Shown: piece after piece, positions 1-47,890 of the stretch | Numbering within the stretch: the stretch's first letter is position 1 | How the letters are laid out: each line of letters begins with the position of its first letter | Source: Cytophagales bacterium | GTDB lineage: Bacteria > Bacteroidota > Bacteroidia > Cytophagales > Microscillaceae | Reading direction: 5' to 3' | DNA: 47,890 bases | Assembly (NCBI GenBank): GCA_013298075.1 | Contig: JAAFJG010000034.1 | Span: 1-47,890 of the forward strand | Made by a program: the position numbers and the translations under genes | Notes under the pieces: generated by a model | The model's input: only the letters and a program-made list of their open reading frames with translations | Databases searched by the model: none | Told to the model about the DNA's origin: nothing

Positions 1-77
1 ATTTCGAACAGAGAAGTTAAGCCCACTGGAGCCAATGGTACTGCAGTCAAATGTGGGAGAGTAGGTAGATGCCAGAC
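1..77 (+). rRNA. rrf: 5S ribosomal RNA, 3' part
   Basis: The window opens inside a 5S rRNA gene. The conserved segments GAACAGAGAAGTTAAGCCC and GGGAGAGTAGGTAGATGCCA are visible and pair as expected for the 5S helices. About 35-40 bases of the 5' end lie outside the window. The 3' end is set at about base 77, just before an AT-rich spacer and the terminator. This is probably the last gene of an rRNA operon running in from the left. Confidence 0.93.
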
Positions 78-89
78 CTAATATTTATA

Positions 90-125
90 AGCCTTAGTTA
101 CAAAAGTAACTAAGGCTTTTTTTTT
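90..125 (+). terminator. rRNA operon terminator
   Basis: A perfect 12-bp stem (AGCCTTAGTTAC at 90-101 with GTAACTAAGGCT at 106-117) and an AAAA loop are followed by an unbroken T run. This is a classic Rho-independent terminator placed directly after the 5S gene. It also separates the rRNA operon from the convergent RNA ligase gene. Confidence 0.93.
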
Positions 126-143
126 AAAGAAAAAAAATGAAAA

Positions 144-1136
144 TTACTCAAATTTCAATAAAAATTCAGGATTAATTACTTTAAAAGATACTCTTCCGTG
201 TGCGGTTTCATATATTTCCTGTAAAGGACGTAAAACTAAACCTTCTCTTTGTGTATTTTTTTCTAAAACTGATTTTCCTATTGATTTTTTGACCAAATCA
301 GGAATATTATTTATCAAAATAAAATCTTTGTCTAGAATAGGTACAGATTTCAATGCTAACTTTTGAATACTTTGGGTAAATTCTTCAAAATCTAAATATT
401 TGTATTTATCAATATCAAATATATTGAAAAAAAACACGCTTTGTCCTTTGATTTTATATTTATTTTTTTGTACTCCTTCACCAATCAATTCACCTTGTAA
501 AGCCCAATTCCCTCCTAATGCGAGTAGTTTTTCTTCTATTTTTTCTTTTTTGGCTACTTCCCAATACGTATTTTTTTCTGTTTCACGAATCTGATAATTA
601 CGACTACATACGCCAAAAATACCATTTTTGACAAAGTAAGTAACTGAACTTCCATCTAATTTTTCTGCTACGTAAAATAGTTGATTTTGATATTGATCTA
701 ATAAATTTTGTAATACTTGTATGCGTGTTTCGTCTGTTTTTGGAATAAAACCTGGAAAAAAACCTTCTATTTCACCACTCAAATTTGCAGGAATTGGCGG
801 TTCATATTTCTCAATACCTAAAATTTCTGTTACATCAGCATCTTCTTCAATAATTGTATCAGCAGGCAAAAAATGTAAAGGCAAACAAATTCCTTGCGAA
901 ATTTGTCCTCGCAAACGCACTGTTTTAATTCTAAAATTTCTTGCACTCAAAAATTCAAAGGTAGGAATTTTTGGCATAATACTGTCTATTTCACAATAAA
1001 CACATAAATCTCCCACTTGAAATTCTTCTTTTTTGACCACTAATTCCCAACCTAATACAGTTGCTTTCAATATGGCATCTGCATCGGGAATAGATTCGAG
1101 GCTTTTAATTCTTTGGATACTTGCTAATTTTCTCAT
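144..1136 (-). CDS. ATP-dependent RNA ligase, DraRnl (Rnl5)-like
   Basis: The 330-residue protein has the layout of the Deinococcus radiodurans RNA ligase family: an N-terminal OB-like domain (about residues 1-100) followed by a nucleotidyltransferase domain. Motif I is EKLDGS with the AMP-accepting lysine at K159. The RNY segment follows near 179, motif III/IIIa lies at about 211-245 (LQGELIGEG and VFFFNIFD), motif IV is REGLVLRP at 297-304, and motif V carries K319 and K328. DNA ligases have the opposite domain order (OB domain after the catalytic core) and are longer, so an RNA-sealing enzyme fits better. Family members seal nicked or broken RNA 3'-OH/5'-PO4 ends through an enzyme-AMP intermediate; the cellular substrate is unknown. 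It is transcribed alone, towards the rRNA operon, with no RNA-repair partner (kinase/phosphatase or RtcB) next to it. Confidence 0.85.
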   Translation of the reverse strand: MRKLASIQRIKSLESIPDADAILKATVLGWELVVKKEEFQVGDLCVYCEIDSIMPKIPTFEFLSARNFRIKTVRLRGQISQGICLPLHFLPADTIIEEDADVTEILGIEKYEPPIPANLSGEIEGFFPGFIPKTDETRIQVLQNLLDQYQNQLFYVAEKLDGSSVTYFVKNGIFGVCSRNYQIRETEKNTYWEVAKKEKIEEKLLALGGNWALQGELIGEGVQKNKYKIKGQSVFFFNIFDIDKYKYLDFEEFTQSIQKLALKSVPILDKDFILINNIPDLVKKSIGKSVLEKNTQREGLVLRPLQEIYETAHGRVSFKVINPEFLLKFE

Positions 1137-1313
1137 AAAAGTTATGTTTATTTTTTACGTTTTTTGTATTTGAAAATGGTATATATTATTCCTATAACCT
1201 GATGTCTTTGTAAAAAGTTTAATGAGTTCTTTATTTTTTACAAAAAAGTTTTTTATCAATTTTAAAAAAACAAAAAATATTTCATTCCTTTCTTACTTTT
1301 GAATATTTATATT

Positions 1314-1321
1314 TATTTTTG
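1314..1321 (+). promoter_or_regulatory. possible -7 element for the agmatine deiminase gene
   Basis: TATTTTTG matches the Bacteroidota -7 consensus TAnnTTTG and is followed by GCATCA, 38 bases before the chosen ATG. A second match, TACTTTTG at 1294-1301, lies just upstream. Neither has a clear TTTG 19-21 bases before it, so confidence is modest. Transcription from here would exclude a start codon at 1299. Confidence 0.4.
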
Positions 1322-1358
1322 CATCAAGTTTAAAAATCAAATTTATCAATTTAAAACT

Positions 1359-2405
1359 ATGCAAACCATTACTCCAAAGTCTTTGGGCTTTTATTTTCCT
1401 GCGGAATGGCACACTCAAGAAGCAGTTTGGCTTTCTTTTCCTCATAATAAAAATACTTGGGAAGGAAAAAAACTACACAATATTTATCCATCTTATTTTC
1501 AATTTATGGCAGAAATTGCAGAAGTAGAAAAAGTAAGAATTAATTGTACTGAAAACGTAAAAATTTGGTTAGAGAATGAATTAAAAAACCAAAAAATCAA
1601 CCTCAAAAATGTTGAACTATATTTGCACCCAACCAATGATTCTTGGTGCAGAGACCACGGTCCCGCATTTTTATTGCATCAACAAAAAAAAGAAAAAGTA
1701 ATCATAAATTGGGAATATAACGCTTGGGGAGGAAAATATCCGCCTTTTGATGATGATAATAATATTCCAATTCATATTTCAAAAACATTAAACTTACCTA
1801 TTTTTAATACAGGAATTATAATGGAAGGAGGTTCGGTAGATTTTAATGGAGAAGGAACTCTTTTGACTACTACAAATTGTCTTTTGAATAAAAATCGAAA
1901 TCCACATTTATCACAAACACAAATTGAAAAATATCTTTGCGATTTTTATGGCGTAAATCAAGTTATTTGGTTGGGTGAGGGAATTGTAGGCGATGATACT
2001 GACGGACATATTGACGATATTACTCGTTTTATTAATAAAAATACGGTGGTTACGGTGATAGAAAAAAATAAAAATGACGAAAATTATCATTATTTGCAAG
2101 AAAATTTTGAAAAACTACAAAATATTCAACTTGTCAATGGTGAAAAATTACAAATTATTACTTTGCCTATGCCAACGCCTTATTTTATGGATAATGAAAG
2201 ATTACCTGCCTCTTACGCCAATTTTTTGATTATAAATGAAAAAGTAATTGTGCCTACTTTCAAATGTGAAAATGATAAAATTGCTTTAGGAATTTTACAG
2301 GAATGTTTTCCAAAACATAAAATTGTGGGCATAGATGCCAGTGATATTATTTGGGGTTTGGGAAGTTTTCATTGCTTGAGCCAACAAGAACCTGCAATCG
2401 TTTGA
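1359..2405 (+). CDS. aguA: agmatine deiminase / peptidyl-arginine deiminase family
   Basis: This 348-residue enzyme belongs to the guanidine-modifying superfamily that converts agmatine to N-carbamoylputrescine and ammonia in putrescine synthesis. Family landmarks are WCRDHGP (substrate binding), MEGGSVDFNGEG, the DTDGHIDDITRF segment with the catalytic histidine, and a C-terminal FHCLSQQEP that carries the nucleophilic cysteine. The ATG at 1359 was chosen because the protein then begins MQTITPKSLGF, the usual family start, and because the reading frame upstream runs over probable promoter sequence. N-carbamoylputrescine amidase, often its neighbour, is not in the window. It is cytoplasmic with no signal peptide. 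Secreted peptidyl-arginine deiminases such as that of Porphyromonas share the fold but have long extensions that are absent here. Confidence 0.88.
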   Translation: MQTITPKSLGFYFPAEWHTQEAVWLSFPHNKNTWEGKKLHNIYPSYFQFMAEIAEVEKVRINCTENVKIWLENELKNQKINLKNVELYLHPTNDSWCRDHGPAFLLHQQKKEKVIINWEYNAWGGKYPPFDDDNNIPIHISKTLNLPIFNTGIIMEGGSVDFNGEGTLLTTTNCLLNKNRNPHLSQTQIEKYLCDFYGVNQVIWLGEGIVGDDTDGHIDDITRFINKNTVVTVIEKNKNDENYHYLQENFEKLQNIQLVNGEKLQIITLPMPTPYFMDNERLPASYANFLIINEKVIVPTFKCENDKIALGILQECFPKHKIVGIDASDIIWGLGSFHCLSQQEPAIV

Positions 2406-2480
2406 AAAAATGGCAAATAATTTGCTAATAGTATTTATATAAAAATAACAAGAATTTTTTTTACTTTTCTAAGATTTTTT

Positions 2481-2903
2481 ATGGAAAATACAAGGGAGTT
2501 AATTTATGAGTCAGATTTTTCAAAAATGTATTTGGAAAAATATTTAGATTTGATGTACGTAGAATTATTAGGTGTGATTGATAATGAAAATTACAAAGCA
2601 ACTTTTAATATGATGTCTGAAAAAGCCTTAGAAAATGGCGTTAGACGTTTATTAGTCAATCAATCTACGATGCAAAAATCAAGTATGGAAGCAAAAGCGT
2701 GGTTGGTAACTAAATGGTTGCCGAGTGCAAGGCAAACTTTTGGCGATAGAATGCGTGCTGGAATTGTACTTTCTAAAAGCATTTTTATCAAAATTGGAGG
2801 CGAATACATTATTAGTGCTGTAAGAATGGTAAGTAAATTTGATGTGCGTTCTTTTGGAGATGTAGAAACTGCTCGCACTTGGCTTTTGAATGATTTAAAC
2901 TAA
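2481..2903 (+). CDS. STAS/SpoIIAA-like small protein
   Basis: This 140-residue cytoplasmic protein has no signal peptide or membrane segment. Its pattern of short strands and helices (YVELLGVIDNENYKATF, RRLLVNQST, then a C-terminal TARTWLL helix) resembles the SpoIIAA-like/STAS proteins common in Cytophagales, which end in a DVETARTWL-type helix. I see no catalytic motif. The gene follows the deiminase by 75 bases on the same strand and ends just before a terminator, so the two could share a transcript. If the assignment is right it could be a protein-binding partner in a switch. The assignment rests on overall pattern only. Confidence 0.5.
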   Translation: MENTRELIYESDFSKMYLEKYLDLMYVELLGVIDNENYKATFNMMSEKALENGVRRLLVNQSTMQKSSMEAKAWLVTKWLPSARQTFGDRMRAGIVLSKSIFIKIGGEYIISAVRMVSKFDVRSFGDVETARTWLLNDLN

Positions 2904-2951
2904 ATTTATTGGATATAATTATATCTAATGAATTGACAATCAATATTTTAA

Positions 2952-2988
2952 ACCTATAATATCTAAAAAATATTGTAGGTATTTTTTG
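2952..2988 (+). terminator. terminator after the STAS-like gene
   Basis: An 11-bp stem (ACCTATAATAT at 2952-2962 with ATATTGTAGGT at 2970-2980, one G-T pair) is followed by ATTTTTTG. The rest of the 2904-3109 spacer is AT-rich and shows no further feature. Confidence 0.7.
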
Positions 2989-3109
2989 TTTTTGGATAAA
3001 ATAAAGTAAATAATTAGACGCATAAAATACTAATCAGAAACAAAAAACGTTTTTTAAGAGTACATTCTATTGATTTATTCCAATCCATTTTCAACTCAAA
3101 AAAAATATT

Positions 3110-3715
3110 ATGAAATTTTTTTGTCTATTTATTTGTTTATATTTTATTGCTAATTTTATCTATTCGCAAAAAAAAGATATTGTAGCATATCTTACAATAT
3201 TTCAAAAAAATGAAGAGAAAAAAATCAGAAGTTCTGATGCTCAAAAAATTGTTTTTGATAATTTTATCAATGATAAAGATAAAAATTTGATAGAATCGAA
3301 TGCAAAAGAAGTAGAAGAAGGTGGCGATATTCATCTCAAATCTTATCAAATGAGAATTTTTGAAACGAAAAATAAAAAATATATTATTGCTGTTTTTGGA
3401 ATGAATTGTTGGACAGGTTGTATTAGTGATATAAATGAATTGTATTTTTTTGATGAAAATATGAAAGATATAACTCAAAAAATATTACCCAAAACTAAAA
3501 TTATTACTTATTTTCAAAAGTTTGTAAAAAAAGAAGTAAATATCGAAAGTGCTTTTTTGGCTGATATATTATCAGATAAATCTAAAATTACGCTTTATTT
3601 ATCTCCCAATTATTTAACTATGAAAGAACAAGAATTAGTTGATAATGTTGCTTTTTTGGAATTTGATAAGAAAAAAGGTAATTTTAAATTTGTGGAAGAG
3701 AAAATAAAAAAATAG
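3110..3715 (+). CDS. secreted hypothetical protein
   Basis: This 201-residue protein begins with a clear Sec signal peptide (KFFCLFICLYFIANFIYS, probable cleavage before QKK), so it is expected in the periplasm or on the surface. The mature part is rich in lysine, aspartate and glutamate and contains a WTGCISDINELYFFD stretch, with two cysteines five residues apart (NCWTGC) that could form a disulfide. I recognise no family. The gene stands alone and converges on the AAA+ ATPase gene across a shared terminator. The start is the first ATG and sets the signal peptide correctly. Confidence 0.65.
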   Translation: MKFFCLFICLYFIANFIYSQKKDIVAYLTIFQKNEEKKIRSSDAQKIVFDNFINDKDKNLIESNAKEVEEGGDIHLKSYQMRIFETKNKKYIIAVFGMNCWTGCISDINELYFFDENMKDITQKILPKTKIITYFQKFVKKEVNIESAFLADILSDKSKITLYLSPNYLTMKEQELVDNVAFLEFDKKKGNFKFVEEKIKK

Positions 3716-3725
3716 GAGAAAAAAA

Positions 3726-3755
3726 AACGCTACAAAAAAATTGTAGCGTTTTTTT
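3726..3755. terminator. bidirectional terminator
   Basis: A perfect 10-bp stem (AACGCTACAA at 3726-3735 with TTGTAGCGTT at 3741-3750) has A-rich sequence on one side and T-rich sequence on the other. It can therefore end transcription of both converging genes. Confidence 0.85.
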
Positions 3756-3770
3756 ATTATTATATCAATA

Positions 3771-4958
3771 TTACAAATCTGTACTCGGTGCTGTTTTTCG
3801 CATACGTTTTAGGATTCGAATATCATTTTCAATATAACTAACCAAAGGTTGAATATAAGAAGGAAGCATTTCGATATCGATTTGATTTGCCAACATTTGC
3901 GTCATATTATAAATATATGCCCCTGTGGCTTCATTGTGTCGATATACTTCTACAATATCATCATCAGCCAAAATTTTAAAATCTTCCATTTCAGAAATTT
4001 TAAGCGATTTTAAGATGATTAATTTGATATTTTGTTTAGTCAATTCTCCAAAAGATAAAATCTTATTAAAACGCCCCGGACGTTGTGCGGCTGCATCAAC
4101 CAACCACAAACTATTGGTAGTTGCCAAAATTCCAACGTTAGGATTTATTTTTTCTACGCCATCTAATACATCTAAAAAATCTCCTAACATAGGCGTGTGC
4201 GAATACATATCTCTATTACCCAATTCCAAATCTACATCATCTAAAATAATCAAAGAAGGGGCTAAAATATTAGCAAATCTTACGGCATTTTTGATGGCAT
4301 TGGTAGATGCTTTTAAGACTGTAACGCCCAATCTTTGTAATTCATTTGCCAAAACGATAACCGATTCTGTTTTTCCACAACCAGGCACGCCTACAAATAA
4401 ATATCGTAGAATTTTTTGTCTTTTTTCAAATATTGTTTTGTATGCTTTTAAATCTTGAATAATAGCATCAGGCAAATAAATATCGTCAAAGCTTCTGTCA
4501 GGAAGTTCGTGTTTATAGAAATTTTGAAAATCATCATCTTCTACATTGATATATGCCCCCTTAAATTGACTATGAAATAAGGCATTATCTAACAAATATT
4601 CATGAAAATTTTGCCCAAAAAAATCAAATTCATTTTGCGAAGTCAAAGAACATTCGTGATACAAAGTAATATCATTTTCCCAATAAGATTTAAAAAATAA
4701 TAGCACTTGTTTTCCTTCCATTTCAACAATAATATAAGTACTTTTTACATTATCATTGCTGATACTACTCGTAAAATTACCGTCCTCGATGATGCTAATA
4801 ACCGAAAAAGGTCTGTCTGCTTCGGTCAATTCGATAACTCCTTGGTGTAAATTAGAAAAAAACTCAAAAAATAAATTACGCACCAACACAGGAATACGGC
4901 GTGGGTAAGTATATAAAGCTTGATGAGTTTTTGTAATGTTGATTTTTATTTTTTTCAC
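3771..4958 (-). CDS. AAA+ family ATPase
   Basis: This 395-residue protein has an N-terminal domain of about 160 residues that I cannot place and a C-terminal AAA+ module. Walker A is GVPGCGKT at 190-197, Walker B is LIILDDVD ending near D243, sensor 1 is ATTN near 279-282, and the arginine-finger region is QRPGRF at 292-297. This is the arrangement of classical AAA proteins (RPGRF as in FtsH, Cdc48 and BCS1), which remodel or unfold proteins or complexes. There are no membrane segments and no protease domain, so it is probably a stand-alone remodelling ATPase whose N-domain picks the client. It has its own strong promoter at 5066-5096 and no operon partner, so context does not reveal the client. 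Confidence 0.8.
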   Translation of the reverse strand: MKKIKINITKTHQALYTYPRRIPVLVRNLFFEFFSNLHQGVIELTEADRPFSVISIIEDGNFTSSISNDNVKSTYIIVEMEGKQVLLFFKSYWENDITLYHECSLTSQNEFDFFGQNFHEYLLDNALFHSQFKGAYINVEDDDFQNFYKHELPDRSFDDIYLPDAIIQDLKAYKTIFEKRQKILRYLFVGVPGCGKTESVIVLANELQRLGVTVLKASTNAIKNAVRFANILAPSLIILDDVDLELGNRDMYSHTPMLGDFLDVLDGVEKINPNVGILATTNSLWLVDAAAQRPGRFNKILSFGELTKQNIKLIILKSLKISEMEDFKILADDDIVEVYRHNEATGAYIYNMTQMLANQIDIEMLPSYIQPLVSYIENDIRILKRMRKTAPSTDL

Positions 4959-5065
4959 TTGAAAATAAATGTTAAGATGATTTTAATAAAGTAATAAACA
5001 AAATGTTTTGTAAGTTTATTTGCAAAGATTAAGTGTAAATAAAAGTGAGTATTTTTTTGAGAGTT

Positions 5066-5096
5066 CAAAGGTATGATTTTTTTTTGTAAATACAAA
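5066..5096 (-). promoter_or_regulatory. promoter of the AAA+ ATPase gene
   Basis: Read on the minus strand, TTTG (5096-5093), 19 bases, then TACCTTTG (5073-5066) is a full match to the Bacteroidota housekeeping promoter. Transcription would start about 100 bases before the ATG at 4958, leaving a longish AT-rich leader. Confidence 0.75.
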
Positions 5097-5398
5097 GAAA
5101 AATCTATAAAATTTTGATAGAACAGTTAAAAAAAAAATTCAACCTTTTCATATTGCTTTCATTTGGGTTGATTGTTATTAAATTTTGTTTAATGTTATTA
5201 AATATAAGATAAACAATATATAAATAAAAATAAAATATAAACACGTGCTAAAAAGAGTATTTTTATAGAATATAGGTCAAAATACCTTACCAAAATACTA
5301 AAATGGCGTATTTTTATATTTTTATTTGTGCCATATTTTGTTCATTTTATTTAAAATATTTTTTTGTTTAATTATTAAAAAAAATAATTGAACAAAAA

Positions 5399-5430
5399 TT
5401 TGGAATTCTGTTTAATGTAGTTTATCTTTG
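5399..5430 (+). promoter_or_regulatory. promoter of the ECF sigma factor gene
   Basis: TTTG at 5399-5402, a 20-base spacer, then TATCTTTG at 5423-5430 is a perfect Bacteroidota promoter about 50 bases before the sigma factor start codon. The sigma gene therefore looks driven by the housekeeping sigma rather than by an autoregulatory ECF promoter. The rest of the 4959-5479 spacer is AT-rich with no visible gene. Confidence 0.8.
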
Positions 5431-5479
5431 CTACAGGAAAAAACAAAATAAGTTATCAACTTTTTAAACTAATACTTTT

Positions 5480-5986
5480 ATGGCAACTTTGAATTTGAAT
5501 ACACTTGATAAAATCTCTAAATCTTTAAGACCTTTTGCTTTAAGATTGACAAAAGATGGCGATGATGCCGATGATTTATTACAAGAAACGATGCTAAAAG
5601 CTTTTACAAATTACGAAAAATTTACAGATGGAACGAATTTGAAAGCGTGGCTTTATACAATAATGAAAAATACATTTATCACAAATTATCAACGTGATTT
5701 ACGTAGAAATACATTTATAGATACAACTGAAAATATGCACTTTTTGAATAATCGTGAACATCAAATAGAAAATTTGGTAAACTCTACATTTATGATGGAA
5801 GATATTGACCACGCAATTTCAAGATTGGAAGAATGTTACAGAGACCCGTTTGTGATGCATTACAGAGGTTTTAAATACCATGAAATTGCAGACAGATTGA
5901 ATATTCCGATTGGAACTGTAAAAAATAGAATACATATTGCTCGCAAAGAATTGAAAGATTGTTTGACGCAATATGCCACGATCTAG
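5480..5986 (+). CDS. RNA polymerase sigma factor, ECF type
   Basis: This 168-residue protein has the two ECF sigma domains. Region 2 (about residues 10-75) includes DGDDADDLLQETMLKAF and the -10-recognition stretch LKAWLYTIMKNTFI. Region 4 (about 110-165) has the helix-turn-helix YHEIADRLNIPIGTVKNRI. The family directs RNA polymerase to a dedicated promoter set. No anti-sigma factor gene lies on either side, unlike most ECF loci, so control is probably transcriptional or by a distant partner. The gene is monocistronic, between its own promoter at 5399 and a repeat-filled spacer. Confidence 0.92.
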   Translation: MATLNLNTLDKISKSLRPFALRLTKDGDDADDLLQETMLKAFTNYEKFTDGTNLKAWLYTIMKNTFITNYQRDLRRNTFIDTTENMHFLNNREHQIENLVNSTFMMEDIDHAISRLEECYRDPFVMHYRGFKYHEIADRLNIPIGTVKNRIHIARKELKDCLTQYATI

Positions 5987-6020
5987 GCTCAGGCGAACAC
6001 TAATATAAATCATATAAAAT

Positions 6021-6060
6021 ACCCAATTTTAATTTAAAAAATTATTTTTGGGTTATTTTT
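6021..6060 (+). terminator. weak terminator after the sigma gene
   Basis: ACCCAA (6021-6026) pairs with TTGGGT (6048-6053). AT-rich flanks extend the stem imperfectly and a T-rich run follows. The position fits, but the stem is weak. Confidence 0.5.
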
Positions 6061-6065
6061 TTGCT

Positions 6066-6184
6066 AAAAATTTCATCTTAAAAATCTGTGTTTTATCTGC
6101 TCAATCCGTATCATCTGTGTTCCATTTTTAGAACACAGATGATACGGATTATACAAATTAGCACGGATTTTTTCTTGATATATT
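6066..6184. repeat. dispersed palindromic repeat, copy 1
   Basis: The core is a perfect 20-bp inverted repeat (6103-6122 with 6131-6150) around an 8-base loop. The half-site begins AATCCGTATCATCTGTGTTC. About 115 bases including the flanks are clearly related to 46951-47071, and the core without its outer arm recurs at 11278-11320. It lies between genes and contains no reading frame. Confidence 0.85.
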
Positions 6185-6271
6185 ATTATTAAAAAATAAA
6201 GTAGAGTAATATTTCCTCCAATTTTTACAAAATTTAACCATAAAAAATTAGTAATTTTTTAAAAAATAGAT

Positions 6272-6279
6272 TATCTTTG
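6272..6279 (+). promoter_or_regulatory. -7 element for the helicase gene
   Basis: TATCTTTG followed by GCAG matches the Bacteroidota -7 element, 28 bases before the helicase ATG. The -33 region is poor (TTAG near 6248). Confidence 0.55.
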
Positions 6280-6307
6280 CAGAAAAAAACATCATAAACA
6301 AAAAAAT

Positions 6308-8596
6308 ATGAATTTTTTAGATGGCTTAAATCCTCCTCAAAAAGAGGCAGTTTTATATACTGAAGGTCCTTTGATGATTATCGCAGGAGCAGGCTCAGGC
6401 AAAACACGCGTGCTTACGTTGCGTGTTGCACAACTTTTGGAAGAAGGAATCGAGCCATATCAAATTTTATCTTTGACTTTTACGAATAAAGCAGCCAAAG
6501 AAATGAGAGAACGCATCGAAAAAATTGTCGGAGCAGAAGCAAAAAATCTTTGGATGGGAACTTTTCACTCGGTTTTTTCACGTATTTTAAGAAGTGAAGG
6601 ATCGAGATTAGGATATGATAGTAATTTTACTATTTATGATACAGAAGATTCGAAAACGTTGCTGAAATCTATTCTCAAAGAACAAAATTTAGATGAAAAA
6701 ATATATCGTATTAATAACGTATTGAGTAGAATCTCGGGAGCAAAAAATAAACTCATTACGTATAAATTATATACGCAAAGCGAAGTATTGAGAGCAGAAG
6801 ATATATCGAGCAAAATGCCTGAACTCTATCGAATATACGAAATTTATCAAAAAAAATGTTACAAAGCCAATGCAATGGATTTTGACGATTTGTTGCTTTT
6901 GACTAATATTTTATTGCGTGACCATGTAGATATTCGTGAAAAATATCAAAAAAAATTTCAATATGTAATGATTGATGAGTTTCAAGATACCAATGTTTCA
7001 CAATATAATATCGTCAGAATGTTATCTCAACAACATCAAAATATTTGTGTAGTGGGAGATGATGCACAAAGTATTTATGCGTTTCGAGGAGCAGATATTC
7101 AAAATATTCTTAATTTTGAAAAAGATTATCCAACGTTAAAAACAGTGAGATTAGAACAAAATTATCGTTCTACGAATAATATTGTGCAAGCCGCCAATTC
7201 AGTTATTGCCAAAAATAAATCACAATTAAGAAAAAGTGTTTGGACAGAAAATGACGAAGGAAACAAAATAAAAGTCGTAAAAACGATGTCCGATACAGAA
7301 GAAGGAAGATTGGTAGCGGATACAATTTTTGAAGAAAAACATCAAAATAGTTGGAAAAACGAAGATTTTGCCATTTTATATCGCACCAATGCACAATCCA
7401 GAATTATGGAAGAGGCATTGAGAAGAAAAAATATTAAATATAAAATTGTAGGCGGTTTTTCTTTTTATCAACGCAAAGAAGTAAAAGATTTGTTAGCTTA
7501 TTTTCGTTATACAGTCAATCAACGTGATGACGAGGCTTTTAAAAGAATCATTAATTTACCCAAAAGAGGCATTGGAGATACAAGTGTCGCCACTTTATTA
7601 GCGTTGGCTGGTGAAAAAGGAATTACTGTTTGGGAATTATTGACTTTGCATAAAGACGATATTTCGAACCGAATTTTAGGAGTTTTAGAAGTTTTTACGA
7701 CTTTAATCCAAAAATTTATTGACTTATTAAACACCAAAAATGCACACGAATTGGCAGTAATTATTGCTAAAAATTCAGGGCTTTTACAGGAATTATATGA
7801 AGATAAATCAATTGAAGGTATTTCGAGATACGAAAACATGCAAGGTTTATTAAATGGAATTAGTGAATTTGTGGACAATGAAGAAAATATAGATAAAAAT
7901 TTAGCCACTTTTTTGCAACAAGTTACCTTAGTTACGAGTCTTGATGAAAGTTCGAAAGATGAAGACCAAGATAAAGTTACTTTGATGACTATTCACTCTG
8001 CCAAAGGTTTGGAATTTAAGCACGTTTTTGTGGTCGGAATGGAAGAAAACTTGTTTCCTTCGCAAATGGCGAATAATTCTTTGGCATCAATAGAAGAAGA
8101 AAGACGTTTGTTTTATGTGGCGGTTACACGTGCGGAACAAAAACTAACTTTGACTTATGCCCAAAGTCGTTATTATTTTGGTAATTTGCAACAATCAGAA
8201 AAAAGTCGTTTTTTAGAAGAAATTGATGCCCAATTTTTACAAGTTGATGGCGGAATTTCTCGCTGGACAAGGCAGGAAATGATGAATAAAATTGAACAAA
8301 AAAATGAAAGTACAAATTTTAATTTTTCGAATCAATTTAAAAATTCTTCGCCTGCGGCTTATACACGCATCACGAACACAACTCAAAAAACGAACTCAAC
8401 GGACTTTAAACCAAGTAATGTAGCAGAATTAAAGGTAGGAATGAAAGTGGAACATCAAAAATTTGGAGTTGGAGTTATCAGAGAATTGCAAAATTTTCAA
8501 GATGATAAAAAAGCAGTCATTGATTTTCAAACTGCAGGTGAAAAAACTTTATTATTGAGTTTTGCTAAGTTACAAATTTTGAAAATGCACGACTAA
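6308..8596 (+). CDS. uvrD: UvrD/PcrA-type superfamily 1A DNA helicase
   Basis: This 762-residue 3'-5' helicase carries all SF1A motifs: Walker A AGAGSGKT at 26-33, Ia LTFTNKAAKEM near 55, II IDEFQD near 220, III GDDAQSIYAFRGA near 250, IV LEQNYRS, V MTIHSAKGLEFKHVF near 558, and VI LFYVAVTRAEQ near 600. The last 55 residues (LKVGMKVEHQKFGVGVI onward) form the Tudor-like C-terminal domain of PcrA/UvrD, which binds RNA polymerase in characterised members. Known roles are nucleotide excision repair, removal of blocked replication forks and backtracking of stalled polymerase. Length matches the family (about 720-780), so the gene is complete. It is monocistronic. Confidence 0.95.
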   Translation: MNFLDGLNPPQKEAVLYTEGPLMIIAGAGSGKTRVLTLRVAQLLEEGIEPYQILSLTFTNKAAKEMRERIEKIVGAEAKNLWMGTFHSVFSRILRSEGSRLGYDSNFTIYDTEDSKTLLKSILKEQNLDEKIYRINNVLSRISGAKNKLITYKLYTQSEVLRAEDISSKMPELYRIYEIYQKKCYKANAMDFDDLLLLTNILLRDHVDIREKYQKKFQYVMIDEFQDTNVSQYNIVRMLSQQHQNICVVGDDAQSIYAFRGADIQNILNFEKDYPTLKTVRLEQNYRSTNNIVQAANSVIAKNKSQLRKSVWTENDEGNKIKVVKTMSDTEEGRLVADTIFEEKHQNSWKNEDFAILYRTNAQSRIMEEALRRKNIKYKIVGGFSFYQRKEVKDLLAYFRYTVNQRDDEAFKRIINLPKRGIGDTSVATLLALAGEKGITVWELLTLHKDDISNRILGVLEVFTTLIQKFIDLLNTKNAHELAVIIAKNSGLLQELYEDKSIEGISRYENMQGLLNGISEFVDNEENIDKNLATFLQQVTLVTSLDESSKDEDQDKVTLMTIHSAKGLEFKHVFVVGMEENLFPSQMANNSLASIEEERRLFYVAVTRAEQKLTLTYAQSRYYFGNLQQSEKSRFLEEIDAQFLQVDGGISRWTRQEMMNKIEQKNESTNFNFSNQFKNSSPAAYTRITNTTQKTNSTDFKPSNVAELKVGMKVEHQKFGVGVIRELQNFQDDKKAVIDFQTAGEKTLLLSFAKLQILKMHD

Positions 8597-8667
8597 GTTA
8601 TGTTAAATTGATTTTTTTGTACCTTTACACAAATTAAAAAAAAATTATGTCAGAAGAATAATTTAAT

Positions 8668-8937
8668 CAGGTTAAACGCACCTAAAAAGGCACATTTTGT
8701 GATTTTTTAAGTGATATTTATAATTTTTCAACCTAAAATATTTTATTAAAGTTATTTTTTACTAAAAATTAAAGTGTTACTAATAATAAAGTTCTGTATT
8801 TTTAACAAATTTTGAAAAAAAATTAATGAATATTTTATCTGTTAAATTATTTAATATTTTAAGTAATAAAATAAAAATATGTTTATTTTTATAGTTTTAA
8901 AAAATTAAATAATGCTTTTTTAGGTGCGTTTAACCTG
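8668..8937. mobile_element. 270-bp inverted-repeat element (MITE-like)
   Basis: Two 25-base ends face each other: 8668-8692, beginning CAGGTTAAACGCACCT, and 8913-8937, ending AGGTGCGTTTAACCTG. They match at 24 of 25 positions as inverted repeats. The 220 bases between are about 85% AT and non-coding. I see no clear target-site duplication. Just upstream, ATG TCA GAA GAA TAA (8648-8662) is a four-codon frame that may be the stump of a gene. This fits a non-autonomous element moved by a transposase elsewhere; a very long RNA hairpin is the alternative. Confidence 0.6.
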
Positions 8938-9028
8938 TCAAAATAATAAATCTTTTATTTGATAAAACGAAAATCATATTTAATACCACGTTTTTATTGA
9001 TTTTCTTTTATTTTTTATCATTTTTTTA

Positions 9029-9036
9029 TATCTTTG
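9029..9036 (+). promoter_or_regulatory. -7 element for metG
   Basis: TATCTTTG followed by CAAA is a perfect -7 match 23 bases before the ATG. The only TTG upstream is 29 bases away, so the -33 box is not well defined. Confidence 0.55.
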
Positions 9037-9058
9037 CAAAAAAAATATTTTTTCAACG

Positions 9059-11113
9059 ATGAGATATACCATTACTGCGGCTCTTTTATACGCAAACGGA
9101 CCCGCACACATAGGTCATTTGGCGGGTTGTTACATTCCTGCTGATATTTATGCTCGATATTTGAGAGCAAAAGGAAATGATGTTTTGTTTGTGAGTGGTT
9201 CAGATGAACATGGAGTTCCGATAACTATTCGAGCAGAAAAAGAAGGCTTAACTCCACAACAAGTAGTCGATAAATATCACGAAATTATTGATAAATCTTT
9301 TCAAGAATTTGGAATTTCGTTTGATATTTATTCTCGAACTTCTAAAAAAATTCATTATGATACAGCCGCTGATTTTTTTACACAATTAGAAAAGAAAAAT
9401 AAATTAGTCATTCAAAAATCAGAACAATATTTTGATAGCATAAGAAATAAATTTTTACAAGATAGATATATCATAGGAGAATGTCCGAAATGCCATAATC
9501 CAAATGCGTTTGGAGACCAATGTGAAAAATGCGGCTCTACTTTAAGTCCTGCGGAATTGATCAATCCAAGGTCGGCTTTGAGCAATGCAACACTCACTTT
9601 AAAAGAAACTTCGCATTGGTATTTGCCCCTGGAAAAAGCAGAAAATTGGTTAAAAGAATGGATTTTGACTGGGCATCAAACCGATTGGAAAGCAAATGTA
9701 TATGGGCAATGCAAATCGTGGATAGAACAAGGTTTGCAACCGAGAGCCGTTACACGTGATTTAGAATGGGGAATTCCTGTGCCTCTGCCCAATACAGAAG
9801 GGAAAGTTTTGTATGTTTGGTTTGATGCACCGATTGGTTATATTTCTGCTACGAAAGATTATTTTGAACAAAAAAATGAACCGATTGATAATTATAAAAA
9901 ATATTGGCAAGACGAAAATACAAAATTAATTCATTTTATTGGCAAAGATAATATTGTTTTTCATTGCATTATTTTTCCGACTATGCTCAAAGAACACGGT
10001 GATTTTATTTTGCCAACTAATGTTCCTGCGAATGAATTTTTGAATTTAGAAGGAAATAAAATTTCTACTTCGAGAAATTGGGCGGTTTGGTTGCACGAAT
10101 ATTTGGTAGATTTTCCTGAGCAACAAGACGTTTTACGCTATGTTTTGACGGCTAATGCACCCGAACAAAAAGACAATGATTTTACTTGGAAAGATTTTCA
10201 AGCCAAAAATAACAATGAATTAGTCGCAACTTTGGGCAATTTTGTCAATCGTGCTTTTGTGTTGGCAGAAAAATATACGGATACTAAAATACCGCCAATA
10301 TTTGATTTGGAGCAAATAGACAAAGATTTATTAGAAAATTTAAAAGAAATTCCTACTAAAATAGAAAATTCTATCGAGAATTATCGTTTTAGAGAAGCAT
10401 TAGGTTTTTATATAGAATTGGCTCGAATTGGCAATAAATATATGCAAGATACTGCTCCTTGGACATTGGCAAAAGATTTGGCAACCAACAAAAATCGTAT
10501 CGATACCATTTTACATATTTCTTTGCAATTAGTGGCAAATTTAGCAATTTTAGGAGAGCCATTTTTACCATTTACGACTCAAAAAATATATAAAATGTTA
10601 CATCTTTCTCCTCAAAAATGGGAAAAAGCAGGAACAATCGATATTTTAAAATCAGACCAATCTCTCCAAAAATCATCTTTATTGTTTACAAAAATTGAAG
10701 ATATTGATATTCAAAAACAAATTGATAAATTAGAAAATAGCAAAATACAAAACGAATTGGAAAATTATACTCCCGAAAAAATAAAATCAGAAGTTAATTT
10801 TGATGAATTTTCAAAAATTGATATAAGAGTTGGCACGATTAAAACCGCTGAAAAAATAGCAAAAACTAAAAAACTATTAAAACTTACGATTGATATTGGT
10901 ATCGAAACAAGAACGGTAGTCAGTGGAATTGCGGAGCATTTTTCTGCTGAAAATATTATTGGGCAACAAGTTTGTTTGATAGCCAATCTTGCTCCCCGCA
11001 CTATGCAAGGCATCGAATCACAAGGTATGATTTTGATGGCACAAGATGCGAATGGACAATTAAAATTCATAGCACCTCGCGAGATTGTAAAAAATGGGGT
11101 AAGTGTGAAATAA
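9059..11113 (+). CDS. metG: methionyl-tRNA synthetase
   Basis: This 684-residue class I synthetase charges tRNA-Met with methionine. The ATP-binding HIGH sequence is at 17-20. The zinc knuckle C142/C145/C155/C158 marks the four-cysteine MetRS form. The second ATP signature is KISTS at 334-338, a variant of KMSKS. After the anticodon-binding helical domain, residues 579-684 form a Trbp111/EMAP-like tRNA-binding OB domain ([13 protein letters not shown] onward), which in other bacteria also mediates dimerisation. Length is typical for the long form. The gene is alone on its strand between a MITE-like element and a shared terminator. Confidence 0.97.
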
Positions 11114-11197
11114 ATTTATGGTTGTCTGACGATTTTTTGGAAAACTTAAAATTACAAATTTTTGTTTTTTATTTTATAAATTTTTGAAAGTATGGTT

Positions 11198-11320
11198 AGA
11201 CCTTCACTCTGCTCGGTGCAGAGACTATATTTTCAAAAATTGTGTCTGTACCGAAGTTTACGAAGGTCTGATACAATTTTCTGTGTTCCAATTTTTAGAA
11301 CACAAATAATACAGATTGAA
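11198..11320. repeat. intergenic palindromes
   Basis: AGACCTTC (11198-11205) pairs with GAAGGTCT (11262-11269) and encloses a smaller hairpin, CTCTGC/GCAGAG (11207-11212 and 11218-11223). Immediately after, 11281-11320 repeats the GTGTTC...GAACAC core seen at 6103 and 46995 without its outer arm. These look like fragments of dispersed repeat families. No gene is visible in 11114-11435. Confidence 0.6.
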
Positions 11321-11382
11321 CGGATAAGATACAAATTTTTAGTAGTGGTGGCGTAGAAATATTGCAGTATATTTATCAAAAA

Positions 11383-11420
11383 AAAACTCGTATAAAATTA
11401 AAATCTTATACGAGTTTTTT
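11383..11420. terminator. bidirectional terminator between metG and the M1 peptidase
   Basis: A perfect 13-bp stem (AAAACTCGTATAA at 11383-11395 with TTATACGAGTTTT at 11406-11418) is flanked by A-rich and T-rich sequence, so it works in both directions. Confidence 0.85.
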
Positions 11421-11435
11421 AATGAGTTGTTTAGA

Positions 11436-13481
11436 CTATTTTTTCTTTTTATCTTTCTTTTTTTTGTCGTCTTTTTTTTCCTCCACTGGTTTTTCTTCTG
11501 CTGCTTTTTCTTCGTCTGCTTTCTTTTTCATTTCTGCCACATCAAATTTATTATTATTTGTATTGATGTCTGGAATTGTTTTTTCAGGAAGAATTTCTAC
11601 GAGTGTGATTGGGCTATCATTTTTAAATTCAAATGTCCATTCATTGCCTCTTTGCCAAATTTCAGCAGGAAGATTAACGCGAGTTTTTTTGCCTTTTTCT
11701 TCTGTAACATCAATAATAGCAGGAAAAATAACGCCATCATTATTGCTAATCGTAATCAAAGAACCATTGCCTTGTGGTTTAGGTTTTACATCTAAAACCG
11801 ACAAATCAATATTGCCATTGCCATAAAACCAACCATTCCAAAACCAATTTAAGTTTTCGCCTGTGCCATTATTCATTGCATTGAAAAAATCGGCAGGAGT
11901 TGGATGTTTGAAAGCCCAATTTTTGATATAATTTTTGAAAGCAAAATCAAATCTTTCTTGTCCTACAATAAACTCACGCAACATATATAAACCCAAACCC
12001 GGTTTAAAATACGCTGTCATACCCAAATTAGGCGTTTGAACTACATCAGGATAAGTAGCAATACTTTCTCTTTTACTGCTTTTTAAACTTGGTAATACGT
12101 ATAACATATACACAAAACCACTATTCAAATCACTTGGATATTCTCCATTATTAAACGCTTGCGAACTATAATGATTGATAAAAGTATTAAAACCTTCGTC
12201 CATCCAAGGATACAAACGTTCATTTGAACCCACAATCATAGGAAACCAATTATGTCCAAATTCGTGGTCTGTTACGCCCCAAAGGTCTTTTTCTTTGCTA
12301 TTCATACTACAAAAAGAAACGCCAGGATATTCCATTCCACCTACAACTCCTGCTACATTGACCGCAGTAGGATAAGGATATTCGAACCACATTTTTGAAT
12401 AATGTTCGATACTTGCTTTGGTATATTCCGTAGAACGTCCCCATGCTTTATCTCCCACTACTTCTTTTGGATAGGCAGATTGTGCCATACCTTTTTTACC
12501 GCTTGGATAATTCATTACTGATGCGTCCCAAATAAAAGATTTTGAAGAAGCCCACGCCACATCTCTTGTATTTTGCATTTTATAATGCCAAGTAATCGTT
12601 CCCGAATTTTTTGGACGAGTTTTATTGACATCACCTACTTCATTCTCTTCTACAATCAATATTGTTTTTTCTGACGTTTTTGCTTTGTTATATCTTTCTA
12701 ATTGGATAGGAGTTAAAACTTCTTTTGGATTTTGTAATTCACCCGAAGCCACTACAATATGAGCCGCAGGAGCAATAATTTTATAATCAAAATCACCATA
12801 TTCGCAATAAAACTCACCTGCACCCAAATAAGGTTCGACGTTCCAGCCTTTCACATCATCAAACACACACATACGCGGATACCATTGTGCTAATTGAAAA
12901 ATATCGCCATTTTCAGTTTTTTGGATACCCATTCTATCTGACCCAAGTTGAGGAATTTTGAATGAAAACTCCATTTCAATTTCAATTTTTCCACCTTTTG
13001 CTTTTAAATCTTCTATTAAATGAATTTGCATTCTTGTATCAGAAATAATAAATTTAGGGGCATATTGTGTTTTTCCATCTAATTTTGTTTTCACATTTTT
13101 GATGTCATAACCCCCATCGGTTGCTCCTTGATAACGGTCATTATCGCCGCTAATTTGTTGTGTGAGTTGTCCTCTCGAATCAGATTTGAAACGATTTTGT
13201 TCTACTTGTAACCAAATATAATTCAAAGCCATTGGACTTTGATTGGTGTAAATAATTTTTATTTTTCCCTTGATAGATTTTCTTTCGTCATCTAATTCGA
13301 CTTCTATGACATAATCAGCTTTATTTTGCCAATAATTTTCGCCCGGAAGACCCAAACTAGATCGGTAAGGTGAGCCTTTTAATTCAATAGGAGATTCAAA
13401 TTTAGATTGATTTGTTGGTTTTTGTGCAAAGGCAAAATGACAAGTGATTGCTAAAGTCACAAAAAGAATGATTTTTTTCAT
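11436..13481 (-). CDS. secreted M1-family zinc metallopeptidase
   Basis: This 681-residue protein has a signal peptide (cut probably after ...CHFAFA, about residue 19). The M1 signature is complete: exopeptidase-like motif GGMEYPG at 381-387, zinc motif HEFGH at 406-410, and the third ligand E429 in WMDEG. Family members are aminopeptidases that trim N-terminal residues from peptides; the Gx-ME-PG variant is common in Bacteroidota secreted M1 enzymes. The last 30 or so residues are a lysine/glutamate tail of low complexity. No type IX sorting domain is visible, so a periplasmic location is likely. It could supply peptides for uptake, although the peptide transporter is 7 kb away. It has its own strong promoter at 13518-13548. 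Confidence 0.92.
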   Translation of the reverse strand: MKKIILFVTLAITCHFAFAQKPTNQSKFESPIELKGSPYRSSLGLPGENYWQNKADYVIEVELDDERKSIKGKIKIIYTNQSPMALNYIWLQVEQNRFKSDSRGQLTQQISGDNDRYQGATDGGYDIKNVKTKLDGKTQYAPKFIISDTRMQIHLIEDLKAKGGKIEIEMEFSFKIPQLGSDRMGIQKTENGDIFQLAQWYPRMCVFDDVKGWNVEPYLGAGEFYCEYGDFDYKIIAPAAHIVVASGELQNPKEVLTPIQLERYNKAKTSEKTILIVEENEVGDVNKTRPKNSGTITWHYKMQNTRDVAWASSKSFIWDASVMNYPSGKKGMAQSAYPKEVVGDKAWGRSTEYTKASIEHYSKMWFEYPYPTAVNVAGVVGGMEYPGVSFCSMNSKEKDLWGVTDHEFGHNWFPMIVGSNERLYPWMDEGFNTFINHYSSQAFNNGEYPSDLNSGFVYMLYVLPSLKSSKRESIATYPDVVQTPNLGMTAYFKPGLGLYMLREFIVGQERFDFAFKNYIKNWAFKHPTPADFFNAMNNGTGENLNWFWNGWFYGNGNIDLSVLDVKPKPQGNGSLITISNNDGVIFPAIIDVTEEKGKKTRVNLPAEIWQRGNEWTFEFKNDSPITLVEILPEKTIPDINTNNNKFDVAEMKKKADEEKAAEEKPVEEKKDDKKKKDKKKK

Positions 13482-13517
13482 GAAAAATATGATTAAATAT
13501 AAAAAAATTTATTTTTG

Positions 13518-13548
13518 CAAAAATAATAACAAAAATCTAAAAAACAAA
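13518..13548 (-). promoter_or_regulatory. promoter of the M1 peptidase gene
   Basis: On the minus strand TTTG (13548-13545), 19 bases, then TATTTTTG (13525-13518) fits the Bacteroidota consensus fully, 37 bases before the ATG. Confidence 0.75.
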
Positions 13549-13654
13549 AAAGATATATTAATTATCTTAATTTTTTTATGATTGATTGAATTTATTAGAT
13601 TTTAATTTAGTTTATTTAAGCCTTATATTAGAATTTTTTAAATGAAAGAGATTT

Positions 13655-13705
13655 TACCACACAGATAACGCTGATTTAGCGGATTAATACAGATTTTTTC
13701 CTTTT
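13655..13705. repeat. degenerate dispersed repeat
   Basis: The segment has the CACAGATAACGCTGATTT and GCGGATTAATACAGATTT flavour of the repeats near 6150 and 26491. No perfect palindrome is left. The rest of 13550-13973 is AT-rich spacer with no gene that I can see. Confidence 0.4.
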
Positions 13706-13973
13706 TTTCTCGAATTTTTAGTGTTTTTTGTCAATTTTTGGCTGCTATTTAAAAATATCTCTTATTATTATTTCTAAAAAGCGAGTTTTAAACATTGTTA
13801 TCAACCAAATTAAAATTAATTATTTTTTTAAATTAAATTAAATTAACAAAATCTCAAAAATATCTCACAAAAAAATAAAAAAAATATCTTATTATTTTTT
13901 TATTCAAAAAAAACTTCGCAATTTTAAGGCAAAATTATATATTCATTTAAAAAACACATAAAAATAATCAGTT

Positions 13974-15872
13974 ATGAAATTACGATTATTACTGACAAGC
14001 CTTTGGGTTTTATGTCTTATTTCATTAGCACAAGCACAAAAAAAATCAAATCCTATACAAATAAATCGTATAGAACCTGAATTTTGGTGGGTTGGTATGA
14101 AAAATACAAACTTGCAAATTCTGATACATGGTGATAAAATTGCTGAATGTGAAGTAAACATTGTCGGAAAAAAAATAAGCAAAAACAAATATGCAACAGC
14201 CGAAGGAATTGTTGTTTCGAGCATCGAAAAAGTAGAAAATCCCAATTATTTATTCATCAACTTATCGCTTGCCAATGCCAACGCAGGAATTTATCATTTG
14301 GTATTTACGAAAGGAAAAGAAGTAATCTATCGAGAATACGTTTTGAAATCTCGTAAGAAAAAAGGCGAAGAGTACAAAAGTTTTTCTCAAGCAGATGCTG
14401 TTTATTTGATAATGCCCGATAGATTTGCCAACGGAAATCCTAAAAATGACTCTATCAAAGGAATGAAAGTTGAAAAATCAGACAGAAAAGAACCTTTTGG
14501 AAGACATGGAGGCGATTTGGTAGGAATCGATAAAAATTTAGATTATATCAAAGATTTAGGTTTTACGGCAATTTGGATAAACCCATTTACTGAAAATGAT
14601 CAACCAAAAGAATCTTATCACGGGTATGCTATCACCGATTATTATAAAACTGATGCCAGATATGGCACGAATCAAGATTTTACAAATCTGGTGAATAATG
14701 CCCATTCAAAAAATCTAAAAATCATTGTAGATATGGTTTTTGGACATTGTGGCGACCAACATTGGTTTATCAAAGACCTTCCAGAAAAAACTTGGATACA
14801 TCAATTTCCTGAATTTACTCGTTCTAATTATCGTTTAAGCACACCTTTTGATGTCAATGCGTCTAATTTTGATAAAATAAAAATGACACAAGGTTGGTTT
14901 GATAATCACATGCCAGATTTAGACCATCGCAATCCAAGATTATCGGTTTATGCGATTCAAAATGCCATTTGGTGGGTAGAAAATTTTGAAATCGATGGCA
15001 TCAGAACGGATACACACCCATATCCACACAAGGAATTTATGGCGAGAATGTGTAAAGAGATTTTTGAAGAATATCCAAATTTTAATATCGTAGGCGAGGT
15101 GTGGGATAGACGAGCGTCTATTTCTGCTTATTGGCAAAAAAATGTTTTAAATCGTGATGGATATAATAGCAACTTGCCCGGTATCACCGATTTTCCTGTT
15201 CATTTTAATTTGATTGAAGCCATTCATGAAGAGGATAACGATTGGGATTGGGGAATGGCAAAAATTTATTATACATTGGTGCAAGATGGTTTGTATAGTG
15301 ATGCTTCACAAAATATGTTATTTTTAGATAACCACGATTTGAGTAGAATGGCAACATCTTTTAATAAAGACATCAAAAAACAAAAAATGGCTTTGAATAT
15401 GTTGGCAACTTTGAGAGGTTATCCACAATTTTTCTACGGAGCAGAGATTTTGTTAGAAGGTGGTGGTGATAATCACGGAAAATTAAGATGTGATTTTCCG
15501 GGCGGTTGGGCTGGTGATAAAATCAATGGTTTTACAGGACAAGGACTAACCCCAGAGCAAATTGAATTTCAAAAATATACAAAAACTTTATTTAATTGGA
15601 GAAAAACTGCTACGGCTATGCACAATGGCAAATTTATGCACTTCGTACCCGAAAATAGTGTTTATGTTTATTTTAGATATTCAAACGAACAAACTGTGAT
15701 GGTCATCAACAATAATCACAAAAGCGAAGAACGAAAATTGGACACAAAACGTTTCGCAGAAAGAATGAATGGTTTTACAAAAGCCTACAATCCAATCACA
15801 GGCGAAATAATTACAGATTTATCAAAAATCACTATTCCATCTAAAACTTCTTTGATTTTAGAATTGAAATAG
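13974..15872 (+). CDS. GH13 cyclomaltodextrinase/neopullulanase-like enzyme
   Basis: This 632-residue alpha-amylase-family enzyme has a signal peptide (LRLLLTSLWVLCLISLAQA, cut near 21). Domains in order are an N-terminal Ig-like cyclomaltodextrinase domain (about 25-125), a (beta/alpha)8 catalytic barrel (about 135-520) and a C-terminal beta domain (about 540-632). Catalytic residues are the nucleophile D346 in GIRTDT, acid/base E375 in VGEVWD, and D455 in LDNHD. The entry signature SYHGYAITDYY lies near 214. Enzymes of this type cut alpha-1,4 bonds in pullulan, cyclodextrins or malto-oligosaccharides, as SusA does in Bacteroides. No SusC/SusD pair or regulator is adjacent, so this is not a full utilisation locus. 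The substrate is inferred from family only. Confidence 0.9.
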   Translation: MKLRLLLTSLWVLCLISLAQAQKKSNPIQINRIEPEFWWVGMKNTNLQILIHGDKIAECEVNIVGKKISKNKYATAEGIVVSSIEKVENPNYLFINLSLANANAGIYHLVFTKGKEVIYREYVLKSRKKKGEEYKSFSQADAVYLIMPDRFANGNPKNDSIKGMKVEKSDRKEPFGRHGGDLVGIDKNLDYIKDLGFTAIWINPFTENDQPKESYHGYAITDYYKTDARYGTNQDFTNLVNNAHSKNLKIIVDMVFGHCGDQHWFIKDLPEKTWIHQFPEFTRSNYRLSTPFDVNASNFDKIKMTQGWFDNHMPDLDHRNPRLSVYAIQNAIWWVENFEIDGIRTDTHPYPHKEFMARMCKEIFEEYPNFNIVGEVWDRRASISAYWQKNVLNRDGYNSNLPGITDFPVHFNLIEAIHEEDNDWDWGMAKIYYTLVQDGLYSDASQNMLFLDNHDLSRMATSFNKDIKKQKMALNMLATLRGYPQFFYGAEILLEGGGDNHGKLRCDFPGGWAGDKINGFTGQGLTPEQIEFQKYTKTLFNWRKTATAMHNGKFMHFVPENSVYVYFRYSNEQTVMVINNNHKSEERKLDTKRFAERMNGFTKAYNPITGEIITDLSKITIPSKTSLILELK

Positions 15873-15900
15873 AGATTTATTGAACATAAAAATAAAACAA

Positions 15901-15946
15901 AATGCTAACATATATTTTTTCAAGAATATATGTTGGCATTTTTTTC
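15901..15946 (+). terminator. terminator after the GH13 gene
   Basis: A 16-bp stem (15901-15916 with 15925-15940, one G-T pair) is followed by TTTTTTCTC. Confidence 0.8.
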
Positions 15947-15950
15947 TCAT

Positions 15951-15971
15951 CGGTCTGTATCACACAGACCG
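15951..15971. repeat. short palindromic repeat (CGGTCTGT family)
   Basis: CGGTCTGT at 15951-15958 faces ACAGACCG at 15964-15971 over a 5-base loop, and GAGGATTA follows. A relative lies at 44154-44180. The spacer also holds repeated AATCTTGAAAATCA-like phrases at about 16005-16045. Confidence 0.65.
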
Positions 15972-16065
15972 AGGATTAGTTTTATTTTTTTAATAGACAA
16001 ATCCTTGAAAATCAAGATAATAAATCTTGAAAATCACTAAAATCATATAAATCTTGGCAAAAAAG

Positions 16066-16098
16066 AAAATGCGTTTCAGCAAAGCCGAAACGCATTTT
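16066..16098 (-). terminator. terminator of ahcY
   Basis: A perfect 12-bp stem (AAAATGCGTTTC at 16066-16077 with GAAACGCATTTT at 16087-16098) is followed on the minus strand by CTTTTTTG. It lies 33 bases beyond the ahcY stop. Confidence 0.85.
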
Positions 16099-16130
16099 GT
16101 ATCACTATAAACAAACAAACAAATGCAATT

Positions 16131-17444
16131 TTAATAACGATACATTTCAGATTTGAACGGTCCTTTTTTCTCAACTCCAATATATTCTGCCTGTTCTTCT
16201 GACAATATATCTAACTCAGCACCCACTTTCGCTAAATGCAAGAAGGCAACTTTTTCGTCCAAATGTTTTGGTAAAACATATACTTTATTTTCGTATTTAC
16301 CTACATTTGTCCACAATTCGATTTGAGCCAAAGTTTGATTACAGAATGAATTTGACATTACAAACGAAGGATGTCCTGTGGCACAACCTAAATTTACCAA
16401 ACGTCCTTCTGCTAACAAAATGATGTCTTTTCCATCAATATTATATTTATCTACTTGCGGTTTGATTTCAATTTTGGTGCTACCATAATTATCATTCAAC
16501 CAAGCCACATTAATTTCAGTGTCAAAATGTCCAATATTACAAACAATTGCTTTATCTTTCATTTTTCTGAAATGTTTTTCATTGATAATATGCAAATTTC
16601 CTGTTGCTGTTACAAAAATATCAGCCAAAGGAGCAGCATTTTCCATTTTCATTACTTGATAACCTTCCATAGCCGCTTGTAATGCACAAATTGGGTCGAT
16701 TTCAGTAACGATTACACGCGCACCTGCTCCACGCAAAGAAGCCGCAGAACCTTTACCAACATCACCAAAACCTGCTACCACTGCTACTTTTCCAGCCATC
16801 ATTACATCGGTAGCACGACGAATCGCATCTACTAATGATTCTTTACAACCATATAAATTATCAAATTTAGATTTTGTAACCGAATCATTTACATTGATAG
16901 CAGGCAATAATAAAGTACCTTTACGCATTCTTTCGTACAAACGGTGAACGCCTGTAGTCGTTTCTTCCGATAAACCTCTGATTTCTGCTGCTAATTCTGG
17001 ATATTTATCAAACACCATATTAGTCAAATCACCGCCATCATCTAAAATCATATTCAAAGGTTTTCCACCTTCAAAAGCAAATAAAGTTTGCTCTATACAC
17101 CAATCAAATTCTTCTGCATTTTGTCCTTTCCAAGCAAATACAGGCACATTCGCAGCCGCAATTGCAGCTGCAGCGTGGTCTTGTGTAGAAAATATATTAC
17201 AAGACGACCAAGTTACTTCTGCTCCTAAAGCCGTTAATGTTTCTATCAATACGCCTGTTTGTATTGTCATGTGTAAGCAACCTGCAATTCTTGCACCTTT
17301 CAAAGGTTTTGTTTCACCAAATTCTTTTCTTAATGCCATCAAGCCTGGCATTTCAGCCTCTGCTAATGTTAATTCTTTTCTACCCCACTCAGCCAAAGCA
17401 ATATCTTTAACTTTGTATTTCAGTTGTTTTTCTGAAGTTACCAT
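16131..17444 (-). CDS. ahcY: S-adenosylhomocysteinase
   Basis: This 437-residue NAD-dependent enzyme splits S-adenosylhomocysteine into adenosine and homocysteine and so keeps methyltransferases active. It shows the N-terminal substrate domain ([15 protein letters not shown] near 56-70, [15 protein letters not shown] near 80-94), the Rossmann NAD site GFGDVGKG at 225-232, and the C-terminal end FKSEMYRY, whose lysine and tyrosine complete the NAD site of the partner subunit. Length and ends match the family. It is cytoplasmic and transcribed singly. Its presence indicates the activated-methyl cycle through SahH rather than the Pfs/LuxS route. Confidence 0.98.
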
Positions 17445-17489
17445 TCTTTAATTAAATTTTTAAAAAAATATAAATTTTTAAATTTTGTG

Positions 17490-17497
17490 CAAAGGTA
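17490..17497 (-). promoter_or_regulatory. -7 element for ahcY
   Basis: The minus strand reads TACCTTTG followed by CACAA, 46 bases before the ATG. No good -33 TTTG is seen at the right distance. Confidence 0.55.
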
Positions 17498-17596
17498 CGT
17501 ATAAAAAATAAGAAATAAAAAATATTTTTTATTTTTTTGAAAATATTTTGAGAGAATAAGATAATTTATACCAGTTACAATGTTTTCTTATTGTAT

Positions 17597-19117
17597 TTAA
17601 AATGTTTTCACTTTATATCTGGGAATATCTTTTTTATTCTTTTTTAATTTTTTGGCAAGATTATAAGCTTTTTGAGAAGTCATTAATTCTTCTAAAACTC
17701 CATAATTTCTTAAAACGGTTACTTCTTGTGTAAACTTTTCGGTTTCAGTATTGCTAATATTTAGTGCTTTAAAAATATCATTACTTGAAATTTCTTTATC
17801 ATCAAGCCCAAGTAAAATAATTTGTTTTTGATTTTTTGTTAGATTATATTTATCAAATTGTTGTAAGTATCCTAATTGTTTAGCAGTAAAAATAGTTTTG
17901 TTAGATAATGTAACTCGAAACCAAAGCCCATTCGAATACAATTCAGGTTTTGCAAGTTCTTGTTCTTGCATCAAACTAAAAATTCTTTTCATACCTTCTC
18001 CAAGTTCTCTCATCAAATTATTTTCTCTTAATACTCTGGCAATAAGCGAATTTCGTGATTCGTGAGAGCCTTCTAATGAGTTTAAATTTTGAATTGTAAG
18101 TGTAGAAAGTAACGCACCAGGATTTTTTATTTCCATTCTATCATCAAAAATAAATACTTCAATAGCATTTGTAATACTATAATCTCTATGTGCAATAGCA
18201 TTAAGGAGTGCCTCTCTTACAGCATCTTCTGGATAAATATATTTTTGCTCAAATTGTGCATTAATGCCAAATTGTGTCTTATAAGCCAACATCGAACGCA
18301 AATGCTCCCAAGATTTTATGACTAATTCTAATATATTTCCTTTCACTATATCATCACTAATCACGTTATATTTTTCTCCTGCCTCTAATGTATTGCCTTT
18401 TACTTTTAAAAATCTCACTTGACTTCGTGGATGCCAACGGTCAATATCTGTTGCAAAAAGCAATAAAGCCGCTCGTTTTAGTCTTAGTCCATTTTGAGCA
18501 TATTCGGCTAATCCAATTTGTTGTAAATAACGCTCAATACTCAAACCTTTTATATATTGGTCTGCAATACCTTGAAGTAATCTAACATCTAAATCTGTTA
18601 CAATAGCCCCGTCAATAAATTGACTATCGTATTCTCTTGACTTTATTTCTTGTCTTTCAAATTGTATTTGGTCAACAGAAGCAGGGATTGTTGATTTATC
18701 TCTTCTTCTGACGCATCTTCCATCAGAAATTTGATAAATCATAGATGTACCTTTATTAACAGAAAAATATAAAATAATTTTATCGTCTAAAACAAGTTTA
18801 TTAGCATTATTTAAAGGAAGTTGATGGTCTTTATAAACGTGAGTATGGGTAGAATTAAGCATAATTTGTATTTCATTTTCAGGATGAGGAATACCTGTAA
18901 TCGTTCCATCGTCTTCTACACCAATCAATATTGCACCACCATCTGCGTTAGCAAAAGAAACCAATCCTTCAGCTATATCCGCACAAATCGACTTAATCGT
19001 TCGTGGTTTTTTATTGTCAGGTCTTCCTTCTAAAGCTGATTTAAACTCTCGAAAATGACTTTCTCCAAGAATTAAAGTATTTCTTACTTTATCAGCCAAC
19101 AATAATATATATTCCAT
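17597..19117 (-). CDS. AlbA_2 (Schlafen-type) ATP-binding regulator
   Basis: This 506-residue protein has the RecG-like/AlbA_2 layout. The N-terminal AlbA_2 domain (about 15-150) has EFKSAL and SFANADGGAILIGVEDDG, then a GHKL-like ATP-binding domain (about 280-400) with E302, N306 (REALLNAIAHRDYS) and GEGMKR, and a C-terminal winged-helix region (about 430-490). AlbA_2 is shared with eukaryotic Schlafen proteins, and such proteins occur as putative transcription regulators and in defence islands. No RecG helicase domain is present despite frequent database labels. The gene follows the GGCT-like gene by 30 bases on the same strand, so they form a probable operon. The actual function is unknown. 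Confidence 0.8.
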   Translation of the reverse strand: MEYILLLADKVRNTLILGESHFREFKSALEGRPDNKKPRTIKSICADIAEGLVSFANADGGAILIGVEDDGTITGIPHPENEIQIMLNSTHTHVYKDHQLPLNNANKLVLDDKIILYFSVNKGTSMIYQISDGRCVRRRDKSTIPASVDQIQFERQEIKSREYDSQFIDGAIVTDLDVRLLQGIADQYIKGLSIERYLQQIGLAEYAQNGLRLKRAALLLFATDIDRWHPRSQVRFLKVKGNTLEAGEKYNVISDDIVKGNILELVIKSWEHLRSMLAYKTQFGINAQFEQKYIYPEDAVREALLNAIAHRDYSITNAIEVFIFDDRMEIKNPGALLSTLTIQNLNSLEGSHESRNSLIARVLRENNLMRELGEGMKRIFSLMQEQELAKPELYSNGLWFRVTLSNKTIFTAKQLGYLQQFDKYNLTKNQKQIILLGLDDKEISSNDIFKALNISNTETEKFTQEVTVLRNYGVLEELMTSQKAYNLAKKLKKNKKDIPRYKVKTF

Positions 19118-19147
19118 TTTTGATGTTTTTTTTTAGTTTTTCTAATA

Positions 19148-19597
19148 CTAATAACTACCCCTCGCTTCTAAATAATCCCCAGATTTTACAAAATCAGGTT
19201 GATTGATAATCCAATTCGATTGTATTTTATCTCGCTCAGAATAATCACTATGCGTATATATGTACCCTAAATTACCCTTATCATCTTTGATATAAATCCT
19301 ATTATAATAATAAGGATAACCTTCTAACCTATCCAATCTACAAAACACTTCAAAAGTAACCAAAAATGAATCGGCAATAATTTTTCTACTTTTATCAATA
19401 GTTGGATAAATCATAGGAATAATATCATCTAAAACCATTAACATACCACTCACTGAAGTTTCACCCTCATAAATTTCTTTGGTATTTTTAATGCAACGTG
19501 AATAATTTCCTTGATTTATTCTTAACGTACCATACGTAAAAACTCTTATATAATCAGCAACTTCTGAAAATATTATATCTTTTTTATCAGTTCCCAT
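19148..19597 (-). CDS. gamma-glutamylcyclotransferase-like (GGCT/AIG2) protein
   Basis: This 149-residue protein has the GGCT fold signature: VFTYGTLR near the N-terminus and LDRLEGYPYYYNR around residues 90-102, whose glutamate corresponds to the general base of GGCT enzymes. Relatives cyclise gamma-glutamyl amines or peptides to 5-oxoproline; the substrate here cannot be read from sequence. I chose the ATG at 19597. The frame stays open to a GTG at 19627, but that codon sits on the edge of an inverted-repeat element. The gene lies 30 bases upstream of the AlbA_2 gene and is probably co-transcribed. Confidence 0.75.
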   Translation of the reverse strand: MGTDKKDIIFSEVADYIRVFTYGTLRINQGNYSRCIKNTKEIYEGETSVSGMLMVLDDIIPMIYPTIDKSRKIIADSFLVTFEVFCRLDRLEGYPYYYNRIYIKDDKGNLGYIYTHSDYSERDKIQSNWIINQPDFVKSGDYLEARGSY

Positions 19598-19625
19598 ACA
19601 CTTTTTTTTGGAAAATTTATTTATC

Positions 19626-19780
19626 ACTGATGTTACGCAGGCTTTAAATAAGATTTGTAATAAGTAGATTTTCTTTCATTTTATTCTGCTTTCTTAAATC
19701 TATATTTATTGAAAATCAATACTTTATGATAATGAAATTACCATTTTACAAATTAGAATTTTACCTTGCGTAACATCAGT
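19626..19780. mobile_element. 155-bp inverted-repeat element (MITE-like)
   Basis: Perfect 14-base terminal inverted repeats, ACTGATGTTACGCA at 19626-19639 and its complement at 19767-19780, bound 127 bases. A second matched block, ATTTGTAA, sits exactly 13 bases inside each end, so the similarity extends into the element. There is no reading frame and no obvious target duplication. It sits directly in front of the GGCT-like gene and probably supplies or separates its promoter. Confidence 0.65.
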
Positions 19781-20027
19781 TAAGTATAAAAAAAAGAAAC
19801 TTGTTTAAGAATTAACCAAAGTGTTACTTAAACTTTCAACTTCTGAAATCTCTGATTTTGCTAATTTCGAAGAATAGCAACCTCCACATTAAAACGTTTT
19901 TTATTTGAAAAAAGTTTATTTATTTTTGTTTTTTTTCATAACTATTTTTTTGATAAGATACTTTCACAAAAGTAAGCAAAAATGACATATATTTGCGGTT
20001 CTGTTTGCGTATAAAAGAGCAGTAGTA

Positions 20028-20147
20028 ATGGGCGATATTGCCAAAGAAAAACTAAGCGAAGTAAGTGTTTTGGCTTCTGATATGGTTAAATATTTGGGGA
20101 AATCGTGGAAAGAATTGCAAATTGATGACTTAATTTTACCATTTTAG
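20028..20147 (+). pseudogene. short coding remnant
   Basis: From the ATG at 20028 a 39-residue frame (MGDIAKEKLSEVSVLASDM..., ending DDLILPF) has normal-looking codon use, higher GC than its surroundings and an amphipathic helical pattern. The frame is open 14 codons further upstream without a start. I do not recognise it. It looks like the 3' end of a longer lost gene, though a genuine small protein is possible. The rest of 19781-20308 is AT-rich spacer. Confidence 0.35.
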
Positions 20148-20209
20148 AAAAAAAGTGCAATATTTTAGAAAAAAAATGCAAAAAAAGTTTTTTATTCAAA
20201 ATAATCTTA

Positions 20210-20217
20210 TAATTTTG
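20210..20217 (+). promoter_or_regulatory. -7 element for the peptide transporter
   Basis: TAATTTTG followed by CAACTTG lies 92 bases before the ATG. The -33 region (GTTT near 20187) is weak. Confidence 0.45.
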
Positions 20218-20308
20218 CAACTTGAAATAGAGAATATATGTTTTTCTTTCTCTCAAACTAAGACCTTATTACTATCTTCCTTTTTTGGAAATTAATTATA
20301 TAATATAA

Positions 20309-21691
20309 ATGGCAAATATTACTTTAGATAAAAGTGCTAATCAAGGACATCCTAAAGGGCTTTATTTACTTTTTCTTACAGAAATGTGGGAACGATTTAG
20401 TTATTATGGAATGCGTGCTATGTTGGTGCTGTATTTGGCAGGAACGGCTATGGAAGGTGGTTTAGGTTTTTCAAAAGAAAGTTCAACACTTATTTACGGA
20501 TACTTTACAGGTTTTGTTTATTTTACGCCCATTATTGGTGGTTGGTTAGCAGATAAATATTTAGGACAAAGAAAGGCTATTTTGATAGGTGGACTTTTGA
20601 TGATGTTTGGGCAATTTAGTTTATTTTCAACGCCAAGTTTAGGCATTAATTTTACTTATTTAGGTTTATTACTTATTATTATAGGAAATGGTTTTTTTAA
20701 ACCTAATATTTCTACGCTGGTAGGACAATTATATGAGCAAGGAGACCCAAGACGTGATAGTGCTTTTACGATTTTTTATATGGGAATCAATATGGGTGCT
20801 TTATTCGCTCCTTTGGTTTGTGGATATTTAGCAGAAGATTTATTTGCTCAAAAAGATGCCTCTGGAAAAGTAATAAGATATGCTTTTGAATATGGATTTT
20901 TAGCAGCAGGTATTGGTATGTTGATAGGACAAATAATGTTTAATGTATTTGCACAAAAGTACTTAGGAAATATTGGATTAAGTCCTGTAAAAGTAGATAG
21001 CACAAAAAATAACGAAAAAATTCCTTTGACAAAAGAAGAAACGGATAGAATGTCTGTTATTTTTGTGATTACAATTTTTGTAACGTTCTTTTGGGCTGGT
21101 TTTGAGCAAGCAGGTGGTTCTTTAAATTTATACACAAAAGATTATATTGATAGAACTGTTTGGGGATATACTATTCCTACCGCATTTTTCCAATCTATTA
21201 ACCCATTGTTTATTGTACTTTTAGCACCATTTTTAGCGGCTTTTTGGACAAGATTAGCAAGCACAGGAAAAGATTTTAGTATTCCTGTAAAAATGTCATT
21301 TGGTATGGTATTGTTAGGAATTGGTTTTTTATTTATGTTAGGAGCAGTAGCAGAAAGAGGTGGAGATATAAAAGACGTTACTATCAAAGCAAGTTTATTT
21401 TGGTTAGTTGCCACTTATTTTTTCCATACCGTTGGTGAATTATGTTTATCACCGATTGGATTATCGATGATAACTCGTTTAGCACCTGTTACTTATGCGT
21501 CTATGTTAATGGGCGTATGGTTTTTATCACCTTTTGTGGCACAAATTGCAGGCGGATATATTGGCGTATATGTAGAAACATTAGGAGCAAATCTTATTTT
21601 TGGTTCGATTGCTATTTTTGTAATATTAGCAGGAATAGTTTTATTTATGCTTTCTCGAGTGTTAATTAGAATGATGCACGGCAGAGGATAA
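20309..21691 (+). CDS. POT-family proton-coupled di/tripeptide transporter
   Basis: This 460-residue inner-membrane protein has about a dozen hydrophobic segments. The family motif E-x-x-E-R-F-x-Y-Y-G is present as EMWERFSYYG in the first membrane helix, followed by the PTR2 signature region (FTGFVYFTPIIGGWLADKYL, then FKPNISTLVGQLY). POT/PTR2 proteins import di- and tripeptides with protons. Length is slightly short for the family (usually 480-520) but both ends look normal. It is transcribed singly with a strong terminator, next to the transketolase subunit gene. Confidence 0.93.
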   Translation: MANITLDKSANQGHPKGLYLLFLTEMWERFSYYGMRAMLVLYLAGTAMEGGLGFSKESSTLIYGYFTGFVYFTPIIGGWLADKYLGQRKAILIGGLLMMFGQFSLFSTPSLGINFTYLGLLLIIIGNGFFKPNISTLVGQLYEQGDPRRDSAFTIFYMGINMGALFAPLVCGYLAEDLFAQKDASGKVIRYAFEYGFLAAGIGMLIGQIMFNVFAQKYLGNIGLSPVKVDSTKNNEKIPLTKEETDRMSVIFVITIFVTFFWAGFEQAGGSLNLYTKDYIDRTVWGYTIPTAFFQSINPLFIVLLAPFLAAFWTRLASTGKDFSIPVKMSFGMVLLGIGFLFMLGAVAERGGDIKDVTIKASLFWLVATYFFHTVGELCLSPIGLSMITRLAPVTYASMLMGVWFLSPFVAQIAGGYIGVYVETLGANLIFGSIAIFVILAGIVLFMLSRVLIRMMHGRG

Positions 21692-21734
21692 TTCCTTATT
21701 TTACGCAATGAAAATATAATATTAAAAATATAAG

Positions 21735-21776
21735 AAAACACTCAAAAAAAATAAAATATATTTTTGAGTGTTTTTT
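21735..21776 (+). terminator. terminator after the peptide transporter
   Basis: A 14-bp stem (AAAACACTCAAAAA at 21735-21748 with TTTTTGAGTGTTTT at 21761-21774) is followed by TT. Confidence 0.85.
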
Positions 21777-21801
21777 ACTTTGAATCAAAAAAATAAATTA
21801 T

Positions 21802-22641
21802 ATGGATATTTTACAATTAAAAAATACAGCCTCACAAATCCGAAGAGATATAGTAAGAATGGTGCATGGTTGTCAATCAGGACATCCGGGCGGCTCTTTG
21901 GGTTGTGCTGATTATTTTGCCGCTCTTTATTTTCACGCCTTAGATTATAAATTACCTTTTCTTATGGAAGGAAAAGATGAAGATTTATTTTTCTTATCTA
22001 ATGGACATATTTCGCCTGTTTGGTATAGCACATTAAGTCGTGCGAATTTTTTTCCACCTTCAGAATTGGCTACATTTCGTAAAATAAATTCGAGATTGCA
22101 AGGACACCCAACCACACACGAACATTTAGAAGGTATTAGAATTGCTTCTGGATCATTAGGACAAGGTTTGTCGGTGGCAATCGGAGCAGCACAAGCCAAA
22201 AAAATGAATCAAGACAACAAATTAGTATATGTATTGATGGGCGATGGCGAGCAACAAGAAGGGCAAGTTTGGGAAGCTGCTATGTATGCAGCACATCATA
22301 AAATAGACAATTTAATTGCTACGATTGATGTTAATGGACAACAAATAGATGGAAGTACAAATAAAATTATGTCTTTATTAGATTTGGGTGCAAAATGGAA
22401 AGCGTTTGGCTGGCAAGTATTAGAAATGCAAGGCAATGACATGGAAAAAGTAGTCGAAACGTTGGATTTAGCCAAAAAGTTAACAGGAAAAGGACAACCT
22501 ATTTTATTACTAATGAAAACAGAAATGGGTGCAGGAGTAGATTTTATGATGGGAAGTCATCATTGGCACGGCATTGCTCCCAATAATGAGCAATTAGCAC
22601 AAGCATTAGCCCAATTACCCGAAACTTTAGGCGATTATTAA
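21802..22641 (+). CDS. transketolase, N-terminal (TPP-binding) subunit
   Basis: This 279-residue protein corresponds to the first half of transketolase, as in two-subunit transketolases. It has SGHPGGSLGCADYFAAL near 26-42, ASGSLGQGLS at 115-124, and the thiamine-diphosphate/Mg motif starting GDG at 147-149 and ending with N178. Transketolase moves two-carbon units between sugar phosphates in the pentose phosphate pathway. The pyrimidine-binding half must come from another gene, which is not next to this one; in most genomes the halves are adjacent. The end at LPETLGDY is a normal subunit end rather than a truncation. Confidence 0.92.
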   Translation: MDILQLKNTASQIRRDIVRMVHGCQSGHPGGSLGCADYFAALYFHALDYKLPFLMEGKDEDLFFLSNGHISPVWYSTLSRANFFPPSELATFRKINSRLQGHPTTHEHLEGIRIASGSLGQGLSVAIGAAQAKKMNQDNKLVYVLMGDGEQQEGQVWEAAMYAAHHKIDNLIATIDVNGQQIDGSTNKIMSLLDLGAKWKAFGWQVLEMQGNDMEKVVETLDLAKKLTGKGQPILLLMKTEMGAGVDFMMGSHHWHGIAPNNEQLAQALAQLPETLGDY

Positions 22642-22644
22642 CAA

Positions 22645-22680
22645 AAAATAGGCAAGTAATGTTAGTTATTTGCCTATTTT
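22645..22680 (+). terminator. terminator after the transketolase subunit
   Basis: A 15-bp stem (22645-22659 with 22666-22680, one G-T pair) with core ATAGGCAA/TTGCCTAT is followed by ATTTTTTATTTTT. Confidence 0.85.
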
Positions 22681-22711
22681 ATTTTTTATTTTTCATCTTA
22701 TTTTTATATCT

Positions 22712-23545
22712 ATGATAAAACTTTGGTTTTTCTCACAATTATTTTCAACGGCTGATTATACTTCAAAAACAGAAACTATTTATTCTACATTTTTAAAAAG
22801 AAATGTAACTATTAGTACCTTAATTCCTACCAAACAAAACAAAAATCTGACTAATTTACCTTTGTTGCTTATCAATGATGGACAAGATTTTGAGGCGTTA
22901 AAAATGCTACAAACCTTGAATACAATGTCTAAAAGCAGAAAATTAGCACCTATTTTGGTTGTAGGTATTCATGCAGATGGCAATCGTATGCAGGAGTATG
23001 GCACAGCCGCACAAGCAGATTATGCAGGAAGAGGAAGTCAAGCACAACAACATACTAATTTTGTGATACAAGAATTGTTGCCTTTTTTACAGAAAAATCA
23101 TTCTCTAAAAAATGACGCAAAACATCGATATTTTGCAGGTTTTTCTTTAGGTGGCTTGTCTGCGATAGATATTGTGTGGGCAAATCCGACTATTTTTTCA
23201 AAGGTTGGAGTTTTTTCTGGCTCTTTGTGGTGGCGACAAAAACGGTATGAAGACAATCAAAAAGAAGATAATGATAGAATTATGCACAATTTAATCAAAA
23301 ATCAACCTTACAAAAAAGGATTAAAATTTTGGTTACAAGCAGGAACAGAAGATGAAACTTCTGACCGAAACAACAATGGAATTATTGATGCCATCGATGA
23401 CACTTTAGATTTGATGAAAGAACTAAAAAAACAAGGATACAATCATAAAGAAGTTACTTATTATGAAATGAGAGGAGGAAAACACAATCCTGACACTTGG
23501 GCAGAAGCAATGCCTATATTTTTGGAATGGGTTTTGAGAAAATAA
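22712..23545 (+). CDS. alpha/beta-hydrolase esterase (enterochelin esterase-like)
   Basis: This 277-residue protein belongs to the putative esterase family (PF00756-type) that includes enterochelin esterases and antigen 85. The nucleophile elbow GFSLGGL carries the serine, the acid residue is probably in TEDETSDRNNNG, and the histidine is in RGGKHNPDTW near the end. The N-terminus (IKLWFFSQLFSTADYTSKTE) is only weakly like a signal peptide. The ATG at 22712 is used because the frame's earlier start is a TTG inside the preceding terminator. The substrate is unknown, and no siderophore genes are nearby. Confidence 0.82.
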   Translation: MIKLWFFSQLFSTADYTSKTETIYSTFLKRNVTISTLIPTKQNKNLTNLPLLLINDGQDFEALKMLQTLNTMSKSRKLAPILVVGIHADGNRMQEYGTAAQADYAGRGSQAQQHTNFVIQELLPFLQKNHSLKNDAKHRYFAGFSLGGLSAIDIVWANPTIFSKVGVFSGSLWWRQKRYEDNQKEDNDRIMHNLIKNQPYKKGLKFWLQAGTEDETSDRNNNGIIDAIDDTLDLMKELKKQGYNHKEVTYYEMRGGKHNPDTWAEAMPIFLEWVLRK

Positions 23546-23584
23546 TTGAATTTTGTAATTAAAAAAACGCTTATAAAAATTTGG

Positions 23585-24045
23585 TTCTTAGAAAATTTGT
23601 GCGGAAAATGAAAATATGTTTTTTGAAATATGTTTTTTGAATTGCCTCCAGATTTATCTGGAGGATAATATAAAATTCCATAGTTGGCTTTAGCCGAAAT
23701 TTTGTATTTTTCAAACTGATATTCTTCTATATTTTCAAAAATAGAAAAAAAATATTTATTCTTCTTGTTTCTTAGAAAATTTATGGGGAAAATGAAAATA
23801 TGTTTTTTGAAATGTATTTTTTGAATTGCCTCCAGATTTATCTGGAGGATAATATAAAATTCCATAATTGGCTTTAGCCAAAATTTTGTATTTTTCAAAT
23901 TGATATTTTTTTTATGATTCTTAGAAAATTTGTGCGGAAAATGAAAATATGTTTTTTGAAATGTATTTTTTGAATTGCCTCCAGATTTATCTGGAGGATA
24001 ATATAAAATTCCATAATTGGCTTTAGCCAAAATTTTGTATTTTTC
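23585..24045 (+). repeat. three direct copies of a REP-type hairpin repeat
   Basis: Units at about 23585-23723, 23769-23906 and 23918-24045 share about 125-140 bases at high identity. Each starts TTCTTAGAAAATTT and contains the 20-base hairpin CCTCCAGATTTATCTGGAGG (23645-23664, 23829-23848, 23978-23997). The hairpin is followed by GATAATATAAAATTCC and a second mini-hairpin, GGCTTTAGCC, then TTTTGTATTTTTC. The 9-bp stem is invariant while the bases between units differ. They lie upstream of the Y1 transposase in the plus orientation. An open minus-strand frame runs through them but only reflects the repeat. Confidence 0.88.
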
Positions 24046-24193
24046 TATATTTTAAATAAATGACATAAATCTCATTTCTATTATGCTAACGATTTATTTT
24101 TAATATAGCCTTTGATTTTGTGTTATTTTAGTATAAAACATTGATTATCAATATTTAATTTTTGAAATTGTGTTAAATTAAAAAGTATCTAAT

Positions 24194-24667
24194 ATGCCAT
24201 TTATAAAAGTATATATTCATTTTGTCTGGAGTACTAAGAATAGAATTCCTTTTTTACATTCAAAAGAACTTCGCCTAAAAGTATGGAATCATATCAGAGA
24301 AAATGCCAAAGAAAAAGGTATTTTTATCGATTTTATTAATGGTTATTCAGACCATTGCCATTGTTTGATTTCTTTGGGAATAGACCAAACTATTCAAAAA
24401 GTGATGCAATTATTAAAAGGAGAATCTTCTTTTTGGATAAATAAAAATAATTTACTTGCTGAATTTACTTCAGATTTATCTGCAGAAATACAAAAGTTCG
24501 AATGGCAAGATGAATATTTTGCAGTATCCGTATCAGAATCTATGGTAGATAAAGTAAGAAATTATATTAAAAACCAAGAAGAACATCACACAAAAAAAAC
24601 ATTTGAGCAGGAATATAATGAGTTTATATTAAAATATGAATTCGAAAAATATAAAGATTTAGGCTAA
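24194..24667 (+). CDS. REP-associated tyrosine transposase (Y1/HUH, TnpA-REP)
   Basis: This 157-residue protein belongs to the Y1 transposase superfamily of IS200/IS605 and RAYT proteins. It starts with the typical VYIHFVWSTKNRIPFL, has the metal-binding HUH motif H54-C-H56 in GYSDHCHCLISLG, and the catalytic tyrosine Y124 in VRNYIKNQEEHH. These enzymes cut and rejoin single-stranded DNA at hairpins. The nearby hairpin repeats, in plus orientation before the gene and minus orientation after it, suggest a REP-associated domesticated form rather than a free IS. The last codons and the stop lie inside the first downstream repeat: the TAA is part of GGCTAAAGCC. The catalytic residues are intact, so it may be active. 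Confidence 0.9.
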   Translation: MPFIKVYIHFVWSTKNRIPFLHSKELRLKVWNHIRENAKEKGIFIDFINGYSDHCHCLISLGIDQTIQKVMQLLKGESSFWINKNNLLAEFTSDLSAEIQKFEWQDEYFAVSVSESMVDKVRNYIKNQEEHHTKKTFEQEYNEFILKYEFEKYKDLG

Positions 24668-24720
24668 AGCCATATCAAATTCTATATTATCCTCCAGATA
24701 AATCTGGAGGCAATTCAAGA
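24642..24720 (-). repeat. REP-type hairpin repeat, inverted copy 1
   Basis: This is the minus-orientation copy of the unit seen at 23585-24045, with the hairpin at 24691-24710 and the GGCTAAAGCC mini-hairpin at 24662-24671. It overlaps the last 8 codons of the transposase gene. Confidence 0.88.
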
Positions 24721-24752
24721 TGTAATTTAAAATAATCAATTATAAATTTTTT

Positions 24753-24860
24753 GAATAGAAATAGCATTTATGCTTCATTTGAAGTAAAATAGAAAATTTC
24801 GGCTAAAGCCATATTGAATTCTATATTATCCTCCAGATAAATCTGGAGGCAATTCAAAAT
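24753..24860 (-). repeat. REP-type hairpin repeat, inverted copy 2
   Basis: The hairpin is at 24830-24849 and the mini-hairpin at about 24801-24810. The flank starting GAATAGAAATAGCATTTAT is shared with the distant copy at 47630, so the full unit is longer on this side. No gene is visible in 24668-24909. Confidence 0.85.
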
Positions 24861-24909
24861 ACAATACAAATTTCTTAACATTTGAGCAACTTATTTTTTA
24901 GATGCTCCA

Positions 24910-26346
24910 CTATGTAAAATTACTAATTTTATTGATTAGATTTTTCTTTTTATCCGTATAAGGTGGATAAAACATTTTCAAAGTAGTCCAACCAATGCGT
25001 TGTCTTAATACAGAACGCTCATTAGAAAACGCCAAAAATCCGTGATAACCGTGTGTTTTCCCAATTCCGCTATTATTTACTCCTCCAAAAGGCAAATCAG
25101 GATTCGAAATATGGGCTAATGTTTCATTGATAGCCGTTCCACCTGCAGAAGTATTTTGAATCACTTCATTTTGAAAACTTTTATTTTTACTAAAAATATA
25201 CAAAGCCAAAGGTTTTGGTTTTGCATTGATAAAATCTAACGCTTCTTTTGTATTTTTATAGGTAATAATCGGTAAAATCGGTCCAAAAATTTCTTCGTGC
25301 ATTACTTGCATTGCGTTGGTTGCACCTGTGATGAGTGTAGGAGAAATATAATTTTCTTCAGATTTCAATAATCCGCCTACTTCGATATTTGCTCCTTTTT
25401 CTATGGCTTCATCTAACAAATTTTTGATGCGTAAAAAATGCCTTTGGTTCACGATGCGTGGATAATCTTGTGAATTCGAAACATCAGTTCCATACAAAGT
25501 TTGAATTTGATTTTTGAGTTCATTGATTAAAGCAGGAGCAATATTTTCATTCACCAACGCATAATCGGGTGCGATACAAGTTTGTCCGCAATTAAAGAAT
25601 TTTCCCCAAATAATTTTTTGTGCTGTATCTTTTATGTTAGTATCACTATCTACTACCACAGGCGATTTTCCACCTAATTCTAAGGTAACAGAAGTCAAAT
25701 GTTCAGACGCAGCACGCATAATAACTTTGCCAAGCATCGGACTTCCTGTAAAGAAAATATGGTCAAAAGGCAATTTTAAGAGTGATTGAGCAATATTTGC
25801 ATCACCTTCTAAAACAACTACTTCATTTTCTTTAAAAATTTCTGACAACATTTTTTTCATCATCGCAGAAGTATTGGGCGTTAATTCTGATGGTTTCAAA
25901 ACTACCGTACAACCTGCTGCAATTGCATAAACCAATGGGTCAATCGCTAATTGGAAAGGATAATTCCAAGGAGAAATTATCAAAGATGCTCCTTTTGGCT
26001 CTACATAAATTTTACCTTTCGAAAATAACATTGGCAAAGGAGTTGGTACAGATTTAGGTCGCATCCATTTTTTTAGATGTCTAATGGCGTGTGAAATAGA
26101 ACTCAAAACACCAAAAATTTCGCCTAAATCTGCTTCTGCTGAACATTTTTTAAAGTCTGCATAAACGGCTTTATGAATAGCCTCACGATTTTTAAGAATT
26201 GTACTTTTTAAAGTTTTTAGTTTTTGAATTCTTTCTTGTGCCGTTGAAAGTCTTAGGCTTTCTGTATATTTTTTTTGTGCTTCGAATATCTTTAAAATTT
26301 CTTGTTCAGTCATTATATTTTCGACTGGGGCATAAGTTGTTGTCAT
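24910..26346 (-). CDS. aldehyde dehydrogenase (class 3-like)
   Basis: This 478-residue NAD(P)-dependent enzyme oxidises aldehydes to acids. Catalytic residues are present: general base E223 in LELGGK, nucleophile C257 in NCGQTCIAPDY, oxyanion N128 in SPWNYP, and the EEIFGPILP and PFGGVNNSG motifs. The short N-terminus and C-terminal tail fit the class 3 / fatty-aldehyde branch. The start is the ATG at 26346: a -7 element at 26387-26380 would place transcription downstream of the earlier in-frame ATG at 26382. It is monocistronic. The physiological aldehyde is not evident from context. Confidence 0.92.
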   Translation of the reverse strand: MTTTYAPVENIMTEQEILKIFEAQKKYTESLRLSTAQERIQKLKTLKSTILKNREAIHKAVYADFKKCSAEADLGEIFGVLSSISHAIRHLKKWMRPKSVPTPLPMLFSKGKIYVEPKGASLIISPWNYPFQLAIDPLVYAIAAGCTVVLKPSELTPNTSAMMKKMLSEIFKENEVVVLEGDANIAQSLLKLPFDHIFFTGSPMLGKVIMRAASEHLTSVTLELGGKSPVVVDSDTNIKDTAQKIIWGKFFNCGQTCIAPDYALVNENIAPALINELKNQIQTLYGTDVSNSQDYPRIVNQRHFLRIKNLLDEAIEKGANIEVGGLLKSEENYISPTLITGATNAMQVMHEEIFGPILPIITYKNTKEALDFINAKPKPLALYIFSKNKSFQNEVIQNTSAGGTAINETLAHISNPDLPFGGVNNSGIGKTHGYHGFLAFSNERSVLRQRIGWTTLKMFYPPYTDKKKNLINKISNFT

Positions 26347-26379
26347 ATTGGATTTTATTTTATGATATTTTTTATGGAG

Positions 26380-26387
26380 CAAAAGTA
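26380..26387 (-). promoter_or_regulatory. -7 element for the aldehyde dehydrogenase
   Basis: The minus strand reads TACTTTTG followed by CTCC, 34 bases before the chosen ATG. A -33 TTTG is not visible. Confidence 0.5.
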
Positions 26388-26490
26388 ATAAAAATAATTT
26401 TTATTTTGTATTTCTTTTGCTAATTTTATTTATTTTAACAATTATTTACTATCTTAATTTATTTTTACAAAATGAATTCGTAGATTTTTT

Positions 26491-26519
26491 AGCACGCGGA
26501 TAACGCGGATTTCACGGAT
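26491..26519. repeat. degenerate dispersed repeat
   Basis: AGCACGCGGATAACGCGGAT followed by TTCACGGAT repeats the CGCGGAT phrase. It belongs with the GCACGGATTT-type fragments at 6170 and 13655. Confidence 0.45.
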
Positions 26520-26682
26520 AAAAAGTAACAAAAAAATATTTTTAAAAATAATTCATTTTTTTGCTAAGATTTTAAAATAATTATACTCTCTATTATTGAG
26601 AGCAATTTAGATAAAAAGTAACAAAAAAATATTTTTAAAAATAATTCATTTTTTTGCTAAGATTTTAAAATAATTATACTCT
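26517..26682 (+). repeat. perfect 73-bp direct repeat
   Basis: Bases 26517-26589 and 26610-26682 are identical over 73 bases and are separated by 20 bases. The spacer, with the end of copy 1, forms a hairpin (CTCTC/GAGAG at 26586-26600). No coding frame runs through. The second copy ends 75 bases before the LuxR-type gene. Confidence 0.9.
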
Positions 26683-26696
26683 ATAAAAATAAAGGG

Positions 26697-26713
26697 GACT
26701 AAAAATCTTAGTC
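26697..26713 (+). promoter_or_regulatory. small dyad upstream of the LuxR-type gene
   Basis: GACTAA at 26697-26702 faces TTAGTC at 26708-26713 over a 5-base centre. It is a possible operator or leader hairpin, 44 bases before the ATG. Confidence 0.35.
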
Positions 26714-26756
26714 AAACCAAAAAAAAGGAATAAGTAAGTATAAACCACATAAAAAT

Positions 26757-26963
26757 ATGGAACAACTCGAGGAACTGACAAAAAAGCAAAAAGAAGTAAA
26801 AAGTTATTTGTTAGATTACTATAATTATAAAACAAATAAAAAAATTGCTGACAAATTAAATATAAGTTTACAAGCAGTGAAAAATCACGCTACTGAAATT
26901 TATTCTAAAGAAGGAGTAGGCGACAGGGTAGAATTATTATTAAAGTATTGCAAAGCAAAATAA
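26757..26963 (+). CDS. orphan LuxR/GerE-type DNA-binding protein
   Basis: This 68-residue protein is almost entirely one helix-turn-helix domain: LTKKQKEVKSYLL, KKIADKLNISLQAVKNHATEIY and a final VGDRVELLLKYC helix. The pattern is that of the GerE/LuxR domain at the C-terminus of NarL-type response regulators. There is no receiver or sensor domain, and the upstream sequence shows no lost coding. It may act alone or bind another regulator. The upstream 73-bp duplication and dyad could be its own control region. It precedes the giant surface protein gene on the same strand, 190 bases away and with a separate promoter. Confidence 0.8.
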   Translation: MEQLEELTKKQKEVKSYLLDYYNYKTNKKIADKLNISLQAVKNHATEIYSKEGVGDRVELLLKYCKAK

Positions 26964-27013
26964 ATGATTTTTATATAGGACTGTAGTATAGTAAAAATGA
27001 TTTTTCTTATTTT

Positions 27014-27021
27014 TATCTTTG
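27014..27021 (+). promoter_or_regulatory. -7 element for the giant repeat protein
   Basis: TATCTTTG followed by CACC is a perfect -7 match, with a leader of about 130 bases to the chosen ATG. The -33 is not clear. Confidence 0.5.
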
Positions 27022-27153
27022 CACCAAAAATAAATTTACAAATTTAAAATAATTGTGTGTTGAACAAAAGAATTCCTTGCATGGATACATTTTATATCCA
27101 TGTACTGGAATTTATATGACGAAAATATTAAACTAAAAAAAACAAAAAAATAT

Positions 27154-30100
27154 ATGTACAAATTTACCTTTTTCAATTTTATAATATGCCTGATGCTTTG
27201 CTTGGGCGTATGTGGGCGGGTGATAGCACAACCCACGATAGAACTTTTTGCGGGAATGAACAACCAAGTTCAACTCCAAAAAAATGGCTATATCTATAAA
27301 AATGGTATGCACTATGTCGTGTGGTCAAATGGTATGTCGCACCCAAGTAGAGGGATTGATTTTAATACTTTTGATGGTTTTATCAAATTATCTACCTCGC
27401 CTGATGGTTTGGTTTGGACTACCCAAAATATATTGAGCATACCGAATGGCTCATTTTATCACGTAATGACCGTCGATAATGCAGGAAAAATTCATATTGC
27501 CTTTATCAAAAATACTTCGCCTGGTTTTTATGGGGCGCAAGATGGCGAAATGGTCTATGCCAATAATGTAAGTGGTACGTGGACAGAAATATCCAACTTA
27601 GGCAATGGGACAAGTCTTGCTTATAATTGGCACTTACCTTATCAACTTACTTGGGGAGCAGATGGAAAATTACGCTTGTATTTTACCAATTCTACAGGTT
27701 GGTATGCAACAGGTGCGCCCCTACAAATGCGTGTGTGGGAAACAAGTTTGAACAATTGGACACCTGCTATTACGATTTCTGCCCTTAACGACAATCCAAA
27801 CGGTGCGGATAGCCAAAGAAATGCATATCTTTTTTCTAAGATAGTGGCAGGCAAAATGCAAGTATATGTATCAGATGCGTATAGACAAGATTGTGGTTCT
27901 TGTACTCCTATTCATTACAATACCATAAAAGTGTTCGAAGAAAATCCTATTACTTATGCTTATACACAGATTGCGACAATTCCTAACCTACGTCATTATA
28001 CTGAAAGTATTGATGGTTTGTTTAATCTAAATGTAGCAAGCAATGGTTTGAATATGAATTTGAATGGCTTGCCATTTTTTACCTTGCCTGCGGCTGAGAT
28101 AGTGAATTACCCGTATATTTGGATAGATGAAAATAGCGAATTTATTGTAAGTAATACAGGTAATCAATCGAGGGCATTTAGTAGAGTTACAGGCAATGTC
28201 ATCAATCAAATCACAGGACAATATATGATTCCTGCGAATGGTTTTCAGTTGATAGCAGACAATACAAGCAATCCAAGACGCTTGTATCGTTTTGTCAATC
28301 CAACTATTACTGCTCCGAGTGCTTTGACTTTTGTGGCTTCGGGTGGCAATCAAAGTGCGAGTATTGTTACTGCTAACTGCACAGGAGGCTGGACTGCAGT
28401 AAGCAATCAGGCTTGGCTTACTTTCTCACCTGCATCAGGCGTAAATGGTACAGCCAATATGACCATCACCGCTACCAATAATACAGGTGCATCGCGCACA
28501 GGTACGATAACGATTACAGGTTGTAATGGTGCGGTGGTAAAAGTGATAACGATAACGCAGGATGCAGTCGCAGCACCTTGCAATCAAAACTATAATTGGA
28601 CTACTTGGCAAAGTTTTTCGGGTACAAGTGCTACAGGTGTGATAAATAATGCTGGTCAGAATGTCAATGTAACAATGACCTCAAATTTCAATTTTAGTTC
28701 TACTCCAGATGTATTTAATTATCCTGCTTTTAATAGTTTTACTGGTAATATACCTAATACTACAGTTCCAAAAACTACTTGGGCAGTGGGACAGGGTGGC
28801 GTAACAACAATGTGTTTTAGTCAAACCGTTCAGAATCCTGTTTTGGTACTTTCTTCATTAGGAGGAGGAATGATTGTGCCTGTAACTTTACAATTTTCAC
28901 TACCCTACACAGTAGTTTTTGACGGTGGAGGTATGCAATATGTAAATTCTACGACTGTAATAGGAAATGAAGGTTTTGCTGTTTTTTTATTCCCTGGCGT
29001 ATTTGATTGTGTAACCATATATTCAAGCACTCCTGAAGATTATACCAATATAACTTGGGGATTAAATCCACCTCTTTTTCCTGTCAATATATCAGGCAAT
29101 CCTGTAAGTTGTACGAATGTTACTTTGACTGCTACAGGTGGTGTTACTTATTTATGGAATGGGGGAAGTTCTCCTAATACTGCTACTAATACGTTTAATA
29201 GTAGTGGTACGTATATATTGAAAGTAACAGACGCAAATGGCTGTTCTGTAACTACCTCAAAAACCGTAACCATCAATCCCTTGCCTACCCTTTCTTTTGT
29301 AGGATTGCAGGCAGGTTATTGCGTAACCGCATCTGCTTTTAATTTACAAGCAAGTCCTTCGGGAGGAGCATTTACAATCAATAATATCAGTGCCACACAA
29401 TTTAATCCGAGTACTTTGGGCGTAGGTAATCACGTTGTAAAATACACTTATATAGATGGCAATGGTTGTGTAAATAGTAAAACACAAAATGTTGTCGTTA
29501 ATCCTTTGCCTGTGTTGAGTTTTGTGGGTTTGAATACTTCGTATTGTGTTAGTTTGAGTGCGTTTAATTTGCAGGCAAGTCCCGCAGGAGGTACATTTAC
29601 CATAAACGGAAACAGTGCCACACAATTTAATCCAAGTGTTTTAGGTGCAGGAACGCACACTGTTATTTATACTTATACAGATGCGAATAGTTGCACCAAT
29701 ACAAAATCGCAAAGCGTGGTGGTTAATGCTTTGCCTGTTTTGTCTTTTGTAGGTTTGAATAATGCGTATTGTATTAATGCAAATGCGGTTACTTTACAAG
29801 CAACGCCTTCGGGAGGTACATTTACAATTAATAATATTAGTGCAACGCAATTTAATCCGAGTACCTTAGGCTTAGGAACGCACAATGTAGTTTATACCTT
29901 TACAGATGCAAATAGTTGTACCAATACAAAAACACAAAATGTGGTAGTTAATCCATTGCCTATTTTGTCTTTTGTAGGTTTAAATACTGCATATTGTGTT
30001 GATGCAAGTCCCTTTAATTTACAAGCAAGTCCTTCGGGAGGTAGTTTTTTGGTGAATAATATCAGCGCCACACAATTCAATCCGAGTGTTTTGGGCGTAG

Positions 30101-31866
30101 GAAATTATATTGTAAAATATACTTTTACAGATGGGAATGGTTGTGTAAATAGCAAAACACAAAATGTTGTAGTTAATCCTTTGCCTATTTTAAATATTTC
30201 AGGTTTGAATAATGCGTATTGCATCAGTGCAAATGCGGTTACTTTGAGTGCAACTCCTTCAGGAGGTACGTTTACTATTAACGGAAATAATGTCACGCAA
30301 TTTAATCCAAGTATTTTAGGAGCGGGAACGCACACTGTTATTTATACTTTTACAGATGCAAATAGTTGCACGAATACGAAAACACAAAATGTGGTGGTTA
30401 ATCCTTTGCCTGTTTTGTCTTTTGTAGGTTTGAATAATGCGTATTGTATCAATGCAAATGCGGTTATTTTACAAGCAACGCCTTCGGGAGGTACATTTAC
30501 CATAAACGGAAACAATGCGACAAATTTTAATCCGAGTATTTTAGGAGCAGGAACGCATAACGTAATTTATACTTTTACAGATGCAAATAGTTGTACCAAT
30601 ACAAAAACACAAAATGTGGTCGTTAATCCATTGCCTATTTTGTCTTTTGTAGGTTTGAATACTGCATATTGTGTTGATGCAAATGCTTTTAATTTACAAG
30701 CAAGTCCTTCGGGAGGAGCATTTACAATCAATAATATCAGTACAACGCAATTCAATCCGAGTACTTTGGGCGTAGGAAATCACGTTGTAAAATACACTTT
30801 TACAGATGGTAATGGTTGTGTAAATACAACAACACAAAATGTAGTTATCAATGCGTTGCCTGTGTTGTCTTTTGTAGGTTTGAATGATAAATATTGTATT
30901 GATGCCAATGTATTTATTTTGCAAGCGAATATATCAGGTGGTGTATTCAAAATCAACAATGTAACGGCGACACAATTCAATCCGAGTACTTTGGGAGCGG
31001 GAACGCACATTGTCAATTATACTTTTACAGACGTAAATAGTTGTACGAATACCACCAATAAAAGCGTGGTAGTAAATCCTTTGCCTGTGTTGTCTTTTGT
31101 GAATATATTGGATAGATATTGTCCTGAAGGAGCTTCTTCGCCTTTGCAAGCAAGTCCTGCGGGAGGAACATTTAGAATAAATAATAGCGTTGTAACTGAA
31201 CTTAATCCGAATTTGTATAGTGTGGGACAGGTTTTAAATTTGACTTATACATTTACAGATGGCAATGGTTGTACTAATATGATTACAAAAAATATTTCTA
31301 TTTTGCATCCAGATTTTTATGAAGATAACGTTGAAAATGTAGTTATTTGTCCTAATCCATATTCGGGTAGCGTAATAGAAGCGATGACTTTAGAAGAATT
31401 GCAACAATTTGCTGCTGGCGGACAACAAATCACTTTTCAATGGTCAAATGGTAGTACTACTCGCACCATTGCCGTAGGTGGAAGTAATATTGGCGTGTTT
31501 CCGATTGGTACTTATACAGTCATTGCACGCAATCAATCGGGTTGTCATTATCGTAAAACGGTTTATAATATCAGTATAGAATGTAAACCTGAAATATATG
31601 TTCCGACTGCCTTTAGTCCAAATGGTGATAATTTAAACGATTCTTTAGAGATTTTTGGGGGAGATATAGTCAATTTTAAAATGACTATTTATGACCGTTG
31701 GGGAGGAATTGTATATATTTCGTATCGATTAGAAGACAAATGGGATGGTACTTTGAATGGACAAAATTGTCCTGATGGAAATTATGTTTGGCAATTACAA
31801 TATGCTAATCCTTTGAAATTAACAGAAGTTAAAAAACTTCAAGGAGTGGTTACTGTAATCAGATAA
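27154..31866 (+). CDS. giant secreted multi-domain protein with type IX (type B) sorting domain
   Basis: This 1570-residue surface or released protein starts with a signal peptide (FFNFIICLMLCLGVCGRVIA; the ATG at 27154 gives it the right form). Residues about 30-385 have propeller-like repeats with phrases such as TSPDGLVWTTQ and VDNAGKIHIAFI. Residues about 386-470 are a BACON-type domain (WTAVSNQAWLTFSPASG). A variable region and one PKD-like unit follow, then nine tandem 75-residue Ig-like repeats (about 709-1383), each with a conserved YC...GC pair. Residues about 1479-1570 are the gliding-motility-associated C-terminal domain (VPTAFSPNGDNLND...DRWG...WDGT), the export signal for the type IX system. 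Adhesion or polysaccharide binding is inferred from architecture, not shown. Confidence 0.9.
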   Translation: MYKFTFFNFIICLMLCLGVCGRVIAQPTIELFAGMNNQVQLQKNGYIYKNGMHYVVWSNGMSHPSRGIDFNTFDGFIKLSTSPDGLVWTTQNILSIPNGSFYHVMTVDNAGKIHIAFIKNTSPGFYGAQDGEMVYANNVSGTWTEISNLGNGTSLAYNWHLPYQLTWGADGKLRLYFTNSTGWYATGAPLQMRVWETSLNNWTPAITISALNDNPNGADSQRNAYLFSKIVAGKMQVYVSDAYRQDCGSCTPIHYNTIKVFEENPITYAYTQIATIPNLRHYTESIDGLFNLNVASNGLNMNLNGLPFFTLPAAEIVNYPYIWIDENSEFIVSNTGNQSRAFSRVTGNVINQITGQYMIPANGFQLIADNTSNPRRLYRFVNPTITAPSALTFVASGGNQSASIVTANCTGGWTAVSNQAWLTFSPASGVNGTANMTITATNNTGASRTGTITITGCNGAVVKVITITQDAVAAPCNQNYNWTTWQSFSGTSATGVINNAGQNVNVTMTSNFNFSSTPDVFNYPAFNSFTGNIPNTTVPKTTWAVGQGGVTTMCFSQTVQNPVLVLSSLGGGMIVPVTLQFSLPYTVVFDGGGMQYVNSTTVIGNEGFAVFLFPGVFDCVTIYSSTPEDYTNITWGLNPPLFPVNISGNPVSCTNVTLTATGGVTYLWNGGSSPNTATNTFNSSGTYILKVTDANGCSVTTSKTVTINPLPTLSFVGLQAGYCVTASAFNLQASPSGGAFTINNISATQFNPSTLGVGNHVVKYTYIDGNGCVNSKTQNVVVNPLPVLSFVGLNTSYCVSLSAFNLQASPAGGTFTINGNSATQFNPSVLGAGTHTVIYTYTDANSCTNTKSQSVVVNALPVLSFVGLNNAYCINANAVTLQATPSGGTFTINNISATQFNPSTLGLGTHNVVYTFTDANSCTNTKTQNVVVNPLPILSFVGLNTAYCVDASPFNLQASPSGGSFLVNNISATQFNPSVLGVGNYIVKYTFTDGNGCVNSKTQNVVVNPLPILNISGLNNAYCISANAVTLSATPSGGTFTINGNNVTQFNPSILGAGTHTVIYTFTDANSCTNTKTQNVVVNPLPVLSFVGLNNAYCINANAVILQATPSGGTFTINGNNATNFNPSILGAGTHNVIYTFTDANSCTNTKTQNVVVNPLPILSFVGLNTAYCVDANAFNLQASPSGGAFTINNISTTQFNPSTLGVGNHVVKYTFTDGNGCVNTTTQNVVINALPVLSFVGLNDKYCIDANVFILQANISGGVFKINNVTATQFNPSTLGAGTHIVNYTFTDVNSCTNTTNKSVVVNPLPVLSFVNILDRYCPEGASSPLQASPAGGTFRINNSVVTELNPNLYSVGQVLNLTYTFTDGNGCTNMITKNISILHPDFYEDNVENVVICPNPYSGSVIEAMTLEELQQFAAGGQQITFQWSNGSTTRTIAVGGSNIGVFPIGTYTVIARNQSGCHYRKTVYNISIECKPEIYVPTAFSPNGDNLNDSLEIFGGDIVNFKMTIYDRWGGIVYISYRLEDKWDGTLNGQNCPDGNYVWQLQYANPLKLTEVKKLQGVVTVIR
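29278..31302 (+). repeat. nine in-frame 225-bp tandem repeats
   Basis: The units recur exactly every 225 bases (29278, 29503, 29728 and so on). Each encodes PLPxLSFVGLN-xx-YC, then SGGxFxIN, FNPSxLG, YTFTDxNxCxN and VVVNPLP. Units 3, 5 and 6 resemble each other more than their neighbours, as do 1, 4 and 7, which points to duplication of blocks or gene conversion. The last unit is the most diverged. Confidence 0.93.
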
Positions 31867-31878
31867 AATAATATTATT

Positions 31879-31912
31879 ACTTTCCAAATGTAATAGTTTG
31901 GAAAGTTTTTTA
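31879..31912 (+). terminator. terminator after the giant protein gene
   Basis: A perfect 10-bp stem (ACTTTCCAAA at 31879-31888 with TTTGGAAAGT at 31897-31906) is followed by TTTTT. Confidence 0.85.
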
Positions 31913-31974
31913 TACAGTACATTAAAAATATTAGTTAAATTTTGTAAATAATAACCCTTTATTTTAAAAAAATT

Positions 31975-33087
31975 ATGAAAAAAATCATTGTTTTATTTTC
32001 TTTTTTATTTTTTGTGCATATTGTTACTGCACAAAACAACACAGAGGCAGAACGCCTTTTTAGATTATCTTTAGAAGAACAAAATCAAGCCACTAAAAAA
32101 CAACAAAGACAAAAAATCGTAGAAATAGCCCCAGAAAGTGCCTATGGCTATTTTTCAAAAGCATGGCTGAGTGATGATAAAAATCAACAAGTACAATTTT
32201 TGGAGAAAGCCATCAGCCTAAAAAATGATGAATGGGTCTTTCATAATAATCTTGGTGGTACAAAAAACATCTTAAAAAAATACCAAGAAGCAATTCCTTA
32301 TTTTCAAAAAGCATTTCTTTTCACTAATAAAGATGAAGATGTACTTCTCATATCTAATAATATTGGATTGTCTTATCAAAACTTAGGACAACACGAAAAG
32401 GCAATTCAGTATTTTATACAAAGTATTGACAAAGGAAATACTGAATACAACGTTTTTGATAATATAGGCTGGTCTTATCAAAACTTAGGGCAACACGAAA
32501 AAGCAATCCAGTATTTCACGCAGAGTATTGACAAAGGAAATAAAGAGTATTATGTTTTTGCAAATCGCGGTCATAGCTACAATGAAAGAGGATATTATAA
32601 AGAAGCTTTAGCAGATATTGAAAAATCTTTGCAAGTAGATCCTAATAATGAGTGGGCAATGGCTAAAATTATTGGTGTTTATGCAAACCAAGGTAAATAT
32701 CAAGAAAGTATAAATACCTTTAACAAATATGTAGTCATAAAACCAAACAATCAAGAATTATATTTTCAAGTAGCAGTATTGTATTCTAAACAAAAAGATT
32801 TTAAAAATGCTATTAAAAATGTAAGTAAAGCTATAGAACTAAAGCCTAAATATGCTATGGCATATACCAATAGAGGTTATTATAATGTAGAATTAGGTAA
32901 TGATAAAAAAGGTATGGAAGATATTGATAAAGCCATAAGTTTAGATCCTAATAATGGGGTTGCTTGGAACATTAAAGGCACATTATATTATAAAAAAAAT
33001 AAAGAAGAAATGTGCAGGTGTTTTAAAAAAGCAATGGAATTGGGCGATACACAAGGTAAAAAGAACTATACAACTTACTGCCAATAA
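31975..33087 (+). CDS. secreted TPR-repeat protein
   Basis: This 370-residue protein starts with a signal peptide (KKIIVLFSFLFFVHIVTA, cut before QNN). The remainder is tetratricopeptide repeats of 34 residues, several with the canonical YxNLGxxEKAIxYFxxxI and AxAYTNRGYYNVELG patterns. Two adjacent repeats (about residues 129-196) are nearly identical in DNA as well, a recent 102-bp tandem duplication. TPR domains bind other proteins, and the signal peptide places this one in the periplasm. It lies between the giant surface protein and the CAP lipoprotein on the same strand. A shared role in the envelope is plausible but unproven. Confidence 0.85.
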   Translation: MKKIIVLFSFLFFVHIVTAQNNTEAERLFRLSLEEQNQATKKQQRQKIVEIAPESAYGYFSKAWLSDDKNQQVQFLEKAISLKNDEWVFHNNLGGTKNILKKYQEAIPYFQKAFLFTNKDEDVLLISNNIGLSYQNLGQHEKAIQYFIQSIDKGNTEYNVFDNIGWSYQNLGQHEKAIQYFTQSIDKGNKEYYVFANRGHSYNERGYYKEALADIEKSLQVDPNNEWAMAKIIGVYANQGKYQESINTFNKYVVIKPNNQELYFQVAVLYSKQKDFKNAIKNVSKAIELKPKYAMAYTNRGYYNVELGNDKKGMEDIDKAISLDPNNGVAWNIKGTLYYKKNKEEMCRCFKKAMELGDTQGKKNYTTYCQ

Positions 33088-33147
33088 TCTTTTGTTTTTT
33101 ATTATTTTATCTAATATTCCTAAAAAACATTTTTAAAAAAAAATCCT

Positions 33148-33624
33148 ATGAAAAATTTATTTTTAATTTCCTTTTTTTTATTGTTGATAGTAGGTTGTCA
33201 AAAAAAGCAACAAGAGGCACAACCTGTTACCATTGACAAAACAAAATTATTGCAATTAGTCAATACGATTCGTCAGGCAGGTTGCGTATGCGGAACAACC
33301 AATATGCCCGCAGTGCCTGTAATAGTTTGGCACGATTTATTAGAAACGGCTGCTATCAATCATAGCAAAGATATGAATCAAAATAATTATTTTTCTCATA
33401 CTTCGCAAGATGGCAGAAACCCAGGGCAACGCATCACAGCCGTAGGTTATACTTGGAATACTTATGCCGAAAATATTGCCAAAGGTTATGCCAACGAAGA
33501 CGCAGTTATTCAAGGTTGGAAAGATAGTGAAGGACATTGCAAAAATATTATGAACGCAACCGTAACAGAAATGGGAGTAGGTCGAAGTGGGGAATATTGG
33601 ACACAAGTTTTTGGAAAAAGATAA
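33148..33624 (+). CDS. CAP-domain (SCP-like) lipoprotein
   Basis: This 158-residue protein has a lipoprotein signal peptide ending LLLIVGC, with C17 as the probable lipid-bearing cysteine. The mature part is a CAP/SCP domain: histidine in AAINHSKDM, NYFSHTSQDGRNPGQRI, the TYAENIAKG motif and a C-terminal HCKNIMNATVTEMGVG with a second histidine. Bacterial CAP proteins are secreted and their function is mostly unknown. Three cysteines (two in the GCVCG stretch) could form disulfides. It follows the TPR gene by 60 bases and may be co-transcribed. Confidence 0.88.
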   Translation: MKNLFLISFFLLLIVGCQKKQQEAQPVTIDKTKLLQLVNTIRQAGCVCGTTNMPAVPVIVWHDLLETAAINHSKDMNQNNYFSHTSQDGRNPGQRITAVGYTWNTYAENIAKGYANEDAVIQGWKDSEGHCKNIMNATVTEMGVGRSGEYWTQVFGKR

Positions 33625-33678
33625 AATATAATTTTCTTTTCTTTTCCATTTTAAAATATGCACAATTAAATAAAAATT

Positions 33679-33712
33679 TTTGTGCTTATTTTAATTTTTT
33701 TTTTTATTTTTG
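33679..33712 (+). promoter_or_regulatory. promoter of the propeller-phosphatase gene
   Basis: TTTG at 33679-33682, a 22-base spacer (slightly long) and TATTTTTG at 33705-33712 followed by CATCAAA lie 48 bases before the ATG. Confidence 0.5.
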
Positions 33713-33759
33713 CATCAAATAAAAATAAATTTCAAACCTAATACAACAAAAAAAACTTT

Positions 33760-36700
33760 ATGAAACATTTTTACTTTTTTTTCATTGTTTTTGTCTTTTG
33801 TCTTTCATTTTCTCAAAAAATAATAAGCCAAAATAATAAACCATATTTTGAAAATTATACTTCTGAAAAAGGACTTGCCCAAAACAATGTGCGAGGTATG
33901 TTTCAAGATGAAAAAGGTTTTTTATGGTTTGCTACTCAAAATGGATTGAGTAGATATGATGGTTATACTTTTATAAACTACAAACATAATCCAAATAATA
34001 AAAACTCTATCATTGATAATTTTGTCATAAGTGTAACAGGCGATAAAAAAGGCACTATTTGGCTACTTACTGCAAAAGGAGTTTCAAAAATACATCTCCC
34101 CACAGGAAAAATCACCAATTATCCTTCTGGTAAAACCAATGAACAAAAAATTGTTCAACCTGATTTAGAACACTCTAAAATGTTTTTGGATAGCAAAGGA
34201 TTTATTTATGTAGATGGACATTATTTAGGCGATAAACGTGAGTTGCATTTTATCAGTATTTTAGATACTAAAACAGATAAGATAGAAAATATCAGTCCTA
34301 TTACTCAAGATCATATTTTATATGATGATATGAAAAATACAGATGGCAAAAGTCTAAGTAGTGGCGGGAATTTTTGGGAAGATGAAAATGGAAAAGTGTA
34401 TATAGGTTTTTCGGAAATTGATATAAAAAATAAAAAAGTAAAAAACCTTTTGTATAATTCAAATATGAAAGGTGCTATTGATTTTGGAAATAAAGATGCA
34501 ATAAAAATACTAAAAGATAAAAAAAACACCAAAAATTATGGACTCATAGCAATAACAGGTGGCGGACATAGTACTATTGATAAATATAATAATATATGGT
34601 TTGGTACGCAAAATGGAGATGTATATTGTTTTATGAAAGCCACCAAAAAACTAATCTATTATCCGCAATGGGTAGAAAAATCTGCCACCGAAAAAAGAAG
34701 GTCTAAACTCAAACATAATTCTCTTGCTACTGTCAAAAGTATGTATATTGACAAAAATACACAAACATTATATATAGGTTTGTATGGTGCAGGTGCGATA
34801 ATCAAAGTAGATTTAGCAGAAGAATATACATTTAATAGTTCACAAAATTTTGATGAATATGGGCGTTTGGTGCGATACGGATTTATCAAAAAACAATTTT
34901 TGATGCACGAACCTACTAATCCAAACGGACTTAGTTTGGGAACTGTGATGACTATGTTTATAGATAAATCTTCTTGTCTTTGGGTAGGTATTACAGAGAA
35001 TGGCGTGTATAAATATGCCCCTTATAAACAAAAATTTGATAAATTTACTGCTTTTCCTAGTGATACAAATACATTGTTGAGCAATAATGTACTCACTTTT
35101 TTTAAAAATAAAAATCAACAATTATTTATTGGCTCTGGTTTGGGTGTTCAGGAATATATCGCGCAAGATAATAGATTTCAAAAAATTCAATTAGCCAAAA
35201 CAAAAGATGGCGAATATCCAAGTAAAATACACGCTTTTGCAGAAGATAACCAAAATAATCTATATATAGGCACGTGGGGATTGGGCATATACGAATATAA
35301 TACACAAACAAAACAATCAAAAAGTATTCCTTTTGACAAAACAAAAGATGAATTTAATCAACCACTTGCTTGGTGTAACAAACTTTGGTATGATTCATTG
35401 CAACACAAACTTTGGAGTTGTGATTGGGGAAATGGCATTGGTTATATTGATTTAAAAAATAAAAATATATCTTATGTAAGTTTGCTATACGAAACACTCG
35501 CCAAAAAAGGTACACCTGTGGCTGATGCCAAAAAACAAAAACATGGATTAGCTATGACTTTGTTGCCTACAAAACAAAAAGATGGTAAATTTTGGATTGG
35601 ACACGATAGAAATGAGCCTTTGAGATTATTTAATCGCAATACTCTTGAAGATGAATTATCTTTTAAAGTTTCTGAAAATAAAGATAGTTTGAAAAATACG
35701 ACTATTCATACTATTTTATATGACAAAAAAGAAAGACTTTGGGTAGGTACAGATGATGGATTATGTGTATATGACGAACAAAAAGGCACTTGGAAAACAT
35801 ACAACACAAAACATGGTATTCCTGATGAAAATATCAATGGCATATTGATAGACAAAAAAGGCTTTTTTTGGTTGGCAACAGGCAATGGACTTTGTAAATT
35901 TGATACGGAAAAGGAAAAAAGTATTTTAGTATTGACTATAAACGAAGGTTTGCCCGCCAATACCTTAACATCTACTTATCAGGATAATGAAGGCGTTTTT
36001 TATGTAGGTTCTGCTAAAGGTTTTGTAAGATTTGACCCTGAAAAATTGATATTTAATACTCAAAGACCTTCTGCTTTTTTGAATAAATTAAAAATAAATG
36101 ATAAAAATATAAACCTTGATTCCTTGGTTTATTTATCAAAAAAAATATATTTTAAACGTCATCAAAACGATATTTCATTTTATTTATCAAGTACTGATTT
36201 TAATTTGATTAGCCAAAATAAATTTCAAGTAAAACTCGAAGGTTATAACACAGATTGGATAGATTTAGGCACAAGAAACATAGCGGTTTATACTAATTTA
36301 CCACACGGAAAATATAAATTAAAAGTAAAATGTACGAATAATGATGGGGTTTGGAGCGATGAAACCACACTTTTTGAGTTTGAAATATTACCTGCTTGGT
36401 ATGAAACTTGGCTAGCATTTATTATTTTTATTATTTTGTTTATTAGTTTGATAGGTTTAGCATTTAGGCAAAGAATTATTTATTTGGAGGCTCAAAAAGT
36501 AAAATTACAGCAAAAAGTAGATGAACAAACTGCCGAATTATTAGAAAAAAATGAGGAATTAAACCAACAAAATGAAGAAATATCTCAACAAAGAGATAAT
36601 TTACATGAATTAAACGAGGAAATTTTGCAACAAAGCGAAGAGTTAAAATCTCAATCTGAACTTATTTTACAAACAAATGATATTTTAGAACAAAAAAATC

Positions 36701-37461
36701 TACACATTACACAAAGTATCGAAGCAGCCAAAGAAGTTCAAAAAGCCATTTTTCCGAATAAAACAAAATGGTTTAATACTTTGCCACAATCTTTTATATT
36801 TTTCAAACCCAAAGATATTGTCAGTGGTGATTTTTATTATTTGGCAGAAAATGATACCAAAAAAATAATGGCTGTGGTCGATTGTACAGGTCATGGAGCG
36901 CCTGGTGCCTTGATGACTATGTTAGGTAATGCATTATTGAATGAAATTATTCACCTCGAAAAAATAACAGACGCAGACAAAATCTTAAATTCATTGAACA
37001 AAAAAATGTATGAAACCTTAGATTTTAGAAACGATTATGGCATCAGAAGTGGTATGGATATGAGTATTTTGGTGTATGAAAAAAATACAAATATTTTACA
37101 ATTTGCGGGAGCAGGCAATGCAGGTTATTTTGTGGATAGTGATAATATTTCAGAAGTTCAGATAATTCCTGCCCATCGCAGAGGCATTGGTACAGAAATT
37201 GACACTATTTTTGAACAACAAACAATCAACTTGACGAATAAAAATATGGTTTTTTATCTTACTTCTGATGGATTTCAAGACCAATTTGGAGGAAAAAAAC
37301 AAAATAAATTTATGAAAGTAAACCTAAAAAAATTATTATTATCGATTCATCATTTGCCTTTTGAAGAACAAAAAGAAATTTTACAACAAAACTTTTTAGA
37401 TTGGAAACAAGATATTGAGCAGACTGATGATGTTTGTTTGGTGGGAGTTAAATTTGGATAA
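33760..37461 (+). CDS. sensor protein: Reg_prop propeller, Y_Y_Y domain, SpoIIE-type phosphatase
   Basis: This 1233-residue transmembrane protein has a signal peptide (residues 1-23), then periplasmic two-component-regulator propeller repeats (about 30-770, e.g. MFQDEKGFLWFATQNGLSRY, IDKKGFFWLATGNGLCKF) and a Y_Y_Y domain (about 790-880). One membrane helix (about 885-905) leads to a glutamine/glutamate-rich coiled coil (about 910-985) and a cytoplasmic PP2C/SpoIIE Ser/Thr phosphatase (about 990-1233). Metal-binding acids appear as SGDFYY, VVDCTGHGAPG, TSDGFQDQ and DDVCLVG. Hybrid sensors of this kind usually end in a histidine kinase; a phosphatase output indicates partner switching. The SiaC/SiaB pair 1 kb downstream supplies the expected phosphoprotein and kinase. 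The ligand is unknown. Confidence 0.92.
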   Translation: MKHFYFFFIVFVFCLSFSQKIISQNNKPYFENYTSEKGLAQNNVRGMFQDEKGFLWFATQNGLSRYDGYTFINYKHNPNNKNSIIDNFVISVTGDKKGTIWLLTAKGVSKIHLPTGKITNYPSGKTNEQKIVQPDLEHSKMFLDSKGFIYVDGHYLGDKRELHFISILDTKTDKIENISPITQDHILYDDMKNTDGKSLSSGGNFWEDENGKVYIGFSEIDIKNKKVKNLLYNSNMKGAIDFGNKDAIKILKDKKNTKNYGLIAITGGGHSTIDKYNNIWFGTQNGDVYCFMKATKKLIYYPQWVEKSATEKRRSKLKHNSLATVKSMYIDKNTQTLYIGLYGAGAIIKVDLAEEYTFNSSQNFDEYGRLVRYGFIKKQFLMHEPTNPNGLSLGTVMTMFIDKSSCLWVGITENGVYKYAPYKQKFDKFTAFPSDTNTLLSNNVLTFFKNKNQQLFIGSGLGVQEYIAQDNRFQKIQLAKTKDGEYPSKIHAFAEDNQNNLYIGTWGLGIYEYNTQTKQSKSIPFDKTKDEFNQPLAWCNKLWYDSLQHKLWSCDWGNGIGYIDLKNKNISYVSLLYETLAKKGTPVADAKKQKHGLAMTLLPTKQKDGKFWIGHDRNEPLRLFNRNTLEDELSFKVSENKDSLKNTTIHTILYDKKERLWVGTDDGLCVYDEQKGTWKTYNTKHGIPDENINGILIDKKGFFWLATGNGLCKFDTEKEKSILVLTINEGLPANTLTSTYQDNEGVFYVGSAKGFVRFDPEKLIFNTQRPSAFLNKLKINDKNINLDSLVYLSKKIYFKRHQNDISFYLSSTDFNLISQNKFQVKLEGYNTDWIDLGTRNIAVYTNLPHGKYKLKVKCTNNDGVWSDETTLFEFEILPAWYETWLAFIIFIILFISLIGLAFRQRIIYLEAQKVKLQQKVDEQTAELLEKNEELNQQNEEISQQRDNLHELNEEILQQSEELKSQSELILQTNDILEQKNLHITQSIEAAKEVQKAIFPNKTKWFNTLPQSFIFFKPKDIVSGDFYYLAENDTKKIMAVVDCTGHGAPGALMTMLGNALLNEIIHLEKITDADKILNSLNKKMYETLDFRNDYGIRSGMDMSILVYEKNTNILQFAGAGNAGYFVDSDNISEVQIIPAHRRGIGTEIDTIFEQQTINLTNKNMVFYLTSDGFQDQFGGKKQNKFMKVNLKKLLLSIHHLPFEEQKEILQQNFLDWKQDIEQTDDVCLVGVKFG

Positions 37462-37480
37462 ATAGGAATTAAAAAAACAG

Positions 37481-37552
37481 ATTCTTAGGAAAATTATTAT
37501 AAGATTGTAAAAATGAAAACAAACATTTTTACAATAAATTTTTCCTAAGAAT
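37481..37552. terminator. nested double hairpin between converging genes
   Basis: An outer stem (ATTCTTAGGAAAA at 37481-37493 with its complement at 37540-37552) encloses a second perfect stem (ATTGTAAAAATG at 37504-37515 with CATTTTTACAAT at 37524-37535). A run of seven A's precedes it. It probably ends transcription from both sides. Confidence 0.65.
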
Positions 37553-37557
37553 TAAAT

Positions 37558-37851
37558 TTATCTTGCATTTCTTTTACTAATTTTATTCATTGAAATAGAT
37601 TTTTGTAGCGTACATTTATGCGTACCAAGTTCGAAGTTTCGTTTTTTGGTATGTTTTGTGGCTCTATTTTGTACTCTTTCTCTCCACATTCTAAAACTTT
37701 TTGGTTTCATATTGAGCCGCATCAATCGAATAGTTTGGCTTTCATTGATACCAAATTGCGTTTCAATCGCATCAAAAGGCGTTCTATCTTCCCAAGCCAT
37801 CTCGATAATTCTATCTATTTCTATGGCTGTTATGTTTATTTTGTTTTTCAT
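37558..37851 (-). CDS. TIGR03643/DUF2805 family protein
   Basis: This 97-residue basic protein matches the DUF2805 pattern: IDRIIEMAWEDRTPFDAI, QFGINESQTIRLMR and MKPKSFRMWRERVQNR-TKH. The predicted helices suggest a helix-turn-helix-like nucleic-acid binder, but no member has a known function to my knowledge. The last 35 residues, after KHTKKR, are less conserved. It is transcribed alone. Upstream, between 37852 and 37934, the minus strand contains a short frame NQLEKYENLKNIAYKASSC with no start, possibly another relic. Confidence 0.82.
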   Translation of the reverse strand: MKNKINITAIEIDRIIEMAWEDRTPFDAIETQFGINESQTIRLMRLNMKPKSFRMWRERVQNRATKHTKKRNFELGTHKCTLQKSISMNKISKRNAR

Positions 37852-37934
37852 ATTTTTAACAACTGCTTGCTTTATAAGCTATATTTTTTAAATTTTCGTA
37901 TTTTTCAAGTTGATTATTACTGTAATTTTTGATG

Positions 37935-38044
37935 CTGTCCCTAATTCGTTGCAATTTTTTTATTTTGGAACATTTGCTACAGTACAGACGTTGCATGCAA
38001 CGTCTGTACAACGATATACTTTTTTTGCAACGAATTTGGGACAG
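37935..38044. mobile_element. 110-bp inverted-repeat element with a 28-bp perfect palindrome
   Basis: Twenty-base ends (CTGTCCCTAATTCGTTGCAA at 37935-37954 and its complement at 38025-38044, one mismatch) flank a central perfect palindrome at 37982-38009 with half-site GTACAGACGTTGCA. From memory, ACGTTGCATGCAACGT palindromes recur as dispersed repeats in Bacteroidota and Cyanobacteria. There is no reading frame, so it is a MITE-like element. Confidence 0.7.
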
Positions 38045-38214
38045 TACCTAATTTTTTGTATTGGTAAATAATCAATCAAGTTTTTTTTTTCATATTTTCA
38101 GCAATTATGCTATATTTTGATGTAAGAAACATTTTCATACTTTTAATTACAGTAACAAAAAATTTAATTTAACATAATATAACTTAATCGTGCAGTTTTC
38201 AATATTACTTAGGG

Positions 38215-38385
38215 ACTAAATAAAAAATAATATACCTAAAAAAACTCCCTCACCTTCGGGGAGGGCTGGGGTGGGGCATAATTTTGCTCAAAAGCCCCAC
38301 CCTAACCCTCCCCAGCGGTGAGGGGACTAAAAATGAGTTTTTTGAGTGGGTAATTTATTTTTTAGATGATCCCTTATTGTTTTGA
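38215..38385. mobile_element. MITE-like element, copy A
   Basis: The left end AAATAAAAAATAATATACCT then AAAAAAACTCCCTC, and the right end GAGTTTTTTGAGT then TTATTTTTTAGATGA, form imperfect terminal inverted repeats. Both ends recur at 44361-44456. The centre is unusually GC-rich for this DNA and folds by pairing CCCTCACC...GGGTGGGGC with GCCCCACCC...GGTGAGGG. Repeats of this CTCCCTC/GAGGGCTGGGGTG kind are familiar in Bacteroidota genomes. Confidence 0.75.
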
Positions 38386-38424
38386 TGAGTAAGTATAATT
38401 TTTTCAATATTTATGTAAAATAAT

Positions 38425-38799
38425 TTATTTTACGACTAATTCTATATCGATATTGATTAAAGATTTAAAATCATTTCCTGATTCTTCCATGTCTTCATCA
38501 CCATCTTCATAATACCATTTTACCACAATAGGATTTCCATTTTCGGGTAATTGTTCTAATTTTCTTAGAATATCTAAGATACATTTAGACGAACTCGTAT
38601 TAAAATATTCTAAGTTAAACACTACTTCGGTAGTGGGTTTGGCATTATTTGAATACTCATCTAACCAATCAAAGACTGGTTTATAAAAAGAGATTGAATT
38701 TTCTGGAATAGAGCGTCCAGAAATTTCTACAAAACCATTTTCAGCGTCAAGTTTGATAGCAGGTGTTCTACCTGTACCTTCCATTATAATATTTTCCAT
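38425..38799 (-). CDS. siaC: SiaC-family regulatory phosphoprotein (DUF1987)
   Basis: This 124-residue protein fits DUF1987/SiaC. It shows TPAIKLDAENGFVEISGRSIPE at the start, VFDWLDEY near 42-49 and the phosphosite region EYFNTSSSKC, with T68 at the same number as the phosphorylated threonine of Pseudomonas SiaC. In that bacterium SiaC cycles between a phosphorylated state set by SiaB and an unphosphorylated state set by SiaA, and the free form activates the diguanylate cyclase SiaD. No diguanylate cyclase is in the window, so the target here is unknown. It is the second gene of a probable operon with the SiaB-like kinase. Confidence 0.88.
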   Translation of the reverse strand: MENIIMEGTGRTPAIKLDAENGFVEISGRSIPENSISFYKPVFDWLDEYSNNAKPTTEVVFNLEYFNTSSSKCILDILRKLEQLPENGNPIVVKWYYEDGDEDMEESGNDFKSLINIDIELVVK

Positions 38800-38895
38800 T
38801 GTATTTTTATATTCGAATCTAATACAAATTTGTTTGAAGTTTAATTTAAAAATAAGAAATTAACAAAAAATATCTACCTAAATAAACATACTTAT

Positions 38896-39435
38896 TTAAG
38901 AAGATACTTTTACCTGTAGGCTATAAAAACAATGTTCATCTGTAATATAATCGAAACTATAATCAATTTTTTCGCCAGATTTACGAGCCATATCAATCAG
39001 CCCCAAACCAGCCCCTCCTGTTTCAGATTCAGTTTGTTTATTGAGTACATCTTTGTAATAGGCTTTCAAATCTTCGGGAGAAAGTCCGTTTACTCTATCG
39101 ATTTTGTCCCTCAATTTATCTACTTTTTCGGTGATTACATAGTTCCCTGTTACAATAAAGTATGCGCCATCGGTACGTCTGACCATGAGAGTAGCAGCCT
39201 GTAATTGTTCTGTTTCAGGATGGTTTACTTGTTGGTAGTTATAAATATTTTGTAAACATTCGAGCAAGATGCTAAAAACTTTCTTTTTAATTTTTACATC
39301 TTCGCTTTTTCGTTCCAATCTATCATCTACTAACTGTAATATAGATGTGAGAAGATTATTTGTAATCTCTCCTTTGAAATACAATATGACGTTATCGTCT
39401 TGCATTTTCTTGAAATATTCGTACACATTTAGCAT
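38896..39435 (-). CDS. siaB: SiaB-family protein kinase
   Basis: This 179-residue GHKL-fold kinase has an N-box with E59 and N63 (SILLECLQNIYNYQ) and a G-box GGAGLGLIDMAR at 140-151, as in the SiaB family (DUF6272), relatives of anti-sigma kinases such as SpoIIAB. It should phosphorylate SiaC on the threonine described in the next gene. The 97-base gap to siaC has no terminator, supporting co-transcription. The SpoIIE phosphatase at 33760-37461 is a plausible counterpart of SiaA. The start at 39435 gives the normal N-terminus. Confidence 0.88.
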   Translation of the reverse strand: MLNVYEYFKKMQDDNVILYFKGEITNNLLTSILQLVDDRLERKSEDVKIKKKVFSILLECLQNIYNYQQVNHPETEQLQAATLMVRRTDGAYFIVTGNYVITEKVDKLRDKIDRVNGLSPEDLKAYYKDVLNKQTESETGGAGLGLIDMARKSGEKIDYSFDYITDEHCFYSLQVKVSS

Positions 39436-39484
39436 TGTTCAGCGCATGAAGTTAGGATACATTAACTAACTATTGATTCCACTG

Positions 39485-39492
39485 CAAATATA
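39485..39492 (-). promoter_or_regulatory. -7 element for siaB-siaC
   Basis: The minus strand reads TATATTTG followed by CAGTG, 50 bases before the siaB ATG. The -33 box is not evident. Confidence 0.5.
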
Positions 39493-39626
39493 TAGTTCTT
39501 TTTTGAAAAAATATATATTTTTGAAAAAAATATTTTAAAAACAATAAAAAAAATTCAAAAACCTTACCAATTTCATACAAATAACCAAAATATAAGCGAA
39601 ATTGTTCCTATAATTGAAAAAAAAAG

Positions 39627-41477
39627 TTACAAATTATTTTTTTCATTCATTTCAACCTCTACAATTCCCATTTGTTTCAATAAAAAAGTAGCATTTAAGT
39701 TTTGATTGATACCATTTTGTAATTGATACGTAAATTGAAGATGATTTTCGTTGATATGAATTTCAAAACATTGATTTTTAAAGTGTTGCGGATAATTTTT
39801 TGCCCATTCGCCCAAACGTAAATCGTGCGTAGCAATCAAACCTACCGCATTTTTTTTGACTAATTGCGTCAATAATGCTTTTGCTCCTGAATGCTGGTCA
39901 GCAGAATTAGTACCTTTTAAAATTTCATCTAAGACCACAAATATTTTTTGATTTTCTGCCAATCTATCCAATAATTGCTTTAAACGTTTTATTTCTGCAT
40001 AAAAAAATGATTCTCTTGATGCCAAAGAATCTTTGGTACGCATACTTGTATATATCATAATGGGCGTGAATTCGAATTTTTTGGCACAAACTACAGAGCC
40101 TTGCATTGCCAATAATAAGTTTAAGGTAACACTTCTTAAGTACGTACTTTTTCCTGCCATATTTGCCCCCGTAATCACAGATAATTGTCCTGCATTATCA
40201 AAAAAAACAGGATTTCCTATTCTTTCTTTTGGTGGTAATAATGGGTGTGCTACATTTTCACCTATCAATACAAAATCTTTGTTCGAAATAGTTGGAAAAG
40301 TATAAGAATCGGGATTGTTATAAGCCAAATTTGCCCAAGTATGTAGGACATCTATTTTTTGTAATTCTTCGAATAAAATCAATATTTTATTTTGATAAAT
40401 AGATAAATGTTGTTCCAAACGATATAAAATTTGCCAATTCCATAAAAAAGTAGCATTAAATATCAATCCAAATAAACTCACTCCATTATCAGAATAATCA
40501 GCAAAAGTAGATAATTTTTCTATGATTTTTTTACCTTTAAAATCATTAATTGTTTCTACAAAAGAAGTTAAATTAGTATGAGAAATATTTTTATCATCTT
40601 TCAAAATATCTACATATTCACTCGATACTTCGAATAAATGAATGTGTTTTTTTAGAAATTTTTTGAGGTTATCAATACTATCAGTTCGCTCTCGAATGGT
40701 GGCTAATTGCGTAAAAACTAAACCCATATTTACAATTCCCCAAAGCCCGACAACGCCAAAAGGAATATAAGAAAGATTCCATAAAATCAATAAAATCACA
40801 GAAATAGTAGGATTAAACCACAAAATAAAAGGTACATATTTTTTTGGGAGTAATGTTTTTGGAATATCCAACCATTTTTTAAAGTGCGAAAAATCATTTT
40901 CTTTTTCGATATATAATTTACCCTTTGCCTGAAATTTTTGTCTAAAATCTAATAATTTTTCTAAAATTTTGATAGCATTTTGTTTTTCTTGAATATTTTG
41001 AATAGAAAACAATGGATTTTTGAGATTATCCGCCAAAATAGTTTCTCCTGTGTGCGTTACGCAACGATTTGCGAATTGAAAAAAAGATTTCTCTCCAAAT
41101 AAATCTAAATCATTGGCAAAAAAATGGTCAGGTTCAATATAATTTTCTCCTTTTTTTCCTTGCGAAAAATCTCCTTCTAATACTCGTAATTCTTGTTGAT
41201 TGATAAAAACTAAATTTTCTAAAATATGCAGTTTTTCTAATACTGAAGCATGTTTTTTGATAGATAAAGCAAACAAAATCACGCCTATTCCCAACGAAAT
41301 ATTTCCAAAAATATAAGAAAAAAGGTATAAATAAATAGATATTCCTACAAAAAAAACAAAAATAAAAACTCTCGCCCACGACCAACGATTTGCCAATGTT
41401 CGTTGCGTATGTGCGTGTGAAGAATAATGATGGTATAAAGTTTGGTATTTTGCGATAATTTCGTCTGTTTTAGACAT
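39627..41477 (-). CDS. membrane-anchored MutS-family ATPase
   Basis: This 616-residue protein has hydrophobic segments at about 35-72, 216-255 and possibly 333-348, then a MutS-type ABC ATPase domain: Walker A GANMAGKST at 437-445, signature region SMRTKDSLASRESFFYAE, Walker B VVLDEILKGTN ending near 524, and H551 in ATHD. The N-terminal mismatch-recognition domain of MutS (with the F-x-E motif) is missing, so it should not be a mismatch sensor. Residues 80-430 retain a lever/clamp-like helical region. Such MutS-like membrane proteins recur in Bacteroidota with no assigned job. It has its own promoter at 41517-41548. Confidence 0.87.
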   Translation of the reverse strand: MSKTDEIIAKYQTLYHHYSSHAHTQRTLANRWSWARVFIFVFFVGISIYLYLFSYIFGNISLGIGVILFALSIKKHASVLEKLHILENLVFINQQELRVLEGDFSQGKKGENYIEPDHFFANDLDLFGEKSFFQFANRCVTHTGETILADNLKNPLFSIQNIQEKQNAIKILEKLLDFRQKFQAKGKLYIEKENDFSHFKKWLDIPKTLLPKKYVPFILWFNPTISVILLILWNLSYIPFGVVGLWGIVNMGLVFTQLATIRERTDSIDNLKKFLKKHIHLFEVSSEYVDILKDDKNISHTNLTSFVETINDFKGKKIIEKLSTFADYSDNGVSLFGLIFNATFLWNWQILYRLEQHLSIYQNKILILFEELQKIDVLHTWANLAYNNPDSYTFPTISNKDFVLIGENVAHPLLPPKERIGNPVFFDNAGQLSVITGANMAGKSTYLRSVTLNLLLAMQGSVVCAKKFEFTPIMIYTSMRTKDSLASRESFFYAEIKRLKQLLDRLAENQKIFVVLDEILKGTNSADQHSGAKALLTQLVKKNAVGLIATHDLRLGEWAKNYPQHFKNQCFEIHINENHLQFTYQLQNGINQNLNATFLLKQMGIVEVEMNEKNNL

Positions 41478-41516
41478 TTTTTTTATTGATTTTTATTATT
41501 TTTTAAATAGAAAGTG

Positions 41517-41548
41517 CAAATATACAAAAAATATGATAAGATAACAAA
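41517..41548 (-). promoter_or_regulatory. promoter of the MutS-like gene
   Basis: On the minus strand TTTG (41548-41545), 20 bases, then TATATTTG (41524-41517) is a full consensus match, 40 bases before the ATG. Confidence 0.78.
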
Positions 41549-41620
41549 TCAAAGATTGGTTTTTATGTAGATTTTTATACCAAAACAAAATTTCACAATA
41601 AAAAAACAAACGATTGCAAT

Positions 41621-41652
41621 TTTGATGTTTTCAATTTTTTTGACTACATTTG
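41621..41652 (+). promoter_or_regulatory. promoter of the dehydrogenase gene
   Basis: TTTG at 41621-41624, 20 bases, then TACATTTG at 41645-41652 is a full consensus match, 22 bases before the ATG. It is divergent from the MutS-like promoter. Confidence 0.78.
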
Positions 41653-41674
41653 CAGCATCAAAAACAAGAAAATT

Positions 41675-42895
41675 ATGATGACAATAAAAATAGGAATTTT
41701 ACGTGAAGGTAAAAATCCGCCTGATAAAAGAGTTGCTTTGTTGCCAAAACAATGTAAAACTTTGATGACTTTGTATCCTAACATCGAATTTATCATTCAA
41801 AAAAGTGAAGTTAGACACGTAAAAGACGAAGAATATTTGGCAGAAGGCTTAAAAATGAAAGATGATTTGTCAGAATGTACCATTTTATTTGGCGTAAAAG
41901 AAGTACCAATAGATATGTTAATGCCCAATCGTACTTATTTTTTCTTTTCGCATACTATCAAAAAACAAGCGTACAATCAAAAATTATTACAAAATATTTT
42001 AGAAAAAAATATTCGTTTGATTGATTATGAATGTTTAACAGATAATAAAAATAATCGATTAGTGGCTTTTGGGCGTTTTGCGGGACTTGTAGGGGCGTAT
42101 AATGGCTTGCGAACTTGGGGAATTCGTACTAAAAATTTTGATATTAGACCTGCTCATCATTGTAAAAATTTATTAGAAGTATATCAAGAATTAGAAAAAA
42201 TACGATTATCAAATATAAAAATTGCTATCACAGGCACAGGAAGAGTGGGGAAAGGAGCAGTAGAAATTTTAGAAAAAGCAAAAATAAGACAAGTTACACC
42301 ACAAGAATATTTATTAAAAATGTTTTCTGAACCCGTTTTTACGGTCTTAGAATCTTGTCAATATTATCAAAAAAAACCAAATGTAGATGAAAATGCAGAT
42401 TTTTATGAAAATCCCGAATTATTTAATTGTGATTTTTTGAAGTTTGCTAATCAAACCGATTTATTGATTACGGCTCATTTTTGGCACATAAAAGCAGCCG
42501 TATTATTCAGTAAAGAAGAAATGAAAGATGAAAATTTTCACGTGAAAGTGATTGCGGACATTACGTGTGATGTGGGCGGCTCTATCCCAAGCACGCTCAA
42601 AGCCAGCACGATTGCAGTTCCTTTTTATGATTATAATCCTTTTCAAGAATGTATCGAAGAGCCTTTTTCTTCTGATAAAAATATTAATGTAATGGCTATT
42701 GATAATTTGCCGGGCGAGTTGCCTTTTGATGCTTCTGAATCTTTTGGAGAACAAATCGTAAAATATGTTTTTCCAGCCTTATTTGGCAATGGAGATGTAT
42801 CAATTTTGGACAGAGCAACCATTACTAAAAATGGTCGTTTGACTTCAAATTTTGAATATTTAAGTGATTATGCCATGATAAAAGAAAATGTTTAA
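41675..42895 (+). CDS. alanine dehydrogenase / saccharopine dehydrogenase-like oxidoreductase
   Basis: This 406-residue enzyme has the AlaDH/PNT N-terminal domain (GILREGKNPPDKRVALLPKQ, FFFSHTIKKQAYN) and a Rossmann domain (IAITGTGRVGKGAVEIL near 187-203). The SHTIKKQ and DITCDVGGSIPSTL phrases are closer to the lysine-forming saccharopine dehydrogenase branch (Lys1-like) than to true alanine dehydrogenase. In Bacteroidota such proteins are common and of unproven substrate. Two ATGs stand in tandem at 41675 and 41678. The next gene on the strand (42971) is a membrane protein and probably unrelated. Confidence 0.82.
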   Translation: MMTIKIGILREGKNPPDKRVALLPKQCKTLMTLYPNIEFIIQKSEVRHVKDEEYLAEGLKMKDDLSECTILFGVKEVPIDMLMPNRTYFFFSHTIKKQAYNQKLLQNILEKNIRLIDYECLTDNKNNRLVAFGRFAGLVGAYNGLRTWGIRTKNFDIRPAHHCKNLLEVYQELEKIRLSNIKIAITGTGRVGKGAVEILEKAKIRQVTPQEYLLKMFSEPVFTVLESCQYYQKKPNVDENADFYENPELFNCDFLKFANQTDLLITAHFWHIKAAVLFSKEEMKDENFHVKVIADITCDVGGSIPSTLKASTIAVPFYDYNPFQECIEEPFSSDKNINVMAIDNLPGELPFDASESFGEQIVKYVFPALFGNGDVSILDRATITKNGRLTSNFEYLSDYAMIKENV

Positions 42896-42970
42896 TTTTT
42901 TTTTAAATAATGGTTTTTATACGTAATTTTACTTATTATTGCACCATAAATTAAAAATTAGAATAAAAAA

Positions 42971-43519
42971 ATGGATAAAATTATAAGATTCCTAAAAAAT
43001 TTATTGCTTGGAAGTTTTGTAGTTATGCTATGTTTGGCTTATTATGAATTATTGGGTAAAAGTATTCCTGTAACTTTATATGTAGATGCGAACAAAAAAT
43101 CTTTAGCACAAATTAGTGTAGATATGTTTTTTTACGTGCCTGCCGTCTTTATGGTTTTGATAAATGTATTGATTTCGTTGGTGGTAAGGGTTTTCAAAAA
43201 AATTCCTATTGAAAAATTAAAAGTAAGTAATGCAGATTTTTGGAACGAAGATAAAGACAGACAAGAATTATTACAAAAAATATTTGTGGCTTGGATTTAT
43301 GGTTTTGCGTTGCTTGTTAATTTTTTTGTGGTGATGTTAGTCGGCAAAACGTGGTTTGTTAATCGTGGCATTGGCGGAGAGTTATGGGAATATGGCGTGA
43401 TGTCTATTTGTTTTCTTTTGCTATTTTCGATTTGGTTATTTGGTATTTTTTATAGATTAAAATTACGCAGAGAAGAATTTTTTGTGTCGAAAGAAGCGGC
43501 TTTTGATGACGAAGATTAA
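42971..43519 (+). CDS. four-helix integral membrane protein, unknown function
   Basis: This 182-residue protein has membrane segments at about 9-28, 48-70, 105-126 and 140-161. A cytoplasmic-looking loop between helices 2 and 3 is charged (FKKIPIEKLKVSNADFWNEDKDRQ), and the acidic tail ends DDED. The NADFWNED phrase and the spacing recall small Bacteroidota membrane proteins of the DUF1648-like kind, but I cannot assign a family. A weak -7 box (TATTATTG at 42934-42941) precedes it. It could also be a read-through partner of the dehydrogenase. Confidence 0.68.
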   Translation: MDKIIRFLKNLLLGSFVVMLCLAYYELLGKSIPVTLYVDANKKSLAQISVDMFFYVPAVFMVLINVLISLVVRVFKKIPIEKLKVSNADFWNEDKDRQELLQKIFVAWIYGFALLVNFFVVMLVGKTWFVNRGIGGELWEYGVMSICFLLLFSIWLFGIFYRLKLRREEFFVSKEAAFDDED

Positions 43520-43561
43520 AAAAAGCCTAATTAGTATTAAGTTACGCTAATTTTATAAACG

Positions 43562-43597
43562 TGCTATAAAACGATTTAACGCAATCGTTTTATAGCA
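43562..43597. terminator. perfect 15-bp hairpin after the membrane protein gene
   Basis: TGCTATAAAACGATT (43562-43576) pairs fully with AATCGTTTTATAGCA (43583-43597) over a 6-base loop. Only a weak T tract follows, so it may stabilise the 3' end rather than terminate. Confidence 0.5.
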
Positions 43598-43674
43598 AAT
43601 AACCTTTCTTATTTCTACTTACCAAATAAAAACTTTAAATTTTAGATAAATTATTCCATTAAAAATACTTTTTT

Positions 43675-44094
43675 TTAGTGGGATTTTATGTTTGGCATTT
43701 TTATTGATATTCTATAATTGCTATTAATTTTGGTGTCATTTTTGTTTCAGGCAACTACTCTTACTTTAGGAATTGAATGCCTTTCCATAAAAAGTCGTTA
43801 AAATATTTATTTATTTTATCGGCTTTTTTTTATTTTTATAAGCCATACTTTTCGAAACTGAACCAAAAATTTATGCTAAACTTTTGTAGGCTTTTCATTA
43901 GTGTTTAAAAATTATTTTACAATATTTTGTTTAATTTGTAAATAAATGTAAAATTTTTAACAAGAAAATATTAAAATTAATTATCATTTCTTAGCATAGT
44001 TCTATCATTCAGTTTCTTATTTTGAAATATTGTTTTAAAAGCAATTTAACAGCAATTAAAACATTATCATCATCTATAATTAAAATTTTGACAT
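43675..44094 (-). pseudogene. decayed NtrC-type (sigma-54) response regulator
   Basis: On the minus strand, ATG TCA AAA at 44094 is followed, after a one-base shift, by the frame KILIIDDDNVLIAVKLLLKQYF, a textbook receiver-domain start with the acidic DDD cluster. It stops at 44009. Further down (about 43791-43675) the frame reads HSIPKVRVVA, stop, NKND...NYRISIKMP. This recalls the VDVRIIAATN...LLYRINTIEIxLP section of the sigma-54 activator ATPase domain. A full gene would be about 1.2-1.3 kb; most of the centre and all of the end are lost. No sensor kinase remains beside it. Confidence 0.6.
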
Positions 44095-44153
44095 ATATTT
44101 TGATAACGACTTTTTGATTTTGTCAATAAATATTTATTTTATTATTCCTTTCT

Positions 44154-44180
44154 CCTTGGCCTGTGGCACACAGACCAAGG
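44154..44180. repeat. short palindromic repeat (CGGTCTGT family)
   Basis: CCTTGGCCTGTG at 44154-44165 faces CACAGACCAAGG at 44169-44180 with one G-T pair. It shares the CTGTG/CACAGACC...GGATTA pattern with 15951-15971. Confidence 0.65.
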
Positions 44181-44315
44181 ATTAACATAAAAGAAAGGTC
44201 ATTATCAAGTTAAAAAATTCTTAAAAATATTACAATAAAAAAATATACACATAACACAAAAAAATATTTTTAGAAATATAAATGCAATAATAAATAATGT
44301 TTTCGTTAAAAGTAG

Positions 44316-44323
44316 TAATTTTG
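44316..44323 (+). promoter_or_regulatory. possible -7 element for ugd
   Basis: TAATTTTG followed by CACC would give a leader of about 190 bases that includes the MITE-like copy B. No clear -33 box is visible. Confidence 0.4.
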
Positions 44324-44360
44324 CACCAAGAATATTTTTCCAAAATGTTTTTAAGAAATT

Positions 44361-44456
44361 AAATAAAAAATAATATACCTAAAAAAACTCCCTCTCCAAA
44401 GGTGAGGCAGCTAAAAATAAGTTTTTTTGAGTAATTAGTTTATTTTTTAGATGACT
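44361..44456. mobile_element. MITE-like element, copy B
   Basis: It has the same ends as copy A at 38215 (AAATAAAAAATAATATACCT on the left, TTATTTTTTAGATGA on the right) but a shorter centre, with only the hairpin CCTCTCC/GGTGAGG (44391-44407). It lies between a probable promoter and ugd. Confidence 0.75.
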
Positions 44457-44518
44457 TCTAAGTTTTTTAAAAATATCAAATTACAATTTTAAAATATAAA
44501 AATAAAAGTCAATAAAAA

Positions 44519-45829
44519 ATGAAAATAGCAGTTGTAGGCACAGGTTATGTAGGTTTAGTAACAGGAACTTGTTTTGCAGAAACAGGCAATAATGTTACTT
44601 GTATTGATATTGATGTCAATAAAATCAATAAATTATCGCAAGGAACTATCACGATTTTTGAACCGGGTTTAGAGATTTTATTTCAAAGAAATTTGAAACA
44701 AGGCAACCTAAAATTTACCACTAATTTAAAAGAAGGAATTAAAGACGCTGAAATTATTTTTTTAGCATTGCCTACACCTCCGGGCGCAGACGGGGCGGCG
44801 GATTTGAAATATATTTTAAAAGTCGCAGATGATTTGGGATATATTTTAGAAAAATATGTAGTGATTGTGGATAAAAGTACAGTGCCTGTTGGAACATCTG
44901 AAAAAGTATATCAAGCCCTTGCCAAAAATATCAAAGTAGAATTTGATGTGGTTTCTAATCCCGAATTTTTGAGAGAAGGCGTAGCGCTAGAAGATTTTAT
45001 GAAACCTGATAGAGTCGTGATTGGTACGAGTTCGGAAAGAGCAAAAAAAGTGATGGAAAAGTTATATTCGCCTTTTATCAGACAAGGAAATCCGTTGATT
45101 TTTATGGACGAAAGGTCGGCTGAAATGACAAAATATGCAGCAAATGCTTTTTTGGCTACCAAAATTACTTTTATGAATGAAATTGCAAATCTTTGCGAAA
45201 AAGTAGGCGCTGACGTAGATAAAGTAAGGAAAGGAATTGGAACAGATACTCGAATTGGCAATAGATTTTTATTTGCAGGCATCGGATATGGCGGAAGTTG
45301 TTTTCCAAAAGATGTGCAAGCATTAGCCAAAACTGCTCAAGAAAATGAATATAATTTTGAGATTTTGGAGGCAGTAATGCACGTAAATCAAAAGCAAAAA
45401 ACAAAACTTTTGCCTGCTATCAAAAATTATTTTAAAGGTGATTTGAAAGATAAAAAATTTGCCGTTTGGGGTTTGGCTTTCAAACCTAATACTGATGATA
45501 TTAGAGAAGCACCTGCTTTGGAAAATATCAAAGAACTTCTGGACGCAGGGGCAAAAATCAATGTGTATGACCCCGAAGCCATCGAAAATGTAAAAGAAAT
45601 TTTAGGCGATACAATTCAATATGCAGAAAGTCCTTATGGTGCTTTGGTGGAGGCTGATGCTTTGTTGATAATGACTGAATGGTCAGTATTTAGAAGTCCT
45701 GATTTTTCGGTAGTTGCTTCTTTGTTAAAAAATAAAGTTATTTTTGATGGTCGAAATTTATTCGAATTAGACCAAATGAAAGAAATTGGTTTTGAATATC
45801 ATAGCATTGGAAGACAAATTGTAAAATAA
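44519..45829 (+). CDS. ugd: UDP-glucose 6-dehydrogenase
   Basis: This 436-residue enzyme oxidises UDP-glucose to UDP-glucuronate with 2 NAD, a precursor for capsule and exopolysaccharides. The NAD site GTGYVGLVTG lies at 7-16, the TVPVGT motif at 121-126, the catalytic cysteine C261 in GYGGSCFPKD, and the C-terminal substrate domain contains WGLAFKPNTDDIREAP. Length is normal. No glycosyltransferase or export genes are adjacent, so this is a stand-alone copy. The leader contains a MITE-like element. Confidence 0.96.
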   Translation: MKIAVVGTGYVGLVTGTCFAETGNNVTCIDIDVNKINKLSQGTITIFEPGLEILFQRNLKQGNLKFTTNLKEGIKDAEIIFLALPTPPGADGAADLKYILKVADDLGYILEKYVVIVDKSTVPVGTSEKVYQALAKNIKVEFDVVSNPEFLREGVALEDFMKPDRVVIGTSSERAKKVMEKLYSPFIRQGNPLIFMDERSAEMTKYAANAFLATKITFMNEIANLCEKVGADVDKVRKGIGTDTRIGNRFLFAGIGYGGSCFPKDVQALAKTAQENEYNFEILEAVMHVNQKQKTKLLPAIKNYFKGDLKDKKFAVWGLAFKPNTDDIREAPALENIKELLDAGAKINVYDPEAIENVKEILGDTIQYAESPYGALVEADALLIMTEWSVFRSPDFSVVASLLKNKVIFDGRNLFELDQMKEIGFEYHSIGRQIVK

Positions 45830-45897
45830 ATTTAATTTTATTGAGATTGATTTGTATTTTTTTAATAATTTTTTCAGAAATTTAATGCCAATTATTT

Positions 45898-45928
45898 TTT
45901 GAAAAAATTATTTTTTTTTATATATTTG
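45898..45928 (+). promoter_or_regulatory. promoter of the XRE/BetR-like gene
   Basis: TTTG at 45898-45901, 19 bases, then TATATTTG at 45921-45928 is a full consensus match, 52 bases before the ATG. Confidence 0.75.
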
Positions 45929-45980
45929 CAAAAATATTATAAAACTTTTCAATAATAATCATACATAAATAAATTAAAAA

Positions 45981-46937
45981 ATGATACAACAAGAATTTTT
46001 ATCTGCCATAAAAAACTTAATTCCTACTTCTATTTCATTTACAGAGGCATTAAGTGAAATTTTAGAAATTAGTCAAGATAGTGCATATAGGCGAATACGT
46101 GGCGAAAAAGCACTCACTATTGATGAAATTGCTCGATTATGTAGTCATTTTCATATTTCTTTTGACAATTTTTTACAGGTCAATAAAAATATTGTAACGT
46201 TTAATTATGCGTCTTTGAATACGCAACAAAATTTCAAAGATTATTTGAATAGAATTTTGGAAATGCTCCAAAAAATGCAAGGAGTTCCTAATGCACAAAT
46301 TATTTATGGGGCTGATGATATTCCTATTTTTCACCATTTTAATCACAGAGAACACACTGCTTTTAAGATTTTTTATTGGCAACAATCAGTTTTAAACCTC
46401 CCCGAATGGCAAGATAAAAAATTTGCGGTTGAAGAAATAGAAGACGAAACCATACAAATTTGTAAACAAATTTATGATTTATATCAAAAAGTTTCTTCGA
46501 TTGAAATTTGGACAGACGAATCTGCTAACAGTACTTTTAGACAAATTATATATTATTGGGAAGCCGATTTGTTCAAAAATCGAGAGGAAATGAGGATTGT
46601 TTGTGAGCAATTTTTAGAAATTTTACAAAATATAGAAAAATCAGCCGCTAGTTCTTTCAAAAAAACAAATTTTCAACTCTATCAAAGTGAAATTCAAGTG
46701 GGAAATAATTGTGTTTTAGCAAGTTTTGGTAATTTTCAAATGGTCTATTTAAGACACCAAACTTTCAATGTGATGACAACTATGAATCTTGATTTTTGCA
46801 ATGAAACAGCCACATTTTTAAAAAATTTGACTAAAAAATCGTTACTTATTAGTGGCAGTTCTGAAAAACAAAGGCGTAAATTTTTTCAAGCAATGTATCA
46901 AAGAATCGAAAAAATACTCAAGGAAATTGCGGAATAA
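45981..46937 (+). CDS. XRE/BetR-like helix-turn-helix regulator
   Basis: This 318-residue protein has an N-terminal helix-turn-helix (about 14-66: FTEALSEILEISQDSAYRRIRGEKALTIDEIARLC). A 250-residue all-helical-looking effector region with many aromatic and charged residues follows; I cannot match it to a ligand-binding family. The HTH with the SAYRRIRGE phrase is typical of a group abundant in Cytophagales and sometimes labelled BetR-like. It is monocistronic with its own strong promoter; no target gene can be named from context. No signal peptide or membrane segment is seen. Confidence 0.78.
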   Translation: MIQQEFLSAIKNLIPTSISFTEALSEILEISQDSAYRRIRGEKALTIDEIARLCSHFHISFDNFLQVNKNIVTFNYASLNTQQNFKDYLNRILEMLQKMQGVPNAQIIYGADDIPIFHHFNHREHTAFKIFYWQQSVLNLPEWQDKKFAVEEIEDETIQICKQIYDLYQKVSSIEIWTDESANSTFRQIIYYWEADLFKNREEMRIVCEQFLEILQNIEKSAASSFKKTNFQLYQSEIQVGNNCVLASFGNFQMVYLRHQTFNVMTTMNLDFCNETATFLKNLTKKSLLISGSSEKQRRKFFQAMYQRIEKILKEIAE

Positions 46938-46950
46938 ATTATTATACCTA

Positions 46951-47071
46951 CTAAAATTTCATTTTAAAAATCTATATTTCATCTCTTTAATTCCCTCATC
47001 TGTGTTCCATTTTTAGAGTACAGATGATATGAATTAGATGAATTAACATGGATTTACTATTGATATACTAT
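46951..47071. repeat. dispersed palindromic repeat, copy 2
   Basis: It is clearly homologous to 6066-6184 over about 115 bases. It shares TCATCTGTGTTCCATTTTTA and the trailing TTGATATACTA, but the outer arm of the palindrome has decayed by several mismatches. Confidence 0.8.
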
Positions 47072-47130
47072 GATAAAAAACGGTAGCAGTAAATAATTTC
47101 ACGATAATTTTCAGGAGAAAAATAACGTCA

Positions 47131-47496
47131 TTAAAAAATATCCTCTTCCTCAAAATACTCTATAATTTGGGTTTTTAATAAATTTTCTTGATTATCGTGA
47201 TCCAAAAAAGGAACATTTTTTACTTTTTTCCAATGAGGCCAGCCATCTTTGTCGTGTCCTTCCAATTCAAATAAACCAACTTTTGACAACAATCGACAAG
47301 TAGCAATGTGCATCAAATCTTGTTTTTCTTCTTTTGAAAACACTCTAAAACCTTGTCCTAACTCTTGTACGCCAATTAAATATATAATTGCCTCTACATC
47401 TTGTGGTTTTTTGCCGATGAGTTTTGTTAATCTATCTAAAAACCACTCCCAACGTTGTTTGAGTGGTGCTTGTTTCATTTTTTCTTTTAATTCCAT
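47131..47496 (-). CDS. conserved hypothetical protein of Bacteroidota
   Basis: This 121-residue cytoplasmic protein begins MELKEKMKQAPLKQRWEWFL and contains IIYLIGVQELGQG and KEEKQDLMHIATCRLLS, followed by an aromatic/charged segment (GHDKDGWPHWKKV) and an acidic tail. The pattern looks like that of a small conserved Bacteroidota protein of unknown function; I know of no assigned role. It has no signal peptide or membrane segment. It is transcribed alone from a very good promoter at 47540-47571. Confidence 0.8.
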   Translation of the reverse strand: MELKEKMKQAPLKQRWEWFLDRLTKLIGKKPQDVEAIIYLIGVQELGQGFRVFSKEEKQDLMHIATCRLLSKVGLFELEGHDKDGWPHWKKVKNVPFLDHDNQENLLKTQIIEYFEEEDIF

Positions 47497-47539
47497 TTTG
47501 TTTTTTTTGGATTGATTTTATTTTTTAGTTATTTTTTTG

Positions 47540-47571
47540 CAAAGATACATACTTTTTTTAGAGATAACAAA
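47540..47571 (-). promoter_or_regulatory. promoter of the conserved hypothetical gene
   Basis: On the minus strand TTTG (47571-47568), 20 bases, then TATCTTTG (47547-47540) is a full consensus match, 44 bases before the ATG. Confidence 0.8.
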
Positions 47572-47629
47572 GGCGTTTTAAATATTCTGGTTCATGGGAA
47601 ATTATTGCGGATATAATTTTCTTCTGTAT

Positions 47630-47750
47630 GAATAGAAATGGCATTTATTTAAAAAATATCAATTTGAAAAGTGCGGAAATTTTGGCTAAAGCCAAGGATT
47701 GAATTTTTTTATTATCCTCCAGATAAATCTGGAGGCAATTCAAAAAACGT
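47630..47750 (-). repeat. REP-type hairpin repeat, distant copy
   Basis: Same unit as at 24753-24860: GAATAGAAATGGCATTTAT, the GGCTAAAGCC mini-hairpin and the hairpin at 47716-47735. It lies 23 kb from the transposase, so the family has spread beyond its gene. Confidence 0.85.
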
Positions 47751-47770
47751 ATTTCAAATTTTTTTTATTA

Positions 47771-47890
47771 CTATACACTTTTAAGTTTTTTAGGTAAAAA
47801 CTGCTTTAGGAAGTCGTAATTGAGGTTAGTAATGTTTATTTTTTTAAAAAGTAAGCAAATTTCTTGCTGAAAATTGACGATATTTCTTAA
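47771..47890 (-). CDS. possible 3' end of a gene running in from the right
   Basis: On the minus strand a frame is open from the window edge for 39 codons, ending ...NLNYDFLKQFLPKKLKSV and then TAG. The codons look ordinary for this genome. The segment also faintly resembles the N-terminal FLKxxLP phrase of some Bacteroidota transposases, so it could instead be a broken gene. It ends 21 bases before the REP copy. Confidence 0.3.
   Translation of the reverse strand, partial: LRNIVNFQQEICLLFKKINITNLNYDFLKQFLPKKLKSV

Follow-up and report, generated by a model that had tools for sequence, protein, structure and literature searches.

A subclass 1.2-type Y1 transposase gene framed by two-hairpin repeats: a probable REP/RAYT-like system in a Cytophagales genome

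We analysed a stretch of 47,890 nucleotides from a Cytophagales bacterium (contig JAAFJG010000034.1), referred to here as the window. At 24194–24667 on the plus strand lies tnpA, an open reading frame for a Y1 HuH transposase of 157 residues (Y1_Tnp profile, E 8.4e-27). The gene is flanked by repeat units in opposite orientation on its two sides, three plus and two minus, and each unit consists of two hairpins, HP1 (CCTCCAGATTTATCTGGAGG) and then HP2 (GGCTTTAGCC). The plus units, at 23581–23726 (left inverted end from 23583; HP1 23645–23664; HP2 23686–23695), 23765–23910 (HP1 23829–23848; HP2 23870–23879) and 23914–24059 (HP1 23978–23997; HP2 24019–24028), are 146-nt direct repeats; relative to the first, identity is 94% for the second and 89% for the third. 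The minus units, at 24654–24731 (HP2 24662–24671, with the tnpA stop codon inside it; HP1 24691–24710) and 24793–24870 (HP2 24801–24810; HP1 24830–24849), are 78-nt repeats with 88% identity. HP2 follows every plus copy of HP1 and is mirrored in every minus copy. HP1 was exact in all five flanking copies and in a dispersed minus-strand copy close to the window end (47716–47735), where the right inverted end is present and a search for the left end found none; a shuffled control of the window (n = 100) gave zero matches even at up to three mismatches. The original prediction of an intact Y1 gene with three plus-oriented copies of an invariant hairpin on one side and two minus-oriented ones on the other was thus borne out, as was its reading of the repeat as a two-hairpin unit, seen in all window units and again in other genomes. 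The stop codon within HP2, a repeat relic within tnpA and the inverted-end element described below go beyond that prediction. Elsewhere in the window, at 27100–31866, the translation of a 1588-aa ORF contains, by eye, many similar internal repeats.

A further repeat-like sequence was found within tnpA itself. An in-frame insert of 30 nt (24464–24493, plus strand; residues 91–100) resembles a decayed HP1, with a 44-nt match starting at 24459, and its region repeats that of HP1 in direct orientation at 78%. As a repeat copy the insert DNA scored 20.3 bits, compared with 2.4 for the best shuffled site, and among sites more than three bases off HP1 in 435 kb of this genome none other scored as high, except one decayed true repeat. 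The insert was absent from 75 of the 78 protein alignment rows covering this position; besides the window protein, L090 and L091 carry an equally long insert there, that of L091 still being repeat-like. On the protein tree the three inserts need two changes, and a single change was found in 0 of 200 bootstrap trees, although a single origin is contradicted by no well-supported (starred) branch. A comparable in-gene repeat is described for subclass 2.4 in the available part of PMC6006769. The relic gives the best indication that the short hairpin of about 30 nt can insert by itself.

In order to place the enzyme, we compared its motifs, profiles and fold. Alignment revealed D53-H54-C55-H56, W104-Q105 and Y124-IKNQ-EE-HH, and H54, H56 and Y124, already named in the original prediction, were invariant in a five-protein alignment. 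This motif set agrees with that of TnpA_Y1 subclass 1.2 (DH[IV]H, WQ, Y---Q--HH), except for C in place of I/V at residue 55. In the available part of PMC6006769, subclass 1.2 adjoins the IS200 transposases, comes mostly from Cyanobacteria and Bacteroidetes and is tabulated with "no" REP, and a table gives the Y..NP motif as the mark of RAYTs. The window protein carries Y---Q--HH (YIKNQ) without Y..NP. It passed the NCBIfam IS200 transposase model (60.8, cut-off 55) and failed the REP-transposase model REP_Tyr_transpos (30.8, cut-off 80). Among solved structures, IS608 TnpA is closest in sequence (E 7e-5), and the best fold matches to its predicted structure (pLDDT 84.5) were ISDra2 and IS608 (E about 1e-7), with TnpA_REP 4er8 ranking lower (4.5e-5). 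In a tree of 90 proteins, built from few columns, it groups with L106 (93/81). By its motifs the enzyme fits TnpA_Y1 subclass 1.2, and judged by model and motif it is not a classical RAYT. The original description of a RAYT-type enzyme in a REP/RAYT-like locus holds for the kind of system and fails for the class of enzyme.

The original prediction had named grouping with ordinary IS200 transposases, with IS ends left and right, as one outcome that would speak against it, and the passed IS200 model and the nearest folds do lean that way. They could be read as an ordinary IS200/IS605 element bounded by a hairpin end on either side, in which case the scattered copies would be solo ends. However, one Y1_Tnp match was found among the 10 candidates scored in this genome (97.9% complete), with no near-identical multiples, and the repeat units are inverted on the two sides of the gene. 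At E 1e-20, relatives of TnpA were detected in 164 of the 395 genomes sampled across the phylum. In many species pairs related genes lie between homologous flanks on both sides, and pairs of related genes have a median dN/dS of 0.065 (42 non-independent pairs, >88% identity, dS 0.1–2); the window gene is outside these pairs. The low dN/dS and the shared flanks fit a kept gene, not an insertion sequence, and tnpA likewise looks like a maintained gene. We regard the ordinary IS200/IS605 element as very improbable.

We then examined 79 distinct loci, obtained from the best 80 of at least 544 confirmed relatives. A hairpin with a TTYA apex was present within 400 bp of the gene in 66 of the 79 loci, whereas only 21 of 1550 control windows drawn from these loci had one; the hairpins lay upstream in 31 loci, downstream in 57 and on both sides in 22. 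The other 13 of the 79 had no TTYA hairpin within 400 bp, which counts against the explanation we prefer below. Within 600 bp the same best-80 set yielded 138 TTYA hairpins, among them 75 HP1-like ones in 48 loci, the commonest forms being CCTCCAG-C-TTTA-G-CTGGAGG and CCTCCAG-A-TTTA-T-CTGGAGG. A foot, [GC]AAT[TA]G, stood in exact register at no fewer than 69 of the 138 hairpins, and in some of the remainder the stem is one base longer or shorter. At the window locus the foot is GAATTG; the classical REP foot is GT[AG]G in the available part of PMC6006769.

HP2 also recurs in the loci of other genomes, both by eye and at inverted-pair sites. Six genomes belonging to a single genus yielded 12 inverted pairs of the form HP1-HP2-HP2'-HP1', measuring about 115–122 bp from hairpin to hairpin, with a mismatch in 1 of the 24 HP2 copies; the sites had been preselected by pair spacing, so 12 of 20 fetched is no rate. 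By sequence, this layout is that of a REPIN. As a candidate empty site we aligned the tpx neighbourhood (14 sequences including the query; of 15 loci, two were dropped, L243 as a copy of the query itself and L255 because a search for its right flank found none). The pair was present in the query alone, yet the region is so crowded with other repeats that the exact junction is unreadable, and the candidate was set aside. In several genomes of this genus the gap is occupied instead by a different palindromic repeat that is also frequent, CCCGCGAGAGGGAT...GGTGGCTCGCCC (in L228 at about 2605–2775, and at the corresponding site elsewhere).

The original prediction had called for a count of copies across the genome and of their positions relative to genes. 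HP1 proved plentiful, with 218 exact matches (95 + 123 on the two strands) in 4.71 Mb on 153 contigs and 0 for a reversed-pattern control; at up to two mismatches there were 513 strand hits, in which perfect palindromic sites count on both strands. We located 50 exact copies in 435 kb, comprising the window and 20 stretches picked for holding copies, where ORFs of at least 90 aa cover 78%. Forty-three lay between ORFs, four at stretch edges and three inside one ORF, a 189-aa minus-strand frame running across the window's own repeats. The neighbouring genes were convergent at 13 of the 43 placed intergenic copies and divergent at 3. In 835 kb of this genome we also noted nine arrays of 2–4 tandem 21–22-nt partial repeats (foot, left arm and loop) that run into an HP1 or a decayed HP1 copy (L060 5409, 14409 and 15945; L279 1273; and, counted from the start of the reverse strand, L061 17127, L067 18228, L070 4186, L074 19714 and L279 103).

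In favour of the explanation we prefer below, HP1 at up to two mismatches was absent from 18 of 19 other genomes, the nineteenth having one palindromic site. A general HP1 pattern matched in 45 of 395 genomes, with 244 matches here and at most 21 in any other; many single-match genomes may be chance, the reversed control giving at most one match per strand per genome. All 10 genomes with at least three matches carry the gene (background 164/395), which also speaks for that explanation; eight of the 10 belong to one genus. Dispersal was weak in most relatives, however, and this counts against it. In the best-80 set, a hairpin is listed for 73 of the 79 loci, and 66 of those 73 had no exact copy elsewhere on the 3–20 kb stretch. 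G024 had three matches of its hairpins and G019 two, all at the gene. In samples of 40–60 kb from each of seven distant relatives (G009, G016, G017, G020, G022, G028 and G029; those of G009, G016 C2 and G020 C18 include the gene's own locus), off-locus counts were 0, save one for one G016 hairpin and one extra for one G009 hairpin.

Intergenic hairpins with an excess of convergent over divergent neighbours could also be transcription terminators or RNA-stability elements only, the enzyme being unrelated, and three terminator-like sites were indeed called at the three plus HP2 hairpins, with 0.3 expected. HP1 itself was not called as a terminator, and the sole Rfam match in 23400–24950 reached 26 bits, the gathering score being 100. 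The strong enrichment of hairpins beside tnpA in the 79 best-80 loci, their common foot and the in-frame copy inside tnpA likewise argue against this proposal, which we hold to be highly unlikely. A REP/RAYT-like system with a two-hairpin repeat is well supported, on the basis of the 218 copies, the hairpins at 66 of the 79 loci, the inverted pairs in six genomes and the in-gene relic. The earlier suggestion of a little-described REP class gained support as well, with copies abundant in this genome and the two-hairpin unit recurring in others.

Many HP1 copies proved to be part of a longer element. Of the first 80 copies, 30 proved to be enclosed in a full-length element, about 215 bp long, whose inverted ends, GGTTCTTAGGAAATTTGTGCGG and CCGCAATAATTTCCYATGAACC, are GGTTCTTAGGAAATTTGTG-like. 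Among 109 profile hits, 36 had both ends and 32 neither, while the left end alone was present in 27 and the right end alone in 14. The flanks of 31 anchored elements contained 10 exact 8-bp duplications against 0.68 expected, and mean flank identity at 8 bp was 0.75, a value reached in 0 of 2000 permutations, compared with 0.50. Exact matches numbered one at length 7 and one at length 9; identity was slightly raised at several other lengths (0.06–0.09 above the permuted mean), an effect to be expected of A/T-rich flanks. In a second sample, larger and in part shared with the first, 9 of 32 elements had exact 8-bp duplications against 0.68 expected, with at most 5 in 5000 permutations. We also observed an element of about 335 bp with CTCCCTCACC and GGTGAGGG arms twice (L069 about 8576–8910; L276 about 3585–3920), once within a repeat element and once behind a decayed left end.

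IS200/IS605-type (Y1) insertion is not known to produce target duplications. DDE enzymes do produce them, and some DDE families (ISL3-like) have ends starting with GG together with 8-bp duplications. A DDE-type enzyme is hence the likelier mover of the full elements, and the many full-length copies are best explained if the 215-bp element is non-autonomous and was moved by a DDE-type transposase rather than by the Y1 enzyme. The ISL3 family (PF01610), chosen for its GG-start ends and 8-bp duplications, gave no match in a search for the DDE partner. No complete long element with such ends was found in 0.83 of the 4.71 Mb; of two candidates, one was an interrupted copy and the other two neighbouring copies. 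As a candidate empty site for the window locus we considered the same-genus aldehyde dehydrogenase region of G002 (85%), and rejected it, as it is not homologous to the window on the side facing tnpA. The negative ISL3 search, the rejected empty-site candidates, the modest share of hits with both ends (36 of 109) and the raised flank identity at some lengths other than 8 count against our preferred explanation.

A more classical account would have the Y1 enzyme scatter all 218 repeats, with the inverted ends merely part of a long folding repeat. The single Y1 gene, the hundreds of largely intergenic copies, the inverted pairs in another genus, the 32 of 109 hits with neither end and the better conservation of hairpin and foot (see below) agree with it. 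Target duplications whose exact matches peak at 8 bp do not, nor do two sister species in which related inverted ends occur with a different hairpin or none. We consider this account improbable. The claim that TnpA scattered these repeats is unsupported as stated, given that a large share of copies has inverted ends and 8-bp duplications, and the Y1 enzyme probably did not scatter most HP1 copies.

In the sister species, stretches of 305 kb (G001) and 211 kb (G002) contained elements with related inverted ends, the left arm being 86% identical over 36 bases by BLAST, and a different hairpin, GTAG-CACACACTTTTAGTGTGTG, present as inverted pairs (L313 19593–19752, L313 near 12376, L314, L319, L336, L338 and L339). 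One exact 8-bp duplication was seen; two elements without the hairpin had flanks alike at 7 of 8 and 4 of 8 bases, and L333 14238–14356 has similar ends and no GTAG hairpin. The window protein as query found no match in G001 (91% complete) or G002 (79% complete). These elements may be viewed as products of two engines, a DDE-type element that repeatedly picks up and spreads Y1 hairpin units, and a Y1 enzyme that maintains the uniformity of hairpin and foot, for example through cut-and-join exchange among the copies. The cargo would then be the AT[TA]G-footed subclass 1.2 unit here and the GTAG-footed inverted pair in the two sister species. We put forward this composite tentatively, as rather unlikely.

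Within the element, conservation is concentrated at the hairpin. When loci were collected by the right half of the element alone, 67 of 70 had the repeat upstream. Foot and HP1 (28 nt) had 40 edits in 1876 nt, or 0.6 per copy, whereas the four 28-nt blocks that follow had 2.9, 5.5, 4.8 and 6.7 per copy. This is a rough comparison that permits shifts, yet the contrast is strong, the hairpin and foot being roughly 5 to 11 times better conserved. Hairpin and foot may therefore matter in their own right. Their uniformity could be explained equally by selection on the hairpin, by copy exchange through TnpA or by palindrome repair.

Taken together, these findings are, in our judgement, probably best explained jointly by a REPtron-like subclass 1.2 unit and DDE-type spread of full-length copies of about 215 bp. 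We infer that TnpA would recognise single-stranded HP1 through its TTTA apex and the 5' [GC]AAT[TA]G foot; by analogy with IS608 and E. coli TnpA_REP, its tyrosine would cut beside the foot and then join the ends. The HP1-HP2 unit would also be housed in the non-autonomous inverted-end element, and a DDE-type transposase acting on the inverted ends would have produced the many full-length copies. Subclass 1.2, common in Bacteroidota and printed as repeat-less in the available part of PMC6006769, would thereby gain a candidate substrate, checkable with one protein and one oligonucleotide. Importantly, abundant REPs are not in themselves evidence of spread by a REP enzyme, and inverted ends and target duplications should be checked first. 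The system also offers natural material for asking why a hairpin stays uniform while the surrounding element decays.

With regard to known systems, the four repeat strings matched no paper in the open-licence literature, and among the matches listed there, as far as their available text goes, we found none that ascribes REPs to subclass 1.2 or describes them inside inverted-end elements. TIRYT loci (PMC3733652, available part) are similar in having Y1 genes framed by inverted repeats, and 20 of 26 belong to subclass 2.1 (PMC6006769, available part), whereas the long inverted ends described here are part of a separate element. Bacterial MITEs, such as those in the available part of PMC3733652, share inverted ends, target duplications, a size of about 215 bp and the absence of genes, but the present element has the hairpin unit of a Y1 enzyme as cargo. 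IS608 and ISDra2 TnpA (IS200/IS605) are nearest in solved sequence and fold, and differ from the present case, with its one copy, inverted repeat units and neighbourhoods common to relatives. The REPtrons and REPINs of RAYT/TnpA_REP systems in E. coli, Pseudomonas and Stenotrophomonas (PMC2817692, PMC3116915 and PMC8266576, available parts) are alike in the single Y1 gene between inverted hairpin repeats, the hundreds of intergenic copies and the inverted pairs in some genomes, and the Marinomonas REP also has a TTTA loop (PMC8266576, available part). In contrast, our system lacks Y..NP, has an AT[TA]G foot for GT[AG]G and two hairpins per unit, and has many copies packed in an inverted-end element. 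The closest relation is TnpA_Y1 subclass 1.2 (Quentin et al., 2018; PMC6006769, available part), alike in DHxH, WQ, Y---Q--HH, size, low copy number and occurrence in Bacteroidetes. No REP is tabulated there, a negative table entry and no membership condition, whereas here hairpins, often [GC]AAT[TA]G-footed, frame the gene in most loci, 66 of the 79 from the best 80 of at least 544 relatives.
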